Shown: one piece after another, positions 1 through 64,000 of the stretch
Layout of the letters: every line of letters begins with the position of its first letter
Numbering within the stretch: the first letter of the stretch is position 1
Assembly: GCF_008086205.1 (NCBI RefSeq)
Contig: NZ_VSKK01000001.1
Location: 62,001-126,000 of the forward strand
From: Bizionia myxarmorum
Lineage (GTDB): Bacteria; Bacteroidota; Bacteroidia; Flavobacteriales; Flavobacteriaceae
Direction of reading: 5' to 3'
Length of the DNA: 64,000 bases
Program-made: the position numbers and the translations under genes
Notes under the pieces: model-generated
The model's database searches: none
The model's input: the letters and a program-made list of their open reading frames with translations, nothing else
What the model was told of the DNA's origin: nothing

Positions 1-161
1 CTTTCTTTTTCGCTTTGTTCACCGTAACGACGCGCAATAATTCTGGCCACCTCACCTACTTCTTCAGTTAGCTGTGCCATATTTGTCAACTCGTTAAAAT
101 ACCGAACACCATGTTCTTTTATCCAAGAATCAACAGCTAATTGTGCGTTTTCAATATTCAT
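1..161 (-). CDS. MazG-like nucleotide pyrophosphohydrolase (partial, 3' part outside window)
   Basis: The first 53 or so codons are visible on the minus strand, starting at the ATG at 161. The peptide opens MNIENAQLAVDSWIKEHG and contains TEEVGEVAR, an EExxE-type metal-binding helix as in MazG-like NTP pyrophosphohydrolases, which hydrolyse NTPs to NMP and PPi. The start codon overlaps the dtd stop by one base (TAATG), so the two are translationally coupled in the same operon. The C-terminal part lies outside the window, so substrate class cannot be judged. In related flavobacteria I would expect an aroA-like gene next, but that is not visible here. Confidence 0.8.
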   Translation of the reverse strand, partial: MNIENAQLAVDSWIKEHGVRYFNELTNMAQLTEEVGEVARIIARRYGEQSEKE

Positions 162-613
162 TAGTCTTTATTTTTTGTGTCAATAATAATTGTAACAGGT
201 CCATCATTTATAAGTGCCACTTGCATATCGGCACCAAACTCTCCAGTTTGAATGGATTTTCCTAAATCCAATTCCATTTGCTTAATAAAACTCTCGTAAA
301 GCGGAATAGCGACATCTGGTTTTGCCGCTTTTATATAACTTGGCCTGTTCCCTTTTTTAGTATTGGCATGCAGCGTAAATTGACTTACAATAATAACATC
401 ACCATTAATATCTAGTAGGGATTTATTCATGACGCCTTCCGCATCTGGAAAGATCCGCATGTTGACAATTTTATTAGATAGCCACGAAATATCTTCAGAA
501 ACGTCTTCATTCACAATACCCAAAAGCACTACTAAACCGTCGTTTATAGACGCTACTTTTTTACCAATAATAGTTACGCTTGCTTGTGAAACACGTTGAA
601 TAACTGCCTTCAT
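161..613 (-). CDS. dtd: D-aminoacyl-tRNA deacylase
   Basis: This 150-residue protein has the normal length for Dtd, the cytosolic proofreading enzyme that removes D-amino acids (and glycine) mischarged on tRNA. The two family signatures are present: SQFTL at residues 77-81 and the Gly-cisPro motif NDGPVT around residues 136-141. It starts at the ATG at 613 (MKAVIQRVSQASV), as the family does. It sits 50 nt downstream of rsgA and overlaps the MazG-like gene by one base, so it is a distal gene of the aromatic amino-acid operon, probably just a housekeeping passenger. Confidence 0.96.
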   Translation of the reverse strand: MKAVIQRVSQASVTIIGKKVASINDGLVVLLGIVNEDVSEDISWLSNKIVNMRIFPDAEGVMNKSLLDINGDVIIVSQFTLHANTKKGNRPSYIKAAKPDVAIPLYESFIKQMELDLGKSIQTGEFGADMQVALINDGPVTIIIDTKNKD

Positions 614-663
614 GGGAATAGGAAATTTATATTTGATTAATTACATTTTAAAGTTTTGAGTAC

Positions 664-1614
664 TTATTTCATCCATTCTTCAGTTCGGTAATGCTCATCA
701 TCACCTTCTAGAATTTGCAAATAGCTACGATAGCGTGAAATAGCAATTTCATTGGCTTCCACGGCGTCTTTTATAGCGCATTGTGGTTCTTCAACATGAA
801 TGCAATTATGAAATTTGCAATTTTGTTTTAAAGCGAAAAACTCTGGAAAATAATCGCCAACTTCAGCTTTATCCATATCTACAACACCAAAACCCTTGAT
901 ACCGGGAGTATCGATAATTTTAGCATCAAATGTTAAATCGAACATTTCTGCAAAAGTTGTGGTGTGCATACCTTGCATATGTTGGTTTGAAATAGCTTTG
1001 GTTTTTAAATCCAAAGTCGGTTCCACGGTATTTACTAAAGTCGATTTTCCAACACCCGAATGTCCAGCAAACATGCTTACTTTTCCGGTCATTAGCGCTT
1101 TTACCTTATCTATATTTTTTCCTGTTGCTGCGGAAATTCCAATGCATTCATAACCTATTTTTCGATAAATATGCGCGAGATAACGAACTTCATTCAGCGT
1201 ATCTTCATCATAGGTATCTACTTTATTAAAAAGCAAAACGGTTTTAATGGAATAGGCTTCTGCAGTCACTAAAAATCGGTCTATAAAACTGGTAAATGTT
1301 GGTGGATTATCAATAGTAATCAATAAAAAAACTTGATCAATATTAGCGGCAATGACGTGTGTTTGCTTGGATAAATTAACCGATTTCCGAACAATATAAT
1401 TCTTTCGGTCGTGAATTTTTTTAATAACACCAACAGGTTCTTCGTTGTTATCATGATCCAAATCAAAATCTACACGATCGCCAACCGCCAAAGGATTCGT
1501 GCTTTTTATCCCCTTCATGCGGAATTTACCCTTAATACGGCATGGATAAACCGCACCCATATCCGTTTTCACGGTGTACCAACTTCCTGTAGATTTGTAT
1601 ACTATTCCTGTCAT
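664..1614 (-). CDS. rsgA: Ribosome small-subunit-dependent GTPase A
   Basis: This is a circularly permuted GTPase that acts late in 30S ribosome maturation. An N-terminal OB-fold (about residues 1-75) is followed by GTPase motifs in permuted order: G4 NKVD at 130-133, G5 SAATG at 161-165, P-loop GHSGVGKST at 184-192, and G3 DTPG at 235-238. The C-terminal zinc site is visible as Cys266, Cys271, His273 and Cys279. At 316 residues it is a normal size. The gene lies 59 nt after the DAHP synthase gene in the same direction. Nothing in it is unusual. Confidence 0.97.
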   Translation of the reverse strand: MTGIVYKSTGSWYTVKTDMGAVYPCRIKGKFRMKGIKSTNPLAVGDRVDFDLDHDNNEEPVGVIKKIHDRKNYIVRKSVNLSKQTHVIAANIDQVFLLITIDNPPTFTSFIDRFLVTAEAYSIKTVLLFNKVDTYDEDTLNEVRYLAHIYRKIGYECIGISAATGKNIDKVKALMTGKVSMFAGHSGVGKSTLVNTVEPTLDLKTKAISNQHMQGMHTTTFAEMFDLTFDAKIIDTPGIKGFGVVDMDKAEVGDYFPEFFALKQNCKFHNCIHVEEPQCAIKDAVEANEIAISRYRSYLQILEGDDEHYRTEEWMK

Positions 1615-1673
1615 TATTACAAAGATGCGATATTAATTTATATCGAAAAATTAATCCTTAATAAAACACATTT

Positions 1674-2756
1674 TTACTGCTTGATAATGCGCTCTTGATG
1701 CACAATAGATTCTTGATGCACGGCTTTGAAAACACGTAAAATAAATTCTTCACTTAAATTCTTTTCTTCACCTTGAAGAATCATTTTTCCTAAAATTTCA
1801 TTCCAACGTTTGGTTTGTAAAACGGCTACGTTGTGTGCTTTTTTAAGCGATCCAATATCATCCGCAACTTTCATACGTTTGCCTAACATATCAATTAATT
1901 GATGATCTATCACATCAATTTGCGTTCGTAACGTGTTGATTTTGTTCTTAAACTCCGTGGCTTCGCCTGTTTCTTTTCTGATTTTTAAATCGTCCATAAA
2001 TCGAACAAGCGTTGCTGGGGTTATTTGCTGTTCGGCATCACTCCAAGCATTATCGGGATCAAAATGCGTTTCCACCATTAAACCATCATAATTTAGATCG
2101 AGGGCGGTTTGACATAAATCGAAAATAATGTCACGTCGTCCCGCAATATGTGACGGATCTAAAATTAAAGGTAAATCTGGAAAACGATTCTGTAAATCAA
2201 TAGGTAATTGCCATTCTGGAATATTTCTATAACGTGTTTTTTCGTAGGTAGAAAACCCTCTGTGAATAACACCCAAATTTTTAATATCGGCCGTATATAA
2301 ACGTTCAACAGCTCCTAACCACAAAGCCAAATCTGGATTAACAGGGTTTTTTACTAAAATAGTCTTATTGGTTCCTTTTAATGCTTCCGCAATTTCTTGA
2401 ACAATAAAAGGACTTACCGTAGTTCTGGCGCCTATCCATAAAACATCCACATCGTGTTTCAAGGCTAAATCTACGTGATTGGCGTTGGCAACTTCCGTAG
2501 CCGTTAACATGCCGGTTTCTTCTTTAGCTTTTTGCAACCATTTTAAGCCTAAAGCACCAACACCTTCAAAGTTTCCAGGTCGTGTGCGCGGCTTCCAAAT
2601 TCCAGCTCTTAAAACTGTGGCATCCGTATCTTTTAATTGATGGGCTATTTTTAAAACTTGAGCTTCCGTTTCGGCACTGCAAGGTCCCGCGATAACTAAA
2701 GGATGATCTAATCCGAACTTATCTAACCAGTTTCTTAATTCTTTTTTATTTTCCAT
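1674..2756 (-). CDS. Bifunctional DAHP synthase / chorismate mutase (type II)
   Basis: The first domain (residues 1 to about 260) is a class I, beta-type 3-deoxy-7-phosphoheptulonate synthase with GPCSAET, KPRTRPGNFEG and a late DPSHIAGRR motif. It condenses PEP and erythrose-4-phosphate, the first step of the shikimate pathway. The last 90 or so residues (from NKINTLRTQIDVIDHQL) form an all-helical AroQ chorismate mutase that turns chorismate into prephenate. The fusion couples pathway entry to the phenylalanine/tyrosine branch, and in this family the mutase domain often serves as the feedback-sensing unit. It belongs to the operon with pheA, the aminotransferase and tyrA, and is therefore under the attenuator at 5742-5922. 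Confidence 0.95.
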   Translation of the reverse strand: MENKKELRNWLDKFGLDHPLVIAGPCSAETEAQVLKIAHQLKDTDATVLRAGIWKPRTRPGNFEGVGALGLKWLQKAKEETGMLTATEVANANHVDLALKHDVDVLWIGARTTVSPFIVQEIAEALKGTNKTILVKNPVNPDLALWLGAVERLYTADIKNLGVIHRGFSTYEKTRYRNIPEWQLPIDLQNRFPDLPLILDPSHIAGRRDIIFDLCQTALDLNYDGLMVETHFDPDNAWSDAEQQITPATLVRFMDDLKIRKETGEATEFKNKINTLRTQIDVIDHQLIDMLGKRMKVADDIGSLKKAHNVAVLQTKRWNEILGKMILQGEEKNLSEEFILRVFKAVHQESIVHQERIIKQ

Positions 2757-2856
2757 AATATTACTTTTTAAAATATCAAATTCTAATCTCTTTTTAAGCC
2801 AATTATTATTGGATTTTAATGTTTAAAATTTGATGGTTCACTTATTTATGCTGTAT

Positions 2857-3708
2857 TTATTGTATTCCGTTTAAAATATGTTTAATGTAATTTGTATTGG
2901 CCATTTCATCATGAATTTTCTCATAATTATCCGATTCTAAATGATTTTTAAAATTGGTTAAATTCTGAATATACGCATCTAAAGTTTCCAATACATTCGT
3001 TTTATTTTGTTTAAAAATGGGAGTCCACATAGCGGGTGAACTTTTAGCTAATCGCACCGTTGATGCAAATCCGCTACCTGCCATATCAAAAATATCGCAT
3101 TCATTCTTTGCTTTTTCAATCACCGTTTTCCCGAGCATAAATGCGCTGATATGTGATAAATGCGACACATAAGCAATATGTTTATCATGCGCTTCCGGAT
3201 TCATATACCGAATGCGCATACCCATAATTTGAAAAATAGCCAATGCGCGTTCTTGCAATTTGAAAGCCGTTTTTTCCACTTCACAAATAATATTTGTTTT
3301 TCCTTGAAACAAACCTTCCAAAGCTGCTTTTGGTCCTGAAAACTCCGTTCCTGCAATAGGATGTGTTGCTAAAAAATTCCGACGTTTCGGGTGATTTTCA
3401 ACTGCTTTACAAATAGCTGCTTTTGTAGAGCCGGCTTCCATTACCAACGTATCTTCATTTACTAAATCTAAAATATTTGGCAATATGCTAACGGTTGCAT
3501 CCACAGGAATAGCGATAATTACGGCATCTGCATTCTTCAAATCCGTAAAAGTAGCTTTAGCATCAATAATTTTAAGCGTTAAAGCTTCATCTAAATGCGC
3601 GTTATTAGAATCTATTCCATAAATAATGAGGTCCGGATTTAAATGTCTAATGTCTTTAGCAATGCTTCCGCCAATTAATCCAACGCCTATAATGTATATA
3701 TTTTTCAT
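2857..3708 (-). CDS. tyrA: Prephenate dehydrogenase
   Basis: This 283-residue NAD-dependent enzyme converts prephenate to 4-hydroxyphenylpyruvate. The Rossmann motif GVGLIGGS is at the very N-terminus, and the family motifs THPIAGTE and HDKHIAYVSHLSH are both present. I chose the ATG at 3708 (MKNIYIIGVG) because it starts directly at the beta-strand and leaves 22 nt to the aminotransferase stop; an upstream ATG at 3744 would overlap that gene and add 12 unrelated residues. No C-terminal ACT domain is seen, so tyrosine feedback on this protein is not evident. Confidence 0.95.
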   Translation of the reverse strand: MKNIYIIGVGLIGGSIAKDIRHLNPDLIIYGIDSNNAHLDEALTLKIIDAKATFTDLKNADAVIIAIPVDATVSILPNILDLVNEDTLVMEAGSTKAAICKAVENHPKRRNFLATHPIAGTEFSGPKAALEGLFQGKTNIICEVEKTAFKLQERALAIFQIMGMRIRYMNPEAHDKHIAYVSHLSHISAFMLGKTVIEKAKNECDIFDMAGSGFASTVRLAKSSPAMWTPIFKQNKTNVLETLDAYIQNLTNFKNHLESDNYEKIHDEMANTNYIKHILNGIQ

Positions 3709-3730
3709 TTCGTTTTTAACTTTTTCAGAC

Positions 3731-4873
3731 TTACACTCTGGCAATAGCTTCTTCTATAACTTCTGTTGTTGCACATAATGAAAACCTGACATAACCTTCG
3801 CCATTACTACCAAATATGGTTCCTGGTGCTATAAATATGTTGCTTTCTTTTAATAATAAATCAATAAATTCTTCAGATTTTAGATAGGGCGGTAATTTGG
3901 CCCAAACAAACATGCCACTGGTGTTTTTGTCAAAAGTACAATTAAGAGCATCTGCTAACTTCCAAATGAGTTCCCGTCTTTCTTCATAAACCTGGTTCAA
4001 ACTTGCGTACCATAATTTGGAACAACTCAAAGCTTGAATTGCCGCTTTTTGTATACCAAACAACATTCCAGAATCCATATTACTTTTTACTTTTAAAATG
4101 GCGTTGATATATTCAGACTTTCCGAGTACCATGCCAACGCGCCAACCAGACATATTAAACGTTTTACTCAAAGAGTTCAACTCCAAACAAACTTCTTTGG
4201 CACCCTGAATTTGCAAAATACTTTTAGGCTCCTTATTTAAAACAAAACTGTACGGATTATCATTTATAATTAAAATATTATGACGTTTTGCAAAAGCAAT
4301 GAGCTTTACAAAAAAAGCCTCGGGAGCATTCGTACCAGTTGGCATATGCGGATAATTAACCCACATAATTTTAACTTTAGATAAATCTGTTTTTTCTAAA
4401 ACTTCCAAATTTATGAGCCAATCGGATTCTGCCGTTAAATCATAAAAAACAGGTTCTGCTCCTACTAGTTTGGTAACGGATGTGTAGGTTGGATACCCAG
4501 GATTTGGAATCAAAACCTGATCGTCTGGATTTAAAAAAGCCAATGAAATATGCATAATCCCTTCCTTGCTTCCCATTAATGGTAAAACTTCCGTAGAAGA
4601 GCTCATGAAAACACCATATTGCTCGCGATAAAAATTCACAATAGCTTCCCGAAACTCTGGTAAACCTTGATAACTTTGATATTGATTGGCTTTTGGATGT
4701 GAGAAACTTTCTGTTAAAGCCTCAATAACTTTTTTTGGCGGATTTAAATCCGGACTTCCAATGCCTAAATTTATAATAGGCTTCCCATTTGCCATGAGTA
4801 ATCCCACTTCTCGTAATTTTTTCGAAAAGTAGTATTCCTCTACAGTCTGTAAACGATTGGCTAATTCAATCAT
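3731..4873 (-). CDS. PLP-dependent class I/II aminotransferase (aromatic or aspartate type)
   Basis: This 380-residue fold-type I aminotransferase has the Schiff-base lysine in SLSKTFNMSGWRVG and the NPGYPTY and VNYPHMPTGTN substrate and cofactor loops. It lies between pheA and tyrA, so it most likely transaminates phenylpyruvate and 4-hydroxyphenylpyruvate with glutamate, the last step of phenylalanine and tyrosine synthesis. That substrate assignment is inferred from context; sequence alone would also allow aspartate or LL-diaminopimelate activity. Its start overlaps the pheA stop by one base (TAATG), giving translational coupling. Confidence 0.88.
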   Translation of the reverse strand: MIELANRLQTVEEYYFSKKLREVGLLMANGKPIINLGIGSPDLNPPKKVIEALTESFSHPKANQYQSYQGLPEFREAIVNFYREQYGVFMSSSTEVLPLMGSKEGIMHISLAFLNPDDQVLIPNPGYPTYTSVTKLVGAEPVFYDLTAESDWLINLEVLEKTDLSKVKIMWVNYPHMPTGTNAPEAFFVKLIAFAKRHNILIINDNPYSFVLNKEPKSILQIQGAKEVCLELNSLSKTFNMSGWRVGMVLGKSEYINAILKVKSNMDSGMLFGIQKAAIQALSCSKLWYASLNQVYEERRELIWKLADALNCTFDKNTSGMFVWAKLPPYLKSEEFIDLLLKESNIFIAPGTIFGSNGEGYVRFSLCATTEVIEEAIARV

Positions 4874-5697
4874 TATTTTGCGTTTTTGTATTGACCTAAA
4901 ATTTTAAATTCTTCGGCCATGATTTCTAATATAGATTGGGCTTTTTTAAAGTTGCTGTAGTTATCAAAAGTGACATCCACAAAAAAAGCATACTTCCATG
5001 GGGTTTGTATTTTTGGAAGCGATTGTATTTTGGTTAAATTCAGCTGACAATCGCTCATCACATTTAAAATAGTCGCTAAACTGCCGCGTTTGTGTTCTAA
5101 CTCAAATTTTAAAGATGCTTTATTAATGTCTGCTTCTTCAAAATCTTGATTTTCACGTTTTACAATTACAAAGCGCGTCTCGTTTTGTTTGATAGTTTGG
5201 ATACTTTCTGCCAGAATTTCCAGCTCAAATAAATTAGCCGCTAATTGACTTCCAATGGCTGCAACACCTTTAAGCTTTTGCTTTTGAATACGCTGCGCAA
5301 CTTCCGCCGTATCTTTATCTTCAATGAGTTTAATATGTGGCTGCTTTTTAAAAAAAGCCTTGCATTGCAATAATGCCATAGGATGCGAATATACTTCCGA
5401 AATATCCTGAATTTGTTGTCCTGGCAAAGCCATAAAATGGTGCTGAATATCTAAATAACGTTCACCCACAATATGTAATTGGTGGTTGTCTATTAAAGCA
5501 TAATTGGGGATTATAGAACCTGCAATAGAATTTTCAAGCGCCATAACAACCGCGTCCGAAGTCTCATTTAGCAGCTGCTTAACAACGTCATCAAATGATA
5601 AACATTCAATGAGTTCCACGGTATCTCCAAAATACTGCTGGGCAGCAATATGATGAAATGACCCTTTTATTCCCTGTATGGCGATTGCCTTTTTCAT
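4873..5697 (-). CDS. pheA: Prephenate dehydratase
   Basis: The 274-residue enzyme decarboxylates and dehydrates prephenate to phenylpyruvate. The N-terminal periplasmic-binding-like catalytic domain begins IQGIKGSFHHIAAQQYF and ends with the conserved TRF in NETRFVIV. An ACT domain follows from about residue 198 (FELEHKRGSLATIL). The classic ACT ESRP phenylalanine-binding motif reads QSLP here (KIQSLPKIQTPWKYAFF), so allosteric phenylalanine binding may differ from the enterobacterial enzyme. It is the first structural gene after the attenuator. It is a stand-alone dehydratase because the mutase is fused to the DAHP synthase instead. Confidence 0.95.
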   Translation of the reverse strand: MKKAIAIQGIKGSFHHIAAQQYFGDTVELIECLSFDDVVKQLLNETSDAVVMALENSIAGSIIPNYALIDNHQLHIVGERYLDIQHHFMALPGQQIQDISEVYSHPMALLQCKAFFKKQPHIKLIEDKDTAEVAQRIQKQKLKGVAAIGSQLAANLFELEILAESIQTIKQNETRFVIVKRENQDFEEADINKASLKFELEHKRGSLATILNVMSDCQLNLTKIQSLPKIQTPWKYAFFVDVTFDNYSNFKKAQSILEIMAEEFKILGQYKNAK

Positions 5698-5741
5698 GCC
5701 TTTATTATTTTAAAAACGTTTCAAACCAAACTATTACAAAC

Positions 5742-5771
5742 AAAAAAAGTCCCGATTTTCATCGAGACTTT
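5742..5771 (-). terminator. Attenuator terminator in the pheA leader
   Basis: On the minus strand an 11-bp stem (arms 5746-5756 and 5761-5771, one G-U pair, 4-nt loop) is followed at once by seven T residues (5748 down to 5742). It ends 45 nt before the pheA start and lies after the leader peptide stop. This is the position of an attenuator and not of a terminator for an upstream gene. Confidence 0.88.
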
Positions 5772-5800
5772 ATATATAGTTTAATTTTATCAATCAAAAA

Positions 5801-5881
5801 TTACACATACGAGGTCTCGTTTCTTTCGTTAAAAAAGAAATAACACCAATTGTGATATGCGTTTTGTATACTTGTGTTCAT
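5801..5881 (-). CDS. Aromatic-rich leader peptide of the pheA operon (attenuation)
   Basis: A 26-codon ORF runs from the ATG at 5881 to the TAA at 5801-5803. Seven of its 26 residues are aromatic: Tyr9, Trp12, Tyr14, Phe15, Phe16, Phe17 and Tyr25, with the run YFFF encoded TAT TTC TTT TTT. Codons 21-23 carry CGAGAC (5819 to 5814), which is the exact complement of GTCTCG in the 5' arm of the downstream terminator. A ribosome stalled at the YFFF run would leave this segment free to form an antiterminator. A ribosome reaching the stop codon would cover it and let the terminator form. This is the layout of a phenylalanine/tyrosine-type attenuation leader. Regulation is inferred, not measured. Confidence 0.85.
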   Translation of the reverse strand: MNTSIQNAYHNWCYFFFNERNETSYV

Positions 5882-5892
5882 AATTTGAACGG

Positions 5893-5922
5893 CTAAAGTA
5901 GTTAATAATTTGAAAAAACAAA
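5893..5922 (-). promoter_or_regulatory. Probable promoter of the pheA operon
   Basis: On the minus strand TTTG (5922-5919) is separated by 18 nt from TACTTTAG (5900-5893), one base off the Bacteroidota -7 consensus TANNTTTG. Transcription would start near 5886, only a few bases before the leader-peptide ATG at 5881, so nearly the whole leader RNA is attenuator. Confidence 0.6.
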
Positions 5923-5983
5923 CTATTTTTTAATTATTTTAAGAATATAAGTCTTCGGTATCTCTAGGTTCGTAATTATACAT

Positions 5984-5991
5984 TATTTTTG
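5984..5991 (+). promoter_or_regulatory. -7 promoter element of gldA
   Basis: TATTTTTG matches TANNTTTG exactly and ends 17 nt before the gldA ATG. I see no good TTG at the -33 spacing, so only the -7 element is called. Confidence 0.5.
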
Positions 5992-6008
5992 AAAAAACGA
6001 TTTTCTTT

Positions 6009-6923
6009 ATGTCTATTGAAGTTGAAAACATCAGCAAATTATACGGCTCTCAAAAAGCGTTAAACAACATTTCTTTTAAGGTAAATAAACCTGAAATTGT
6101 CGGTTTTCTTGGTCCAAATGGCGCTGGAAAATCAACGATGATGAAAATTTTAACCACGTTTATTGAAGCTTCTGAAGGCCATGCTAAAGTAAATGGTTTT
6201 GATGTAAATTTAGACAAGCAAAAGGTGCAGCAAAGTGTTGGTTATTTGCCAGAACATAATCCATTGTATTTGGATCAATATGTTAGAGAATATCTTGGTT
6301 TTAACGCAGCTATTTACGGTGTTGATTCCAAGCGTATTGATGACGTTATTAAATTAACAGGGATAACGCCAGAAGCTCATAAAAAAATTGGTCAACTTTC
6401 CAAAGGATACAGACAACGCGTAGGTTTGGCAAATGCTTTATTACATAATCCCGATGTATTGATTTTAGATGAACCGACTACGGGTTTAGATCCGAATCAG
6501 TTAGTGGAAATTCGTAATTTAATTAAAAGTATAGGTAAGGAAAAAACGGTATTTCTTTCTACCCATATTATGCAGGAAGTGGAAGCGATGTGCGACCGTG
6601 TGATTATTATTAGTAAAGGTGAAATTGTAGCCAATAAAACCTTGAAAGAATTGCGCGACGACAAGGAACAAGTGGTTCTTGTAGAGTTTGATTATCGTGT
6701 AGAAATAATTTTTCTTGAGAAATTACCACACGTTAAAGAAGTAGTAAATATCCATGATTTTGTTTATGAAATTACCTTTGCAACTTCAGAAGATATGCGT
6801 TCTCATGTTTTTGATTTCGCTCATGATAATGAATTAAAAATCCTGCAATTAAATCAGAAAAACGCGAGTTTGGAAAGTTTGTTTCGGGAATTAACGGCTG
6901 ATACGAAAGCTATTCAAGAATAA
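6009..6923 (+). CDS. gldA: Gliding-motility-type ABC transporter ATP-binding protein GldA
   Basis: This 304-residue ABC ATPase has P-loop GPNGAGKST at 35-43, the ABC signature LSKGYRQR at 130-137 and Walker B LILDEP at 151-156, followed by a C-terminal DUF4162-like tail. The start MSIEVENISKLYGSQKAL and the YLPEHNPLYLDQYVREYL segment are characteristic of GldA, the ATPase partner of GldF/GldG in the flavobacterial gliding-associated exporter. No gldF or gldG is nearby, as is common because gldA is often unlinked. The 3' end overlaps the convergent GIN-domain gene by 14 nt. Confidence 0.9.
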   Translation: MSIEVENISKLYGSQKALNNISFKVNKPEIVGFLGPNGAGKSTMMKILTTFIEASEGHAKVNGFDVNLDKQKVQQSVGYLPEHNPLYLDQYVREYLGFNAAIYGVDSKRIDDVIKLTGITPEAHKKIGQLSKGYRQRVGLANALLHNPDVLILDEPTTGLDPNQLVEIRNLIKSIGKEKTVFLSTHIMQEVEAMCDRVIIISKGEIVANKTLKELRDDKEQVVLVEFDYRVEIIFLEKLPHVKEVVNIHDFVYEITFATSEDMRSHVFDFAHDNELKILQLNQKNASLESLFRELTADTKAIQE

Positions 6924-7659
6924 GTTGTCCTTGATAATGCTGCACCACTTGCAGTATTGGAGGCGTATTAACCGAAATAAGATTTCCAGTTCCATATAAA
7001 TCACCAATAAGTTCTTGCTGCGGATTTACAACCATATCATTACTACCTCTATGGTACACTTTTACTTTTTGAGCAATTAAATTTCGACCTTCAAAGCGAC
7101 CAATTCCAGAATAAAAACCAATTGTAGCGTTTTCAACAGCTCCGGAAATATAAAAAGATGATAGATTATTTGAGGTAATAGATAGACTGGTAGCGTTTAT
7201 AGCCATTCTAAAATCTCCAATGGTGAATGCATCTGTTTGGTTGAAATTTTCGGAAATAAGACTTAAGTTCGGGTAATTTAAAATACCATCTGAAGATACT
7301 TCAAACTGCGAGGAATTTCTAATAGATTTTATATTGGGTGCCGACACATATATTTTTGTGATCCCAAAATCACGCACCATATTGCAGGTGTTTGTATCGG
7401 TTAATTGCAATTCTTTACCCACAACACGAACTTCAACGTCATTTAAAAGATTCTCCCCTGTTTGAATGATAACTTTAAAATTGGCCGCTTCTTTGACAAT
7501 TAATTCCACATCCCGATTTACTAAAATAGTTTCAAATTCTGGCACTATTACTTCGTGCTGAATAGTTGTTCCTGCATTTTGAAAACAGTCATTTGCATCT
7601 TCACTACTGCATGAAAATATAGTAATTAGTAAAACTAGATATGTTAGTTTATTCATCAT
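6910..7659 (-). CDS. Head GIN domain-containing lipoprotein (DUF2807)
   Basis: The 249-residue product begins with a lipoprotein signal peptide (MMNKLTYLVLLITIFSC, lipobox cysteine at residue 17). The remainder is a right-handed beta-helix-like putative auto-transporter adhesin head of the DUF2807/GIN type, with motifs such as LIVKEAANFKVIIQTGENLL and LISVNTPPILQV. Function is not established; the family is cell-surface or periplasmic. The gene starts 2 nt after the stop of the PagL-like gene, so both are probably one transcript, both envelope-located. It ends convergently inside gldA. Confidence 0.8.
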   Translation of the reverse strand: MMNKLTYLVLLITIFSCSSEDANDCFQNAGTTIQHEVIVPEFETILVNRDVELIVKEAANFKVIIQTGENLLNDVEVRVVGKELQLTDTNTCNMVRDFGITKIYVSAPNIKSIRNSSQFEVSSDGILNYPNLSLISENFNQTDAFTIGDFRMAINATSLSITSNNLSSFYISGAVENATIGFYSGIGRFEGRNLIAQKVKVYHRGSNDMVVNPQQELIGDLYGTGNLISVNTPPILQVVQHYQGQLILE

Positions 7660-7661
7660 AA

Positions 7662-8753
7662 TTATAAACGGATTCCGACGCCAAATTCAACAGCTTCGGC
7701 TTTTGCTCCATGTGATTTCAAAGTTAAAGCGCCGAACCATTTTTCGCCAAAATAGCGTTTTAAACCAATTCGAAGATAGGTTTGTCCTTCAAAATCATAA
7801 GGATAATAAACGTAATAACCGAATTGCGTAACAATTGACGACTTATTAATAAAAAGCTCATGCCCTACAAAAAGTCCAACGCGTTTCCAGTCTTCATCAC
7901 CTGAAATATCTTCTTCAGGAAAAGAAACGGATTTGTAATAAATTAATTCCTCTAGAAATTTAGAGAAAAATACATCCGCACCAAATTGGATGGCACTTTT
8001 ATGGCTCAAGCGTTTATCTGCATAAGCCGAAACGATGTAAAATGGAAATTGACCGCTTCCAACCACATCACTTTCATTGATCCCAGACCTGAAAACCATA
8101 TTAAATTTAATAGGTTCCGTGAATTTTTCTTTGGTTATATTGTAAATATATTCTGAATCTTCCGCATCCATATTATAGGTAACACCCACATTTAAGGCAA
8201 TAGTGTTGACGCTGGTATTTGGTGCTTTTACGTTAGCATTGGAATAATGAATTAAGCTTAATCCAGCCTGTACACCAAACCGCTCAAAGATTCGTTCGCG
8301 CTTATAATTCAACATTACATAGGTGCTACTTAAAAGCGCCGTTCCGAAAGCATTATTTTTTGGGTTATCATATTTGTCATAAGGATTGGTTGTATAACCT
8401 AAACCTTGGCCAATTCGCAACATGACATTTCGCTTTAAAAAGTAGAAATTATAATGCGCATACAGCGAATAATTAGTTCCTAAAATATCATTTTTTAAAT
8501 TTTGATAGGCAAAAGAAACACCATAATCCGGATAGCCATAACGTTGCTCCCACGCTTCATTCCCAAAGGTTTTTTTATTCCAACTGAAAATAAAACCTTC
8601 CGGATGACCTTTAATAAGGTGTAGAATATCCGTATTATGAACTGCAATATTGCCTTTAAATTGATTTAAATCGAAATAGGAATTCGTGGGTTTATCTTGT
8701 GCAAAAAGCAAAGGAAAACTTAAACAATATAGAAACGTAAAAAAGTACCTCAT
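7662..8753 (-). CDS. PagL-like outer-membrane acyloxyacyl hydrolase / lipid A deacylase
   Basis: A 363-residue protein with a signal peptide cleaved near LLFAQ and alternating beta-strands ending in a C-terminal GVGIRL strand, as in outer-membrane barrels. The segment GVQAGLSLIHYSNANVKAPN matches the His-x-Ser-Asn-Ala active-site region of PagL-type lipid A 3-O-deacylases (PF09411). A role in removing an acyl chain from lipid A is therefore plausible, although the N-terminal half is longer than in PagL and substrate specificity is unknown. It is co-oriented with and 2 nt from the GIN-domain lipoprotein gene. Confidence 0.75.
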   Translation of the reverse strand: MRYFFTFLYCLSFPLLFAQDKPTNSYFDLNQFKGNIAVHNTDILHLIKGHPEGFIFSWNKKTFGNEAWEQRYGYPDYGVSFAYQNLKNDILGTNYSLYAHYNFYFLKRNVMLRIGQGLGYTTNPYDKYDNPKNNAFGTALLSSTYVMLNYKRERIFERFGVQAGLSLIHYSNANVKAPNTSVNTIALNVGVTYNMDAEDSEYIYNITKEKFTEPIKFNMVFRSGINESDVVGSGQFPFYIVSAYADKRLSHKSAIQFGADVFFSKFLEELIYYKSVSFPEEDISGDEDWKRVGLFVGHELFINKSSIVTQFGYYVYYPYDFEGQTYLRIGLKRYFGEKWFGALTLKSHGAKAEAVEFGVGIRL

Positions 8754-8797
8754 TTTAAAACTTGTGGCGCAAATGTATGTAATTTCTTAAAAGTAAA

Positions 8798-10057
8798 TTA
8801 CTTTAATTTTTGAAGCGCGTTTTCTAAAAGTTCAAAAACAGTATCAATGTCTTCTTTTTTGGCTGTTCCTACTGATAAGCGAAACCAATTAGAATCAGTA
8901 GACGTTCCGAAAGCATAAAATGGTACCAGCGCTAATTTAGCGTTATGCAATAAATAGCCCGTTACATCTTGAATGGTTTTAAGAATTGTTCCTGTTGCTG
9001 TTGTTTTCCCAATTAAATCAAATTGAACCGTTAAGTATAAAGCGGCTTCTGGCTGAATGGCGCGAACCGGAAAACCTTTGGTTTGCAAATCGTTAAAGCC
9101 TTTATAAAAAGCAATTAAACGGTCGTTCAATTCACTTTTTATATGGGTCAAATATGCTTGTACATTTTCAGTTTGATTTAAAAAAGAAGCCGTTGCTAAT
9201 TGTTCCGGTTTTGGCGCCCAAGCACCAATATGAGTTAACATAGCTTTCATTTTATTAATAACATGAGCGGGACCAAAAGCCCAACCTACACGCACGCCTG
9301 TTGCTGCAAATGCTTTGGAAATACCATCTATAAAAATGGTGTAATCATGCATGGCAGGAACCAATTCTACCGGATTATAATGCACGGTATCACCATAGGT
9401 TAATTGCCAATAAATCTGATCATATAAAACATAAACGGGTTTTTCGTTTAATGAATCCCGGCGTTTATTTTCTGTTATAACTAATTCCGAAATTTCGGTT
9501 AGTGCTTTTTTAGTAAAGGTTGTACCGGTTGGATTTAAAGGCGAACATAAAGCTATTAAATTCACATGTTGAATATGTGGTTTTATATCTTCCGCAGTTG
9601 GCATAAATTTATTTTCAGCTTTGGTTTCTAAAACCATTGCTTTATTTCGCGATAAATAGGTGTAAGCATCATTATTCCAGGATGGCACGGGATATAGAAC
9701 CGAATCGTCAATATCTAAAATGGTTTGATAAGCGGCGTATATTAAAGGTCGTGCGCCTCCAGAAATTAAAATTTCTTCTTTAGAATAGGTCTGTTTTAAA
9801 TTTTCCGTCAAATAATCTGACACCGCAATACGCAAGGCTTCCATTCCATTAGCTTGTGGATAGTTGGTTTGATTATCATTGTAAGCTGAAATAATTTCAG
9901 TTTTCAACGCTTCGGGAATTGGAAAAATATCCGAATCAAAATCACCGATTGTTTGGTTATAAATTACTTCGCCTTGGGCTTTTAAGGCGTTGACTTCACC
10001 AGCAATTTTAATAATTTCAGATCCTTTTAATCCTTCCGCTAATGTTGAAATTTTCAT
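8798..10057 (-). CDS. PLP-dependent class I/II aminotransferase
   Basis: This 419-residue fold-type I aminotransferase has SKAFAATGVRVGW around the Schiff-base lysine and NPTGTTF for the cofactor phosphate. I chose the ATG at 10057 (MKISTLAEGLKGSEI) because a -7 element at 10076-10083 places transcription start downstream of the ATG at 10078. Its paralogue in the aromatic operon is only distantly similar. It sits just after the aspartokinase/homoserine dehydrogenase fusion, so an aspartate-family role is possible, but it has its own promoter and the substrate cannot be read from sequence. Confidence 0.82.
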   Translation of the reverse strand: MKISTLAEGLKGSEIIKIAGEVNALKAQGEVIYNQTIGDFDSDIFPIPEALKTEIISAYNDNQTNYPQANGMEALRIAVSDYLTENLKQTYSKEEILISGGARPLIYAAYQTILDIDDSVLYPVPSWNNDAYTYLSRNKAMVLETKAENKFMPTAEDIKPHIQHVNLIALCSPLNPTGTTFTKKALTEISELVITENKRRDSLNEKPVYVLYDQIYWQLTYGDTVHYNPVELVPAMHDYTIFIDGISKAFAATGVRVGWAFGPAHVINKMKAMLTHIGAWAPKPEQLATASFLNQTENVQAYLTHIKSELNDRLIAFYKGFNDLQTKGFPVRAIQPEAALYLTVQFDLIGKTTATGTILKTIQDVTGYLLHNAKLALVPFYAFGTSTDSNWFRLSVGTAKKEDIDTVFELLENALQKLK

Positions 10058-10075
10058 GTTTCTTACGTGTTTTGT

Positions 10076-10083
10076 CAAAAATA
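10076..10083 (-). promoter_or_regulatory. -7 promoter element of the aminotransferase gene
   Basis: On the minus strand TATTTTTG matches TANNTTTG exactly. Transcription would begin near 10069, which argues for translation from the ATG at 10057 and against the one at 10078. Confidence 0.5.
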
Positions 10084-10211
10084 GGGTTTCTAAACCATAT
10101 TATTTGAAATGCTTCATCAATTTTAAAATACTAATGAAACAATAATTATATGTGACTATTTTAATGTTTAAATTAAGAATATAAGACCTAATGAATCATT
10201 TCTTGAACTGC

Positions 10212-13200
10212 TTAATTGGTGTTTTTCGCCAATCTCAAAATATCACCAAAAACGCCTCGTGCTGTCACATTTTTTCCAGCGCCAGCGCCTTGAATAACCA
10301 AAGGTCTTTCGCCATAGGATTCTGTAAATATTTCAAAAATAGCATCCGATCCTTTTAAAGACCCGAGTGTCGAATTTTTAGGTACAGAAACTAATTGCAC
10401 ATCTAATTGACCTTTACTTTGAAATAAATCGCCAGACAAATCACCAATATATCTCAAAACATGATCTGGTTTTTGTTCTTCCTTTTTATGTTGAAATGTT
10501 TCATTTAAATCTGACAAATTCTCCAAAAACTGTGAAGCTGAAATATCTCTAAACTCTTTAGGAATTAAATTTTCTATATGAATGTCTTCAAATTCATTTT
10601 CTAAATCTAACTCACGTGCCAGAATCAATAATTTCCGAGCCACATCGTTTCCACACAAATCTTCGCGGGGATCTGGTTCTGTATAACCTTGATCAATAGC
10701 TTCCTGTAAAATCTCTGGAAACGGTCTGTTTTCCGAAGAAAAGGCATTAAACAAATAACTTAAAGATCCCGAAAAAATACCGCGGACACGTGTAATATTT
10801 TCACCAGACTCGTGTAACAATTTAATCGTGTCAATTAAAGGCAATCCCGCACCAACGTTGGTTTCATATAAATATTCCTTTTTGTTTTGAACTAATTTTT
10901 CTCTCAACGTTTTATAAAAACTAAAAGAAACAGTATTGGCAATTTTGTTAGATGATACTAAATCAAAACCAGCTTCTACTAAAGGTATATAATTCTCAAT
11001 AAAATCAGTATTAGCGGTATTATCCACCGCTATCAGATTTTCTAAATGGTGTTTTTCAGCATAGTCAATAATCGCTTGAGCAGACGTATTGGGAATACCA
11101 TTGGTTTCTAAATTTTGTTTCCAATTTTGGTCTATTCCTTTTTGATTTAATAGAACCTGTTTAGAATTTGCAATGGCAAAAACGCGCAGTTGAATGTTTC
11201 TACGCTTTAATATAGATTCCGCATTTTCTAAAATTTGATTAATTAAGGTACCGCCAACCAAGCCTTTCCCAAAGATGGCAATGTTTATTTTTTTTGCGAC
11301 CCCAAATACTTGTCCATGAATAACGTTTAACGCTTTATGCAAGTGATTCTTCTTAACCACTATACTTACATTTTTCCGCGAAATCGTGTTATTGAATAAT
11401 AACGGAACTATGTGGTTTTTTATGAGCGCATTATAAGGCTGATGAAATTTGCTCAAATCCAATCCAATAATAGAAATGACTGAAACATCATCAATAATGG
11501 AGATTTTATGGACGTCTTTGGTGTAAAAGTCGTTTTCAAACTCCTGCTCCAGAGCAGCCACCGCATCCTTTGCACGATTGGCAGCCACCATAAAACCAAT
11601 GCCACGTTCCGATGATCCTTGCGCAATAATACTCACACTAATATGATGAATACTCAACGTTTTAAAAATTCTAGCATCTACTCCTATTTTTCCTAGAAGT
11701 CCGCGGCCTTCAAAATTAATAAGCGACACATTATCTAGAACTGAAAGCGATTTAATGCCTTCAACAGTTGTTTTTGAAGTGATTAAAGTGCCTTTATCCT
11801 CTGGATTAAAGGTGTTTAAAATTCGCAGATTGATGTTTTTTTCAATAAGCGGCACAATGGTTTTAGCATGTAAAATGGTCATTCCGAAATTGGCTAACTC
11901 ATTGGCTTCACTATAAGATAATTGCTCTATCTTCTTGGCATCTGCTACTAAATCTGGATTGGCTGTATAAATTCCATTTACGTGTGTGTAACTTTGTAAC
12001 TCTTCAGCATCTAAATAATTCGCCAATAAAGAGGCTGTATAATTACTTCCATTACGTCCTAAAGTAGTGGTTTGGTTTTTTAAATTGGAAGCAATAAATC
12101 CGGATACAATATGAACCGTTTCCCTATTATATTTTTCGAAATGTGCTTTTACATTTTGCTCTGAAATAGCTAAAATGGGTTGCGCATCTCCAAAATTGGC
12201 ATCTGTTTTTATGAGAAGCCTGGCATCTGTGGCATGTGCTTTTATTCCGCGTTCCATTAATAATTGCGCGACGATTTTTGTTGCTAGTAATTCGCCTTGC
12301 GCCAAAACTTCATCTTTAATTTTTTCACTATAATCTTCCAATAAGCTTACGCCTTCTAAAAGGGTGTCTAATTTTGAAAATTCTGCAGAAAAATCAACTG
12401 ATTTTAAAGGTTCAGTTTGATAGGTTTTAAAAGCCTCTAATGCTTCTTTATATGCTTTATTAGTTGCTGCTTTTTCAAGAATAGCCTCTAATTCATTGGT
12501 CGCATTTCCTCTGGCAGAAACAACAACCGCCATATTTTGTTTGTCTTTTACTTTGGACTCTATAATAGAGAGAACTGTTTTCAAGCCGTTTCCGTTTGCT
12601 AAAGATTTTCCTCCAAATTTTAATATTTTCATGTTCTTTCGTTTTGTTTCAGGTTTAAAAATTCCTGAAATAATTTTTTCTAATTGATCAAATTCTATCA
12701 AAAATGCATCGTGACCGTGAATAGAATGGATTTCATTATAGGTGACATTCGGGTTTGTTAATGCCAGTTGTTTTTGTGTTTCTCGATTTTCTTCGGCTGT
12801 AAAAAACAAATCTGAATCCACACCGATAATATAGATGTTGGCTTGAATGTTATCTAAAACAGCTAAACTATGTTCCCCTCCATTGGTAACGTCAATTGTT
12901 TTTAGCAATTGATTCATGAGTTTATAGGACGCCAATTGGTAGCGTTCTTGTAATTTTTTACCGTGATGCATCAACCAACTTTCCACATTAAAAATTTGTA
13001 AATTGGTATTTTTAGTTCGTTGAAAGCGTTCTTTAAATGAAGCTGGCGTTCTATAACATAACATAGCATGCATCCTGGCATCATGAACCGGATTACTAGA
13101 ATTAACGAGAAACTGCTCTTGAATTTGGCAGTTTGCAATAAGCCAATCCGTCGCTTTCCAATCAGTTGCTACAGGAATAAAATGGATTGCTAAATCTGGT

Positions 13201-13610
13201 TTTACGGCTAACATTTCCCAAGCAATTCCACCTCCTAATGAGCCGCCAATAATAGCAAATAACGTATCTATTTGAAGTGCTTTTAAACCCCATAAAAAAA
13301 GATTTGCAATATCCTTTGCAATGAAACTTTTGTAGTCTTTAATGATAACATCATCATACCCGTTTCCAGGAATATTAAAAGCTAGAATCGTATAGAAATT
13401 AGTATCGATCGCTTTGTTCGTTCCAATAAGGTCTTTCCACCAACCTTCTTCACCTGACACATTACTATTTCCTGTTAACGCATGATTAACAAGCACAATT
13501 GGCGCGGCGCCCAAAGGTTTACCAAACAGTTGGTAAGACAATTTTAATGAAATTGTCTTACCGCTAACTGTGGTAAAGTTTGAAATAGGAATAAACTTTA
13601 GTTTCGACAT
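10212..13610 (-). CDS. Trifunctional homoserine O-acetyltransferase / aspartate kinase / homoserine dehydrogenase
   Basis: The 1132-residue protein has three parts. Residues 1 to about 325 form a MetX-like alpha/beta hydrolase with nucleophile Ser124 in GGSLGG, an aspartate in GVDSDLFF (265-267) and His300 in HGHDAF. Residues 327 to about 770 form an aspartokinase (MKILKFGGKSLANGNG) with ACT-like regulatory repeats. Residues from about 773 (INIAIFGKGLVGG) form homoserine dehydrogenase. It would catalyse the first, third and homoserine-activating steps of methionine synthesis in one chain. The junction has an in-frame Met327, so internal initiation is conceivable. It starts 3 nt after the OsmC-like gene in the SAM-I-controlled operon. 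A ThrA/MetL-type enzyme without MetX would be near 800 residues. Confidence 0.93.
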   Translation of the reverse strand: MSKLKFIPISNFTTVSGKTISLKLSYQLFGKPLGAAPIVLVNHALTGNSNVSGEEGWWKDLIGTNKAIDTNFYTILAFNIPGNGYDDVIIKDYKSFIAKDIANLFLWGLKALQIDTLFAIIGGSLGGGIAWEMLAVKPDLAIHFIPVATDWKATDWLIANCQIQEQFLVNSSNPVHDARMHAMLCYRTPASFKERFQRTKNTNLQIFNVESWLMHHGKKLQERYQLASYKLMNQLLKTIDVTNGGEHSLAVLDNIQANIYIIGVDSDLFFTAEENRETQKQLALTNPNVTYNEIHSIHGHDAFLIEFDQLEKIISGIFKPETKRKNMKILKFGGKSLANGNGLKTVLSIIESKVKDKQNMAVVVSARGNATNELEAILEKAATNKAYKEALEAFKTYQTEPLKSVDFSAEFSKLDTLLEGVSLLEDYSEKIKDEVLAQGELLATKIVAQLLMERGIKAHATDARLLIKTDANFGDAQPILAISEQNVKAHFEKYNRETVHIVSGFIASNLKNQTTTLGRNGSNYTASLLANYLDAEELQSYTHVNGIYTANPDLVADAKKIEQLSYSEANELANFGMTILHAKTIVPLIEKNINLRILNTFNPEDKGTLITSKTTVEGIKSLSVLDNVSLINFEGRGLLGKIGVDARIFKTLSIHHISVSIIAQGSSERGIGFMVAANRAKDAVAALEQEFENDFYTKDVHKISIIDDVSVISIIGLDLSKFHQPYNALIKNHIVPLLFNNTISRKNVSIVVKKNHLHKALNVIHGQVFGVAKKINIAIFGKGLVGGTLINQILENAESILKRRNIQLRVFAIANSKQVLLNQKGIDQNWKQNLETNGIPNTSAQAIIDYAEKHHLENLIAVDNTANTDFIENYIPLVEAGFDLVSSNKIANTVSFSFYKTLREKLVQNKKEYLYETNVGAGLPLIDTIKLLHESGENITRVRGIFSGSLSYLFNAFSSENRPFPEILQEAIDQGYTEPDPREDLCGNDVARKLLILARELDLENEFEDIHIENLIPKEFRDISASQFLENLSDLNETFQHKKEEQKPDHVLRYIGDLSGDLFQSKGQLDVQLVSVPKNSTLGSLKGSDAIFEIFTESYGERPLVIQGAGAGKNVTARGVFGDILRLAKNTN

Positions 13611-13613
13611 TTA

Positions 13614-14063
13614 TTAAATGGCATATTGTTTTTGTACACTCACTTTTACTGGCGTTATATTGGTTAAATTGTCTTTAACGGGACAGCGCTCTTCAACAAT
13701 TTTTAACCAAGCCACTAATGTTTCTATGGAGGCATCCGTTTCAGGAATTAACTTTAAATCAATACCCTTAAACCCCGCTCTTTCACTATTAGAAAATCCG
13801 AATAATTTGTTAGGATTGATATTTCCAGTAACTTCTATAGTCAACTTCCTAATTGAAAACCCCAATTCTTTAGCTACCAAATGACCAACAACGTTGACAC
13901 AACCGGCTAAACCAGCTAATAAATATTCTACGGGATTTGCATTTTCATCGGTTCCGCCCAAATCTTCGGGCTCATCAATAACCAACTTAAACTGTCTTGT
14001 TTTTGCAATAAATTTTGCTGCTGAAGAACTTTCTCCCTTTAGACTAAATATTAAATCGCTCAT
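13614..14063 (-). CDS. OsmC/Ohr family protein
   Basis: A 149-residue OsmC-fold protein. The two family cysteines are visible in LAGLAGCVNVV and ERCPVKDNL. In Ohr/OsmC these are the peroxidatic and resolving cysteines that reduce organic hydroperoxides, but many family members have other thiol-linked roles. I prefer the ATG at 14063 (MSDLIFSLKG); the ATG at 14090 would overlap metY. Its place between metY and the MetX fusion, with only 3 nt to the latter, ties it to sulphur amino-acid metabolism; the exact job is unknown. Confidence 0.85.
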   Translation of the reverse strand: MSDLIFSLKGESSSAAKFIAKTRQFKLVIDEPEDLGGTDENANPVEYLLAGLAGCVNVVGHLVAKELGFSIRKLTIEVTGNINPNKLFGFSNSERAGFKGIDLKLIPETDASIETLVAWLKIVEERCPVKDNLTNITPVKVSVQKQYAI

Positions 14064-14073
14064 AAATCTCTTT

Positions 14074-15381
14074 CTAGACGTTAGTTTCATTTTGCAAAAC
14101 CGTTTCAGTAACTATTTTGAATGTTGCTTTTAAATCGGCTTTTAAGTCGTCTATATTTTCAATACCAACCGACAGTCTGATTAAATCTTGAGAAACACCT
14201 GCACTTGCTTGAGATGCTTCATCTAATTGTTGATGAGTGGTACTAGCAGGGTGAATAATTAATGATTTGGTATCACCAATATTAGCGAGTAAGGAAAATA
14301 TCTTGGTGTTATCAGCTATGGTTTTAGCGGCCTCAAAACCACCTTCCACGCCAAAAGTAACCATCCCGCTTTGTCCATTTGGCAAGTACTTTTTAGCCAA
14401 TTCATGGTATGCACTCGTTTCTAAACCAGGATAATTTACCCACGTAACTTCAGGCTGCTCTTGTAACCATTTGGCTAGTTCCAAAGCATTTTCACTATGT
14501 TTTTTAATCCGAATTTCTAACGTTTCTAAACCTTGAATAATATTAAAAGCGTTTGTTGGACTAATGGCACCACCATAATCACGTAATCCTTCTAAAATTA
14601 ATTTGAAAGTATAAGCAGCGGCACCCAAAGCGTCATGATAAACCAAACCATGATAACCTGCGGAAGGTTCTGTAAATTCCGGAAATTTCCCACTGGACCA
14701 ATCAAAATTTTCTCCATCAATAATAGCGCCTCCTAATGATGTGCCTTGTCCGCCAATATATTTTGTCAAGGAATGAATAACAATATTTGCACCGTGTTTA
14801 ATAGGATTTAATAAGGCTGGTGTTGCAACGGTATTATCCACAATAAAAGGGACTCTTGCTGCTTTTGAATGTTTTGAGATAGCTTCTAAATCCAATACAT
14901 CTAACTTCGGATTCCCTAAAGATTCTACAAAAAATGCTCTGGTGTTTTCTTGAACCGCTGCTGCAAAATTATCAGGATTGGAAGCATCCACGAATGTGGT
15001 TGTAATACCTAGTCGTGGTAAAGTAACATTCAATAAATTATAGGTTCCACCGTACAAACTACTAGCGGCAACAATATGATCGCCTGCTTTTAAAAACGTT
15101 AGCAATCCTGTGGAAATAGCAGACATTCCTGAAGCGAAAACCACGGCTCCGATGCCGCCTTCAACAGCGGCTAAACGGTCTTGTAAAATTTGATTGGTGG
15201 GATTGTTTAATCTCGTGTAGATAAACCCTAATTCTTTTAAAGAAAAAAGATTGGCTGCATGTTCCGAATTATTGAAAACATAGGATGTAGATTGGTAAAT
15301 TGGCACGGCACGTGTACCGCCGTTTTTTGTCACATCGTGACCTGCATGCAACGCTCTGGTTGCGAAATTTTGAATACTCAT
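14074..15381 (-). CDS. metY: O-acetylhomoserine sulfhydrylase
   Basis: This 435-residue Cys/Met-metabolism PLP enzyme has the Schiff-base lysine in HSLTKYIGGQGTSLGG and the long-form architecture of O-acetylhomoserine (thiol)-lyase, longer than MetB/MetC at about 380. It uses sulphide and O-acetylhomoserine to form homocysteine. Its substrate is made by the MetX domain encoded two genes downstream. The gene follows a SAM-I riboswitch in its 5' leader (15505-15645), which fits repression of the operon when SAM is abundant. Confidence 0.95.
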   Translation of the reverse strand: MSIQNFATRALHAGHDVTKNGGTRAVPIYQSTSYVFNNSEHAANLFSLKELGFIYTRLNNPTNQILQDRLAAVEGGIGAVVFASGMSAISTGLLTFLKAGDHIVAASSLYGGTYNLLNVTLPRLGITTTFVDASNPDNFAAAVQENTRAFFVESLGNPKLDVLDLEAISKHSKAARVPFIVDNTVATPALLNPIKHGANIVIHSLTKYIGGQGTSLGGAIIDGENFDWSSGKFPEFTEPSAGYHGLVYHDALGAAAYTFKLILEGLRDYGGAISPTNAFNIIQGLETLEIRIKKHSENALELAKWLQEQPEVTWVNYPGLETSAYHELAKKYLPNGQSGMVTFGVEGGFEAAKTIADNTKIFSLLANIGDTKSLIIHPASTTHQQLDEASQASAGVSQDLIRLSVGIENIDDLKADLKATFKIVTETVLQNETNV

Positions 15382-15462
15382 TTTTCTAGTTTTTTTGAGT
15401 TAATAAATGATTAAACCAAAAGTCAAATAGGCTTCAATTGAAGCATACCTAATAGAAAAATG

Positions 15463-15500
15463 TTAAAAAGAAAATACGAACTACTATTGAGTAATTACGT
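15463..15500 (-). terminator. Candidate expression-platform terminator of the SAM-I switch
   Basis: Directly after the riboswitch on the minus strand, imperfect arms 15490-15500 and 15475-15485 pair (one bulge and one mismatch) and are followed by a T-rich stretch (15474 down to 15463). It has the position of a SAM-dependent terminator. The stem is weak and no clear antiterminator was found. Confidence 0.4.
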
Positions 15501-15504
15501 TTGC

Positions 15505-15645
15505 GTTATCTATCCAATTTTTAATAAATGAATTAAAAATTAAGTAGAATGTAGCACCTTCTTAAATTTGAGATTCCTGCTTCCGCAGGTATTTAAGGGT
15601 TGCTAAGGCTTCAACGGGTCTAATCCCTTCACCTTTCTTGATAAC
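15505..15645 (-). ncRNA. SAM-I (S-box) riboswitch upstream of metY
   Basis: Read on the minus strand, the RNA has the S-box core: GTTATCAAGAAAGGTGAAGG, then GACCCGTTGAAGCC, TTAGCAACC and AAGGTGCTACATTC. P1 is GTTATC (15645-15640) with GATAAC (15510-15505). P2 is AAGG with CCTT. P3 is CTTAAAT with ATTTAAG, closed by CCTGC-GGAA-GCAGG. P4 is a 10-bp AT stem just before the 3' arm of P1. All four helices around the SAM pocket are accounted for. It should turn off the metY, OsmC and MetX-AK-HSD operon when SAM is high. A near-consensus -7 (TATTTTG, 15667-15661) lies just upstream. Confidence 0.93.
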
Positions 15646-15760
15646 ATTTTCGGAATATTACAAAATACTCCTTCAGTAAATTTTTGAACTTTGTGAGCAC
15701 AAATATTGCAACACAAATGTTTATAAACCAAATTAAATGTGAAAAAAAGTCTAAAAAATG

Positions 15761-15788
15761 TTTGTTCCATTTTAATTTCATACTTTTG
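15761..15788 (+). promoter_or_regulatory. Promoter of metK
   Basis: TTTG at 15761-15764 and TACTTTTG at 15781-15788 (16-nt spacing) fit the Bacteroidota consensus. Transcription from near 15795 would give a leader of about 178 nt, far longer than needed, containing the structured element at 15802-15915. Confidence 0.6.
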
Positions 15789-15801
15789 CAAAGTAATATT
15801 A

Positions 15802-15915
15802 AAGAGGAAAAATTTGTCTGATTGCAACCTCTTCAAACCATTGGCTTTCGCTTAAATGCTGCCGGATTTGGATTGAAATTAAATGCTAAAGCAGTTTTAT
15901 TCTACTACTCTAGCA
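15802..15915 (+). ncRNA. Structured metK leader, candidate SAM-II-like riboswitch
   Basis: AAGAGG (15802-15807) pairs with CCTCTT (15828-15833). The loop reads AATTTG, TCTG, ATTGCA, resembling loop 1 of SAM-II (AUUUG, P2 arm, UUGCA). Downstream, AAATTAAATGCTAAA then GCAG resembles the SAM-II L3 element ending in GCUAAA and the P2 3' arm, but here the pseudoknot would be only about 3 bp (CTG with CAG). Between them is an extra hairpin (TTCAA-CCA arms near 15832-15840 with TGG-TTGAA near 15868-15877, and an inner TTGGC-GCCGG stem). TGCTA at 15884-15888 can alternatively pair with TAGCA at 15911-15915, a possible switch helix. The metK context supports SAM sensing; the class is my inference. Confidence 0.5.
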
Positions 15916-15972
15916 GGCTCTTGTAATCACTCGGTTTTTTTCACAATGTTTAACACATAAATAAGTGATACT

Positions 15973-17262
15973 ATGCCCTATTTATTTACTTCAGAAAGTG
16001 TTTCTGAAGGCCATCCAGATAAAATTGCCGATCAAATAAGTGACGCATTAATTGATAATTTTTTAGCTTTTGATCCCGAATCAAAAGTAGCTTGTGAAAC
16101 GCTTGTAACAACTGGTCAAGTTGTATTGGCAGGTGAAGTAAAATCTAAAACCTACCTAGACGTTCAGAAAATTGCTCGTGATACCATTAACAAAATTGGC
16201 TACACTAAAGGTGCTTATATGTTTGATGGTAGTTCGTGTGGTGTGTTTTCAGCTATTCACGAACAATCCGAAGATATTAATCGCGGAGTAGATCGTGAAA
16301 GCAAAGAAGAACAGGGTGCCGGCGATCAAGGTATGATGTTCGGTTATGCGACCAATGAAACTGACAATTATATGCCATTGGCATTAGATTTGTCTCACCG
16401 ATTATTATTGGAATTAGCAGAAATACGCCGAGAAAACAAAGACATTATGTATTTACGCCCGGATTCAAAAAGTCAGGTAACTATTGAATATAGCGATGAT
16501 AATGTGCCGCAACGTATTGAAGCCATTGTGGTTTCAACTCAACACGACGAATTTGTTTTACCGAAATCTCAATCCAAAGAAGATAAAAATGTAGCTGAAG
16601 AAGAAATGGTTGCAAAAATCAACAAGGATATTAAAGAGATTTTAATTCCGCGTGTGATTGCTAAATTACCAGAACATATTCAAGTATTGTTTACGGATAA
16701 TATTAAATACCATATCAACCCAACTGGGAAATTTGTTATTGGTGGACCACATGGTGATACGGGCTTAACAGGTCGTAAAATTATTGTGGATACTTATGGT
16801 GGAAAAGGTGCTCATGGTGGTGGTGCTTTTTCAGGAAAAGATCCAAGTAAGGTAGATAGAAGTGGTGCTTATGCAACTCGACATATTGCTAAAAATTTGG
16901 TTGCTGCAGGTGTTTGTAGTGAAGTACTTGTGCAAGTGAGTTATGCTATTGGCGTTGCTGAACCAACCTCAATTTATGTAGATACCTATGGAAGTTGTCC
17001 GTTTAACATGACCGATGGCGAAATAGCAACCAAAGTGAAAGAGATTTTTGATATGCGACCATTTGCTATTGAAAAACGTTTAAACCTGCGTCAGCCTATG
17101 TACAGCGAAACTGCGGCTTATGGCCATATGGGTCGTAAAAATGAAACCGTGAGCAAAACCTTTGAGCAATTTTATGGCGGCCCAATAACTATGGATGTTG
17201 AATTGTTTACTTGGGAAAAATTAAATTATGTGGATGATATAAAAGCAGCTTTTGGGTTGTAA
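15973..17262 (+). CDS. metK: S-adenosylmethionine synthetase
   Basis: The 429-residue enzyme makes SAM from methionine and ATP. Family motifs are intact: [19 protein letters not shown] at the N-terminus, [12 protein letters not shown] in the middle, and [17 protein letters not shown] with the glycine-rich [16 protein letters not shown] loop. The acidic linker near residues 195-212 ([14 protein letters not shown]) makes it longer than the E. coli enzyme (384), as is usual in Bacteroidota. It is divergent from the methionine operon and has its own structured leader. Confidence 0.97.
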
Positions 17263-17290
17263 TCTTATTTTTAAAACATATTTTAAGAAG

Positions 17291-17319
17291 CCTCGAAACT
17301 TAAGTTTTGAGGTTTTTTT
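17291..17319 (+). terminator. metK terminator
   Basis: CCTC-G-AAACTT pairs with AAGTTT-T-GAGG (17291-17312, one G-T pair) and is followed by seven T residues, 28 nt after the metK stop. Confidence 0.85.
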
Positions 17320-17693
17320 ATGCAATTTGCTCTAGAATGTCTATGAAATCTGAATAGGTTTCATAGACAGTAAGCCTAATAAGAATACAATATATTTATT
17401 TGTGATTTTCATGTAGCTTTCTTGAAGTAGCAAATTCATTAATTTAATAATTTAATAATAAAACCAGGATTTCATATCCTTTTCCGCACTTCGTAATAAT
17501 GAAAAATTAAAATGCCTACAATTAATTGTAATGGAAAGATAAGTACATTAGCTCAGTTGATCATGCTAGGCACTATTTGAAAATGAAAAATAAAACGATT
17601 TGTTCTTGATTTCAAAAGAAAGAAAAATTTGAAAGAAAACTAATAGGATTAACTCCGTTGATCCTACAGTACACTTCTTGAAAATGAAAAATC

Positions 17694-17718
17694 AAACTGC
17701 TATGCAGTTTATTTTTTT
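17694..17718 (+). terminator. Hairpin with T-run in noncoding DNA
   Basis: AAACTGC (17694-17700), a 3-nt loop and GCAGTTT (17704-17710) are followed by A and seven T residues. No plus-strand gene precedes it within 400 nt, so it could end a small RNA that begins after the metK terminator. Confidence 0.4.
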
Positions 17719-17767
17719 ATTTCCATAAAAAATGATTTTGAGTAAACTCAATCATAAATTATGAAAA

Positions 17768-17797
17768 CAAAAAAATCCACACAACCGTGTGGATTTT
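17768..17797 (-). terminator. tRNA-Tyr terminator
   Basis: A perfect 11-bp stem (17772-17782 with 17787-17797, 4-nt loop) followed on the minus strand by seven T residues lies 11 nt after the 3' end of the tRNA. Confidence 0.9.
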
Positions 17798-17808
17798 CCG
17801 AGTTAAAG

Positions 17809-17890
<82 letters not shown>

Positions 17891-17901
17891 AAAATCGATT
17901 G

Positions 17902-17936
17902 CAAATATATTATAGTTTTTATCTTTTCTAGCCAAA
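17902..17936 (-). promoter_or_regulatory. Promoter of tRNA-Tyr
   Basis: On the minus strand TTTG (17936-17933) and TATATTTG (17909-17902) are 23 nt apart and the -7 element is an exact TANNTTTG, 11 nt before the mature 5' end. Confidence 0.6.
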
Positions 17937-18065
17937 AAACTAGACTTATTTCTTTCAAAAACATAAAAAACTCATCCTGAAAATGTTAGTAATTCATGAG
18001 ACGTTTGGGAATATGTTTTTTTAGAGAAATAGTCTAAAAAACTTAATATTTAGAAAGGTTTTATT

Positions 18066-18782
18066 TCAAGCCGTTTTCAATATTCGGCTGTAAAGCAGCT
18101 TTAACCTCTCGGGTTTATAACCGCATTTGAATAAAGCCACCATCAGTAAATTACATAAATTGACTTTCACATAGGAATTGTGCTCATATTTTCTGGCTGA
18201 AACTATCAAATTATTTTTAACAATTAAATAGGGTGTTTTCGCCTTTTTCATACGTTTAAAAAACTCGAAATCTTCCATAAGCACTTGGTGTTCATCAAAA
18301 GAATCTAATTTTTTAAATACTGCTTTTTTAATAAATAAGCATTGGTCGCCACCGCCGGTAAATACACCATCGGTTTTTGTGAAATGCGCGTTTATTTTCA
18401 ACCAAAAATTATCGGTATCAAACTGATAGGAAAAAAATCCCGCATCAAATCCGGATGCTATTGTTTCTTGAATATTATTAAAAAATCCTTTTGGAGGCAA
18501 AACATCAGCATGGAGAAAAACGAGAATATCTCCAGATGCTATTTTAGCAGCTTGATTCATTTGAAAAGCACGTCCTTTTTCCAGACATTTTTCTATTAAT
18601 ACATTCGTAAACGGAAAACCGGAAGTGTTTAAAGCAGCAGATTCTGATGATAAGGCAATTACAATTTCAACATTAAAATTTTCAGTAAGCGCTACTAATC
18701 GCGGCACTAAAACGGCTAGATTTTCCGCTTCATTATGAGCGGGAATAATTACCGAAATTTTATTATTTAAAACCATATACAA
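18066..18782 (-). CDS. Family 2 glycosyltransferase, TIGR04283 (arsenosugar-type)
   Basis: This 238-residue GT-A fold enzyme starts with KISVIIPAHNEAENL and has the DxD-like HADVLPPKGF segment, GGGDQCLFI and the MEDFEFFKR acceptor region. The pattern matches the TIGR04283 family named for arsenosugar biosynthesis. The start could be the ATG at 18782 or 18776. It is divergent from a DUF547 gene, a pairing often seen in such clusters, but the radical-SAM ArsS and the methyltransferase ArsM are not in this window, so the actual acceptor is uncertain. Confidence 0.85.
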   Translation of the reverse strand: MYMVLNNKISVIIPAHNEAENLAVLVPRLVALTENFNVEIVIALSSESAALNTSGFPFTNVLIEKCLEKGRAFQMNQAAKIASGDILVFLHADVLPPKGFFNNIQETIASGFDAGFFSYQFDTDNFWLKINAHFTKTDGVFTGGGDQCLFIKKAVFKKLDSFDEHQVLMEDFEFFKRMKKAKTPYLIVKNNLIVSARKYEHNSYVKVNLCNLLMVALFKCGYKPERLKLLYSRILKTA

Positions 18783-18870
18783 GAAATATACGTAAATTTA
18801 TAACATAGGGATTGCTATACAGACTACAAATTGACGGCTTTAAAATTCCTACCTTATAAAAAATAATTTT

Positions 18871-19659
18871 ATGAAAACCACCCTATTAAACAAATTAACC
18901 TTATTTATCACGCTACTTGCGCTATCGTTTAGTACTGCAGCTCAAACTAATTTAAACAAAATAACGGATTTTAATGAACTATCTGAACAGTTTTTGAAAG
19001 ACATCAAAAACGGAAAAGACACTGAAAATATTCAAGATAAATTAGAAAACACCACTTTAGAAGCATTAATTGCCGGTTTAAAAACGGATCAAGAAAAGCT
19101 GGCCTTTTGGGTGAATATTTACAACGGTTACATTCAAGTTATTCTTCAAAAGAACCCTGATTTATATAAAGATCGCGGTGAGTTTTTCAAAAAAAAGCAG
19201 ATTGCTATTGCAGGCGAAATGTTATCATTTGATAAAATTGAACATGGCATTATTAGAAAATCGCAATGGAAATTAGGTTTAGGGAAAGTTCGAAAATTAT
19301 TCCCTAATAAGTTTGAACGCAAACTCCGAGTAGATGCACGTGATTTCAGAATCCATTTTGCCTTAAATTGTGGGGCTAAAAACTGTCCGCCTGTGGCTAT
19401 TTATTCTCCAGATAAACTGGATGCCCAATTTGACATGAGTTCTAGGAATTATTTAATGAAAACAACTTCATTTAATGAAGACGAGAAAACAATAACTATT
19501 TCACCTTTATTCAATTGGTTTCGTGGCGATTTTGGAAGTAAAAATGATATTAGAGCTATTTTAAAATCCTATGCTATTCTAGATTCAACAGAAAAGATTT
19601 CAATAAAATACGGTGATTATGATTGGACTTTAGACTTGGATAACTGGACCGAATTTTAA
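18871..19659 (+). CDS. Secreted DUF547 domain protein
   Basis: The 262-residue product has a cleavable signal peptide ending near FSTAAQ. The mature part is a DUF547 domain with the family landmarks LAFWVNIYNGYIQ, FRIHFALNCGAKNCPP and ISPLFNWFRGDF. The conserved asparagine, histidine and cysteine residues suggest a transglutaminase-like or peptidase-like fold, but no activity is established. It faces away from the TIGR04283 glycosyltransferase and is followed by a bidirectional terminator, so it is probably monocistronic. Confidence 0.85.
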   Translation: MKTTLLNKLTLFITLLALSFSTAAQTNLNKITDFNELSEQFLKDIKNGKDTENIQDKLENTTLEALIAGLKTDQEKLAFWVNIYNGYIQVILQKNPDLYKDRGEFFKKKQIAIAGEMLSFDKIEHGIIRKSQWKLGLGKVRKLFPNKFERKLRVDARDFRIHFALNCGAKNCPPVAIYSPDKLDAQFDMSSRNYLMKTTSFNEDEKTITISPLFNWFRGDFGSKNDIRAILKSYAILDSTEKISIKYGDYDWTLDLDNWTEF

Positions 19660-19716
19660 AATATAACTTCTTAAAAAAATTGACTCCGCATTTTAATTGA
19701 AACTCAATTTTAATTA

Positions 19717-19754
19717 AAAAATCCTTCTCTTATAACCAGAGAAGGATTTTTTTT
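19717..19754. terminator. Bidirectional terminator between DUF547 and M28 genes
   Basis: Arms 19719-19730 and 19738-19749 form a 12-bp stem with a 7-nt loop. T-runs occur on both strands, so it can stop the DUF547 transcript (plus) and the M28 peptidase transcript (minus). Confidence 0.85.
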
Positions 19755-19777
19755 AACTAAATAAAAGACTTTGAAAA

Positions 19778-21337
19778 TTACTTATCAATACCGCCTTTAC
19801 GTTCTGGTGAACGCAATTCTGGCCAAGTACGTTGCTCACCAGTTCTAGAATTAACTGGTAAGATAATTTTTTCAGAAGATGCTCTGTTTGGATCTTCACA
19901 AGCCATGTACACTAAAATAGCCGTTAAAATAGCATTGCTTCTTACATCATCGAAAACAATTTTATCATAGGTATCTCTATTTGTATGCCATGTGTAATTC
20001 CAATAAGACCAGTTTAGAGAACTCAAGTTAAATGAAGGTGCTCCAGCTGCTACAAACGAAGCATTATCCGATCCACCACCACTTGGAGAACCTGGGAAAT
20101 CGGTTTCAATATGCTTGGAAATATCATTTGGAACGGCCTCTAACCAACGTGACAAATACTCATAAGCATGTAAAAATCCAGCACCTGAAAGGTTAACCAC
20201 GCGACCTGTTCCATTATCTTGATTGAAAACTGCTTGCGTATTTTTTACAATTTCAGGATGATCCTCTACAAACGCACGAGAGCCATTTAAACCTTGCTCC
20301 TCACTTCCCCAGTGACCAACTAAAATGGTTCGTTTTGGATTTGGATACACTTTTTTTAGGATTCGCAAAGCTTCCATCATAACCAAAGTTCCTGTACCAT
20401 TATCGGTTGCACCAGTTCCACCATCCCAAGAATCAAAATGTGCAGACATGATCACATACTCATCTGGCTTTTCAGATCCTTTTATTTCCGCAATGGTATT
20501 ATAATTTGTAGCGACACCCAAATCTTTAGATTCGGCTACAATTTTAACTTTCGGCTTGCTACCATATTCTACCAAACGGTATAACATGGTGTAATCTTCC
20601 AATTCAATATCTACCGTTGGGATTTTTTCTGTTCTTGCACTAAAAATTTTATTAGCACCAAAGCCTTTAGACCAATACGATGCTATAATTCCAGCTGCTC
20701 CAGCTTTTTCTAAAGCTTGATCTAAAGTTCGAGAACTGTAACCCATACGTTTTATATTGGCATACCATTCTTTCGATAAAGAATCGCGTTCTTTTTTCAT
20801 TTTCGCAAAAGATTCTTCCGTTGCAAATTCTTCCCAGTTATAATCTGGGCGACCTGTTGGTTGATATATAGAAGTCATTACCAATTTACCTTTAACACTC
20901 TTTAACCAATTATTAAATTCCAGAGAATCCTTAACGGTTGGAAGTATGATAACTTCTGCAGTTACTCCTTTAGATCCTGTACTTGGATTCCATGCTAATT
21001 GCATACCATCTAGGGTTTGAATTCTAGGATGAACCATATCAATATGTGTAATGCCACGTTCCCAAGCACGCCATTCTCCCCATTTTTCATTTCTAGCAGA
21101 AATGTCCCATTTACCATATTGTGCAACAGCCCAATCATTGGCTTGTTTCATTTGTGGTGTTCCTACTAAACGAGGTCCAATAACATCTAGCATCTCATGT
21201 GCTAAACGTTCTAATTGCGAATTTTCTGTGGCTTCTTTTACAATGCTTTCCACAACCGCATCTGTGTTTTGTGCTTGCGTAAACGTCATGGAAATCATTG
21301 CCAATGTGGCTAATGCGTACTTAAAAATAGTCTTCAT
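19778..21337 (-). CDS. Secreted M28 family metallopeptidase
   Basis: The 519-residue protein has a signal peptide ending near MTFTQAQ, a PA-like insert in the middle (about 130-260), and an M28 zinc aminopeptidase/carboxypeptidase domain. Zinc ligands are visible in SAHFDSWDGGTGATDNGTG (His and bridging Asp), in GSEEQGL (Glu), and in later FNQDNGTGR and the C-terminal NYTWHTNRDTYDKI (His). It probably acts on peptides in the periplasm or outside the cell. It follows the TonB-receptor-like gene on the same strand but is separated by a terminator at 21431-21462. Confidence 0.92.
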   Translation of the reverse strand: MKTIFKYALATLAMISMTFTQAQNTDAVVESIVKEATENSQLERLAHEMLDVIGPRLVGTPQMKQANDWAVAQYGKWDISARNEKWGEWRAWERGITHIDMVHPRIQTLDGMQLAWNPSTGSKGVTAEVIILPTVKDSLEFNNWLKSVKGKLVMTSIYQPTGRPDYNWEEFATEESFAKMKKERDSLSKEWYANIKRMGYSSRTLDQALEKAGAAGIIASYWSKGFGANKIFSARTEKIPTVDIELEDYTMLYRLVEYGSKPKVKIVAESKDLGVATNYNTIAEIKGSEKPDEYVIMSAHFDSWDGGTGATDNGTGTLVMMEALRILKKVYPNPKRTILVGHWGSEEQGLNGSRAFVEDHPEIVKNTQAVFNQDNGTGRVVNLSGAGFLHAYEYLSRWLEAVPNDISKHIETDFPGSPSGGGSDNASFVAAGAPSFNLSSLNWSYWNYTWHTNRDTYDKIVFDDVRSNAILTAILVYMACEDPNRASSEKIILPVNSRTGEQRTWPELRSPERKGGIDK

Positions 21338-21430
21338 AATGATTGGTTTAAATTATTAATATATGACTCTACAAAATACATCATTTCTTTAAGAAAAACT
21401 GTTAAAATCGAGGCGAAATATTCCTCAAAA

Positions 21431-21462
21431 AAAAAGAGACGTCAAAAAATTAACGCCTCTTT
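21431..21462 (-). terminator. Terminator after the TonB-receptor-like gene
   Basis: Arms 21453-21462 and 21433-21442 form a 10-bp stem with one G-T pair. On the minus strand it is followed by a run of T (21435 down to 21427). Confidence 0.8.
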
Positions 21463-21484
21463 AATAAATTTAGAAATTGTAATT

Positions 21485-24217
21485 TTATAAATTATAAACC
21501 ACTCGTAACGTTACAAAACGAGGTTGGATATAATAATCGTTGGTACTAACTGATAATGAGCCAGTACTTGTTTGACTCTGGGATTTTGTATTCAATAAGT
21601 TAGTCGCTTTCATTTCAAATTCCCATTTTGCATCTGCATCTTTTCTATAGGCTAAAGATGCATCCCAGAAATCGAAACTATTAATTTTCCCAGCTTCATC
21701 ACTCAATAAATTATACTCATAACTAGATTTCAAGGTGAGGGTTTTCCAGATTAAAGCATCAAACTCTAATTTTGGCGCATTGGTATAAAATTTTGTACGT
21801 CTACTTCCTTGATCGTTATCCTGAATTCCATAGTTATAGCTAACTTCAAAATTTGGTGCTTCTTTGAAATTTGATCTTAAAGATGCAGTATAAGACTGGT
21901 TATAATTTTCATTAACCGAACGGTTATTATTAATAAACTGATTGAACTTATTATAACTAAAATTAGCACGCGCAGTTGCACGTAACTTCCCGAAAGCACG
22001 CTGAAAACTACCGCTTGCAGAAAAACTTTCGTCAGTAAAATTCGAATTAAAAGGTGTTCCTACACTAATAACACTTCCAGGTTGAAACTCGGAGGCAGTT
22101 CTAATTTGGTCAATATTTTTTGTGTAGTTAACACGCGCAAATACATTGGTATAGTTGAACATATTAAAACTAAAATAGGAAAGACTGACATTGTGCGCTA
22201 TTGAACTTTCTAATTCCTGATTACCACTAAAGAAAGAATTATACCTATTAAGCACCAAACCTTCTGCAAGCTTATTAACATCAGTAAACTGGGTTTGCAT
22301 ACGGTAATTGAAGGTTAACGTTTCACTCTTTTTAAATTGAATACGTGTATTAAAATCTGGTAAAATTCGGAAGAAATTATCCGTGTAACTCACACCAAAT
22401 TGGCTGTTTTTAGAACTATAAGCATGTGCAGATAAGCCAGGTGTTATAGTAAAAATACCTGCTTTTAATTGATAATGTAGACCAACATATAAATCAGTGA
22501 AGGTGTAGTCCGTATCATTTACCGGATCATAATTTGTTGGCTGATTATCAATTGTTGAACCATCATCTAAAGTCTGAAAAATGTTGGAGTTGAATTTCTG
22601 ATTACTCAAAATAGTACCAAACGTCACGTTTATATTACTCTTATTATTCAATACATTCCAATAATCTAACTTCGCATCTAATTGATTGGATTTGACACGT
22701 TTGTCTTGTGATAAATCATATCTGGATTGATTCTGATTCATACCTAAATCTTCAGCAGTATCATCATAAGGGTCATTTGGAATGTCCATATTATTGGTTG
22801 GATCATTCGCTATTAAGGCATTATAAAAGGGGTCTTCATCTTTAAAAAGATGTGTAGCTTCAAAAGCAAAAATATTTTTTTCGTTCAGTGTGTAGTAATA
22901 ATTCAAATTCTGATTAAGACTAAACGGATTGGTATCTTCATTTTGAGCAATACCACCAACTACTGTAGAAAACACATTTTGCTCTTGTGTTTCTTGAGAC
23001 ATGCGACCTAATATTTCATAATCTAACTGATTGCTAGCATTCGGCTTATATTTCGCACTTAACTTTAACATCCCTAAATCGCTACGTTGTGTAGTATTGC
23101 TTTCGGTACGTTCGTCTGGAATTCCAAGTTCGGGATCATTATAAATAACATTACTATTTTCCTGTAGAAGGATTTTGTTTCCAGTATAAATTCCAAAACC
23201 ACTTAAATCCAATTTATCATTTGGCGAATAACTAAAGTTTGCCGCACCAAAACGTGCATTTATTTCTTTAGCACGATTATTTTGAAGGGATAAAAAACCT
23301 AAACCATTATCGCTTAAATTTAAATTGGTTCCACTGCTTTGACTTGGTCTATTAAAACCACCAGCGAAGTTAAAATAATCACGACGCGTAAAAGCTAATT
23401 CTCCAATATTATTAATGTCTCCAATAACATTCACACTATATTTGGGACTATAATAAAATAATTTGGGTTGTGCCAAATACAAACCGTTGTCGTCTGCAAC
23501 GCCTGCTCCTGCCGTAATGGTCCCGAACCAAAACGCTTCTTTACCTTCCTTTAGTTTAATATTAATGGCTATATTATCTTGATTGTTTTGAACACCACTT
23601 AATTGGCCAACTTCGGCATAATTTTTAAGAACTTGCACTTTATCAACAGCATTTGCCGGAATGTTTTTAGTAGCTAATTTAGAATCGCCATCAAAGAAGT
23701 CTTTTCCTTCTATCATGACTTTAGAAACCACCTTCCCTTCTACTTCAATTTGTCCGTCAGCATTTATTTCAACACCTGGTAAATTTTTAAGAACGTCCTC
23801 TAGTTTTCGTTCAGTACCTGTTTTAAAAGAATCAGCATTATAAATAAGTGTATCACCTCTAACCGTAACTGGCATTTCGTAAATGAGTTCCACTTCATCT
23901 AAAGCATTATCATTTTCTAGAGTAAAATCTCTAGTAATAGTTTCTTCTTTAGTTGTTACGCTGACATCAGTAGTTTTCATACCAATATAACTCACCTGAA
24001 TTTTATAATCCGTATTTTTTTCTAAAGTCAACTTGTAACGACCTTGTTCACTGGTAATTCCGTACGAATCTAGTTTATTAGTTAGTTGATTAATAGCAAT
24101 AACATTAGCTAATTCTAAAGGATTTCCGATGCTATCTTTGACAACGCCTTCTATTTTTACTTGGGAAAAAGTGGCGCATCCTACAAAAAGTAGAATAGCC
24201 GTTAGTACATGTTTCAT
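21485..24217 (-). CDS. TonB-receptor-like outer-membrane beta-barrel protein with carboxypeptidase-regulatory N-domain
   Basis: The 910-residue product has a signal peptide, a carboxypeptidase regulatory-like (CarboxypepD_reg) domain from KIEGVVKDSIGNPLELANV, a plug-like segment (LKNLPGVEINADGQIEVEGK, VMIEGKDFF), and a long outer-membrane barrel of the OMP_b-brl_3 type. The plug lacks an evident TonB box. It is paired with the GLPGLI gene just upstream in the operon, a recurrent arrangement in Bacteroidota whose substrate is unknown; peptide or metal uptake has been suggested for the family. Confident as to architecture, not as to ligand. Confidence 0.88.
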   Translation of the reverse strand: MKHVLTAILLFVGCATFSQVKIEGVVKDSIGNPLELANVIAINQLTNKLDSYGITSEQGRYKLTLEKNTDYKIQVSYIGMKTTDVSVTTKEETITRDFTLENDNALDEVELIYEMPVTVRGDTLIYNADSFKTGTERKLEDVLKNLPGVEINADGQIEVEGKVVSKVMIEGKDFFDGDSKLATKNIPANAVDKVQVLKNYAEVGQLSGVQNNQDNIAINIKLKEGKEAFWFGTITAGAGVADDNGLYLAQPKLFYYSPKYSVNVIGDINNIGELAFTRRDYFNFAGGFNRPSQSSGTNLNLSDNGLGFLSLQNNRAKEINARFGAANFSYSPNDKLDLSGFGIYTGNKILLQENSNVIYNDPELGIPDERTESNTTQRSDLGMLKLSAKYKPNASNQLDYEILGRMSQETQEQNVFSTVVGGIAQNEDTNPFSLNQNLNYYYTLNEKNIFAFEATHLFKDEDPFYNALIANDPTNNMDIPNDPYDDTAEDLGMNQNQSRYDLSQDKRVKSNQLDAKLDYWNVLNNKSNINVTFGTILSNQKFNSNIFQTLDDGSTIDNQPTNYDPVNDTDYTFTDLYVGLHYQLKAGIFTITPGLSAHAYSSKNSQFGVSYTDNFFRILPDFNTRIQFKKSETLTFNYRMQTQFTDVNKLAEGLVLNRYNSFFSGNQELESSIAHNVSLSYFSFNMFNYTNVFARVNYTKNIDQIRTASEFQPGSVISVGTPFNSNFTDESFSASGSFQRAFGKLRATARANFSYNKFNQFINNNRSVNENYNQSYTASLRSNFKEAPNFEVSYNYGIQDNDQGSRRTKFYTNAPKLEFDALIWKTLTLKSSYEYNLLSDEAGKINSFDFWDASLAYRKDADAKWEFEMKATNLLNTKSQSQTSTGSLSVSTNDYYIQPRFVTLRVVYNL

Positions 24218-24352
24218 TAGATTTATTTTGGTTGTTTGTTTAAAAAATATTTTGACTTTTGTCTGCCTATACTATACCTGACATATAGTACATATCAGCC
24301 ATTTTTTATTTAATACAAATAAAGTTGACAGTAATTAATTGGCATAAAAAAA

Positions 24353-25270
24353 TTAACGTCCACGACCACCACCGCCTCTTCCGCCATTCATTTCGCGCAT
24401 TTCTTCTATTTTCTGTTTCGTAATGGTATTGTACTCTTCACGTGTTACTTCTTTTCCTTTAGAAGGCTTTTTAATTTCATCTTTATCTGAGGGATTCATG
24501 ATGATTTTAGAACATAGCATGGTTGTTTTATCCGCATTAATTTCTAATATTAATCCTGGAAGCCCCCAATATTCACCTGGTCCATTATTGACAGGAACTT
24601 GAGGTGTATACCAAGCGGTAACAATAATTTCTTTTGGTATTTCTATATCATCCATAAAGTCTTTGGTTGCTGACTCGGTTTTTGTAGAATCTTTTGCCGT
24701 TTCAACACCAGTTTCTTTCGCCTCCTTATCTTCCTTATTATTGTCATTATCTCTGCCTCCTCTGCGCATGCTTGTCCAATCAAATTCATCCACTTTTTTA
24801 ACAGCTGTTGCTTTAAAGCATAGGTATTGACCTATTTGTTTTGTTTCTCCACTTAATTCCCAGTCCAAATCTTTTAACTCATCCACAACAAGAAATTGCT
24901 TTCCAAAAAACTCCTGTTCTTGAAGCATTTGTTTGTCTTTAATATTCTTGTATTGGGCTCCACCAATAAAACTACCCATCATTCCAAAACCTCTTCCACT
25001 ACCAGGAGCTTCTAATTTTTCTTCTTCTTTATAGATTGATTCTGTTTGTGAAAACGTCAAAACATAGGTTTTTTCTAGCATGGTTTTCATACGTTCCGTG
25101 ATTTGCTTTTTCTGCTGTTCGCTCATTTCACGTCCACCCAAATTATCTAAATCCATAGTGGTTTTAGTTTGGTAATATGCCTTGCCTTGGAAGTCTTGTT
25201 GCGCGTAATTGTAAGTAGAAGTCGTTACTATTAAACAAACAATTGCGATGTATTTGTAGAATTGATTCAT
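24353..25270 (-). CDS. GLPGLI family protein
   Basis: This 305-residue secreted protein carries the eponymous motif in YWGLPGLILEINADKTT. It has an N-terminal signal peptide ending near YNYAQQ and a central acidic low-complexity insert (DNNKEDKEAKETGVETAK). The C-terminus ends in a short Gly/Arg-rich tail (GGRGGGGRGR). Family function is unknown; members usually sit beside OMP_b-brl_3 receptors, as here (135 nt upstream of that gene). It probably works in the periplasm with that barrel. Confidence 0.88.
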   Translation of the reverse strand: MNQFYKYIAIVCLIVTTSTYNYAQQDFQGKAYYQTKTTMDLDNLGGREMSEQQKKQITERMKTMLEKTYVLTFSQTESIYKEEEKLEAPGSGRGFGMMGSFIGGAQYKNIKDKQMLQEQEFFGKQFLVVDELKDLDWELSGETKQIGQYLCFKATAVKKVDEFDWTSMRRGGRDNDNNKEDKEAKETGVETAKDSTKTESATKDFMDDIEIPKEIIVTAWYTPQVPVNNGPGEYWGLPGLILEINADKTTMLCSKIIMNPSDKDEIKKPSKGKEVTREEYNTITKQKIEEMREMNGGRGGGGRGR

Positions 25271-25439
25271 GTGAAAATTATATATGATTTATTAATATTA
25301 GCGTTAATTGTCACCAGTTAGACTCTGAAACTGTTAAAATGTAAAACCTAAAACTGTTAATATTTTCTTAAATTAATGTATTCTGAATTCAAAATTTATA
25401 ATCCAGAGTTTGGTTTGAATTTTGTACTTTTCAAACTTC

Positions 25440-26216
25440 ATGAAAGCAATCACATTTTTAATAACTCTTTTATCACTATCAGCATTTTCGCAGGATAGCA
25501 TTGCCACATTTAGTAAGGCGAAATTTCCTTTAGAAGTTGAAACCATAATAGGTGTTGATAATTTTGGCACCAAGTATTATGAAACAAACAATGTTTTTTA
25601 CAAAAAAACAGATGAAAAAACCATCAATTATAGTAATGTTCAATTAGGGCAATTAACGTCTGTTGATGTATTTAATCCACTAAAAATTATCCTGTATTAT
25701 AAAGATTTCAATACCGTTATTATTTTAGATAATCGCCTAGCGGAAATTTTAAGAATTGATTTCAATACGGTTCAACCATATAAAAATGTCAGCTTTGTTT
25801 CATTAGGAAATGATAATACCATTTGGATTTTCAATCTGGACAAGCAGCAAATGGAATTGTATGATTATAAAGCAAAAACCGTTAGAGCAACGACGATGCC
25901 CATTGTATCGCCCACTCTTTCTGTAACCAGCAATTATAATTATGTTTGGTTGCTCACGGAAAACTACATCTATAAATACAGCTATTTTGGAAGTTTACTT
26001 TTTAAAATTCCGAATACCGGTTATACGCAAATCTTGGAACGCCATGATGATATTTTACTTCAAAAAGAAAATAGTCTCTATTTTTTAAATGATAAAACCC
26101 AAGAAATAAGCCCAATTAAACTACCTATTTTGTTAATAAATCAGTTTTTAGTAACGGGTGAAACTCTGTATATTTACGATTCGAAAATTCTTCATGAATT
26201 CGAAATAAAAAACTAA
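25440..26216 (+). CDS. Secreted beta-propeller-like hypothetical protein
   Basis: I do not recognise a named family. From the ATG at 25440 the 258-residue product begins with a signal peptide (MKAITFLITLLSLSAFSQ). The rest consists of short repeated beta motifs such as NTIWIFNLDKQQMELYDY and VWLLTENYIYKYSYFGSLLF, which resemble blades of a propeller or PQQ-like fold. A TTG codon at 25422 is in frame but would put six residues before the signal peptide. It is 5 nt from the deoxynucleoside kinase gene and likely co-transcribed with it; no functional link is evident. Confidence 0.75.
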   Translation: MKAITFLITLLSLSAFSQDSIATFSKAKFPLEVETIIGVDNFGTKYYETNNVFYKKTDEKTINYSNVQLGQLTSVDVFNPLKIILYYKDFNTVIILDNRLAEILRIDFNTVQPYKNVSFVSLGNDNTIWIFNLDKQQMELYDYKAKTVRATTMPIVSPTLSVTSNYNYVWLLTENYIYKYSYFGSLLFKIPNTGYTQILERHDDILLQKENSLYFLNDKTQEISPIKLPILLINQFLVTGETLYIYDSKILHEFEIKN

Positions 26217-26221
26217 AGCGT

Positions 26222-26836
26222 ATGCATGTTGCAGTAGCCGGAAATATAGGCGCAGGAAAAACCACACTTACCAAATTATTAGCTAAACATTACAAATGGG
26301 AACCGCAACTTGAAGACGTTGTGGACAACCCGTATTTAGACGATTTTTATAACCAAATGGAGCGTTGGAGTTTCAATTTGCAGGTTTACTTTTTAAATAG
26401 CCGTTTTCGTCAGGTAAATCAAATTCAAGCCAGTGGAAAGGATATTATTCAAGATCGTACTATTTATGAAGATGCTCATATTTTTGCACCAAATTTGCAC
26501 GCTATGGGTTTAATGACCAATAGGGATTTTGAAAATTACCGTTCTTTATTTGACTTGATGGAATCTTTTGTTAAAGGGCCGGATTTACTGATTTATTTAC
26601 GAAGCTCAATTCCTAATTTGGTGAGTCAAATTCACAAACGCGGTCGTGATTATGAAAACAGCATAAGCATCGATTATTTAAGCCGCTTGAACGAACGTTA
26701 CGAAGCATGGATTCATGGTTATGACAAAGGAAATTTATTAATTATAGATGTAGATAACATGGATTTTGTTGCTAACCCAGAAGATTTAGGTACGATAATA
26801 AACAAAATTGAAGCTCAAATTCACGGGTTGTTTTAA
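26222..26836 (+). CDS. Deoxynucleoside kinase
   Basis: The 204-residue protein matches the dNK/dGK-dCK family that phosphorylates deoxynucleosides in salvage. It has the P-loop GNIGAGKTT at residues 7-15, the substrate-binding ERWSFNLQVYFLNSR helix and the DRTIYEDAHIF segment (the ERS-type motif region) near residue 80. Its length is normal. It follows the propeller-like gene by 5 nt and ends at a strong terminator. Confidence 0.93.
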   Translation: MHVAVAGNIGAGKTTLTKLLAKHYKWEPQLEDVVDNPYLDDFYNQMERWSFNLQVYFLNSRFRQVNQIQASGKDIIQDRTIYEDAHIFAPNLHAMGLMTNRDFENYRSLFDLMESFVKGPDLLIYLRSSIPNLVSQIHKRGRDYENSISIDYLSRLNERYEAWIHGYDKGNLLIIDVDNMDFVANPEDLGTIINKIEAQIHGLF

Positions 26837-26859
26837 GACTTTTTTATCCATTTACGTAT

Positions 26860-26917
26860 ACCGACTAATTGGGAAGCTTGAATTAAAAAGCTTTTTTTGA
26901 TTAGTCGGTTTATTTTT
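26860..26917 (+). terminator. Terminator after the deoxynucleoside kinase gene
   Basis: Outer arms 26860-26869 and 26900-26909 pair perfectly over 10 bp. An inner AAGCTT/AAGCTT hairpin fills the loop. The stem is followed by TTATTTTTT. Confidence 0.8.
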
Positions 26918-26931
26918 TCCTATGACATATT

Positions 26932-27930
26932 CTATTTTATAAAACCATGTGCTCTGGCATGTTGTTCTGCGTGTTTGCTACTTTCAACTAATAAGACTGG
27001 TACGGTTTTATAATTATCAAACAGACCACTTATACGCAACATTTTCTTTTTGTGCTTTACCGTTCTTAAATAGATGGCCAAAATGCGGTCTGGATGTGTT
27101 TCAGCAATTTCAATATAAATATCGGCATCATGTTCACCGGCATCACCAATCAGTATAAATTTTAAATTAGGATAGGCATTCAGAATATGAATAATTTCCT
27201 TCTGTTTTTGAGGTTTTTCATCTAGGTTTTTTTTGCTAAAAATATTTCCCATACTTCTCAATAAAATGGGACCTTTTGGAAAATCATTCGCTTTAAGAAA
27301 ATATTCTAAATACCGATACATATTCCAGGGACTGTGACTCACATAAAATATAGGATTTGTCTTTTCGCCTGACGATCCACGATGCAGCCCATGATAAAAT
27401 TTAGCCGCGCCTTTTAAGGGAATTCGGTTGAAAGCGCCTTTTAAAAACGTATTCACCAAAACCCGCCATTTTAAAAGCGATACAACGCCTGTATGCAAAA
27501 TAGTATCGTCTATATCGCTAATTACTCCGAATTCTGAATCTTCAGCAGGAATTAATATTTCGGCTGGAAACCGATTGTCATTCGTAATATTTCGTTTGAT
27601 ATTAACATCACTATACGAAACTACAAGTTGCAATAACCCTTCTTCATTAGTAAATGCACTTAAATTTTCTAATTGCTCTTCGCATTTAAAATAACCATTA
27701 TTATCAGTTTTCGCTGTTAAAACTTGGTTATTAGGGAGTCTCAAATTTAATTCAACATGTTTAACCTCATCGCTTTCAAAGCGTTTAAAGGTATTAATAA
27801 GAAGCTTAAACCAACCTTTATCCTCCAAATCAATGGATTCATCTTCAAGCGCTCTTCCGCGTAAATAAAAATGATTATCACTTCCATAACTATGAAAGGT
27901 AATAATTTGAAGGGCATCTTTTTTAAACAT
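26932..27930 (-). CDS. App1-like phosphatase domain protein (DUF2183)
   Basis: The 332-residue protein has an N-terminal beta-sandwich-like domain and a C-terminal haloacid-dehalogenase-type App1 catalytic domain. The DxDxT nucleophile motif is seen in GVISDIDDTILHTGV (about residues 135-149), followed by YVSHSPWNMY and LIGDAGEHDADIY. In yeast App1 the domain is a Mg-dependent phosphatidate phosphatase; the bacterial substrate is unknown. No signal peptide is seen, so it is likely cytosolic. It follows hppA on the same strand but behind a terminator. Confidence 0.85.
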   Translation of the reverse strand: MFKKDALQIITFHSYGSDNHFYLRGRALEDESIDLEDKGWFKLLINTFKRFESDEVKHVELNLRLPNNQVLTAKTDNNGYFKCEEQLENLSAFTNEEGLLQLVVSYSDVNIKRNITNDNRFPAEILIPAEDSEFGVISDIDDTILHTGVVSLLKWRVLVNTFLKGAFNRIPLKGAAKFYHGLHRGSSGEKTNPIFYVSHSPWNMYRYLEYFLKANDFPKGPILLRSMGNIFSKKNLDEKPQKQKEIIHILNAYPNLKFILIGDAGEHDADIYIEIAETHPDRILAIYLRTVKHKKKMLRISGLFDNYKTVPVLLVESSKHAEQHARAHGFIK

Positions 27931-27960
27931 TTTTTAAAATTAGGAAAGATTTTGGAAATA

Positions 27961-27990
27961 AAAAAACCACGCTAATTAACGTGGTTTTTT
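27961..27990 (-). terminator. hppA terminator (works on both strands)
   Basis: A perfect stem, AAAAAACCACG with CGTGGTTTTTT around an 8-nt loop, lies 26 nt after the hppA stop and gives a T-run on either strand. Confidence 0.88.
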
Positions 27991-28015
27991 ATAATCTATT
28001 TGTATCGACAACTAA

Positions 28016-30454
28016 TTATTTAACATCAACTGGTCTGCTATCAGTTACGTCCATTTTAAATTGAGTGGATTCACTTTTCAATTGTGCTACTTTAGCATCT
28101 ACCTCTTCTTTAGTTCCAGAAATTACAAGTTCTTCTGTAGAAATTTCTTCATTTTTAACATTTGTAACGCTAACAACAGCTTTTGCAAAATCGTCTGAAG
28201 TGATAATAAAATCAACATAAACTTTCTTAACTGCAGCATTTTCTGTTACTGTAATAGGTTCATTTGAATTAATATCTTCTGAAGCATGACCTCCTAAAAT
28301 TGGTGCGATTACTAAACCAATTAGACAGGTTAATTTAATTAAAATGTTCATTGAAGGACCTGATGTATCTTTAAATGGATCACCAACAGTATCACCAGTT
28401 ACAGCAGCTTTATGCGCTTCACTTCCTTTATAAGTCATTTCACCATTAATTAAAACACCCGCTTCAAATGATTTTTTAGCATTATCCCAAGCGCCACCAG
28501 CGTTGTTTTGGAAAATAGCCCAAAGCACACCAGAAACTGTAACTCCAGCCATATAACCACCTAACATTTCAGCAATAGCTAAATTATTCATTCCAAAAAT
28601 CATAGGAACAAATGCAATTACTAAAGGAAAACCAATAGTTAATAATCCTGGCAACATCATTTCTTTTAAAGATGCTTCTGTTGAAATAGCAACACATTTA
28701 TCATATTCAGGTTTCCCTGTACCTTCCATAATTCCTGGAATCTCTCTAAATTGACGACGCACTTCTTCTACCATTTCCATAGCTGCTTTTCCTACAGCAT
28801 TCATAGCTAATGCCGAAAAAACTACAGGCACCATTCCACCAACGAATAACATAGCTAAAACAGGCGCTTTAAAAATGTTAATACCATCAATTCCTGTAAA
28901 CGTTACATAAGCAGCAAATAAAGCTAAAGATGTTAATGCAGCCGAAGCAATAGCAAAACCTTTACCAGTTGCAGCCGTTGTATTACCAACCGCATCCAAA
29001 ATATCAGTACGCTCTCTTACAATTGGTTCTTGCTCACTCATTTCAGCAATACCCCCAGCGTTATCAGAAATAGGTCCGAAAGCATCAATAGCTAATTGCA
29101 TAGCCGTGGTAGCCATCATAGCAGAAGCTGCTAAAGCAACTCCATAAAAACCTGCAAACGCATAAGATGCCCAAATAGCACCTGCAAATAATAAAACAGA
29201 TGGGAATGTAGAAATCATTCCTGTTGCTAAACCTGCAATAATATTGGTTCCCGCACCTGTTGATGATTGTTGAACAATTTTTAAAATTGGTTTTTTACCT
29301 AATCCCGTGTAATATTCAGTTACCGAAGAAATCACGGCTCCAACAACTAAACCAACTAAAGTGGCATAAAAAACACGCATGGATGAGATTTCTAATAAAC
29401 CTTCACCAAAGAAATTCATTTGCATGGTTTCTGGTAACATCCAAATCACTAAACCATAACAGGTAATAGCTACTAAAACAATAGAAACCCAGTTACCTAT
29501 ATTTAAGGCACTCATAACTTCTGATTCTTTAGCGTCGTTACTTTTTATTTTTACGAGCATAGTTCCAATAATGGAAATAATAATACCAACACCAGCAATA
29601 GCCATTGGTAATAAAATTGGTCCAATACCGCCAAAGGCATCGGCTATATTACCACCCATATCTCTAATAACATAATTACCTAAAACCATAGCTGCTAAAA
29701 CTGTCGCCACGTACGATCCGAATAAATCTGCACCCATACCCGCAACATCACCTACGTTATCACCAACGTTATCAGCAATTGTAGCTGGGTTACGTGGATC
29801 ATCTTCAGGGATTCCTGCTTCTACTTTACCTACTAAATCGGCACCAACATCGGCCGCTTTGGTATAAATACCGCCACCAACACGCGCAAATAATGCGATA
29901 GATTCAGCGCCTAAAGAGAATCCAGCTAATGTTTCAAGAACAATAGTCATATCCATAGTATTGGTCCAAACACCACCCATAAAGAAGTGAAAGAAACCAA
30001 GAAAAAACAGAGTTAATCCTAAAACGGCTAATCCAGCAACTCCAAGTCCCATAACAGTTCCACCACCAAAAGATACTTTTAAGGCATTTGGTAAACTTGT
30101 TTTGGCTGCTTGTGTGGTTCTAACATTGGTTTTAGTGGCTATTTTCATTCCCATATTTCCTGCAAATGCAGAAAAAATAGCTCCAAAAATAAAGGCTATT
30201 ACAATTAACCAATGCGTTGTTGGCACAAAATAAGCTACTGCAGAAAGTGCAATACTCACTATAACTACAAAAATGGCTAAAAGCCTATATTCGGCATTTA
30301 AAAAAGCTAAAGCTCCTTCATAAATATGATCTGAAATTTCTTTCATCTTTCCGTCACCAGCATCTTGTTTCATAACCCAAGATTTCTTTACGACCATATA
30401 AATTAATCCTATAAGTGCCGCTGCAATGGGCATATAAATCATCATTGATTCCAT
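28016..30454 (-). CDS. hppA: K+-dependent ion-pumping membrane pyrophosphatase
   Basis: The 812-residue integral membrane PPase hydrolyses cytosolic pyrophosphate to pump Na+ and/or H+. Catalytic motifs are intact: DVGADLVGKVEAGIPEDDPRNP and the DNVGDNVGDVAGMGADL segment, plus the later DAFGPISDNAGGIAEM and the C-terminal KKSFEAG/GDTVGDPFKDTSGPS. The NTTAATGKG sequence has Ala where K+-independent enzymes have Lys, so K+ dependence is expected. A soluble tail of about 85 residues follows the last helix and is absent from plant enzymes. A TACTTTAG element (30496-30489) may be its promoter. It is next to the soluble pyrophosphatase gene. Confidence 0.95.
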   Translation of the reverse strand: MESMMIYMPIAAALIGLIYMVVKKSWVMKQDAGDGKMKEISDHIYEGALAFLNAEYRLLAIFVVIVSIALSAVAYFVPTTHWLIVIAFIFGAIFSAFAGNMGMKIATKTNVRTTQAAKTSLPNALKVSFGGGTVMGLGVAGLAVLGLTLFFLGFFHFFMGGVWTNTMDMTIVLETLAGFSLGAESIALFARVGGGIYTKAADVGADLVGKVEAGIPEDDPRNPATIADNVGDNVGDVAGMGADLFGSYVATVLAAMVLGNYVIRDMGGNIADAFGGIGPILLPMAIAGVGIIISIIGTMLVKIKSNDAKESEVMSALNIGNWVSIVLVAITCYGLVIWMLPETMQMNFFGEGLLEISSMRVFYATLVGLVVGAVISSVTEYYTGLGKKPILKIVQQSSTGAGTNIIAGLATGMISTFPSVLLFAGAIWASYAFAGFYGVALAASAMMATTAMQLAIDAFGPISDNAGGIAEMSEQEPIVRERTDILDAVGNTTAATGKGFAIASAALTSLALFAAYVTFTGIDGINIFKAPVLAMLFVGGMVPVVFSALAMNAVGKAAMEMVEEVRRQFREIPGIMEGTGKPEYDKCVAISTEASLKEMMLPGLLTIGFPLVIAFVPMIFGMNNLAIAEMLGGYMAGVTVSGVLWAIFQNNAGGAWDNAKKSFEAGVLINGEMTYKGSEAHKAAVTGDTVGDPFKDTSGPSMNILIKLTCLIGLVIAPILGGHASEDINSNEPITVTENAAVKKVYVDFIITSDDFAKAVVSVTNVKNEEISTEELVISGTKEEVDAKVAQLKSESTQFKMDVTDSRPVDVK

Positions 30455-30513
30455 AAAATATTAATTTTTGATTTGTTAATTAGTGGCGCTAAAGTAGTGA
30501 AATCTCTTAAAAC

Positions 30514-30543
30514 TAAAAAACCCTTCTATTTAATTATAGAAGG
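30514..30543 (-). terminator. ppa terminator
   Basis: CCCTTCTAT (30543-30535 on the minus strand) pairs perfectly with ATAGAAGGG (30529-30521) and is followed by six T residues, separating ppa from hppA. Confidence 0.85.
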
Positions 30544-30569
30544 GCCTTATTTTACTGTATATCTTGAAA

Positions 30570-31097
30570 CTAAATAGTAAAATTACCATTTGTTTTGTGT
30601 TCGCTATCTTCATATCGATCAATACATTTATTAAGAATATCATAAGCTTCTTGGGCATTTCCCCATCCACCAACGTCAACTTTTTTCTTTTCTAAATCTT
30701 TATATACTTGGAAAAAATGTTCAATTTCTTTAATCTGATGCGGATTCATATCTGATAAATCATTTAAGATATTCCAAATAGGATCTGAAACCGGCACACA
30801 AATAACTTTCTCATCTGGGCCTTTCTCATCGGCCATATGAAAAACACCAATTGGCTTTACTTCTACCACACACATTGGGAAAGTTGGCTCACCTCCTAAA
30901 ACTAAAACATCTAATGGATCACCATCTAATGCTAAAGTTTCTGGAATAAAACCATAATCTGCTGGATACATCATAGATGAAAACAACATACGGTCAAAGC
31001 GTATTTTTTTTAATTCAAAATCGTATTCATATTTGTTACGGCTACCTTTTGGTATTTCGATTAACACATCGAACGTTTTTTTTCCTTTTGGACTCAT
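30570..31097 (-). CDS. ppa: Soluble inorganic pyrophosphatase (family I)
   Basis: The 175-residue cytosolic enzyme hydrolyses PPi to phosphate. It shows the family I signature EIPKGSRNKYEYD and the metal-binding DGDPLDVLVL motif. The ATG at 31097 (MSPKGKKTFDVLIEIPKG) is preferred over 31121 because it fits the family start. It is 115 nt upstream of hppA on the same strand with a terminator between them, so the two pyrophosphatases are neighbours but probably separately transcribed. Confidence 0.95.
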   Translation of the reverse strand: MSPKGKKTFDVLIEIPKGSRNKYEYDFELKKIRFDRMLFSSMMYPADYGFIPETLALDGDPLDVLVLGGEPTFPMCVVEVKPIGVFHMADEKGPDEKVICVPVSDPIWNILNDLSDMNPHQIKEIEHFFQVYKDLEKKKVDVGGWGNAQEAYDILNKCIDRYEDSEHKTNGNFTI

Positions 31098-31179
31098 TGT
31101 AAATTTATAGTTATCAATCACTCAAATTAAAGTGACATCATAGTTTATATCAGACTTCACCGAAAAAATTTCGGGGCTG

Positions 31180-31210
31180 CAAAGATACATAAGTAATTGG
31201 GCTTGGGCAA
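31180..31210 (-). promoter_or_regulatory. Promoter of ppa
   Basis: On the minus strand TTG (31210-31208) and TATCTTTG (31187-31180) are spaced 20 nt, an exact fit to the Bacteroidota consensus. It overlaps the divergent M1 peptidase promoter. Confidence 0.65.
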
Positions 31211-31225
31211 CTAAAATTAATTTTG
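31197..31225 (+). promoter_or_regulatory. Promoter of the M1 peptidase gene
   Basis: TTG (31197-31199) and TAATTTTG (31218-31225) are spaced 18 nt and match the consensus. Transcription from near 31232 places the start after the upstream TTG/ATG candidates and supports the ATG at 31310. Confidence 0.65.
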
Positions 31226-31309
31226 GATAATCAACCAATCAAAATAAATAAGATAAATCTAAATTTTAGTACCTTGTTAATCCATTCCAAACTAAATAAA
31301 CCGAAAATT

Positions 31310-33538
31310 ATGAAAGCATTTTTCACGCTATTTATTGCCGTGTTCTCACTAACGACTTTTCATGCACAAACAAAACCTTGGCAAGGCAAGTTTGAACCTA
31401 TAGATGATATAATTGCGCCACCAAATACTTACAGAACGGCTAGTGGCGCACCCGGGAAAGATTATTGGCAGCAACGTGCCGATTATAAAATTAAAGCTGA
31501 ATTAAATGAAAAAACGAACACTTTAATAGGTGAAGAAACCATCACTTATTATAATAATTCTCCAGATAATTTGAGTTATTTATGGATTCAGTTGGAGCAA
31601 AACGTCAATAAAAAAGAAAGTGAAGATTTTGGAGATGCTTCTGGTGGAATACGGGATTCTATTTCTAGTCAACAGATGCAATATCTTACACGCGCTATTG
31701 ATTTCCCTGCGGGTTACACGATAAAATTCATTAAAAATTCTTCAGGAAAAGATTTACGTGCCTTGGTAAATAATACCATGATGAAGGTTATGTTAGACAG
31801 CCCTTTAAAATCTGGTGAAAGCTTAAAATTTACTTTAGGCTGGTCCTATCCTATTACAGATAGAAGTTTATTTATGTTATCCCGAGAAGGTTATGAATAT
31901 TTCCCGAAAGACGATAATACAGTGTATTTAATGGGACATTGGTTTCCAAGAATGGCGGTTTATAATGATACGGAAGGATGGCAGAATCAGCAATTTCAGC
32001 GTTTGGGTGAATTTGCATTGGAATTTGGCGATTATGAAGTTGAAATAACGGTTCCAGAAGATCATATTGTAGCATCTACAGGTGAATTGCAAAATAGTGA
32101 TCTTGTTTTGAGTAAAACACAGCAAGAACGTCTCATTGCGGCTAGAAAATCCTTTGACAAACCTGTAATGATAATTACCCAAGAGGAAGCACGGCAAAAT
32201 GAAAAAACCAAAGCAATCAAGAAAAAAACTTGGATTTTTCATGCTAAAAATGTTCGCGATTTTTCATTTGCATCATCACGGAAATTTCTTTGGGACGCGC
32301 AAGCATTGCAGCTTTCAGATCATGTTACTATGGCCATGTCTTTTTATCCAAAAGAAGGTTTACCTGTTTGGAAAGAAGAAAGCACCAAAGCTGTTATTGC
32401 AGCTTTAGAAGTATATTCAGAAGCTACATTTGAATATCCTTATCCTGTTGCCATTTCGGTTAACACTTCCAATATTGGTATGGAATTTCCTATGATTAGC
32501 TTTAATGGCGGACGTCCTGATAAAAATGGTAAAATGAGTGAAAATGCTAAAGCAGGTATGATTGGAACTATTATACACGAAGTTGGGCATAATTGGTTTC
32601 CTATGATTGTTAGTTCAGATGAACGCAAATGGATGTGGATGGACGAAGGTTTGAACACCTTTTTACACCAGCGTACTATGGCTGAAAAATATCCGCAATA
32701 TCATAGTACCAAGCCTAAAGATATTGTGCCATTTATGCAAGGCGATAAAAATATTCTTCGTCCTATTATGACGACCTCAGATAGTGAATTACTTTCTCAA
32801 TTTGGTGCCAACTTTTATCAAAAGCCAACTGTAGGTTTACAAATGTTGCGCAATTCTATTATTGGTGAAGAATTATTTGATCAAGCTTTTAAAGAATACG
32901 CCAACCGTTGGAAATACAAACATCCAAATCCAGGTGATTTATTTAGAACATTGGAAGACGCCACCGCAACCGATTTAGATTGGTTTTTTCGAGGCTGGTT
33001 TTTTACAACAGATAATGTAGATATGGAATTAGCCAACGTAAAGTGGTTTAAAATATATGATAAAGATGTAAACATGGAAGATAAAAGCAAGAAAGTTGCT
33101 TTTAGAATTAAAGGTGAAAGCACCAATAAGGAAGCTACCGATTTTTCTGGTGGACCGGAAATGATAACCATGACTAAAACGCCGGATGAAAATTACGGTG
33201 GATTTTTATCCAGATTGGATGAACCTGAAGTTAGAAAACAAGTAGCTAATAAAAATATTTATGCACTAACTATTAAAAACGTTGGTGGACTGGTTATGCC
33301 TATTACTATTGAATGGCAATATACAGATGGCTCCAGCGAAATTGAACGTTTACCAGCTGATGTTTGGCGTAGAAATGAATATGAAACAACGCAAACCTTT
33401 TTAAAGACTAAAGAAGTAAAAGCTATAAAATTAGATCCTAATTTTGAATTTGCTGATACGAATATGTCCAACAATACCTTTCCGAAACAGGAATCTGATT
33501 CGCAGTTTGATAGCTTTAAAAAGAAACAGAAAAATTAA
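31310..33538 (+). CDS. Secreted M1 family metallopeptidase
   Basis: The 742-residue protein begins with a signal peptide (MKAFFTLFIAVFSLTTFHAQ), which fixes the ATG at 31310; an upstream start at 31223 would bury it. The gluzincin catalytic core is intact: the GMEFPMISF exopeptidase loop (GxMEN-like), zinc motif HEVGHNW, and the downstream glutamate in WMDEGLNTF. A C-terminal beta domain and a Lys-rich end follow. It probably acts as an aminopeptidase in the periplasm or outside. It is monocistronic, ending in a palindromic terminator. Confidence 0.93.
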   Translation: MKAFFTLFIAVFSLTTFHAQTKPWQGKFEPIDDIIAPPNTYRTASGAPGKDYWQQRADYKIKAELNEKTNTLIGEETITYYNNSPDNLSYLWIQLEQNVNKKESEDFGDASGGIRDSISSQQMQYLTRAIDFPAGYTIKFIKNSSGKDLRALVNNTMMKVMLDSPLKSGESLKFTLGWSYPITDRSLFMLSREGYEYFPKDDNTVYLMGHWFPRMAVYNDTEGWQNQQFQRLGEFALEFGDYEVEITVPEDHIVASTGELQNSDLVLSKTQQERLIAARKSFDKPVMIITQEEARQNEKTKAIKKKTWIFHAKNVRDFSFASSRKFLWDAQALQLSDHVTMAMSFYPKEGLPVWKEESTKAVIAALEVYSEATFEYPYPVAISVNTSNIGMEFPMISFNGGRPDKNGKMSENAKAGMIGTIIHEVGHNWFPMIVSSDERKWMWMDEGLNTFLHQRTMAEKYPQYHSTKPKDIVPFMQGDKNILRPIMTTSDSELLSQFGANFYQKPTVGLQMLRNSIIGEELFDQAFKEYANRWKYKHPNPGDLFRTLEDATATDLDWFFRGWFFTTDNVDMELANVKWFKIYDKDVNMEDKSKKVAFRIKGESTNKEATDFSGGPEMITMTKTPDENYGGFLSRLDEPEVRKQVANKNIYALTIKNVGGLVMPITIEWQYTDGSSEIERLPADVWRRNEYETTQTFLKTKEVKAIKLDPNFEFADTNMSNNTFPKQESDSQFDSFKKKQKN

Positions 33539-33563
33539 ACTAAATAACGTTTTCAAATTGAAA

Positions 33564-33603
33564 TAAAAAAATAGCTCACTAATTAGTGAGCTATTTTTTT
33601 TAT
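33564..33603. terminator. Bidirectional terminator between M1 and DUF5686 genes
   Basis: A palindrome (AAAAAAATAGCTCACTAA and its complement, 33565-33600) gives a stem of at least 16 bp with T-runs on both strands, between two convergent genes. Confidence 0.9.
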
Positions 33604-33623
33604 GTTATTGTACTTTAGATTTT

Positions 33624-36125
33624 TTAGAAATTAAATCCAAAACTTCCCGTAATACCAAAATTTCGGGCATCGGGATTGTCTAGATAATTTCCTCTAAAGT
33701 TAAAGTCAATTCTAAATACTTTAAAAATGTTGCCAATACCCACGCTGTATTCGTAATAAATTTCATCGGTTGGCGCAATTAATGGAATATTGGATGGCGC
33801 ACTAATAGCCATATTATCAGCAGACAAATCGCCCCAAACACCACGGACACCAACAATTTCTCGCCAATTTAATTTTCTTAAAAAAGGGATTCTTGAAAAC
33901 AAACGGCCGTTAAAATTATGCTCTAAATGTACCGAAGCGTACGTATCCGTTACAAATTCGTAATAGTTTAATTGTGAAAACGATTTGTAAATAGAGAAAT
34001 AGGACTGGTTTCCAGGAACAATACTTAATAAGCCCAATGGAACTGTCCCGAATGTTTTACCCACTTCAATAGTAGAATATAAGCGTCCTAAACCGCCCAA
34101 CTGCCAAGGTTGCACGTAAGAAAATTGAAATTTCGTATAATTAAAATCACTGTCAAAAAATATTTTATCACCTACTGTATATTGAGCAAAAAGTGAGGCA
34201 TAGGTATCATTGGCACTTTGGCGCTCTACACCATAACCAATCATTTTTCGACCTGGAAAATAGGAAACAGCGATGGTACTTTCAAACTGTTGAATTTCCG
34301 AAGAAATACCCGTTGCAGATTCAGGATCCACATAATCCAGACTAAAGGTTGGAGAAGCGGATTCTAACGTTCTATAATCGCCACCAATGCGGAATAATAT
34401 GTTCTTAATCGGTTCAAATTCCACAGCCAAGGCCGTTAAATTTATATTGGTTAGTTTATCATTTGTAGCAGTACTAAAAACAGCATTGGATGCTAAACTT
34501 CGACCTAAAACATCTGTAGAAGTGGTTAAACTAGCGCCAATTTGTTCGATGTCACGTCTATGTCCAGCGGAGATAATGAGTCGGTTACGTTGGTTCAATA
34601 AATATTTAGCTGAAAAACCATATTTCACCTTATCATCTTTAAATCCGTAGGCCATAAAACCTTGTATACGCCATAAATCATTTGGGCCAAAATAAGTACG
34701 GGCTCCGGCACGCAAACGCAAACCTTCCACATCATTATAACCAACTGTTGAAAAAATGGGGCCGTAATCCAAATTCAAATCGTCAAACTCTATATATCCT
34801 GAACCTAAAATACTTCCTAAACTATAAAGTCGTTTAAACTTTTTAACCGTTTTTAAGGTGTCTAACATTTTGTAAACCCCTTTTTCATCATTGCTTAAAG
34901 CTTCCAGGCGGTTTTCACTCCAGAAATCATCTTCACGATTGTAAGCATCCAAATTATAATCGAAAACTTCCTCTTTGTAAAACTTGTCGTCTTTTACTTT
35001 ATCGAATTCGTAATTATTATAAAGTGTAGTTCGTTTTCCATAAACACCGCGAGATTCCTCCTTTTTATTTAAGGTGAAATCAGACATAAAATAATCGCGC
35101 TTAATTAGAAATACAGAATCATTTAAAACATCAAATTCCTGTTCAATATAAATTTCCTTTACCCAGTTTATATTGGCACTTTTACTGGCTTGCATATTAA
35201 TTTCCTTAATAGCGAAAGTGGAATCATTCACCCAAAAATCGCCTTTAAAGGTTAATTCGTTTTTACGTCTTGGATAGTAAATAATATTGTAGCACCATTT
35301 ATCATCTATAAAGGCGCTATCTTTTAATACATAATTATAGGTGTTTACGCCTGTTCTAGAAATAGGACTGACAAAACTTTTATCGAAAAATTTCAAGTAA
35401 TTATCATACACATCATATTCGGAATACAAATCTTTAATAAAGGCAATGATGTTTTGATTGTTATTAAATCCCGAATTTTTATTTCCCTTCAGCTCTATCT
35501 TTTCCTTATTCAATACATTATCACCATAAACTTTAGCAACTTCTTCATTTAAAAAAATAGGTAAATATGTTTTTCCGGTAACTTTGGATGTATCCACTTG
35601 TTCAAAAATGAACTCCATACCTTTAAAAAGATTACTTTTTATCAAAGAACTATCAATGGTATTTAAATCGAATTCTACTTTTTCATACCTATTGTAAGCA
35701 TATTGCTTGAACTGGCTTAAACCATTTTTACGTTTGCGTTCCCAAATTTTTTGAAGAATGGCTATAGCCGGATTTTCTTCCGCTTTTTTAGATTGCTTTC
35801 CGGTAACAATAAAAATTTCATTTAAGGCAGCCGCTTCTTCTTCAATAATGAATTTCAAATCGTAGTTAACACGCTTTTCTAAAGGAAGCTCTATGGTTTT
35901 ATAACCAACAAAAGACACAATTAATATGGGCCATGTTTTGGTGGACTCCATGTAAAAACGTCCATTTTCATCCGTAATAGTGCCTTCAAAAGAGTCCTTA
36001 AAGATAACGTTGGCATACGCAACAGGTTGCTTGAATTCATCAAATACTTGGCCGCTAACTTTTGTTTGCGCACAAACAATTAAGGTACCGAAAAAGAATA
36101 CGAAAAGGAGTATATTAAATTTCAT
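33624..36125 (-). CDS. DUF5686 outer-membrane protein with carboxypeptidase-regulatory domain
   Basis: The 833-residue product has a signal peptide, an N-terminal CarboxypepD_reg domain (VSGQVFDEFKQPVAYANVIF), then the DUF5686 region beginning ENPAIAILQKIWERKRKNGL and a C-terminal barrel ending in GITGSFGFNF. It is presumably an outer-membrane beta-barrel. Function is unknown. The gene lies 64 nt after pdhB on the same strand but behind a terminator. Confidence 0.85.
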   Translation of the reverse strand: MKFNILLFVFFFGTLIVCAQTKVSGQVFDEFKQPVAYANVIFKDSFEGTITDENGRFYMESTKTWPILIVSFVGYKTIELPLEKRVNYDLKFIIEEEAAALNEIFIVTGKQSKKAEENPAIAILQKIWERKRKNGLSQFKQYAYNRYEKVEFDLNTIDSSLIKSNLFKGMEFIFEQVDTSKVTGKTYLPIFLNEEVAKVYGDNVLNKEKIELKGNKNSGFNNNQNIIAFIKDLYSEYDVYDNYLKFFDKSFVSPISRTGVNTYNYVLKDSAFIDDKWCYNIIYYPRRKNELTFKGDFWVNDSTFAIKEINMQASKSANINWVKEIYIEQEFDVLNDSVFLIKRDYFMSDFTLNKKEESRGVYGKRTTLYNNYEFDKVKDDKFYKEEVFDYNLDAYNREDDFWSENRLEALSNDEKGVYKMLDTLKTVKKFKRLYSLGSILGSGYIEFDDLNLDYGPIFSTVGYNDVEGLRLRAGARTYFGPNDLWRIQGFMAYGFKDDKVKYGFSAKYLLNQRNRLIISAGHRRDIEQIGASLTTSTDVLGRSLASNAVFSTATNDKLTNINLTALAVEFEPIKNILFRIGGDYRTLESASPTFSLDYVDPESATGISSEIQQFESTIAVSYFPGRKMIGYGVERQSANDTYASLFAQYTVGDKIFFDSDFNYTKFQFSYVQPWQLGGLGRLYSTIEVGKTFGTVPLGLLSIVPGNQSYFSIYKSFSQLNYYEFVTDTYASVHLEHNFNGRLFSRIPFLRKLNWREIVGVRGVWGDLSADNMAISAPSNIPLIAPTDEIYYEYSVGIGNIFKVFRIDFNFRGNYLDNPDARNFGITGSFGFNF

Positions 36126-36130
36126 AAGGA

Positions 36131-36167
36131 CAAAAAAACTTCATTAACAATGTAGCCAATGAAGTTT
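36131..36167 (-). terminator. pdhB terminator
   Basis: AAACTTCATT (36167-36158 on the minus strand) pairs perfectly with AATGAAGTTT (36145-36136) and is followed by seven T residues. Confidence 0.85.
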
Positions 36168-36189
36168 ATTAAACGTAAAATATACGTGG

Positions 36190-37167
36190 TTATTTATACA
36201 TAACCTTCTTCACTGCCGCTATAACATCTTTACTGCTAGGCAACCATTCTTCAAAAAGAACTGGTGAATAAGGTGCAGGTGTATCTGCTGTGTTGATTTT
36301 TATAATTGGGGCATCTAAATAGTCAAACGCTTCCGATTGTACTAAATAGGTTATTTCTGTTGCAACATTTCCAAAAGGCCAAGCTTCTTCTAAAACTATT
36401 AAGCGATTTGTTTTCTTAACCGATTTCAAAATAGCTTCGCGATCCATTGGTCTAACGGTACGCAAATCGATAATTTCACAAGAAATACCATCTTTTGCTA
36501 ATTCATCAGCTGCAATATAAGCTTCTTTAATAATTTTCCCAAAAGATACGATTGTTACATCGGTTCCTTCACGTTTAATTTCAGCAACACCTAAAGGAAT
36601 GGTGTATTCGCCTTCTGGTACTTCACCTTTATCGCCATACATTTGCTCACTTTCCATGAAAATAACCGGATCGTTATCACGAATAGCAGATTTTAAAAGT
36701 CCTTTGGCATCATAAGGATTAGAAGGAATTACCACTTTTAAGCCTGGTGTGTTGGCAAACCAACTTTCAAAAGCTTGAGAATGGGTTGCTCCTAACTGAC
36801 CAGCAGAACCTGTTGGACCACGAAAAACAATTGGACACGGAAATTGCCCTCCAGACATTTGTCTGATTTTTGCGGCGTTATTTATAATTTGATCAATTCC
36901 AACCAAGGAGAAGTTGAATGTCATGTATTCTACAATCGGTCTGTTTCCCGACATAGTAGAGCCAATAGCTATACCGGCAAAACCAAGTTCGGCAATTGGT
37001 GTATCAATAACACGTTTGGGTCCAAATTCATCAAGCATACCTTTTGATGCTTTGTAAGCGCCATTATATTCCGCTACTTCTTCACCCATTAAATAAACAC
37101 TTTCGTCACGACGCATTTCTTCGCTCATGGCTTCCGCTATTGCTTCTCTAAATTGTATTGTCTTCAT
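36190..37167 (-). CDS. pdhB: Pyruvate dehydrogenase E1 component, beta subunit
   Basis: The 325-residue transketolase-like subunit shows MRRDESVYLMGEEVAEYNGAY at the thiamine pyrophosphate site and the conserved GPKRVIDTPIAELGFAG, FNFSLVGIDQIINNAAK and VIFMESEQMYG segments. With PdhA and the E2/E3 subunits it decarboxylates pyruvate. No pdhA is adjacent, which is normal in flavobacteria, where the beta gene stands alone. It is divergent from etfB, from which it is separated by 160 nt. Confidence 0.95.
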   Translation of the reverse strand: MKTIQFREAIAEAMSEEMRRDESVYLMGEEVAEYNGAYKASKGMLDEFGPKRVIDTPIAELGFAGIAIGSTMSGNRPIVEYMTFNFSLVGIDQIINNAAKIRQMSGGQFPCPIVFRGPTGSAGQLGATHSQAFESWFANTPGLKVVIPSNPYDAKGLLKSAIRDNDPVIFMESEQMYGDKGEVPEGEYTIPLGVAEIKREGTDVTIVSFGKIIKEAYIAADELAKDGISCEIIDLRTVRPMDREAILKSVKKTNRLIVLEEAWPFGNVATEITYLVQSEAFDYLDAPIIKINTADTPAPYSPVLFEEWLPSSKDVIAAVKKVMYK

Positions 37168-37191
37168 TTACTTATCTTAATTACGAAACAA

Positions 37192-37199
37192 CAAAAATA
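37192..37199 (-). promoter_or_regulatory. -7 promoter element of pdhB
   Basis: On the minus strand TATTTTTG matches TANNTTTG exactly, 24 nt before the ATG. A TTCG at the -33 spacing (22 nt upstream) is only approximate. Confidence 0.5.
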
Positions 37200-37327
37200 A
37201 CAATAATATAAAAACTTTAGTCGAAACTTCTATTTAAAAATTTACTATGCGTGCATAGCAAAAATTCAAAATAAAATAATTAACTTCGTAACCAGAAAAA
37301 TATACTTTTTAATATAAATATAGAGAT

Positions 37328-38074
37328 ATGAAAATATTAGTATGTATTAGTCATGTACCTGATACGACTTCCAAGATTAATTTCACTGATGGCGACACCA
37401 AATTTGACACAAGTGGTGTACAATTTGTTATTAACCCGAATGATGAGTTTGGATTAACGCGTGCCATGTGGTTTAAAGAAAAACAAGGTGCCGATGTTAC
37501 TGTTGTAAATGTTGGTGGTCCAGAAACAGAGCCTACACTGCGTAAAGCATTGGCAATTGGCGCAGATAATGCCATTCGGGTTAACACGGAAGCTAAAGAT
37601 GGTTTTCAAGTTGCTAAACAATTAGCAAACGTCGTTAAAGAAGGTGGTTACGATTTAGTTATTGCAGGACGTGAGTCTATTGATTATAATGGTGGAATGG
37701 TTCCAGGCATGTTAGCCGGTTTAATTGGTGCTAACTTTGTTAATAACTGTATAAGTCTTGAAGTTGATGGCACAAACGCTAAAGCAATGCGTGAAATAGA
37801 CGGTGGAAAAGAAACCGTTTCAACAAGTTTACCATTAGTTATTGGTGGCCAAAAAGGATTGGTTGAAGAAAGCGATTTACGTATCCCAAATATGCGTGGT
37901 ATTATGATGGCAAGAAAAAAACCACTTGAGGTTAAAGAACCTATTGACGCGGGAACCGAAACAGCTTCTATAAAATTTGAAAAACCTGCTCCAAAAGGTT
38001 CCGTTAAATTAATAGATGCCGATAATGTAGAAGAATTAGTAAACTTACTTCATAACGAAGCTAAAGTTATTTAA
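37328..38074 (+). CDS. etfB: Electron transfer flavoprotein, beta subunit
   Basis: The 248-residue subunit binds AMP and pairs with EtfA to carry electrons from acyl-CoA dehydrogenases to the quinone pool. Typical segments are LVCISHVPDTTSKI at the start, LRKALAIGADNAIRV, and AGRESIDYNGGMVPG in the middle. It forms an operon with etfA, with a palindromic repeat in the 108-nt gap. Confidence 0.95.
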   Translation: MKILVCISHVPDTTSKINFTDGDTKFDTSGVQFVINPNDEFGLTRAMWFKEKQGADVTVVNVGGPETEPTLRKALAIGADNAIRVNTEAKDGFQVAKQLANVVKEGGYDLVIAGRESIDYNGGMVPGMLAGLIGANFVNNCISLEVDGTNAKAMREIDGGKETVSTSLPLVIGGQKGLVEESDLRIPNMRGIMMARKKPLEVKEPIDAGTETASIKFEKPAPKGSVKLIDADNVEELVNLLHNEAKVI

Positions 38075-38079
38075 TCCTC

Positions 38080-38169
38080 CCTTTATCCCTCCAAAGAAGG
38101 GAAATACAGGATAAAACAAATAATTATTAACGTTTCTTAGCCCTTTCCTTTGGAAAGGGTTGGGATAGG
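38080..38169 (+). repeat. Palindromic extragenic repeat between etfB and etfA
   Basis: CCCTTTCC (38141-38148) and GGAAAGGG (38152-38159) form a perfect 8-bp hairpin with a 3-nt loop. A related CCCTT/AAGGG arm pair lies at 38089-38101. TATCCC (near 38084) and GGGATA (near 38163) can also pair around the whole unit. It resembles small extragenic palindromic repeats in flavobacteria and may affect the EtfB:EtfA ratio. Confidence 0.55.
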
Positions 38170-38182
38170 AAAAAATAAAATT

Positions 38183-39142
38183 ATGTCAGTTTTAGTATAT
38201 ACAGAATCCGAACAAGGAAAATTTAAAAAAGTCGCTTTAGAAGTTGCATCGTATGCAAAAGCTGTAGCCGACCAAATGGGTACTACCGTAACGGCAATTA
38301 CCTTTAACGCTGATGACACAAGCGTACTTGGAAATCACGGTGTTGATAAAGTATTAAAAGTAAACAAAAGCGAATTAGAGAAATTTAACGCCAACGCATA
38401 TGCAAACGTTATTTCTCAAGCAGCTAAAAACGAAGGTACCAAAGTAGTTATTGTCAGCTCAAGCGCCGATAGTAAATATTTAGCACCTTTGTTAGCTATT
38501 AATTTAGATGCGGGTTATGCCTCTAATGTGGTTGAAGCACCTTCAAGTGTTTCACCATTTACAGTGAAACGTACCGCGTTTACTAATAAAGCTTTCAATA
38601 TGACCACCATTGATACAGATGTAAAATTGGTAGGTGTTTCTAAAAACTCTTATGGAATTAAAGAAAATTCTGGAAGCGCAACGGCTGAAGATTTTTCACC
38701 TAGTGTGCCGGAATCTGGGGTTCATGTAGAATCGGTTGATAAAATAACCGGGCAAGTAACTATTGCAGATGCTGATATCGTGGTTTCTGGTGGTCGTGGC
38801 TTAAAAGGTCCTGAAAACTGGGGTATGATTGAAGAATTAGCTCAAGTTTTAGGTGCAGCAACGGCATGTTCTAAACCTGTAAGTGATTTAGGATGGAGAC
38901 CACACGGTGAACACGTAGGTCAGACAGGAAAACCAGTTGCTGCCAATTTATATATTGCTGTAGGTATTTCTGGAGCTATTCAGCATTTAGCAGGTATCAA
39001 CGCATCTAAAGTTAAGGTAGTTATTAATACAGATCCTGAAGCACCTTTCTTTAAAGCTGCAGATTATGGAATTGTAGGTGATGCTTTTGAAGTTGTTCCA
39101 AAATTGATTGAAAAATTAAAGGAATTTAAAGCACAACAGTAA
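38183..39142 (+). CDS. etfA: Electron transfer flavoprotein, alpha subunit
   Basis: The 319-residue FAD-binding subunit of ETF. The C-terminal FAD domain shows VVSGGRGLKGPENW, SDLGWRPHGEHVGQTGKPVAANLYIAVGISGAIQHLAG and NTDPEAPFFKAADYG. I chose the ATG at 38183 (MSVLVYTESEQ), which is the family start; an in-frame upstream start at 38150 would fall inside the palindromic repeat. It is co-transcribed with etfB and ends at a long structured hairpin. Confidence 0.95.
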   Translation: MSVLVYTESEQGKFKKVALEVASYAKAVADQMGTTVTAITFNADDTSVLGNHGVDKVLKVNKSELEKFNANAYANVISQAAKNEGTKVVIVSSSADSKYLAPLLAINLDAGYASNVVEAPSSVSPFTVKRTAFTNKAFNMTTIDTDVKLVGVSKNSYGIKENSGSATAEDFSPSVPESGVHVESVDKITGQVTIADADIVVSGGRGLKGPENWGMIEELAQVLGAATACSKPVSDLGWRPHGEHVGQTGKPVAANLYIAVGISGAIQHLAGINASKVKVVINTDPEAPFFKAADYGIVGDAFEVVPKLIEKLKEFKAQQ

Positions 39143-39170
39143 ATATATTTTTTAAATTGTATTTATAAAA

Positions 39171-39252
39171 GGGCTGTTTAAGTTAGTGTAAAATACTAAA
39201 ACTGTTTCGTACGGTTTGGTAAAGTCCTAATTTAAACAGTTCTTTGTTTTTT
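39171..39252 (+). terminator. Nested hairpin after etfA (terminator or leader element)
   Basis: GGGCTGTTTAAGTTAG (39171-39186) pairs with CTAATTTAAACAGTTC (39227-39242) over 16 bp with G-T pairs. The loop contains a second hairpin (AAACTGT/ACGGTTT). TTTGTTTTTT follows. It lies between etfA and the nuclease-like gene and could end the former or regulate the latter. Confidence 0.5.
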
Positions 39253-39260
39253 AATTTACT

Positions 39261-39878
39261 ATGAGTTTAGTACGACTAAATATAAAAGGAATTTCATACA
39301 GCCAGACACAAAATGGCGCCTACGCATTGATTTTGAATGAAGTAGATGGCGATAGAAAATTACCAATTGTTATTGGTGCTTTTGAGGCGCAATCCATTGC
39401 CATTGCTTTAGAAAAAGAAATTAGACCACCTAGACCACTCACCCACGATTTATTTAAAAATTTCGCCGATCGCTTTGATATCGTTATCAAACAAGTCATT
39501 ATTCACAAATTAGTGGATGGCGTTTTTTATTCCAGTATTATTTGCGAACGCGATAAAATTGAAGAAATAATTGATGCACGAACAAGTGATGCCATTGCTT
39601 TAGCCTTACGTTTTCAAGCACCAATTTTTACCTATAAAAACATCTTGGACAAAGCAGGAATTTATCTTAAAATTAATCCTGAAGATGAAGATAACGCCGA
39701 ACATGATAGCATTTTAGTAGACGAACTTATTGTTGAAGAACTTGAAACAGGAAGTGCGTCGTCGGATGGTTATAAAGCGAAATCTATTGAAGAGTTAAAT
39801 AGTATGCTTGAAGAAGCCGTTGCTAGTGAAGACTACGAAAAGGCAGCAAAAATTAGAGACGAAATATCTAAACGATAA
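39261..39878 (+). CDS. Bifunctional nuclease-family protein (DUF151) with C-terminal UVR motif
   Basis: The 205-residue protein has an N-terminal DUF151 (BFN_dom) domain with LPIVIGAFEAQSIAIALE and ARTSDAIALALRFQAPIF. It ends with a UvrB/UvrC-like helical hairpin, SIEELNSMLEEAVASEDYEKAAKIRDE (residues about 173-201), given here in two parts: SIEELNSMLEEAVAS then EDYEKAAKIRDE. The family founder is a plant RNase/DNase, but enzymatic activity in bacteria is unproven; a nucleic-acid role is plausible. The nupC-like gene starts 16 nt later. Confidence 0.88.
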   Translation: MSLVRLNIKGISYSQTQNGAYALILNEVDGDRKLPIVIGAFEAQSIAIALEKEIRPPRPLTHDLFKNFADRFDIVIKQVIIHKLVDGVFYSSIICERDKIEEIIDARTSDAIALALRFQAPIFTYKNILDKAGIYLKINPEDEDNAEHDSILVDELIVEELETGSASSDGYKAKSIEELNSMLEEAVASEDYEKAAKIRDEISKR

Positions 39879-39894
39879 CCCAATTCACTATCAC

Positions 39895-41616
39895 ATGAAC
39901 AAGCTATTTTTAGCGTTAACAGCTATTATTTTTTCCTTAAACGCGCTAGTTGCTCAAGATATTTCTAAAAGTTGGCAATTTGAATCTGTTAAAAATAATG
40001 GTAGTGATACGTTAGAATCCATTGTTCCCTATACAGATATTTTAGAACTTAATGATGGAGAATTTCGTTTCTCTTCAAAAGATAATGATACTTTAAATGC
40101 GTCTGGTGATTATATGCATCAGAATAATTTACTGGTTTTCTTCTATTCCCAACCCACGGAAACCTTAAAACGTTATAAAATTTCCGAGCTTACCGACTCT
40201 ACCTTGGTTTTTACCGAAAAAGATAATGTTTACAGTTTTACCGCTGCCAAAACAGTGGAACAAGCCGGACTTATTGGACAAATTTTAGATGAAAATACCA
40301 TTAAGCCAAGTCAAGGATTTTCATTTACCAGCCTTTGGCGTGGTGTTTTAGGAATGATTTCTCTTATTTTAATAGCCTTTTTGTTTAGTAATAATAAACG
40401 TGCCATTAATTGGAGAACCGTTGGAATAGGTTTAGCTTTTCAACTAATTATTGCCATCGGTGTATTAAAAGTTCCGTTTATTCAAAGTGCTTTTGAATGG
40501 GTTGGAGGTTTATTCATTAGTATTTTAGACTTTACACGAGCAGGAAGTAAATTTCTATTTGAAGGACTTGTAGTTGATATGGATACCTTCGGGTTTATTT
40601 TTGCTTTTCAAGTATTACCAACCATTATATTCTTTTCAGCCTTGACCTCGGTTCTGTTTTATTTAGGATTGATTCAGCGTGCCGTAAAATTAATGGCCAT
40701 GCTATTAAGTAAACTCCTTCAAATTTCAGGTGCAGAAAGTTTAAGTGTTGCGGGGAATATCTTTTTAGGTCAAACTGAAGCACCACTACTGATTAAGGCT
40801 TATTTAGAAAAAATGACGAAATCAGAAATGCTTTTGGTAATGATTGGTGGTATGGCAACTGTTGCTGGAGCCGTATTAGCAGCCTATATTGGGTTTTTAG
40901 GCGGAGACGATCCTGCTTTGCGTTTAGTATATGCTAAACATTTATTAGCAGCATCCGTTATGGCCGCACCCGGAGCTATTGTTATTTCAAAAATACTATA
41001 TCCGCAAACGGAAGAAATCAATAAAGATGTATCGGTATCTTCAGATAAAATAGGATCTAACATATTAGACGCCATAGCCAATGGTACAACTGAAGGCTTG
41101 CGTTTAGCAGTAAATGTTGGCGCCATGCTTTTAGTATTTGTGGCCTTTATTGCAATGGTGAATGGTATTTTAGGTTGGGTTGGCGAATTTTCAACCATGA
41201 ACTCATGGATGGCAGATAATACGCCCTATCCTGCTCTGTCACTCGAAGCTATTTTAGGAACTATCTTTGCACCATTAATGTGGCTAATTGGGGTTGCTAC
41301 GGAAGATATTATGATGATGGGACAATTATTAGGTATCAAATTAGCCGCTAGTGAATTTGTAGGTTATATTCAATTAGCAGATTTAAAAAATGTAGCAAAC
41401 GAGGTGCATCTTAATTATAATAAATCCATAATCATGGCAACGTACATGCTTTGTGGGTTTGCTAACTTTGCATCCATAGGCATTCAAATTGGTGGTATTG
41501 GCTCATTAGCACCAGGACAGCGTAAAACACTTTCGGAGTTTGGTATTAAAGCCTTAATTGGTGGAACGATAGCCTCCTTAATTTCTGCAACTATAGCAGG
41601 AATGATTATTGGGTAA
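39895..41616 (+). CDS. Concentrative nucleoside transporter with extra secreted N-terminal domain
   Basis: From the ATG at 39895 the 573-residue product has a signal peptide (residues 1-20, ending LVAQD). A beta-rich region of about 110 residues follows (SWQFESVKNNGSDTLESIV to SFTAAKTVEQ), resembling a lipocalin-like domain. Then comes a NupC/CNT transporter with several membrane helices and the motifs GQTEAPLLIKAYL, ATVAGAVLAAYI and CGFANFASIGIQIGGIG. CNT proteins import nucleosides with Na+ or H+. Typical CNTs of about 400 residues lack the first part. It lies 16 nt after the DUF151 gene. Confidence 0.9.
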   Translation: MNKLFLALTAIIFSLNALVAQDISKSWQFESVKNNGSDTLESIVPYTDILELNDGEFRFSSKDNDTLNASGDYMHQNNLLVFFYSQPTETLKRYKISELTDSTLVFTEKDNVYSFTAAKTVEQAGLIGQILDENTIKPSQGFSFTSLWRGVLGMISLILIAFLFSNNKRAINWRTVGIGLAFQLIIAIGVLKVPFIQSAFEWVGGLFISILDFTRAGSKFLFEGLVVDMDTFGFIFAFQVLPTIIFFSALTSVLFYLGLIQRAVKLMAMLLSKLLQISGAESLSVAGNIFLGQTEAPLLIKAYLEKMTKSEMLLVMIGGMATVAGAVLAAYIGFLGGDDPALRLVYAKHLLAASVMAAPGAIVISKILYPQTEEINKDVSVSSDKIGSNILDAIANGTTEGLRLAVNVGAMLLVFVAFIAMVNGILGWVGEFSTMNSWMADNTPYPALSLEAILGTIFAPLMWLIGVATEDIMMMGQLLGIKLAASEFVGYIQLADLKNVANEVHLNYNKSIIMATYMLCGFANFASIGIQIGGIGSLAPGQRKTLSEFGIKALIGGTIASLISATIAGMIIG

Positions 41617-41619
41617 TCA

Positions 41620-41639
41620 ATTCCTGCGTAGGCAGGAAT
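41620..41639. repeat. Short palindromic repeat ATTCCTGC-GCAGGAAT, copy 1
   Basis: A perfect 8-bp palindrome with a 4-nt loop at the left end of unit 1. Related copies are at 15573-15590, 41851-41868 (decayed right arm), 41898-41917 and 42134-42155. Confidence 0.75.
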
Positions 41640-42072
41640 CTCATTATAAATAAGGATACACCATAGAATTAAAAAAAGCCTTTAACAAGCACGTGTTTCA
41701 GGCAATTTCGCATTCAGCCATTTAAATCCCGTTAACAACTTTTCGTATCATGAAAAAGTTTAATCTATTCCATTGAACTTCTTTTTTATTTTTCTATTAT
41801 ATTTCCATAATAATATGTTCGTCATATGTCATATTATGTGTAATTAAAAAGAGATTCCTGACTGCGCAACAATAAGAAATGATTATTGAGTAACCCAATT
41901 CCTGCATAGGCAGGTATATTATTATAAATTGAGATACATCATAAAATTAGAACAGCCTTCAAAAAATAAGGATTTAAAACAATTTTGCATTCTACCATAT
42001 GAATTCCGCAAGCCACTTCTAATATCATTTAAGATTTAAACCTATTCCATTGAATTCTTTTTTTACTTTTGC

Positions 42073-42112
42073 TATTCTGTTATACTTATAAAATTATAAG
42101 TATAACAGAATA
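42073..42112. repeat. Perfect 18-bp inverted repeat
   Basis: Arms 42073-42090 and 42095-42112 are exactly complementary with a 4-nt loop. Unit 1 has only an imperfect hairpin of different sequence at the matching place (about 41812-41839). No T-run follows on the plus strand. Confidence 0.85.
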
Positions 42113-42133
42113 TATAATTTGTGTAATTAAAAA

Positions 42134-42155
42134 GAGATTCCTGCCTGCGCAGGAA
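42134..42155. repeat. Palindromic repeat adjoining the thyA start
   Basis: GAGATTCCTGC, loop CTGC, then GCAGGAAT; the 8-bp stem ends 7 nt before the thyA ATG and thus occupies the ribosome-binding region. Confidence 0.75.
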
Positions 42156-42162
42156 TAGCATT

Positions 42163-42987
42163 ATGAAACAATATCACGACCTAGTTAAGCACGTTTTAGA
42201 AAACGGAAACGAAAAAGGAGATCGTACAGGAACTGGAACAAAAAGTGTATTTGGCTACCAAATGCGTTTTGATTTAAGTGAAGGCTTCCCGATGATTACC
42301 ACTAAAAAACTCCATTTAAAATCCATTATTTACGAACTATTATGGTTTTTAAAAGGGGATACCAATATTAAATACCTAAATGAAAATGGTGTGCGAATTT
42401 GGAATGAATGGGCTGATGAAAATGGCGATTTAGGTCCTGTTTATGGTCACCAATGGCGCAATTGGAATAACGACGAGATTGACCAAATTAAAGATATTGT
42501 TGACACATTAAAATCCAATCCAAATAGCCGACGCATGTTAGTTTCGGCTTGGAACCCTTCAGTTTTACCAGACACATCCAAATCTTTTGATGAGAATGTG
42601 GCAAATGGAAAAGTGGCGCTCCCACCCTGCCATGCCTTCTTTCAATTTTATGTGGCTGATGGAAAATTATCTTGTCAGTTATATCAACGTAGTGCTGATA
42701 TATTCTTGGGTGTTCCTTTTAACATCGGATCTTATGCTTTATTCACCATGATGATGGCGCAAGTTTGTGGCTATGAAGCTGGGGAATTTATCCACACCTT
42801 TGGTGACGCTCATATTTACAACAACCACCTAGAACAATTAGAACTTCAATTGTCTCGTGATATCAGACCGCTACCAAAAATGATCATAAATCCAGATGTA
42901 ACCGATATTTTCGATTTTAAATTTGAAGATTTTACGTTAGAAGATTATAACCCACATCCTCACATTAAAGGGATTGTGGCTATTTAA
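42163..42987 (+). CDS. thyA: Thymidylate synthase
   Basis: This 274-residue cytosolic enzyme methylates dUMP with methylene-tetrahydrofolate, producing dTMP and dihydrofolate. The catalytic cysteine is in [12 protein letters not shown] and the dUMP-binding [13 protein letters not shown] is intact, as is the N-terminal [11 protein letters not shown]. Downstream, a DHFR fusion regenerates the cofactor. The start is the ATG at 42163, preceded by a palindromic repeat in place of any recognisable ribosome-binding sequence. Confidence 0.97.
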
Positions 42988-42996
42988 AATAATTTC

Positions 42997-43815
42997 ATGA
43001 AATATTTACTTTGTACTATTGCTATATTTTTTAGCCTAAATAGCTTTTCACAAGAGCCTAAAAATCAAAAAAATAAATCAGATAATCTAGAAACCTCTGA
43101 TGATTCTAAAGTTAATCCTAATGAACGTGTTCCTATATATAAAGGATGTAATAAATCCCTAGATAACAAAGCACTAAAAGCTTGTTTTAACGAGAAAATA
43201 AACAAGCATGTTGGACACCATTTTAATGAGAAAATAGCGGAACAATTAGATATACCTGATGGAAGCGTAGTTAAAATAAATGTATTTTTTAAAGTATCTA
43301 CTAGTGGTCAATTAGTTGATATTCAAGCGCGCGCGCCATTTCCTGAATTGGAAGCAGAAGCTATTCGTGTAATGACCTTGGTTCCTGAAATTGAACCAGG
43401 TTATATAGATGGCGAAGCTGTTCGCGTTCCGTTTTTTGTGCCTATAATATTTACAGTAACTAAGGCACCTAAAAATGCACAATATCCAAGCTTTAGAGGT
43501 TGTGAAGATTCGGTGAGTTTCGAAGATTTAAAAAACTGTACCATTAATAAAATAATGGATTATGTTAAAGTAAGCGTCAATTATGAATTGGCAGATGCCT
43601 TATTTCCATTAGAAAAAAGCACACAATTTCAAGTAAGCTTTACGATTAATGAAAAAGGAAAAGCTGAAGATATTTCCGCAAAAGCCCACCACAAAGAAAT
43701 GGCTGCAGAAGCTATCCGGATTCTAAAACGCATGCCTAAAATGAAAAAACCAGGCTTCATAAATGGTAAACCTGCAAAATTCCCTGTTGAATTTTTGATG
43801 ACCATTTATTTCTAA
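42997..43815 (+). CDS. Secreted protein with two TonB C-terminal-like domains
   Basis: The 272-residue product has a signal peptide (ending LNSFSQ) and two homologous segments. Segment 1 (about 45-150) runs from VPIYKGCNKSLDNKALKACF to VPFFVPIIF. Segment 2 (about 160-272) runs from YPSFRGCEDSVSFEDLKNC to FPVEFLMTIYF. Each has the paired cysteines and the DIQARA/DISAKA plus EAEAIRV/AAEAIRI helix of TonB_C domains. It lacks the N-terminal anchor helix and Pro-rich linker of a working TonB. Its role is unknown. It begins 9 nt after thyA. Confidence 0.78.
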   Translation: MKYLLCTIAIFFSLNSFSQEPKNQKNKSDNLETSDDSKVNPNERVPIYKGCNKSLDNKALKACFNEKINKHVGHHFNEKIAEQLDIPDGSVVKINVFFKVSTSGQLVDIQARAPFPELEAEAIRVMTLVPEIEPGYIDGEAVRVPFFVPIIFTVTKAPKNAQYPSFRGCEDSVSFEDLKNCTINKIMDYVKVSVNYELADALFPLEKSTQFQVSFTINEKGKAEDISAKAHHKEMAAEAIRILKRMPKMKKPGFINGKPAKFPVEFLMTIYF

Positions 43816-43848
43816 ATAATTTAATCAATGCTTTTCGGTAGAAATTAG

Positions 43849-43856
43849 TAAATTTG
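43849..43856 (+). promoter_or_regulatory. -7 promoter element of the 2TM-DHFR gene
   Basis: TAAATTTG matches TANNTTTG exactly, 17 nt before the ATG. No convincing -33 element was found. Confidence 0.45.
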
Positions 43857-43873
43857 TAAAAATTCAGACGATC

Positions 43874-44776
43874 ATGTTCGGTAAGAAAAACGCATCCACT
43901 CAAGAAATCGATAAAGAGCAATTAGAACTCTTTAAAACGGCTCAAAAACGCATAAAACAAAAGAAACGTTTATACGCTCATTTTGTTGTTTTCCTTATTG
44001 GTTCCGTTTTTTTGATACTTGCCAATACCGTTTTCAAGATCGGGTTAGATTTTAAACCATTTGGAGTTAATTGGTTTGTTTACGCTATAGCTATATGGTT
44101 ATTCTTATTTATTTATCATGTAATCAATGTCTTTATAACCTCTAAATTGTTAAGTAAAAAGTGGGAAGAAAAGCAATTAAATCTAATCGTAGCGAAACAA
44201 AAAGAGCGCATTGCCCAGTTAGAAACGCAAGTTGAAAACGATATGTCATTTCCCGAAAAAAAAGCATTAAAAGCGGCAGCTAAAAAAACCGACATTACCA
44301 TGATTGTGGCCGCTGGCGAAAATAATTCCATAGGAAAAAACAATCAGATGATTTGGAATTTAAAAGATGATTTTAAACGCTTTAAAAGTTTAACTAGTGG
44401 ACATCATATTATTATGGGTCGTAAAACATATGAAAGTTTGGATAAACCCTTACCAAATAGAACTAATGTGGTTATAACACGCCAACCAAATTACCAAGTT
44501 CCAGATGGTGTCATTGTTGTAAATAGTTTAGAAGATGCTTTGGATGCCGCTCGTGCAGACAAACAACCGTTCATTATAGGTGGTGGTGAAATCTATAAAC
44601 AAGGCTTAAACTTTGCTGATAAATTAGAAATTACCCGCGTTCATGCTGAATTTGATGGCGATACATTTTTCCCAGAAATTGACATGACGAATTGGAAAGA
44701 AGTCACCCGAACAGAACATTCTAAAGATGAAAATCACGCCTACAACTTTTCATATATTACCTACATCCGATCATAA
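43874..44776 (+). CDS. folA: Dihydrofolate reductase fused to an N-terminal 2TM membrane domain
   Basis: The 300-residue protein has two membrane helices (about 34-54 and 66-86) of the bacterial 2TM domain, a charged coiled-coil-like linker (about 96-122), and a complete DHFR domain from residue 141 (ITMIVAAGENNSIG, IWNLKDDFKRFK, IIMGRKTYESL, PLPNRTNVVITR, IIGGGEIYKQ). DHFR reduces dihydrofolate to tetrahydrofolate with NADPH. Ordinary DHFR is about 160 residues and soluble; here it is predicted to be tethered to the inner membrane. It is an open frame without stop or frameshift. thyA lies two genes upstream. Confidence 0.92.
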   Translation: MFGKKNASTQEIDKEQLELFKTAQKRIKQKKRLYAHFVVFLIGSVFLILANTVFKIGLDFKPFGVNWFVYAIAIWLFLFIYHVINVFITSKLLSKKWEEKQLNLIVAKQKERIAQLETQVENDMSFPEKKALKAAAKKTDITMIVAAGENNSIGKNNQMIWNLKDDFKRFKSLTSGHHIIMGRKTYESLDKPLPNRTNVVITRQPNYQVPDGVIVVNSLEDALDAARADKQPFIIGGGEIYKQGLNFADKLEITRVHAEFDGDTFFPEIDMTNWKEVTRTEHSKDENHAYNFSYITYIRS

Positions 44777-44800
44777 TTCTTATTCTAAAAAAACTTTAAA

Positions 44801-46078
44801 GTGAAACTAAAAAGAAAAAGGAAACTCGTAACGTACCTTAACCTTTTAGATCAACCCATCCAATTTAACCCATTTGTATTTAGTAGAAAGTTTTTACTGT
44901 GGGCATTATTAGGTTTACTTGGCGGATTTATAGCTGGATTATACTGGATTATCCTTGAATTTCTAACGCACCAATTAGCCTTTTTTGAAGGTTGGCTTGT
45001 TATTCCAACCATGGCTATTTGTGGTTTATTAGCCGGATTAATTATTCACTTTATTGGTGATCCTGGTGAAATCCATTTAATTGTAAACAACATCCGTTTT
45101 AATAAAGGAAAGTTAGATCCAAAGAATAATCCATCCATGATTTTATCTTCTCTCCTTTGTATCGCTTCAGGTGGAAGTTTGGGTCCCGAAGCACCTCTAG
45201 TTCAGGTTATTGGTTCATCTGGAACCTATTTAGGAAAACTTTTTAGGTTAAAAGGTGAAGATTTGCGCTCCATGAGTATTGCCGGAATGGCATCTGGTTT
45301 TACTGCTATGTTTGGTGCGCCTTTAGGGGGAAGTTTATTTGCTTTAGAAATTTTACATCATAAACATGCTGTTGAATACTATAAAGCTATTATGCCTGCA
45401 TTTGTTGCCAGTTGCTTTAGTTATGTTGTTTTCGCGTTAATTACTAAACTCGATCTTGGTACACTTTGGACTCTACCAACCTATGAAATGCTTAATAAAT
45501 TCGATTTTTTATACGCTGTACTATTCGCCATTATAGCGGCTAGTTTTGGCTGGCTCTTTATTTTCTGCACCAAATTCTTAAAAAATCTATTTGCTAAACT
45601 TAACGTTCCCATTTATGTTAGAACCTGTATTGGTGGTATTCTACTAGGAATTATTGTGTTTTATGTGCCAATTACACGTTATTTTAGCCATTATGAGCTT
45701 TCAACACTTTTAACAAGTGAATTCTCTATAAAGATGCTCATCACCATTTTATTTTTAAAAATATTGGCTATTTCCGTAACGGTTACGTCTGGATGGCGCG
45801 GTGGATTTATAATTCCACTTTTCTTTACTGGTGCAACTTTAGGTTTAATAATTCATCATTTTATTCCGTCTATAAGTTTATCTTTAACCATTGTTAGTTG
45901 TATGGCGGCCATTAATGCTTGTGTGACAAGAACACCGATGAGTACGACCATTCTTTTAGCAACTCTAACAGGTTTCACCTATTTCATCCCCATTCTTTTT
46001 GCCAGTTTAACTGGATATTTTTTAGCGCCACGCATTCCATTTATAGGATCGCAAATGAGCGATGAAAAAGACGAGTGA
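44801..46078 (+). CDS. ClC family chloride channel or antiporter
   Basis: The 425-residue membrane protein has at least ten hydrophobic segments and the ClC filter sequence GGSLGPEAPLVQVIG, which retains the gating glutamate, followed by FTAMFGAPLGG. ClC proteins conduct chloride or exchange it for protons (or fluoride in some clades). Translation starts at a GTG at 44801 (KLKRKRKLV follows), 24 nt after the DHFR fusion. No cytosolic CBS domains are seen. Confidence 0.9.
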   Translation: MKLKRKRKLVTYLNLLDQPIQFNPFVFSRKFLLWALLGLLGGFIAGLYWIILEFLTHQLAFFEGWLVIPTMAICGLLAGLIIHFIGDPGEIHLIVNNIRFNKGKLDPKNNPSMILSSLLCIASGGSLGPEAPLVQVIGSSGTYLGKLFRLKGEDLRSMSIAGMASGFTAMFGAPLGGSLFALEILHHKHAVEYYKAIMPAFVASCFSYVVFALITKLDLGTLWTLPTYEMLNKFDFLYAVLFAIIAASFGWLFIFCTKFLKNLFAKLNVPIYVRTCIGGILLGIIVFYVPITRYFSHYELSTLLTSEFSIKMLITILFLKILAISVTVTSGWRGGFIIPLFFTGATLGLIIHHFIPSISLSLTIVSCMAAINACVTRTPMSTTILLATLTGFTYFIPILFASLTGYFLAPRIPFIGSQMSDEKDE

Positions 46079-46107
46079 TATTGCCATTTTTTCTCTAATT
46101 TCGCCAC

Positions 46108-47658
46108 ATGGTTAAAGACATTCAATTGCGCGTAACTTTAGCAGAAGAAGAACGTGCTGATATTTTATTAATAAAATCATCCCAATTTCTTGATATGAGT
46201 CGGGATAAAATTTCGGGTATAAAAGTACTTCGAAAGTCTATTGATGCCCGGAAACCAAAAATTATTTTTAATTATAAAGTAGCCGTTTATATCAACGAGC
46301 CGGTACCCGAGACGTCAGAATACACCTTTGATTATAAAGATGTTTCCAATGCCAAACCTATTCATATTATTGGTTTTGGACCAGCTGGAATGTATGCTGC
46401 TTTGCGCTGTATTGAGTTAGGTTTTAAGCCCATTGTTTTAGAACGCGGTAAAAATGTTCAGGATCGTCGTCGGGATTTAAAAGCTATAAATCAAGATCAT
46501 TTTGTAAATGAAGATTCCAATTATTGTTTTGGTGAAGGTGGCGCCGGAACTTATAGTGATGGAAAACTCTACACCCGAAGTTTAAAGCGTGGCGATGTTC
46601 GTCGTATTTTTGAAAACTTGGTATATCATGGTGCAACGGACCAAATTCTAGTAGACGCACATCCACATATTGGCACCAATAAATTACCTAAAGTGGTTCA
46701 GAATGTTCGTGAAACCATTTTAAAACACGGAGGCGAAATTCATTTTGAAACGCGCGTTACAAATTTCACTGTAAAGAATAATACTATTCAGGCCATTCAA
46801 TTACAGAATGGCAATGAAATGACTGCCAATCGGGTTATTTTGGCAACGGGACATTCGGCCAGAGATATTTATTATTTATTACATGACAAAGAAATTGCAT
46901 TGGAAGCTAAATCCTTTGCTATGGGCGTTCGTGCTGAACATCCACAAGAAATTATAGACCGTATTCAATACCATTGCAGCGGGCAACGCAGCGAATTATT
47001 GCCGGCCGCTTCTTATAGTTTGGTACAGCAAGTAAATGATCGCGGCGTATATTCATTTTGCATGTGCCCCGGCGGATTCATTGTTCCTGCAGCAACGGCA
47101 AACGGTGAAGTTGTAGTAAATGGCATGTCGCCTTCTAAACGCAATAATTTATTTGCCAATTCGGGGATTGTAGTAGAAATAAATGTAGATATAGATTTAC
47201 CAAAATACGAACATTTTGGTGTTTTAAAAGGTTTAAAATATCAAGAGGATTTAGAGCGTTTAGCTTTTACCTCTGGTGGTCGCAGTCAAGCAGCTCCAGC
47301 ACAACGTTTAACAGATTTTGTGCAAGGTAAATTATCATCAAGTTTAAATTCGACCTCGTATCAGCCCGGTTTAAATTCAGCGCCTTTACATTCCTTATTA
47401 CCCAAATTAATAGGAAGTCGTTTGCGTCAAGGTTTTAAAGTTTTTGGTGAAAAAATGCATGGTTATTATACAGAAGAAGCCAATATTGTAGGTGTAGAAT
47501 CTAGAACCTCATCACCTATTAGCATTCCAAGAACTGAAAAATTAGAACACCCTCAAATTAAAGGTTTATATCCTTGCGGCGAAGGTGGCGGTTATGCCGG
47601 CGGAATTGTTTCAGCAGCTATGGACGGTGAGCGTTGTGCGGAAGCAGCTTGCGTTTAA
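46108..47658 (+). CDS. FAD-dependent dehydrogenase (COG2509 type)
   Basis: The 516-residue protein has an N-terminal extension of about 85 residues and a FAD-binding Rossmann motif, IIGFGPAGMYAALR. Family landmarks are CFGEGGAGTYSDGKLYTR, LATGHSARDIYYLL, SFCMCPGGFIVPAA and the C-terminal CGEGGGYAGGIVSAA. COG2509 members are uncharacterised flavoproteins; the reaction is not known. It lies 29 nt after the ClC gene and is probably in the same transcript. Confidence 0.88.
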   Translation: MVKDIQLRVTLAEEERADILLIKSSQFLDMSRDKISGIKVLRKSIDARKPKIIFNYKVAVYINEPVPETSEYTFDYKDVSNAKPIHIIGFGPAGMYAALRCIELGFKPIVLERGKNVQDRRRDLKAINQDHFVNEDSNYCFGEGGAGTYSDGKLYTRSLKRGDVRRIFENLVYHGATDQILVDAHPHIGTNKLPKVVQNVRETILKHGGEIHFETRVTNFTVKNNTIQAIQLQNGNEMTANRVILATGHSARDIYYLLHDKEIALEAKSFAMGVRAEHPQEIIDRIQYHCSGQRSELLPAASYSLVQQVNDRGVYSFCMCPGGFIVPAATANGEVVVNGMSPSKRNNLFANSGIVVEINVDIDLPKYEHFGVLKGLKYQEDLERLAFTSGGRSQAAPAQRLTDFVQGKLSSSLNSTSYQPGLNSAPLHSLLPKLIGSRLRQGFKVFGEKMHGYYTEEANIVGVESRTSSPISIPRTEKLEHPQIKGLYPCGEGGGYAGGIVSAAMDGERCAEAACV

Positions 47659-47790
47659 GTTAACAGTTTTCAGTCGCAGTCGCAGTCGCATAAAAATATG
47701 CAATTCTATGTCGGGAACACTGGTATTCAGGACGTACCTTAATCTCCAATGAATACTCAAAACCTCCATGCAAACTAATTTTAAATTTCT

Positions 47791-47798
47791 TATTTTTG
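47791..47798 (+). promoter_or_regulatory. -7 promoter element of fabD
   Basis: TATTTTTG matches TANNTTTG exactly, 22 nt before the fabD ATG. No clear -33 element is present. Confidence 0.5.
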
Positions 47799-47820
47799 CA
47801 ACACTAAAAAATTGAAATAA

Positions 47821-48714
47821 ATGAACGCATATATATTTCCAGGCCAAGGCGCCCAATTTTCAGGAATGGGATTAGACTTGTATGAAAAATCACCAATAGC
47901 ACAAGAATTATTCGAAATAGCAAACGATATACTCGGTTTCAATATTACCGATACCATGTTTGAAGGTTCTGCTGAAGATTTAAAGCAAACTAAAGTAACC
48001 CAACCGGCTATTTTTTTGCATTCTGTAATATTGGCGAAGGTTTTAGGAAATAGTTTTAAACCAGATATGGTTGCGGGTCATTCTTTAGGTGAATTTTCTG
48101 CTTTAGTTGCCAACGGCGCTATGTCTTTTGAAGATGGGGTAAAACTAGTTTCTAAACGTGCTTTAGCTATGCAAAAAGCGTGTGAAATGAAACCAAGTAC
48201 AATGGCGGCAGTTCTAGGATTAGATGATGCCCTTGTTGAAAAAATTTGTTTGGAAACTGATGGAATTGTTGTCGCTGCCAATTATAATTGTCCTGGACAA
48301 TTAGTGATTTCAGGTGAAATAGACGCCATTAATAGAGCCTGTGAAGCACTAAAAGCAGCAGGTGCTAAACGTGCTTTAGTATTACCTGTTGGCGGTGCAT
48401 TCCATTCGCCATTAATGGAACCAGCTCGTGAGGAACTTGCCGCAGCTATTGAAGCTACGAATTTTAGAAAACCAAATTGTCCAATTTATCAAAACGTTTC
48501 GGCATCTGCTATTTTGGATGAGGCTGCGATAAAAGCCAATCTTATTTCGCAATTAACCGCACCGGTTAAATGGACACAATCCGTACAACAAATGATTGCA
48601 GATGGTGCTACTTTATTTACAGAAGTTGGGCCTGGCAATGTTTTACAAGGTTTGGTTAGGAAAATCAACAGAGAAGCGGAAACAGCTTCAGCATCTTTTA
48701 GCACAGAATCTTAA
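47821..48714 (+). CDS. fabD: Malonyl-CoA:ACP transacylase
   Basis: This 297-residue enzyme moves malonate from CoA to acyl carrier protein for fatty acid synthesis. The FPGQGAQFSGMG start, nucleophile serine in VAGHSLGEFSAL and the late GGAFHSPLMEPA (catalytic His) are all present. It overlaps lspA by one base (TAATG), so the two are coupled. Confidence 0.97.
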   Translation: MNAYIFPGQGAQFSGMGLDLYEKSPIAQELFEIANDILGFNITDTMFEGSAEDLKQTKVTQPAIFLHSVILAKVLGNSFKPDMVAGHSLGEFSALVANGAMSFEDGVKLVSKRALAMQKACEMKPSTMAAVLGLDDALVEKICLETDGIVVAANYNCPGQLVISGEIDAINRACEALKAAGAKRALVLPVGGAFHSPLMEPAREELAAAIEATNFRKPNCPIYQNVSASAILDEAAIKANLISQLTAPVKWTQSVQQMIADGATLFTEVGPGNVLQGLVRKINREAETASASFSTES

Positions 48715-49217
48715 TGAAAATATCAAGAACAACTTGGATTATACTGTTAATAGTTTTTAATATAGCTATTGATCAGATTACGAAAATCATTGTAAGAGCT
48801 GATGTTATTCCTGGCAGCCAAACACCTATAATTGGTGATTATTTAACCTTACATAATGTTGAAAATTCTGGGGCCTTTTTAGGAATGGGAAGTGATTTTC
48901 CTCCTACTTTACGACTGATAGTTTTACTAATTCTTCCAACTTTAGTACTAGGATATGTAGTGTATTACATTATCAAAACTAAATCCTTGGATAAGTTTTC
49001 TTTAATTGGTTTCTGTTGTATTGTTGGCGGCGGAGCGGCTAACGTTTATGACAGAATTGTTTACGGTTCCGTAACAGATTTCTTTCACATAGATTTAGGT
49101 GGCGTTTTTAGAACCGGTATTTTCAATGTTGCAGATATGTCTGTTATGTTTGGAATGGGACTTTTATTGATCGCCACTTTTAAAGGTAAAAAAGCAGTAA
49201 AAGAAACCGCTCAATAA
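48714..49217 (+). CDS. lspA: Lipoprotein signal peptidase (signal peptidase II)
   Basis: The 167-residue inner-membrane aspartic peptidase cleaves signal peptides from prolipoproteins. It has four hydrophobic helices, the LHNVENSGAFLG loop, and the two catalytic aspartates in GSVTDFFHI and FNVADMSVMFG. It overlaps fabD by one base; a functional link to lipoprotein acylation is loose but this pair is common in flavobacteria. Confidence 0.96.
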   Translation: MKISRTTWIILLIVFNIAIDQITKIIVRADVIPGSQTPIIGDYLTLHNVENSGAFLGMGSDFPPTLRLIVLLILPTLVLGYVVYYIIKTKSLDKFSLIGFCCIVGGGAANVYDRIVYGSVTDFFHIDLGGVFRTGIFNVADMSVMFGMGLLLIATFKGKKAVKETAQ

Positions 49218-49235
49218 AGTTTCACTTTAAGACAT

Positions 49236-49281
49236 AAAAAAACTTGTCGAATTCATTTAAACTAAATGCTTTCGACAAGTT
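49236..49281 (-). terminator. Terminator of the small basic protein gene
   Basis: AACTTGTCGAA (49241-49251) and TTCGACAAGTT (49271-49281) are perfect complements and an inner CATTT/AAATG pair fills the loop. The T-run (49242 down to 49236) is on the minus strand, 55 nt after the stop of the small gene. Confidence 0.82.
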
Positions 49282-49335
49282 CAAAATCTAAAAAATCATT
49301 TAAATACGTGATTTTTTAGCTAATTTCTTAATGCG

Positions 49336-49527
49336 TTATCTTGCTAATTCGCAGGATTTGCAATCTTTAATTTTACCGTAGTAAGTTTCACGATATTTGT
49401 GAATCGTTTGAATAGGAATACTCAAAATATGTTTCCTAATATAGGTTACCTTGGTAAGTAATTCACCCATTTTTGGTGTGAATCTTTTTTCGACTTTCGT
49501 CACGCGTTTTACTGTAATCAGTCTCAT
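49336..49527 (-). CDS. Small basic protein of unknown function
   Basis: The 63-residue product from the ATG at 49527 starts MRLITVKRVTKVEKRFTP and ends with a cysteine pair in KDCKSCELAR. It is rich in Lys and Arg and has no membrane helix. A consensus promoter is directly upstream and a terminator directly downstream, so it is a complete one-gene unit. Longer in-frame starts (49542, 49587) lie at or before the predicted transcription start. I do not recognise a named family; RNA or DNA binding is possible from composition only. Confidence 0.7.
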   Translation of the reverse strand: MRLITVKRVTKVEKRFTPKMGELLTKVTYIRKHILSIPIQTIHKYRETYYGKIKDCKSCELAR

Positions 49528-49548
49528 GTTATCTCGTATCATTTCATA

Positions 49549-49580
49549 CAAAGTTACGGAATTTTTAGCTATTAGGCAAA
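49549..49580 (-). promoter_or_regulatory. Promoter of the small basic protein gene
   Basis: On the minus strand TTTG (49580-49577), 20 nt, then TAACTTTG (49556-49549): an exact match to the Bacteroidota consensus in sequence and spacing. Confidence 0.7.
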
Positions 49581-49713
49581 ATAACAACGCTAAAATGCTG
49601 CGAATCAGACTTACAGTAGCAATCTAATAGTAAAATTAGTGTATTGCTATCATATTCATAATGAAACAAGCCTAATTTTATGAGATCCCAAATGACAAAA
49701 GGAGAGATTTTAC

Positions 49714-50736
49714 CTACAAATTACGAATTCTTTGTTCCCACATCCAAGCAGATAGCATGGCTTCATCTAAAGTAGACTGTGCTTTCCAACCTAATTCATT
49801 ATTGGCTTTGGTGGTATCTGCATAAGCTGAAATAACATCACCTTCCCTTCTGTCAGCAATTTGATAATTCAAGTTTTTATTGGAAACACGTTCAAAAGAA
49901 TTAATAACTTCCAAAACCGAACTTCCAACACCAGTACCAATATTAAAGGTTTCATAGTTGGTTGTATTCTTCTTATTCAATAAGCGTTTTAAAGCAACTA
50001 CATGTGCTTTTGCTAAATCTACTACGTGAATATAATCGCGAATACAGGTACCATCAGAAGTTGGATAATCATCACCAAATACCAATAATGAATCACGTAA
50101 TCCAGCACCTGTTTGGGTTATGAAGGGTACTAAATTTTGAGGCACGCCCATTGGCAATTCTCCAATTTTAGCTGTTTGGTGCGCGCCAATTGGATTAAAA
50201 TAGCGTAAAGCAATCGCATTTAAATTGGGTTTGACTTTACAGGTGTCTTTTATTATTTCTTCACCTATCTGTTTGGTATTTCCATAAGGCGATTCCGCAG
50301 CTATTATAGGCGCGCTTTCAGTAATTGGCATTTCATCAGCTTGACCATAAACGGTGCATGAAGAACTGAATATAAAATTTGAATCTGGTTTTACAGCCAA
50401 TTCCTGCAACAGATAAATTAAAGTATTTAAATTATTTTCATAATACATTAAAGGTTCTTGCACACTTTCGCCAACCGCTTTACTGGCAGCGAAATGAATA
50501 ACGCCTGTAACATTATTATACTTTAAAAAGAAATCTTGAACAGCCGCTTTATCTCGTAAATCTAATTTTTCGAAAATGGGTGTTTTGCCCGTAATAGCTG
50601 TAATTCCTTCTAATACATTTAGAGATGAATTTGATAAATTATCAATTATAACAACCTCAAAACCTTCATTTTGCAATTCAACAACGGTATGCGATCCAAT
50701 AAAACCTAAACCGCCTGTAACTAATATTCTATCCAT
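49714..50736 (-). CDS. galE: UDP-glucose 4-epimerase
   Basis: The 340-residue short-chain dehydrogenase interconverts UDP-glucose and UDP-galactose (or the N-acetyl forms). The NAD motif GGLGFIGSH is at residues 8-16 and the YxxxK catalytic pair is in SPYGNTKQIGEE. RYFNPIGAH supports GalE. It overlaps the 3' end of the upstream DegT aminotransferase gene by 8 nt, so both probably supply nucleotide sugars for surface glycans. Confidence 0.94.
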   Translation of the reverse strand: MDRILVTGGLGFIGSHTVVELQNEGFEVVIIDNLSNSSLNVLEGITAITGKTPIFEKLDLRDKAAVQDFFLKYNNVTGVIHFAASKAVGESVQEPLMYYENNLNTLIYLLQELAVKPDSNFIFSSSCTVYGQADEMPITESAPIIAAESPYGNTKQIGEEIIKDTCKVKPNLNAIALRYFNPIGAHQTAKIGELPMGVPQNLVPFITQTGAGLRDSLLVFGDDYPTSDGTCIRDYIHVVDLAKAHVVALKRLLNKKNTTNYETFNIGTGVGSSVLEVINSFERVSNKNLNYQIADRREGDVISAYADTTKANNELGWKAQSTLDEAMLSAWMWEQRIRNL

Positions 50737-51886
50737 TAATAAATTCTAAAACTTTTGAAGTGATAAATTTGATTTGATCATCATCCAATTCCGTATGCAT
50801 AGGCAAGGAAATTACGTTTTGAATCAATTCATTGGTTATTGGAAAATCGGCTTCGTTATAACGTTCATCAGCATACGCTTTTTGTTTATGCAGCGGAATT
50901 GGGTAATAGACGCCACATGGAATGTCATGTGAATTTAAAAATTTTACCAAACCATCACGATCTGAATTTTTTATTTTCAAAGTATATTGATGAAATACGT
51001 GGCAATCACAAGTGGAACAATTGCCTTCACAATCCACACTTTTTCTAAACGGAATCTCTATTTTTTCGTGATTTTTAAAAACGGCATCATATTTCATAGC
51101 CGCTGCTTGCCTGGCTTTATTATAAGTATCTAAATGCGGTAATTTCGCATTTAACACCGCTGCTTGAATAGAGTCCAAACGGGAATTAACACCAACAACA
51201 TCATGATGGTAGCGCTCATACATACCATGATTTACAATACCGCGAATGCTATGCGCTAAAGCATCATCATTAGTGAAAATTGCACCACCATCACCGTAAC
51301 AACCTAAATTTTTAGATGGAAAGAAAGATGTAGACGACACATGACCAATAGTTCCAGCTTTTACTTTTTTGCCATTTTTGTAGGTGAAATTGGCACCAAT
51401 AGCTTGCGCATTATCTTCTATTACATATAAATTACGCGCTTTTGCTAATTCCATAATGGCTTCCATATCGGCACATTGACCAAATAAATGAACCGGAACA
51501 ATCGCTTTTGTTTTAGGTGTAATAGCTTTTTTAATGGCCTCAATATTAATGTTGAAATCATCTGGATTCACATCCACCAGAACTGGCGTTAGTTGTAGAA
51601 GCGCAATAACCTCAACAGTAGCCGCAAAAGTAAAATCGGCAGTAATAACCTCATCGCCGGGCTTTAAACCCAAACTCATCATTGCTATTTGCAAGGCATC
51701 CGTACCGTTAGCACATGGAATAACATGTTTAACATCCAAATACGTTTCCAGATTTTTCTGAAACTCGTGCACTTTTGGACCATTAATAAAAGACGTATTG
51801 TCAATTATTTCCTGAATATCAGAATTTACAACAGCCTTTATCGCATTATACTGACCTTTGAGGTCAACCATTTGAATTTTTCTCAT
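50729..51886 (-). CDS. DegT/DnrJ/EryC1/StrS family sugar aminotransferase
   Basis: The 385-residue PLP enzyme aminates keto-sugars of nucleotide-linked sugars. It has the PLP lysine Lys192 in SFFPSKNLGCYGDGG, IEDNAQAIGA and the C-terminal YPIPLHKQKAY. It carries an unusual cysteine cluster at 286-295 (CEGNCSTCDC) just before the conserved HVFHQYT. It precedes and overlaps galE, so it is probably part of a sugar-modification step. The exact sugar is unknown. Confidence 0.9.
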   Translation of the reverse strand: MRKIQMVDLKGQYNAIKAVVNSDIQEIIDNTSFINGPKVHEFQKNLETYLDVKHVIPCANGTDALQIAMMSLGLKPGDEVITADFTFAATVEVIALLQLTPVLVDVNPDDFNINIEAIKKAITPKTKAIVPVHLFGQCADMEAIMELAKARNLYVIEDNAQAIGANFTYKNGKKVKAGTIGHVSSTSFFPSKNLGCYGDGGAIFTNDDALAHSIRGIVNHGMYERYHHDVVGVNSRLDSIQAAVLNAKLPHLDTYNKARQAAAMKYDAVFKNHEKIEIPFRKSVDCEGNCSTCDCHVFHQYTLKIKNSDRDGLVKFLNSHDIPCGVYYPIPLHKQKAYADERYNEADFPITNELIQNVISLPMHTELDDDQIKFITSKVLEFING

Positions 51887-51968
51887 ATGCTACGAAATTA
51901 CGAAATTCATCAACGCAAAGCAATGAAATTATTTTAAAGAAATGTATTTTAGCATCAAAGAATAACAA

Positions 51969-53201
51969 TTGAGAATATTATATAACCTTGGTATTTATTT
52001 AGCCCAATTGATTTTGCCAATCATTGGCATGTTCAATCGTAAAATAAAATTAGGCGTTTCTGGACGTTCTCAAACCTTTGCAATTTTAGAAAACGCGCTT
52101 ACTTCTTCATCCAAAACGCTTTGGTATCATTGTGCATCTTTAGGTGAATATGAACAAGGTTTACCCGTTTTTAAGGAATTACGAACTATTTATCCTGACC
52201 ATAAAATTATTCTTACCTTCTTTTCTCCTTCCGGATATGACATTAGGAAAAACACAGATATTGCTGATATTGTTGTGTATTTACCATTAGATACTGTTGG
52301 AAATGCTAAACGTTTTTTAAATTTAGTAAAGCCTGAATTAACGCTATTTGTTAAGTATGATATTTGGCCGAATTATCTATTAGAATTAAAAAAACGAAAC
52401 CATCGCGCACTTTTAATTTCTGCTTTATTTAGAAAAGACCAATCCTACTTTAAGTTCTATGGTGCTTTTATGCGAAAGGCTCTTTCTGCCTTTGAACATA
52501 TTTTTGTTCAAGATGTAAATACACAGCATTTATTAGCAACCATAGACTATAAAGCAACGACTGTTACTGGCGATACGAGATTTGATCGAGTATACAGTCA
52601 GCTATCTCAAAACAATACACTGGATTTTATTGAAACCTTTAAGGATTATAAACTGTGCTTGGTAGCTGGAAGTACATGGCCAGAAGATGATGTTTTATTA
52701 ATTGATTATATAAATAGGACGGATAAGGATATCAAGTTTATAATTGCGCCTCATAACATCAAAGCCAATCAAATTCAGAAATTACAGGAATATATATCCA
52801 AGAAAACAGTTCTTTTTTCTAAAAAAGCCAATAAAAATTTAGAAGATTATTCGGTTTTAATTATTGATACTATCGGTTTATTGACAAAGATTTACAGCTA
52901 TGCTGATATTGCATATGTTGGAGGCGCCATGGGTTCAACTGGGTTACATAACACGTTGGAACCTGCAGTTTTTGGTGTTCCAATTGTTATTGGGAAGCAT
53001 TTTGAGAAGTTTCCCGAAGCATTTCAAATGATTTCTGAAGGCGGAATGTTCCCAATTCAAGATAAAAAAGGATTGGAGTCCACACTAAATAATTTAATTG
53101 AAAATGAAAAATTCAGTCAAATATCTGGAAATCAGAATTATAATTTCGTAAAAAAAAGTACAGGTGCCGTAATCCAAATAATAGAGTTCATACGTATATA
53201 A
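51969..53201 (+). CDS. waaA: 3-deoxy-D-manno-octulosonic acid transferase
   Basis: The 410-residue inner-membrane-associated glycosyltransferase adds Kdo to lipid A. It has an N-terminal hydrophobic helix, the conserved WYHCASLGEYEQ segment, FVKYDIWPNYL, VAGSTWPEDD and YVGGAMGSTGLHNTLEPA. A stop codon two codons upstream rules out other upstream starts, so translation begins at TTG 51969 unless it starts at an internal Met near residue 20. It is divergent from the DegT aminotransferase gene, both serving the envelope. Confidence 0.93.
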   Translation: MRILYNLGIYLAQLILPIIGMFNRKIKLGVSGRSQTFAILENALTSSSKTLWYHCASLGEYEQGLPVFKELRTIYPDHKIILTFFSPSGYDIRKNTDIADIVVYLPLDTVGNAKRFLNLVKPELTLFVKYDIWPNYLLELKKRNHRALLISALFRKDQSYFKFYGAFMRKALSAFEHIFVQDVNTQHLLATIDYKATTVTGDTRFDRVYSQLSQNNTLDFIETFKDYKLCLVAGSTWPEDDVLLIDYINRTDKDIKFIIAPHNIKANQIQKLQEYISKKTVLFSKKANKNLEDYSVLIIDTIGLLTKIYSYADIAYVGGAMGSTGLHNTLEPAVFGVPIVIGKHFEKFPEAFQMISEGGMFPIQDKKGLESTLNNLIENEKFSQISGNQNYNFVKKSTGAVIQIIEFIRI

Positions 53202-53312
53202 CTGGAATCGCGATTTTTAATGGGCTGTTAAAAAATGTTAAAATTAAATACAAAGTTTCACAATTTGTTATTAAATTCGCGCCATCAAATTAACACTAAA
53301 ACTTTTAAACTA

Positions 53313-53612
53313 ATGAAAAAATTATTATTAAGTACTGCTTTATTATTAGCCTTAGCTGTAACGTTTACTTCTTGTAGAGATGAGAAAACTGAAGTAACTA
53401 TTGAAGATTCTATGGACAACACTGGAGATGCAATGGAAGATGCTGCAGATGACATGGAAGATTCTATGGAAGAAGCTGCTGATGATGCTGAAGGCGCAAT
53501 GGAAGAAGCTGGGAAAGCTTTAGATAAAGCTGCTAAAGATACAGGTGATGCTTTAGACAACGCTGCTGATGCAACAAAAGATAAAGTTAACGACATTACT
53601 GACGATAATTAA
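53313..53612 (+). CDS. Small acidic Ala-rich repeat lipoprotein
   Basis: From the ATG at 53313 the 99-residue product has a lipoprotein signal (MKKLLLSTALLLALAVTFTSC, given as MKKLLLSTAL then LLALAVTFTSC; cysteine at 21). Residues about 33-95 are imperfect repeats of 7-11 residues (MEDAADDME, MEEAADDAE, LDKAAKDTG, LDNAADATK), strongly acidic and predicted to be amphipathic helix. It resembles LEA- or apolipoprotein-like sequences but I do not recognise a family. It is 111 nt after waaA and ends at a terminator. The upstream ATG at 53235 would bury the lipobox. Confidence 0.82.
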   Translation: MKKLLLSTALLLALAVTFTSCRDEKTEVTIEDSMDNTGDAMEDAADDMEDSMEEAADDAEGAMEEAGKALDKAAKDTGDALDNAADATKDKVNDITDDN

Positions 53613-53640
53613 TTAGATTTTTAAAAATCTGATTACTAAA

Positions 53641-53666
53641 AGCGCTCTAACTAGAGCGCTTTTTTA
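53641..53666 (+). terminator. Terminator of the acidic lipoprotein gene
   Basis: AGCGCTCT (53641-53648) pairs with AGAGCGCT (53653-53660), 4-nt loop, then TTTTTT. It also separates the convergent beta-CASP gene. Confidence 0.88.
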
Positions 53667-53667
53667 T

Positions 53668-55050
53668 TTAAACATGCAAGGTAATAACATCGTTTAACTT
53701 CGGCATGCTAACAGACCATTTTAATTCTGTTTGAATTTTCACGCGAAAGGCATCCATAGCGGCAGGTTCACCGTGAATTAAAAATACGTTTTCGGGAACA
53801 TTTTTTATGCCGCCCATCCAATGCAATATATCTTTTTGATCTGCATGAGCTGATAAACTTTCTAAATGTTCTACTCGCGCTTTTACGGGATAATATTTTC
53901 CATAGAATTTAATTTCATGTGCACCGTCTAATAAAAGTCTACCACGTGTGCCTTCTGCTTGATAGCCCACTAATAAAACCGTTGTTTTTACCTCATCTAT
54001 AAGTTGCTCCAAATAGGTTAAAACACGCCCTCCCGTTACCATGCCACTTCCAGCAATCACAACTTTAGCGCGTTTATCATCTATGGCTTTCCAGGTATCT
54101 CGAAACGATTCCGTAATGGTTACATGTTGACACATGGCGTCATATTCGGAAGCTGAAAGTTTATGCCAATCTGGAAACTGACGGAAAACCTCTAAAACGT
54201 TTTGCCCCATAGGACTATCTACTATGATAGGAATATTTGGAATTCGGTTCTCTTTATATAGTTTATAAAGTATGTACATGAGTGTTTGCAAGCGCTCTAC
54301 AGCAAAACTTGGAATAATAAGCGCTCCTTTATTATGTATGGTTTCCTTTACCAATTCAGATAAAATGGCTTCTACATCTTCTTTAGGGTGTAATTTATTA
54401 CCGTAGGTACTTTCTATAAATAAATAATCGGCCCATTCTGGTCTATTAGGAGCGTCTAATAAATAATCTTCCTGACGACCAATATCACCTGAAAACACAA
54501 ATCGCTTTTCAAAAATGTCTAGTTCTATAAATGTAGCGCCTAAAATATGCCCATTATATTGAAAGCGGTATTTACAAGCGTCCGTTAAGCTTTCCCATTT
54601 TCCAGAATCTTTGGCTTCAAACAGGCCAATGGTTTTCTCGGCATCCCGAATGGTATAAAATGGCAATGCTGGTTTGTGTTTGGTATAGTTTTCTTTATTA
54701 GCTTTTTCAGCTTCCTCTTCGTGAATTTTTGCGCTATCTTTTAAAATAATTTCGGCGATAGCGAGTGTTGGTGCTGTTCCAATAATTTTACCAGTGAAAC
54801 CTTGTCTCATTAAACGTGGTAAATAACCCACATGATCCAAGTGGCCATGAGTTAATAAAACAATATCTATGGAAGGAACATTAATAGGTAAATCTTGCCA
54901 ATTTAGTTCCCGCAACTCTTTTAGACCTTGGAACATTCCGCAGTCTAATAAAATATTAACTTCGGTTGTTTCAATAAAATATTTTGAACCGGTTACAACT
55001 TGAGATGCACCTAAAAATGTGATTTTTACTGGATTTAATGGATTAGTCAT
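53668..55050 (-). CDS. Beta-CASP metallo-beta-lactamase RNase (CPSF-like)
   Basis: The 460-residue protein has the metallo-beta-lactamase motif LLTHGHLDHVGYLP, the beta-CASP insert, and the late motifs IAGSGMVTGGRVLTYL, SAHADQKDIL and FLIHGEP. The family (RNA-specificity MBL, CPSF73-like) cleaves RNA. Its start overlaps the end of the ATP-cone nuclease gene by 8 nt, so the two nucleases are coupled. A precise RNA target cannot be assigned. Confidence 0.9.
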   Translation of the reverse strand: MTNPLNPVKITFLGASQVVTGSKYFIETTEVNILLDCGMFQGLKELRELNWQDLPINVPSIDIVLLTHGHLDHVGYLPRLMRQGFTGKIIGTAPTLAIAEIILKDSAKIHEEEAEKANKENYTKHKPALPFYTIRDAEKTIGLFEAKDSGKWESLTDACKYRFQYNGHILGATFIELDIFEKRFVFSGDIGRQEDYLLDAPNRPEWADYLFIESTYGNKLHPKEDVEAILSELVKETIHNKGALIIPSFAVERLQTLMYILYKLYKENRIPNIPIIVDSPMGQNVLEVFRQFPDWHKLSASEYDAMCQHVTITESFRDTWKAIDDKRAKVVIAGSGMVTGGRVLTYLEQLIDEVKTTVLLVGYQAEGTRGRLLLDGAHEIKFYGKYYPVKARVEHLESLSAHADQKDILHWMGGIKNVPENVFLIHGEPAAMDAFRVKIQTELKWSVSMPKLNDVITLHV

Positions 55051-55870
55051 GAATGCAAATTAGTTTAATTTCGTTTAATATTTTTTCCTTTCGAATTTGT
55101 GAAATTCCTAAATGATCCAAATAAAAAGCATCATCAATTAAATCGCGACATAGCACCACATCTCGGGTTAATAAAAATTGTTTTTCGCGTTTGGTTAATA
55201 AAGTTGAAACCGTTACTGGATATAAACCAAGCCTATCAATTCGGTCTTTGAGTCCGTCGTTTAAAGGATAATCCCAACTTAACAAGTACAAACCAATACA
55301 ATTTCCAAATTGGAGTGCATCCTTTGTAAAACGTGTATTGGTAACAACCCAACCGGCGGTTAAAACATTTTCATGAGATTTAGAATCCCAAAGACGTTTT
55401 ATATCTTCAAATCGAGACGCAATATAAAGTGGCACTTTAACATTACAGTTTCGTCCTTCTTCACTGTGAAATTTACATTCAGCAATAGTGGTAAATCCCT
55501 TTTTATACGCCACGACATCAACTTCATGAGCTACACAATCGCCCTGCATAATTTGCCCCACTTCCGTTTTATAACCAGAATATTTTAAAAGAGCCGCTAT
55601 ATATTTTTCAAAAGGAAAACCCGTTGGACCCAATTCATAAATGGCTTTTTTTAGTTTGTATTTTGAAGCATAGCCACGCTTTTCCTTTTTCAATAAGGCA
55701 TAAGCTCTGTTATAAATTTCTTTGGTTGAAATGCCCTGATATAACTCATCTCGAACCGTATTCAAAATACGACTGACAATCTCTTTACTAGCTCCGGATC
55801 TATTTAAAGAACTTCTTAATTTTTCTAAAGAAAATGAAACGTATTCACCCGACGATTTTATAACATCCAT
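55043..55870 (-). CDS. ATP-cone domain protein with Mrr-like restriction endonuclease fold
   Basis: The 275-residue product opens with an ATP-cone domain (MDVIKSSGEYVSFSLEKLR, residues 1 to about 85), known as a nucleotide-sensing module of ribonucleotide reductases and NrdR. A PD-(D/E)xK nuclease core follows (about 90-200), with FPFEKYIAALLKYSGY and the catalytic EVDVVAYKKGFTTIAECKF. A C-terminal helical region ends the protein. The start may be the ATG at 55870 or 55876. An A13 tract at 55914-55926 lies just upstream. The gene follows usp1 and overlaps the beta-CASP gene. Confidence 0.82.
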   Translation of the reverse strand: MDVIKSSGEYVSFSLEKLRSSLNRSGASKEIVSRILNTVRDELYQGISTKEIYNRAYALLKKEKRGYASKYKLKKAIYELGPTGFPFEKYIAALLKYSGYKTEVGQIMQGDCVAHEVDVVAYKKGFTTIAECKFHSEEGRNCNVKVPLYIASRFEDIKRLWDSKSHENVLTAGWVVTNTRFTKDALQFGNCIGLYLLSWDYPLNDGLKDRIDRLGLYPVTVSTLLTKREKQFLLTRDVVLCRDLIDDAFYLDHLGISQIRKEKILNEIKLICIHD

Positions 55871-55936
55871 ACCCATTAATCTTTTTCGACTATTAAAATT
55901 TTCATGAAATTCCAAAAAAAAAAAAATCACATCTGT

Positions 55937-56779
55937 CTACAAGTAAGATGGTATTACTAAAAATGGAATACCGATATGAAACCCTATTTTATTAATTCTA
56001 GAGGCAAAAAAGAGATTTTCAAAGAATGAATGTTTATTATTTATCATGACCAACATATCTACGGGATGCTGCTCTTGAAACTCAACAATAGCAGGCTGAA
56101 CATCGTCATTACTAACATCATGGAAATCGTGATTGCTGTTTTCTAGATATTCGTTTAGTTTTAAGCGATTTGTTTGTTGTTTAGCCGTTAACCCATTGCT
56201 TAAAGAAACATGTAAAATATGAACTTTTGCACCTTGTTCTTTTGCTATTGCTTGCAACGGCTTTAAGCTTTTAGCCTGAAAATCGATTCCATAATCTGTG
56301 GCAAATAAAATATCTTTAACTGTTTTGTATTCCGCCTTTTTAGGAATCACCAAAACAGGACATGTAGCCTTTTTAAAAACATCAACCGTGTTGGAGCCAT
56401 AAAGCACTTCTTTAGATCCCGTGGTACCTTTGGTTCCCATAACCACATAATCTATTTGTTTTTGATCTACTAATTTTTTTATTTCTTTAGTTAATTCACC
56501 AGATCCGGAAATAATTTCAAACGTATGTTTTGAATTTTTATATAACGTTGTTACTTTATGCAATATCTCTTGTAATCTCTCCTTAGAAGCCTTTTTAGCT
56601 GTTTCCTCCACGCCAATTTCCGCGGCACTGATTTGCATTTGCGCCATATTTTCTAGTATGGATTCATAACTATGAAGTAAATAAAAATGGCAGCTGTCTT
56701 TTGAAAACATCTTCAAAGCGTGATTAATAGCGTGAATTGAATTATCGGAGAAATCTGTTGGTAATAAAATATTTTTCAT
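55937..56779 (-). CDS. Tandem-domain universal stress protein, copy 1
   Basis: The 280-residue cytosolic protein has two Usp domains. The first (1 to about 145) carries the ATP-binding pattern G-x2-G-x9-G-S in MGTKGTTGSKEVLYGSN. The second half (from about 155, DILFATDYGID) lacks it. The start MKNILLPTDFSDNSIHA and C-terminus HIGIPFLVIPSYL closely match copy 2, showing a recent duplication. It precedes the ATP-cone nuclease gene. Confidence 0.93.
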   Translation of the reverse strand: MKNILLPTDFSDNSIHAINHALKMFSKDSCHFYLLHSYESILENMAQMQISAAEIGVEETAKKASKERLQEILHKVTTLYKNSKHTFEIISGSGELTKEIKKLVDQKQIDYVVMGTKGTTGSKEVLYGSNTVDVFKKATCPVLVIPKKAEYKTVKDILFATDYGIDFQAKSLKPLQAIAKEQGAKVHILHVSLSNGLTAKQQTNRLKLNEYLENSNHDFHDVSNDDVQPAIVEFQEQHPVDMLVMINNKHSFFENLFFASRINKIGFHIGIPFLVIPSYL

Positions 56780-56977
56780 CTAATTTATTTTTTATAAAGA
56801 TTAATTATTGAAGCCTTAAATTACAATAAACGTAAGGCGGTACTATAAATAAATATTGCTTGTATAGTTGATTTTGTATTTATTATTTCAAAAAAAAACA
56901 CATCTATTGGTACACACTATTTGCAACACAACCTAAAATGCATATTTAAAAAGCTACTCAATTTAATTATAAATTTT

Positions 56978-57820
56978 TTATTGGCATGAAGGAATTACTA
57001 AAAACGGAATATCAATATGAAAGCCTATTTGATCTATACGTGATTTAAAAAAGAGATTTTCAAAGAAGGAATGCTTATTATTAATCATCACCAACATATC
57101 TACCGGATAATTCTTTTGAAAATCTACAATAGCTAGCGATACGCCTTCATTCCGTAAATCATAAAAATCATGTTTGATAGTCCTTAAATAATTTTTTAAT
57201 GTGGCGCGATTTGCTATTTGTTTTTCAGTTAAATCATCGCCAAAAGATACATGTAAAACATGAACCCGAGCACTATTTTTATTTACGATATTTAGAAATG
57301 GCATCAGATTTTTATCCTGATAATCTATTCCAAAATCTGTTGGAAACAACACATATTCTGGTTTAGAAAAAACCGCTGATTTGGGAATGGCTAAAACAGG
57401 ACAAGTAGCATTTTTAAATACATGAACAGCATTTGAACCAAAAAGAACCTCTTTAGCACCCGTAGCACCTTGAGTTCCCATAACCACATAATCAATATTT
57501 TTTTTGTCTACCACATTTTTAATTTCCTGCGTAAGGGTACTAAAAGACGATATGGTTTCTAGAGTATGATTGTCATTATTAAATTTTGCTTTTAATTTAA
57601 GAACAAGCTCTGTTAAACGCTCTACAGACGCTAATTTTACCGTTTCCATTAAATCAAATTGTGCCGCTCTGGTTTGCATATAATCCATATTATAAATCAC
57701 CGGCGTATAGGTATTCAATAAATAAAAGGTACAAGTTTCATCTGCAAAAAGCTGTAATGCGTGATCTATAGCGTGAAGGGAATTACCAGAGAAATCAGTG
57801 GGTAGTAAAATATTTTTCAT
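56978..57820 (-). CDS. Tandem-domain universal stress protein, copy 2
   Basis: The 280-residue paralogue of copy 1 has the same length, N-terminus MKNILLPTDFSGNSLHA and C-terminus HIDIPFLVIPSCQ. The first-domain nucleotide motif MGTQGATGAKEVLFGSN is intact and the second is degenerate. It is separated from copy 1 by 198 nt of AT-rich noncoding DNA in which I see no clear promoter. Confidence 0.93.
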   Translation of the reverse strand: MKNILLPTDFSGNSLHAIDHALQLFADETCTFYLLNTYTPVIYNMDYMQTRAAQFDLMETVKLASVERLTELVLKLKAKFNNDNHTLETISSFSTLTQEIKNVVDKKNIDYVVMGTQGATGAKEVLFGSNAVHVFKNATCPVLAIPKSAVFSKPEYVLFPTDFGIDYQDKNLMPFLNIVNKNSARVHVLHVSFGDDLTEKQIANRATLKNYLRTIKHDFYDLRNEGVSLAIVDFQKNYPVDMLVMINNKHSFFENLFFKSRIDQIGFHIDIPFLVIPSCQ

Positions 57821-57856
57821 CGGACTAGTTTTAAATGGTTATGGGATCTTCTAAAA

Positions 57857-58702
57857 TTAATATCGGTTCAAGTTTTGCATAACTAAAAAAGGAATGTGCA
57901 CTTGTAACGTCATTTTAGCTACAGCCGATTGCATCAGCATGGTTTCAAAGAATGACTGTCTGGTATTTACCATAACTAACATATCAGAATCATGTTTAGC
58001 AATATATTCTTTGATGGCAGACGTAATATCGTGATGCGATTCTGTTATAAGATCAATTTCATTTCTGCAAACAACTTCTTTTAAAAATGCCAAATTATCT
58101 TCTTGGCGCAACGACAATTTATCACTTTTAGAAACATATAACAAATCGATATCTGCCCGGTATGGCGCGGCTATTTCACACAATAATTTAAGCTCTCTGC
58201 GCTTATAAGGTATTAATAAATTTGTTGGAAATAATATATGTTTAGGCTGCGTATAGACATAATTTTCTGGAACAACCAAAACGGGACAAGGAACATACTT
58301 TAAAACTTGAAGCGTATGACTGCCAAAAACCACTGTTGGATCGTTGGTTTCACCACGCGTTCCCATGACTATTAAATCTATATTATGAGTTTCAACCTGT
58401 CTATCGGCTTCATCTACTAATGAATTATTTACGGCAGTGATGTGATATTCATGTCTTGGATTAGGTGATAGTTTCTTAACCATAGCCAAGGTTTCATTCA
58501 ATTTAGCTTCCACATCAGCTTGAATGGACTTTTCAATCTCCTGTAAGGTTTCTCGTGTTAATTCAGAGTTTTCATAAACCGTATCTTCATAAGTATGTAG
58601 AAAATGAAAAACGCTTCGTTCGTACTTAAACAACTCCGAAGCATAGCTAATGGCATTTTTGGCATTTTCAGAAAAATCGGTTGGAATTAAAATTTGTCTC
58701 AT
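57857..58702 (-). CDS. Tandem-domain universal stress protein, copy 3
   Basis: The 281-residue Usp is more diverged: MRQILIPTDFSENAKNAISY at the start and MGTRGETNDPTVVFGSH as the nucleotide motif in the first domain. It ends HIPFLVMQNLNRY. It is 36 nt upstream of copy 2, so the three probably form one transcript. In other bacteria such proteins respond to oxygen limitation, starvation and envelope stress. Confidence 0.93.
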   Translation of the reverse strand: MRQILIPTDFSENAKNAISYASELFKYERSVFHFLHTYEDTVYENSELTRETLQEIEKSIQADVEAKLNETLAMVKKLSPNPRHEYHITAVNNSLVDEADRQVETHNIDLIVMGTRGETNDPTVVFGSHTLQVLKYVPCPVLVVPENYVYTQPKHILFPTNLLIPYKRRELKLLCEIAAPYRADIDLLYVSKSDKLSLRQEDNLAFLKEVVCRNEIDLITESHHDITSAIKEYIAKHDSDMLVMVNTRQSFFETMLMQSAVAKMTLQVHIPFLVMQNLNRY

Positions 58703-58940
58703 AATATCACTTTTTTAACTATTCTAAATTTAGGTATTATAGTATTGCTAAACTATGATATTTATCACATTAACAAAGTTTTATAGAATAGAAAGTGGCA
58801 TTCATTTTAAAAATAGTAACTTTATTTTTATGAAATATCTATATTTGGTTACTGCGTCAACGCTAATAAAATATATTTCTTGTATCCTAAATTTAAATTT
58901 CTTACAATTTCAAGTCCTTTAAAATCATCAAACTAATTTC

Positions 58941-60158
58941 ATGAAAAGTTATTCTTTTTTAACCATTTTAATGCTGTGTTTCGCCATATTTATAGTGGAT
59001 TTGGCGGCTTTCTATTGGTTGCAATCTATAACAAATTTGCTCCATTCAAACCTGCTAAAACATAGCATTGATATCCTATTTTGGTTTTTTACGGGTGGAT
59101 TAATAACAGCTATTATTATTCTGAAATTAAGATTAGACGCCATAACGCCACGACGAAAACAACTTTTAATAAGTTCGCTTTACGGATTGACGATTTCCTC
59201 ATTTATTCCTAAAATTATTTTCATTATCGCTATTAGTATTATGTATGTTACTAATTATGCTATTACCGATAAAGAATCGCTTTTAATTATTCCCCTATTA
59301 GGTTTATTTGCGGGCTTTTTACCGTTTTTTGTTATTGCTTACGGGATTTTTAAAGCGAAATATAACTTCAAAGTACATGAGCATAGTATTAAATTTTCGC
59401 ATTTACCAGACGCTTTTGATGGTTTAAAAATTGTTCAAATTTCCGATTTGCATTTGGGAAGTTTCAACCACCGATTTCATGTTTTAGATCGCGCCTTTAA
59501 TAAAATAAAGGATTTAAATCCAGATTTGATTTTTTTCACAGGCGATATTGTAAATAACTATGCGTCGGAATTACGCGGTTGGAAAAAATCCTTCCGACAT
59601 CTTTCAGCTAAAAAAGGGATGTATGCTGTTTTAGGAAATCATGATTATGGCGATTATAGCCTTTGGGAAACCGAAGAAGCCAAGCAAAAAAACTTTAATG
59701 GTATTACGGATTTTTTCAAAGACAATAATTTTAATTTGCTTTTAAATGCTTCAGAAACGATTGATATTAACAATCAGAAAATAGCTATAGTTGGTGTTGA
59801 AAATTGGGGAAATCCACCGTTTAAGCAATATGGCAATTTGCAGAAAGCCATGAGCGAAATACAGGATATTCCATTTAAAATATTACTTTCTCATGATCCA
59901 TCACATTGGACGCAAGAAGTCATAAATAAAACGGATATTGCGCTAACCCTTTCCGGTCATACACATGGTATGCAAGCTGGCATTAGCTTTGGAAAAAAAG
60001 AATGGAGCCCTATAAAATACAAGTATAAACATTGGGCGGGTTTATACCACGAAAACAATCAGTATTTATATGTTAATCGTGGTTTAGGTTGGCTGGGATT
60101 CCCTGGCAGATTGGGTATGCGTCCGGAAATAACCTGCATCACGTTGCACAAAGCATAA
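58941..60158 (+). CDS. Membrane metallophosphoesterase
   Basis: The 405-residue protein has four hydrophobic segments in residues 1-138 and a calcineurin-like phosphoesterase from about 160. Metal ligands are visible in ISDLHLGS (Asp169, His171), TGDIVNN, LGNHDYGD, SHDPSHW and SGHTHGMQ. It is a YkuE/YpbG-type cell-surface or lipid phosphoesterase candidate; the substrate is not known. It is followed 47 nt later by cbpA. Confidence 0.9.
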   Translation: MKSYSFLTILMLCFAIFIVDLAAFYWLQSITNLLHSNLLKHSIDILFWFFTGGLITAIIILKLRLDAITPRRKQLLISSLYGLTISSFIPKIIFIIAISIMYVTNYAITDKESLLIIPLLGLFAGFLPFFVIAYGIFKAKYNFKVHEHSIKFSHLPDAFDGLKIVQISDLHLGSFNHRFHVLDRAFNKIKDLNPDLIFFTGDIVNNYASELRGWKKSFRHLSAKKGMYAVLGNHDYGDYSLWETEEAKQKNFNGITDFFKDNNFNLLLNASETIDINNQKIAIVGVENWGNPPFKQYGNLQKAMSEIQDIPFKILLSHDPSHWTQEVINKTDIALTLSGHTHGMQAGISFGKKEWSPIKYKYKHWAGLYHENNQYLYVNRGLGWLGFPGRLGMRPEITCITLHKA

Positions 60159-60205
60159 AAATAAGGAAGTGCATTTTAATCAACTCTCAAAAAAAATAAG
60201 AAGCA

Positions 60206-61090
60206 ATGGCTTTTATAGATTACTACAAAGTTTTAGGTATTCCAAAGGATGCTACAGAACAAGCTATTAAAAAAGCATATCGTAAAATGGCGCGGAAATA
60301 CCATCCAGATTTGAATCCGAATGATAAAACCGCCGAGCAAAAATTTAAGGAAATAAACGAAGCCAATGAAGTATTGAGTCATCCGGAAAATCGTAAAAAA
60401 TACGATGCACATGGTAAAGACTGGAAAGATGCCGATGCGTATAATCAAGCCAGACAACAACAAGGTCAGAATAGAAATTACCAGCAACAGGGTTCAAGCC
60501 AGTTTGATCAAGGTGGTTTCTCCGATTTTTTCGAATCTATGTTTGGTGGTGGTTCTCGAAGTTCTAGAAGCCAAGCCAGATTTAGAGGTCAGGATTTTAA
60601 TGCTGAATTACAACTAGATTTAAAGGATGTTTATACCAGTCATAAACGCACCTTAACTGTAAACGGTAAGAATATACGCATGACCATTCCGGCCGGTGTT
60701 GAAAATGGACAAGTTATAAAAATTACAGGTCACGGCGGACCAGGCGCCAATAATGGCCCGAAAGGTGATTTGTTTATTACGTTTACCATTAACAACAATA
60801 CCCCTTTTAAAAGAGATAAAGCTAATTTATACGCCACTGTAGATTTAGATCTATACACCGCGCTTTTGGGTGGTGATATTACTGTGAACACCTTTGATGG
60901 CAAAGTAAAACTCACCGTCAAGCCTGAAACCCAAAATGGCGCCCGTTTAAAACTAAAAGGCAAAGGTTTTCCCGTTTATAAAAAGGCCGATACGTTTGGA
61001 GATTTATTCATTACTTATGATATAAAAATGCCAACGAATCTTACCGAGAAAGAAAAGGAATTATTCACTGAATTATCAAAATTACGATAA
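60206..61090 (+). CDS. cbpA: DnaJ-family co-chaperone CbpA
   Basis: The 294-residue protein has a J domain (1-70) with HPD at 33-35. A Gln/Gly-rich linker follows (QQQGQNRNYQQQGSSQF, FGGGSRSSRSQ), then the two-part DnaJ C-terminal substrate domain with GDLFITFTI and GKVKLTVKPETQNGARLRLKGKG-like features. No zinc cysteines are present, as in CbpA. It activates DnaK. cbpM follows 2 nt later. Confidence 0.93.
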   Translation: MAFIDYYKVLGIPKDATEQAIKKAYRKMARKYHPDLNPNDKTAEQKFKEINEANEVLSHPENRKKYDAHGKDWKDADAYNQARQQQGQNRNYQQQGSSQFDQGGFSDFFESMFGGGSRSSRSQARFRGQDFNAELQLDLKDVYTSHKRTLTVNGKNIRMTIPAGVENGQVIKITGHGGPGANNGPKGDLFITFTINNNTPFKRDKANLYATVDLDLYTALLGGDITVNTFDGKVKLTVKPETQNGARLKLKGKGFPVYKKADTFGDLFITYDIKMPTNLTEKEKELFTELSKLR

Positions 61091-61092
61091 CC

Positions 61093-61392
61093 ATGAACAC
61101 AAAAAACGTCATTACCATAACAGAATTTTGTCAGCATTATGACATTCCGGAGTCGTTTATCATATCATTAAGCGAATTTGAATTAATAGAAATTTCAACC
61201 GAAACTGAAACACCTTGCATTTATGTTACCGAAATTCAATCTATTGAAAAATTGATTCGTTTTCATTACGAATTAGATATAAATATTGAAGGAATCCACG
61301 CTATTACGAGTTTATTAAATCGCGTGGAGCAATTACAAGAAAACGTGAAATCGCTGAATAATAAGTTGCGGTTTTATGAAGATGTGGACTGA
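61093..61392 (+). CDS. cbpM: Chaperone modulator CbpM
   Basis: The 99-residue protein matches the CbpM family of MerR-like helix-turn-helix proteins that bind and restrain CbpA. It shows ITITEFCQHYDIPES at the start and ends in a short coiled coil, LNRVEQLQENVKSLNNKL. It lies 2 nt after cbpA, as in E. coli. Confidence 0.92.
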   Translation: MNTKNVITITEFCQHYDIPESFIISLSEFELIEISTETETPCIYVTEIQSIEKLIRFHYELDINIEGIHAITSLLNRVEQLQENVKSLNNKLRFYEDVD

Positions 61393-61400
61393 AATTGACT

Positions 61401-62351
61401 TTAGTTGAAATCGGCTGCTACATTAGCTAAATCCTTTAAAAGGAAATCCAAAGCATCAGCCGCCGTTTGTTCAGGAATTTCTTCCATAGGAATATGTCCG
61501 ACTCCGGAATACATTATTAATTCTGAATTGGATAAATCTGCTTTAAATCGGTTTGCCGATTCAGGCGCCACCCAAATATCCTTTTCTCCCCACATAATTA
61601 AAGTAGGCGTTTTAATGGTTTTCAATTTTTGAAATTGTACAAATTGAAGATTGTTTACCACATCTAAAAATGCATCTCTATTGCCTTCACGCAGATTCAG
61701 ATTATAGTATCTATCAATTACGGCATCTGTTACTTTAGTATCATCGCCATATACATCGTTTACGCTTTCAGCCAAAACAAATCGCGGTGTTAATTTATTT
61801 AAAAACGGCGCCATGGGGAATTGAGCGACTTTAAAAATCGTTGGAGTCGTTTCCGAAGAAAAGGGATAACCTGCCGCATCTAACAAAATCATTTTCTTGA
61901 CCAAATCTGGATGTGCTTCCGCAACATTCCAAGTAATATAGCCTCCCAATGAACTTCCAGCCATATAACAGGAATCTATTTCCAATCTGTCTAAAAACGA
62001 CTTAATAAAGGCCACATAGTTTTCCACTGAATAGTCCTGATTGGCATTCGGTCCCGTTAATCCAAAGCCTGGCAAATCTAAACGGATAATACGAAAATTG
62101 CCCTGAAGCTCTTCCGCCCAACCATCCCAAGTGTGTAATGAAGATGAAATTCCATGAATAAGAATCAATGGTATTCCCTCACCTTCATCCCGAAAATGCA
62201 CATCCATTCCATCCATTCTCATGAACTTGGAATATTCATTAGCGTATTGCGGCTTTAATTCTTCAACCGATACGTCTAAACGTATCATGCTAATAAGTGT
62301 TAAGCCGATTAGCACCAATATAACAAGGACAAAATAAAGCGGTTTTTTCAT
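61401..62351 (-). CDS. Membrane-anchored alpha/beta hydrolase
   Basis: From the ATG at 62351 the 316-residue product has an N-terminal anchor helix (MKKPLYFVLVILVLIGL) and an alpha/beta hydrolase fold. The oxyanion segment is LIHGISSSLHTW, the nucleophile is in YMAGSSLGGYITWN, the acid lies near WGEKDIWV and the catalytic His is in GVGHIPMEEIPE. The substrate is unknown; esterase or epoxide hydrolase activity is possible. It is convergent with cbpM, with 8 nt between stops. Confidence 0.88.
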   Translation of the reverse strand: MKKPLYFVLVILVLIGLTLISMIRLDVSVEELKPQYANEYSKFMRMDGMDVHFRDEGEGIPLILIHGISSSLHTWDGWAEELQGNFRIIRLDLPGFGLTGPNANQDYSVENYVAFIKSFLDRLEIDSCYMAGSSLGGYITWNVAEAHPDLVKKMILLDAAGYPFSSETTPTIFKVAQFPMAPFLNKLTPRFVLAESVNDVYGDDTKVTDAVIDRYYNLNLREGNRDAFLDVVNNLQFVQFQKLKTIKTPTLIMWGEKDIWVAPESANRFKADLSNSELIMYSGVGHIPMEEIPEQTAADALDFLLKDLANVAADFN

Positions 62352-62530
62352 GAATTGAAATCTGTTCTTCCAATATAAGCATTCCAAATAAATTGGGAGA
62401 ACTATAAATTAAACCTTTTTAGATTAGAAATAAAAAAAACTCACCATTAAAGTTCTAATAATTAATTTTTATGAAATCGGCAAGTTCAAAATTTATGCCC
62501 ATTTCTATGGAAATGATATAAATATTCCCT

Positions 62531-62538
62531 AATTTTGA
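62531..62538 (+). promoter_or_regulatory. -7 promoter element of the cupin gene
   Basis: TAATTTTG matches TANNTTTG exactly, 39 nt before the ATG. No TTG lies at the right -33 distance. Confidence 0.45.
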
Positions 62539-62577
62539 ATCATTCTAAATAAGAAACGAATAATTAAAATTTATATT

Positions 62578-62922
62578 ATGAAAGTAGCATCATTAGTAGA
62601 CCAATTAGAATATAATGATTCGAGACCAACCATTCAAGTTTTAATGGAAACAGAAACAGGAAAAGAGATTCGAATCGCCTTTAAAGAAGGGCATGTTATG
62701 AAAGAACATAAAACGCCTTTCCCTATTGTGGTTGAAATTTTTGAAGGCGCTATCGATTTTGGCGTGAATGGAAAAATTCATCATCTTAAAAAAGGTGATT
62801 TAATTGCTCTTGAAGGCGGTGTACCTCATGATTTAATGGCCACCAAAACCAGCACCGTACGCTTAAGTCTTAATAAATTGGACTCTGCAAAACGCGTAGA
62901 AGACGTGGTTAGCAAATCCTAA
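62578..62922 (+). CDS. Small cupin-domain protein
   Basis: The 114-residue protein is a single cupin barrel with VMKEHKTPFPIVVEIFEG (His and Glu of motif 1) and GDLIALEGGVPHDLMA (His of motif 2). No DNA-binding domain is attached. Metal binding is likely but the role is not known. It is 32 nt upstream of dsdA in the same direction, suggesting one transcript. Confidence 0.88.
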   Translation: MKVASLVDQLEYNDSRPTIQVLMETETGKEIRIAFKEGHVMKEHKTPFPIVVEIFEGAIDFGVNGKIHHLKKGDLIALEGGVPHDLMATKTSTVRLSLNKLDSAKRVEDVVSKS

Positions 62923-62954
62923 TCTGATATAATTAGGTTTTAAAATTGAAAGGT

Positions 62955-64000
62955 ATGTACACAGATAAAAACATAGCTGATTTTATTAAAAAGGATCCTA
63001 TTTTAAAGGATATTATAGCCTTGAAACCTGTTATTTGGGAAAATCCAAATCGGAAATCTATGGCAGACATGCCTAAATTCCTTATAAACAAGGAAGATAT
63101 GGTAGCAGCGGAAGCGCTCTGGGACCGCTTTGCACCTTTTTTTATGGAAGCTTTTCCCGAAACCCAGAAAACACAAGGGATTTTGGAGTCGCCATTAAAA
63201 GAAATTCCTAAAATGAAAGAGCTTTTAAATGAGCAAGCTCCTAAAATAGACGGTCGACTTTTCTTGAAATGTGATAATAAACTTCCCATCTCGGGTTCCA
63301 TAAAAGCACGTGGTGGATTCTATGAAGTTCTGCATCATGCTGAAAAATTAGCGCTACAAGCGGGAATTTTAAAAAATTCAGATTACCGAGCATTCGCTTC
63401 ACCCGAGTTTAAACAATTTTTTAGTCAATATAAAATTGGTGTTGGCTCTACAGGAAATCTCGGATTGAGTATTGGTATCATTAGTGCAAAGTTAGGCTTT
63501 GAGGTAACGGTTTATGTTTCTGCTGATGCCAAACCTTGGAAAAAAGATTTGCTGCGTGAAAAAGGTGTTAAAGTCGTTGAGTTTTCAGGTGATTTTAGTG
63601 AAGCCATTTTAGCGGGCCGCCAACAAACGGAAGCAGATCCCATGGCTTATTTTGTGGATGATGAGAATTCTAATGATTTATTTTTAGGATATTCCGTAGG
63701 TGCTTTACGAATTGCTAAACAATTGGAAGAAGCTAACATATTAGTGGATGCGCAACATCCCTTATTTGCATACTCCCCTTGTGGTGTAGGCGGCTCACCA
63801 GGAGGAACGGCATTTGGCCTAAAACAAATTTATGGTGATCATGTACATTGTTTTTTTGTAGAACCTACGCACTCGCCAGCCGTTTTAACTGGACTTATTA
63901 CGGGTGAAAACAGTAAAATCAGCGTAAAAGATTTAGGAATTGATAATAAAACAGAAGCCGATGGTTTAGCCGTTGGGCGCCCTTCTAATTTTGCAACATC
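62955..64000 (+). CDS. dsdA: D-serine ammonia-lyase (partial, 3' end outside window)
   Basis: An open frame starts at ATG 62955 ([15 protein letters not shown]) and runs to the window edge, 348 codons. It matches DsdA, the PLP enzyme that deaminates D-serine to pyruvate and ammonia. Seen are the PLP lysine in [16 protein letters not shown], the phosphate-binding [14 protein letters not shown], the MSADA-like [26 protein letters not shown] and the glycine loop [10 protein letters not shown]. The full protein should be about 440 residues. It makes D-serine tolerance or use likely. Confidence 0.93.

Follow-up and report, generated by a model that had tools for sequence, protein, structure and literature searches.

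A probable ribosome-mediated attenuator upstream of pheA in Bizionia myxarmorum, with related leaders in Bacteroidota

Organization of the pheA locus

The window analysed here is a 64,000-nucleotide stretch of the Bizionia myxarmorum genome. Near one end of it, the minus strand carries a pheA gene preceded by a promoter-like site, a short leader open reading frame (ORF) and a terminator-like stem-loop (Table 1), which together occupy the gap between pheA and the divergent gldA. The genes pheA, aminotransferase, tyrA and DAHP synthase/chorismate mutase form a set that covers the Phe and Tyr branches and the common entry step, on which Trp synthesis draws as well, and strand and spacing suggest that all four are read on one transcript. 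The PheA of the window shares 31% identity with the dehydratase portion of Escherichia coli PheA, and its closest named relative is the PheA of Bizionia echini, at 80% identity.

Table 1 Features of the pheA locus and its surroundings in the window
Feature	Position	Strand	Sequence or basis
Promoter-like site, Bacteroidota type	5893–5921	−	TTG at 5921–5919, which we take to be the −33 element; 18-nt spacer; TACTTTAG at 5900–5893
Leader ORF, 26 sense codons and TAA	5801–5881	−	MNTSIQNAYHNWCYFFFNERNETSYV; ATG at 5881, stop ends at 5801
Control codons Y14 F15 F16 F17, core of region 1	5831–5842	−	TATTTCTTTTTT; aromatic run conserved
Protector hairpin 1:2, predicted	5795–5866	−	Computed leader fold
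Region 2, 5′ arm of the putative antiterminator, codons 21–23	5814–5819	−	CGAGAC; complementary to 5768–5763
Terminator stem-loop 3:4	5746–5771	−	AAAGTCTCGAT GAAA ATCGGGACTTT; region 3 is GTCTCG, 5768–5763
T-rich tract	5736–5745	−	TTTTGTTTGT, 3′ of the terminator stem
pheA, prephenate dehydratase, first gene after the leader	4873–5697	−	NCBIfam PRK11898, E 8e-59, under the curated cut-off; PF00800 match
Class I aminotransferase, second gene	3731–4873	−	Profile scan, which leaves the exact family unsettled
tyrA, prephenate dehydrogenase	2857–3744	−	NCBIfam PRK08507, above cut-off
DAHP synthase/chorismate mutase fusion, common aromatic pathway	1674–2756	−	Several profile matches, all under curated cut-offs
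gldA, divergent	6009–6923	+	

The leader peptide contains seven aromatic residues (Y9, W12, Y14, F15, F16, F17 and Y25), among them a YFFF run and all three aromatic types, and our recount on the minus strand agrees with a preliminary description of the locus, which leaves the strand unstated, in this and in the length of 26 codons. That description also placed a segment exactly complementary to the 5′ arm of the terminator in codons 21–23, about four codons past the Phe run; CGAGAC indeed begins 11 nt past the last Phe codon and matches GTCTCG throughout. The same source called the terminator a perfect stem. The stem of 11 bp and the T-tract are there, and one of the pairs is a G-U (T-G) wobble, so that the stem is not strictly perfect. 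The pheA ATG sits 47 nt past the hairpin. In the computed fold, region 1 holds region 2: the Phe codons pair with a purine-rich spacer in an inner stem (5840–5833 with 5827–5820), an outer stem joins 5860–5852 to 5810–5803, and region 2 is partly paired with 5847–5842.

The hairpin by itself is unremarkable, because 0.7 terminator-like sites are expected after shuffling the 1.2-kb region, and the YFFF run alone proves nothing, because such codon runs are common genome-wide (108 matches, against 127 in a backwards control).

Leaders across the Flavobacteriaceae

The preliminary description proposed a comparison across the Flavobacteriaceae, and all four features, namely the leader ORF, its aromatic codons, the complement and the terminator, proved to be kept, in the family and beyond. 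We surveyed 120 genomes from 119 genera, nearly all one per genus, of which 107 gave a PheA match in a single-protein search. A leader was defined as an ATG ORF with at least four aromatic residues in six codons, no more than 500 nt upstream of pheA. By this definition 103 of the 107 pheA genes have a leader within 500 nt and a hairpin with a T-rich tail between leader and pheA; the tail in these 103 is present by construction, as the terminator search required it, and the hairpins are products of a consensus search, not measured terminators. With at least five aromatic residues in six codons, 99 of the 107 pheA loci still qualify, as does 1 of 83 control regions taken from ahead of hisG, trpE and ilvD (originally 84; the ilvD locus L306, at a contig end and without upstream DNA, was dropped). 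At four in six, 14 of the 83 control regions qualify, and 11 of these 14 belong to trpE. Median length among the 103 peptides is 25 residues, with 10 aromatics; Phe and Tyr occur in every one, and Trp as well in 73.

One further leader, at L018 in genome G012, lies just past the 500-nt limit and was recognized by a covariance-model match; tandem repeats of about 120 nt separate this attenuator from pheA (L018/L399). Three of the 107 genera have no leader upstream of pheA: at L081 pheA follows close behind another ORF, L090 lies at a contig end with only 376 nt of upstream DNA, and L098 contains repeats. Among the named Flavobacteriaceae loci, leader and terminator are found at 79 of 80, a count that includes L204, where the script chose the wrong upstream ORF and the true leader is visible (this locus was omitted from the swap test described below). 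L176 is the only one of the 80 scored as leaderless. An ORF at L176 is repeat-like and similar to the G012 repeats. At L003, L007, L008, L030 and others, the T-tract runs into the pheA ATG, and a translational effect may occur there.

The covariance model was built from 46 rows of Flavobacteriaceae, so that matches in those genomes are not independent. Its E-values are rough. Nine of its matches away from pheA were inspected (L394–L398 and L400–L403), and only two, L395 and L396, have leaders; the remaining seven look like plain terminators, including L394 with an E-value of 1.4e-5.

Alternative pairings of leader and terminator

Relatedness inflates counts over genera, and two comparisons, a sister swap and a test at the level of families, were designed to lessen the effect of kinship. 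In the swap, region 2 was matched to its own terminator arm and to that of its nearest relative in 62 disjoint pairs with different arm text; the own partner was better in 29, worse in 4 and tied in 29 (sign test, 1e-5), many of the ties coming from arms that differ only in their trimmed ends and were nevertheless counted as different. When each of 20 families is represented by a single locus, the own partner exceeds the median of the foreign partners in 19. At L337 (family f48) region 2 fails the complement test, and the choice of leader there looks wrong. The co-variation anticipated in the preliminary description is thus borne out, in that the complement changes along with the terminator, as in the region 2/3 pairs CGAGAC/GTCTCG, GGGACT/AGTCCC, CAGGGCTTT/AAAGTCCTG, CCGGGTT/AACCCGG and GAGCGGTC/GACCGCTC.

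In 93 of the 103 leaders, the distance from the last aromatic codon to the start of region 2 is 9–12 nt. The match of region 2 to its own terminator 5′ arm beats 95% of shuffles in 81 and misses p < 0.05 in 22, with L028, L044 and L085 no better than chance; the sequences point to an antiterminator pairing in the set overall, with these three loci failing. In an alignment of 198 sequences, 97.6% of the cells of the terminator arms (3:4) pair, against 88.6% after shuffling, and the gain for the 2:3 cells is modest (74.7% against 68.6%), some rows being one column off register. RNAalifold gives little covariation on close alignments: both sides change in only 1 of 20 predicted pairs in the close alignment A2, and in 5 of 10 in alignment A3.

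The leaders fold more stably than dinucleotide shuffles, with a mean z of −3.0 over 103 genera and values below −1 in 96 of them; the window's own leader scores −1.9. At least half of region 2 is paired with region 1 in the predicted fold of 96 of 102 leaders. In 97 of 103, region 2 lies between −18 and +13 nt relative to the stop codon, a position that a ribosome at the stop could reach by geometry, given a typical ribosome footprint. The sequence elements expected of the attenuator class are all found: a leader ORF rich in codons for the product, a terminator, an antiterminator (2:3), a protector (1:2) and a fitting ribosome geometry.

Promoter and 5′ end

The TACTTTAG box differs at one position from TAnnTTTG, the −7 consensus named in passages of a Flavobacterium psychrophilum transcriptome study (PMC9723704), and ends 11 nt 5′ of the leader ATG. 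From this promoter-like site, transcription probably starts just upstream of 5881. A strict scan found the promoter consensus in 10 of 102 genera (0.45 expected); only after that scan was the consensus relaxed, to TTG-N18-21-TAnnTTTG with one mismatch allowed in TTTG and no more than 90 nt from the leader ATG, and in this form it occurs in 74 of 102 genera against 4.8 expected from shuffling. The relaxed site lies most often 10 or 16–19 nt ahead of the ATG. Because this arrangement is so frequent, a short 5′ untranslated region is plausible, and so is the earlier suggestion that the leader starts close to the 5′ end of the RNA.

Leaders of other amino acid operons

Similar leaders precede other biosynthetic genes in the family, and the attenuator reading given in the preliminary description is supported with an amended scope, pheA being one of a set. 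A His-rich leader with a terminator stands before hisG at 27 of 28 loci, where at least three His stand in seven codons, a density reached in 1 of 161 upstream regions elsewhere, and a Trp-rich leader with a terminator stands before trpE at 29 of 30 (at least two Trp in seven codons; 6 of 159 other regions). Before ilvD, runs of six Ile, Leu or Val in seven codons occur at 13 of 25 loci, against 3 of 164 elsewhere; with five in seven the counts are 20 of 25 and 36 of 164. These figures come from L247–L304 for hisG and trpE and from L305–L330, without L306, for ilvD. Among the runs are HHHH before hisG and NTWWWN before trpE. In the window's own genome, MTFIQSHHHHFHTCTQAG precedes hisG and MNTILNHTWWWNNRNSKFVI precedes trpE (L274 and L282 are its own hisG and trpE loci), and ilvD gave no match.

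When the terminator 5′ arm alone is the target, none of the 27 his and none of the 29 trp leaders has a complement at p < 0.05. With arm and loop as target the counts are 18 of 27 for his and 3 of 29 for trp, and with the whole terminator 17 of 27 and 16 of 29. The pairing here is weaker evidence than at pheA, because the target was enlarged after the sequences had been seen. In the trpE leader, the segment TCGTGA is complementary to the loop and 3′ arm of the terminator, whereas at pheA the 5′ arm is used.

Sensor residues and gene content

Thirteen of the 120 family genomes have no PheA match in the single-protein search, and all 13 also have no match to prephenate dehydrogenase (PF02153), which was found in the window's genome and in 14 of 14 control genomes. 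The leader codons have switched in several of these genera, which amounts to a natural experiment in what is being sensed. In twelve of the 13 a close DAHP synthase/chorismate mutase gene was found; one of these (L421 in G100) was excluded, as a contig end leaves no DNA upstream of it, and 11 upstream regions remain readable. In 7 of the 11 (L406, L407, L408, L409, L411, L412 and L419), a leader, a terminator and a complement lie directly before the DAHP synthase gene. Their peptides hold SNFWWHH, CNWWLQ, IRWRHS, KAWWHM, TIWWYI, LYWWHP and NTWWSN, the one at L408 having a single Trp. WW is thus found in six of the seven and FF in none, the opposite of the pheA leaders, where WW is found in none and FF in 96 of 103. 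Shuffle p-values for the seven complements range from 0.003 to 0.13, four being below 0.05. The other four readable regions (G083, G038, G039 and G048) show no leader upstream of DAHP synthase. The DAHP-synthase tree is poorly resolved, and the seven Trp-type leaders may stem from few codon-switch events.

A different switch is seen in G039, which has neither a PheA match nor tyrA. Here the leader MKNLNNTYYYYPILTRRIGQ, with a Tyr run (NTYYYYP; L396, C4:189593-189726), precedes a phenylalanine-4-hydroxylase-like gene, together with a terminator and a complement. PF00351, surveyed in 60 genomes, matched three short genes strongly (in G003, G057 and G039), of which only that of G039 has a leader; none was found before those of G003 and G057 (L436).

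Distribution beyond the family

In other orders of the class, an aromatic-run leader is present at 34 of the 48 pheA loci examined (13 of 23 and 21 of 25), a set in which a few genera recur and the leader or terminator is doubtful at four of the 21. The terminators at L336, L350 and L351 are doubtful. In other families of the order, 8 of 21 scored loci have a leader, two more having been dropped because the match lies at a contig end. Counting the window's own, leaders occur in 20 families. Among the loci sampled, none was found in families f2, f13, f21, f24, f25, f53, f62, f73 and f77; f2 has another kind of PheA, the f77 loci all come from 0.6-Mb genomes and f13 is represented by seven loci. 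Loci outside the family were collected by PheA or PDT similarity and form a sample rather than a census, a one-protein search of the class having matched 58 of 197 genomes.

Proposed mechanism and its alternatives

We consider it highly probable that the locus works as a transcription attenuator operated by the ribosome, with charged tRNAs for Phe, Tyr and Trp as the signal that is sensed; stalling, termination and the response to amino acids are what we infer from the sequences. Polymerase would start a short way upstream of 5881, with a ribosome entering the leader at once. With plentiful aromatic aminoacyl-tRNAs, the ribosome would reach the stop codon and cover CGAGAC, the 3:4 stem would form and transcription would stop before pheA. 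Under scarcity it would stall in the Tyr, Trp and Phe codons, covering region 1 and leaving region 2 free; CGAGAC could then pair with GTCTCG, the terminator would be blocked and the operon from pheA through the aminotransferase and tyrA to DAHP synthase would be read. If the leader were not translated, the 1:2 hairpin would keep region 2 and the terminator would form.

Two other ways of using the same leader and hairpin seem very unlikely. One is arrest-peptide control of the TnaC kind, in which the nascent leader peptide, with free Phe, Tyr or Trp, stalls the ribosome, so that the peptide and not the supply of codons is the sensor. A conserved aromatic run and the likeness of peptides within one clade (YFFFSKRNE) would suit it; the sequence outside the run, however, is highly variable, the residues past the run track the RNA complement of the terminator, and the sensor residues become WW or YYYY with the downstream gene, as sensing of codon supply predicts. 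Arrest induced by the product would, moreover, activate the operon at high product levels. Equally little credence can be given to a hairpin that acts chiefly on the initiation of pheA translation and not on transcription. The pheA ATG does lie no more than 12 nt past the hairpin in 32 of 83 genera with an assignable start, as such an effect would need, but that distance is far exceeded in the window, where the stem is followed by TTTTGTTTGT; the T-rich tails elsewhere, being a requirement of the search, do not count as evidence.

Attenuation by codon supply also has to be set against readings without a ribosome-driven switch, which are barely credible. A regulatory link might be lacking altogether, the terminator merely standing beside an aromatic ORF that arose by chance in AT-rich DNA; the 14 of 83 control genes that pass at four in six might raise this suspicion, but the near absence of control regions at five in six, the co-change with the terminator, the protector fold and the codon switch all speak against it, and conservation refutes a chance ORF. 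A metabolite riboswitch or T-box before pheA fares no better: the window does contain other cis-regulatory RNAs, namely SAM and SAM-II riboswitches, but what is conserved here are codons and mutually exclusive pairings, and neither a whole-window Rfam scan nor a permissive scan of the locus placed a T-box or known riboswitch at the locus at gathering score.

Relation to known attenuators

Attenuation was reportedly surveyed by Lopatovskaya et al. in 2010. One near counterpart is E. coli pheL-pheA, which served as a control for the layout and with which the locus shares, by eye, a Phe-rich leader peptide, a terminator before pheA and a segment complementary to a terminator arm. In pheL, region 2 follows the stop codon, whereas here it lies mostly inside the leader ORF; the leaders here mix Phe with Tyr and often Trp, the operon adds tyrA and DAHP synthase, and the promoter is of the Bacteroidota type. 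Leaders of trp and his operons follow the same logic with other codons, and the candidates with terminators found in this genome and family resemble them. The top Rfam match at the locus is a weak one to RF01859 (Phe_leader), at 26.6 bits where the gathering score is 55 (E 0.016, searching 311 bases), and by score the locus is not a member of that family. Annotation based on Rfam would miss the attenuator, because no model reaches its cut-off here; the alignments from this analysis could seed a model of that type.

The idea that the locus might be a new member of the attenuators in Bacteroidota is supported, with the proviso that a pheA 5′ element had already been described in 2021. Passages of that study, the F. 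psychrophilum transcriptome (PMC9723704), report structured 5′ elements without Rfam hits before pheA and hisG, note that both are also present in other Flavobacteriaceae genera and mention ‘strong clues’ of leader-peptide attenuation upstream of amino acid operons. The pheA element described there shares its position and gene with the attenuator of the window; our named loci cover Flavobacterium species other than F. psychrophilum. The main-text section of PMC9723704 gives no pheA leader sequence, antiterminator or covariation, and what is added here is the antiterminator and its joint change with the terminator, the occurrence of leaders in other families and the switch of sensor codons. Among the open-access papers examined, PMC9723704 alone names a pheA element in Bacteroidota, and passages of PMC4833913, PMC8305728, PMC7366714 and PMC1262725 contain none.

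A pheA attenuator of this kind would account for how Bacteroidota control aromatic synthesis. Classical attenuation requires a ribosome close behind the polymerase and a prompt start on the leader. We lean slightly towards the broader view that attenuation is an old and general form of amino acid control in Bacteroidota, given pheA leaders in 20 sampled families and those of hisG, trpE and ilvD in Flavobacteriaceae. It would operate without Shine–Dalgarno initiation and with very short 5′ untranslated regions, and would imply tight coupling of transcription and translation. The aromatic sensor would have been retuned in evolution: where pheA and tyrA were lost, DAHP synthase often has a tandem-Trp leader, and one phenylalanine-hydroxylase-like gene has a Tyr-run leader. 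The presence of the pheA attenuator across many families would offer a direct way to probe transcription–translation coupling in Bacteroidota.

Other features of the window

The two riboswitches of the window belong to two classes and stand back to back. A SAM (S-box) riboswitch (15503–15647, minus strand) precedes an O-acetylhomoserine sulfhydrylase-like gene (14074–15381, minus strand), and a SAM-II riboswitch (15798–15899, plus strand) precedes a metK-like gene (15973–17262, plus strand), the gene names coming from reading the sequence. Further along the minus strand, a single ORF of 1132 amino acids (10212–13610) seems to join a MetX-like acyltransferase part to an aspartokinase/homoserine dehydrogenase part.
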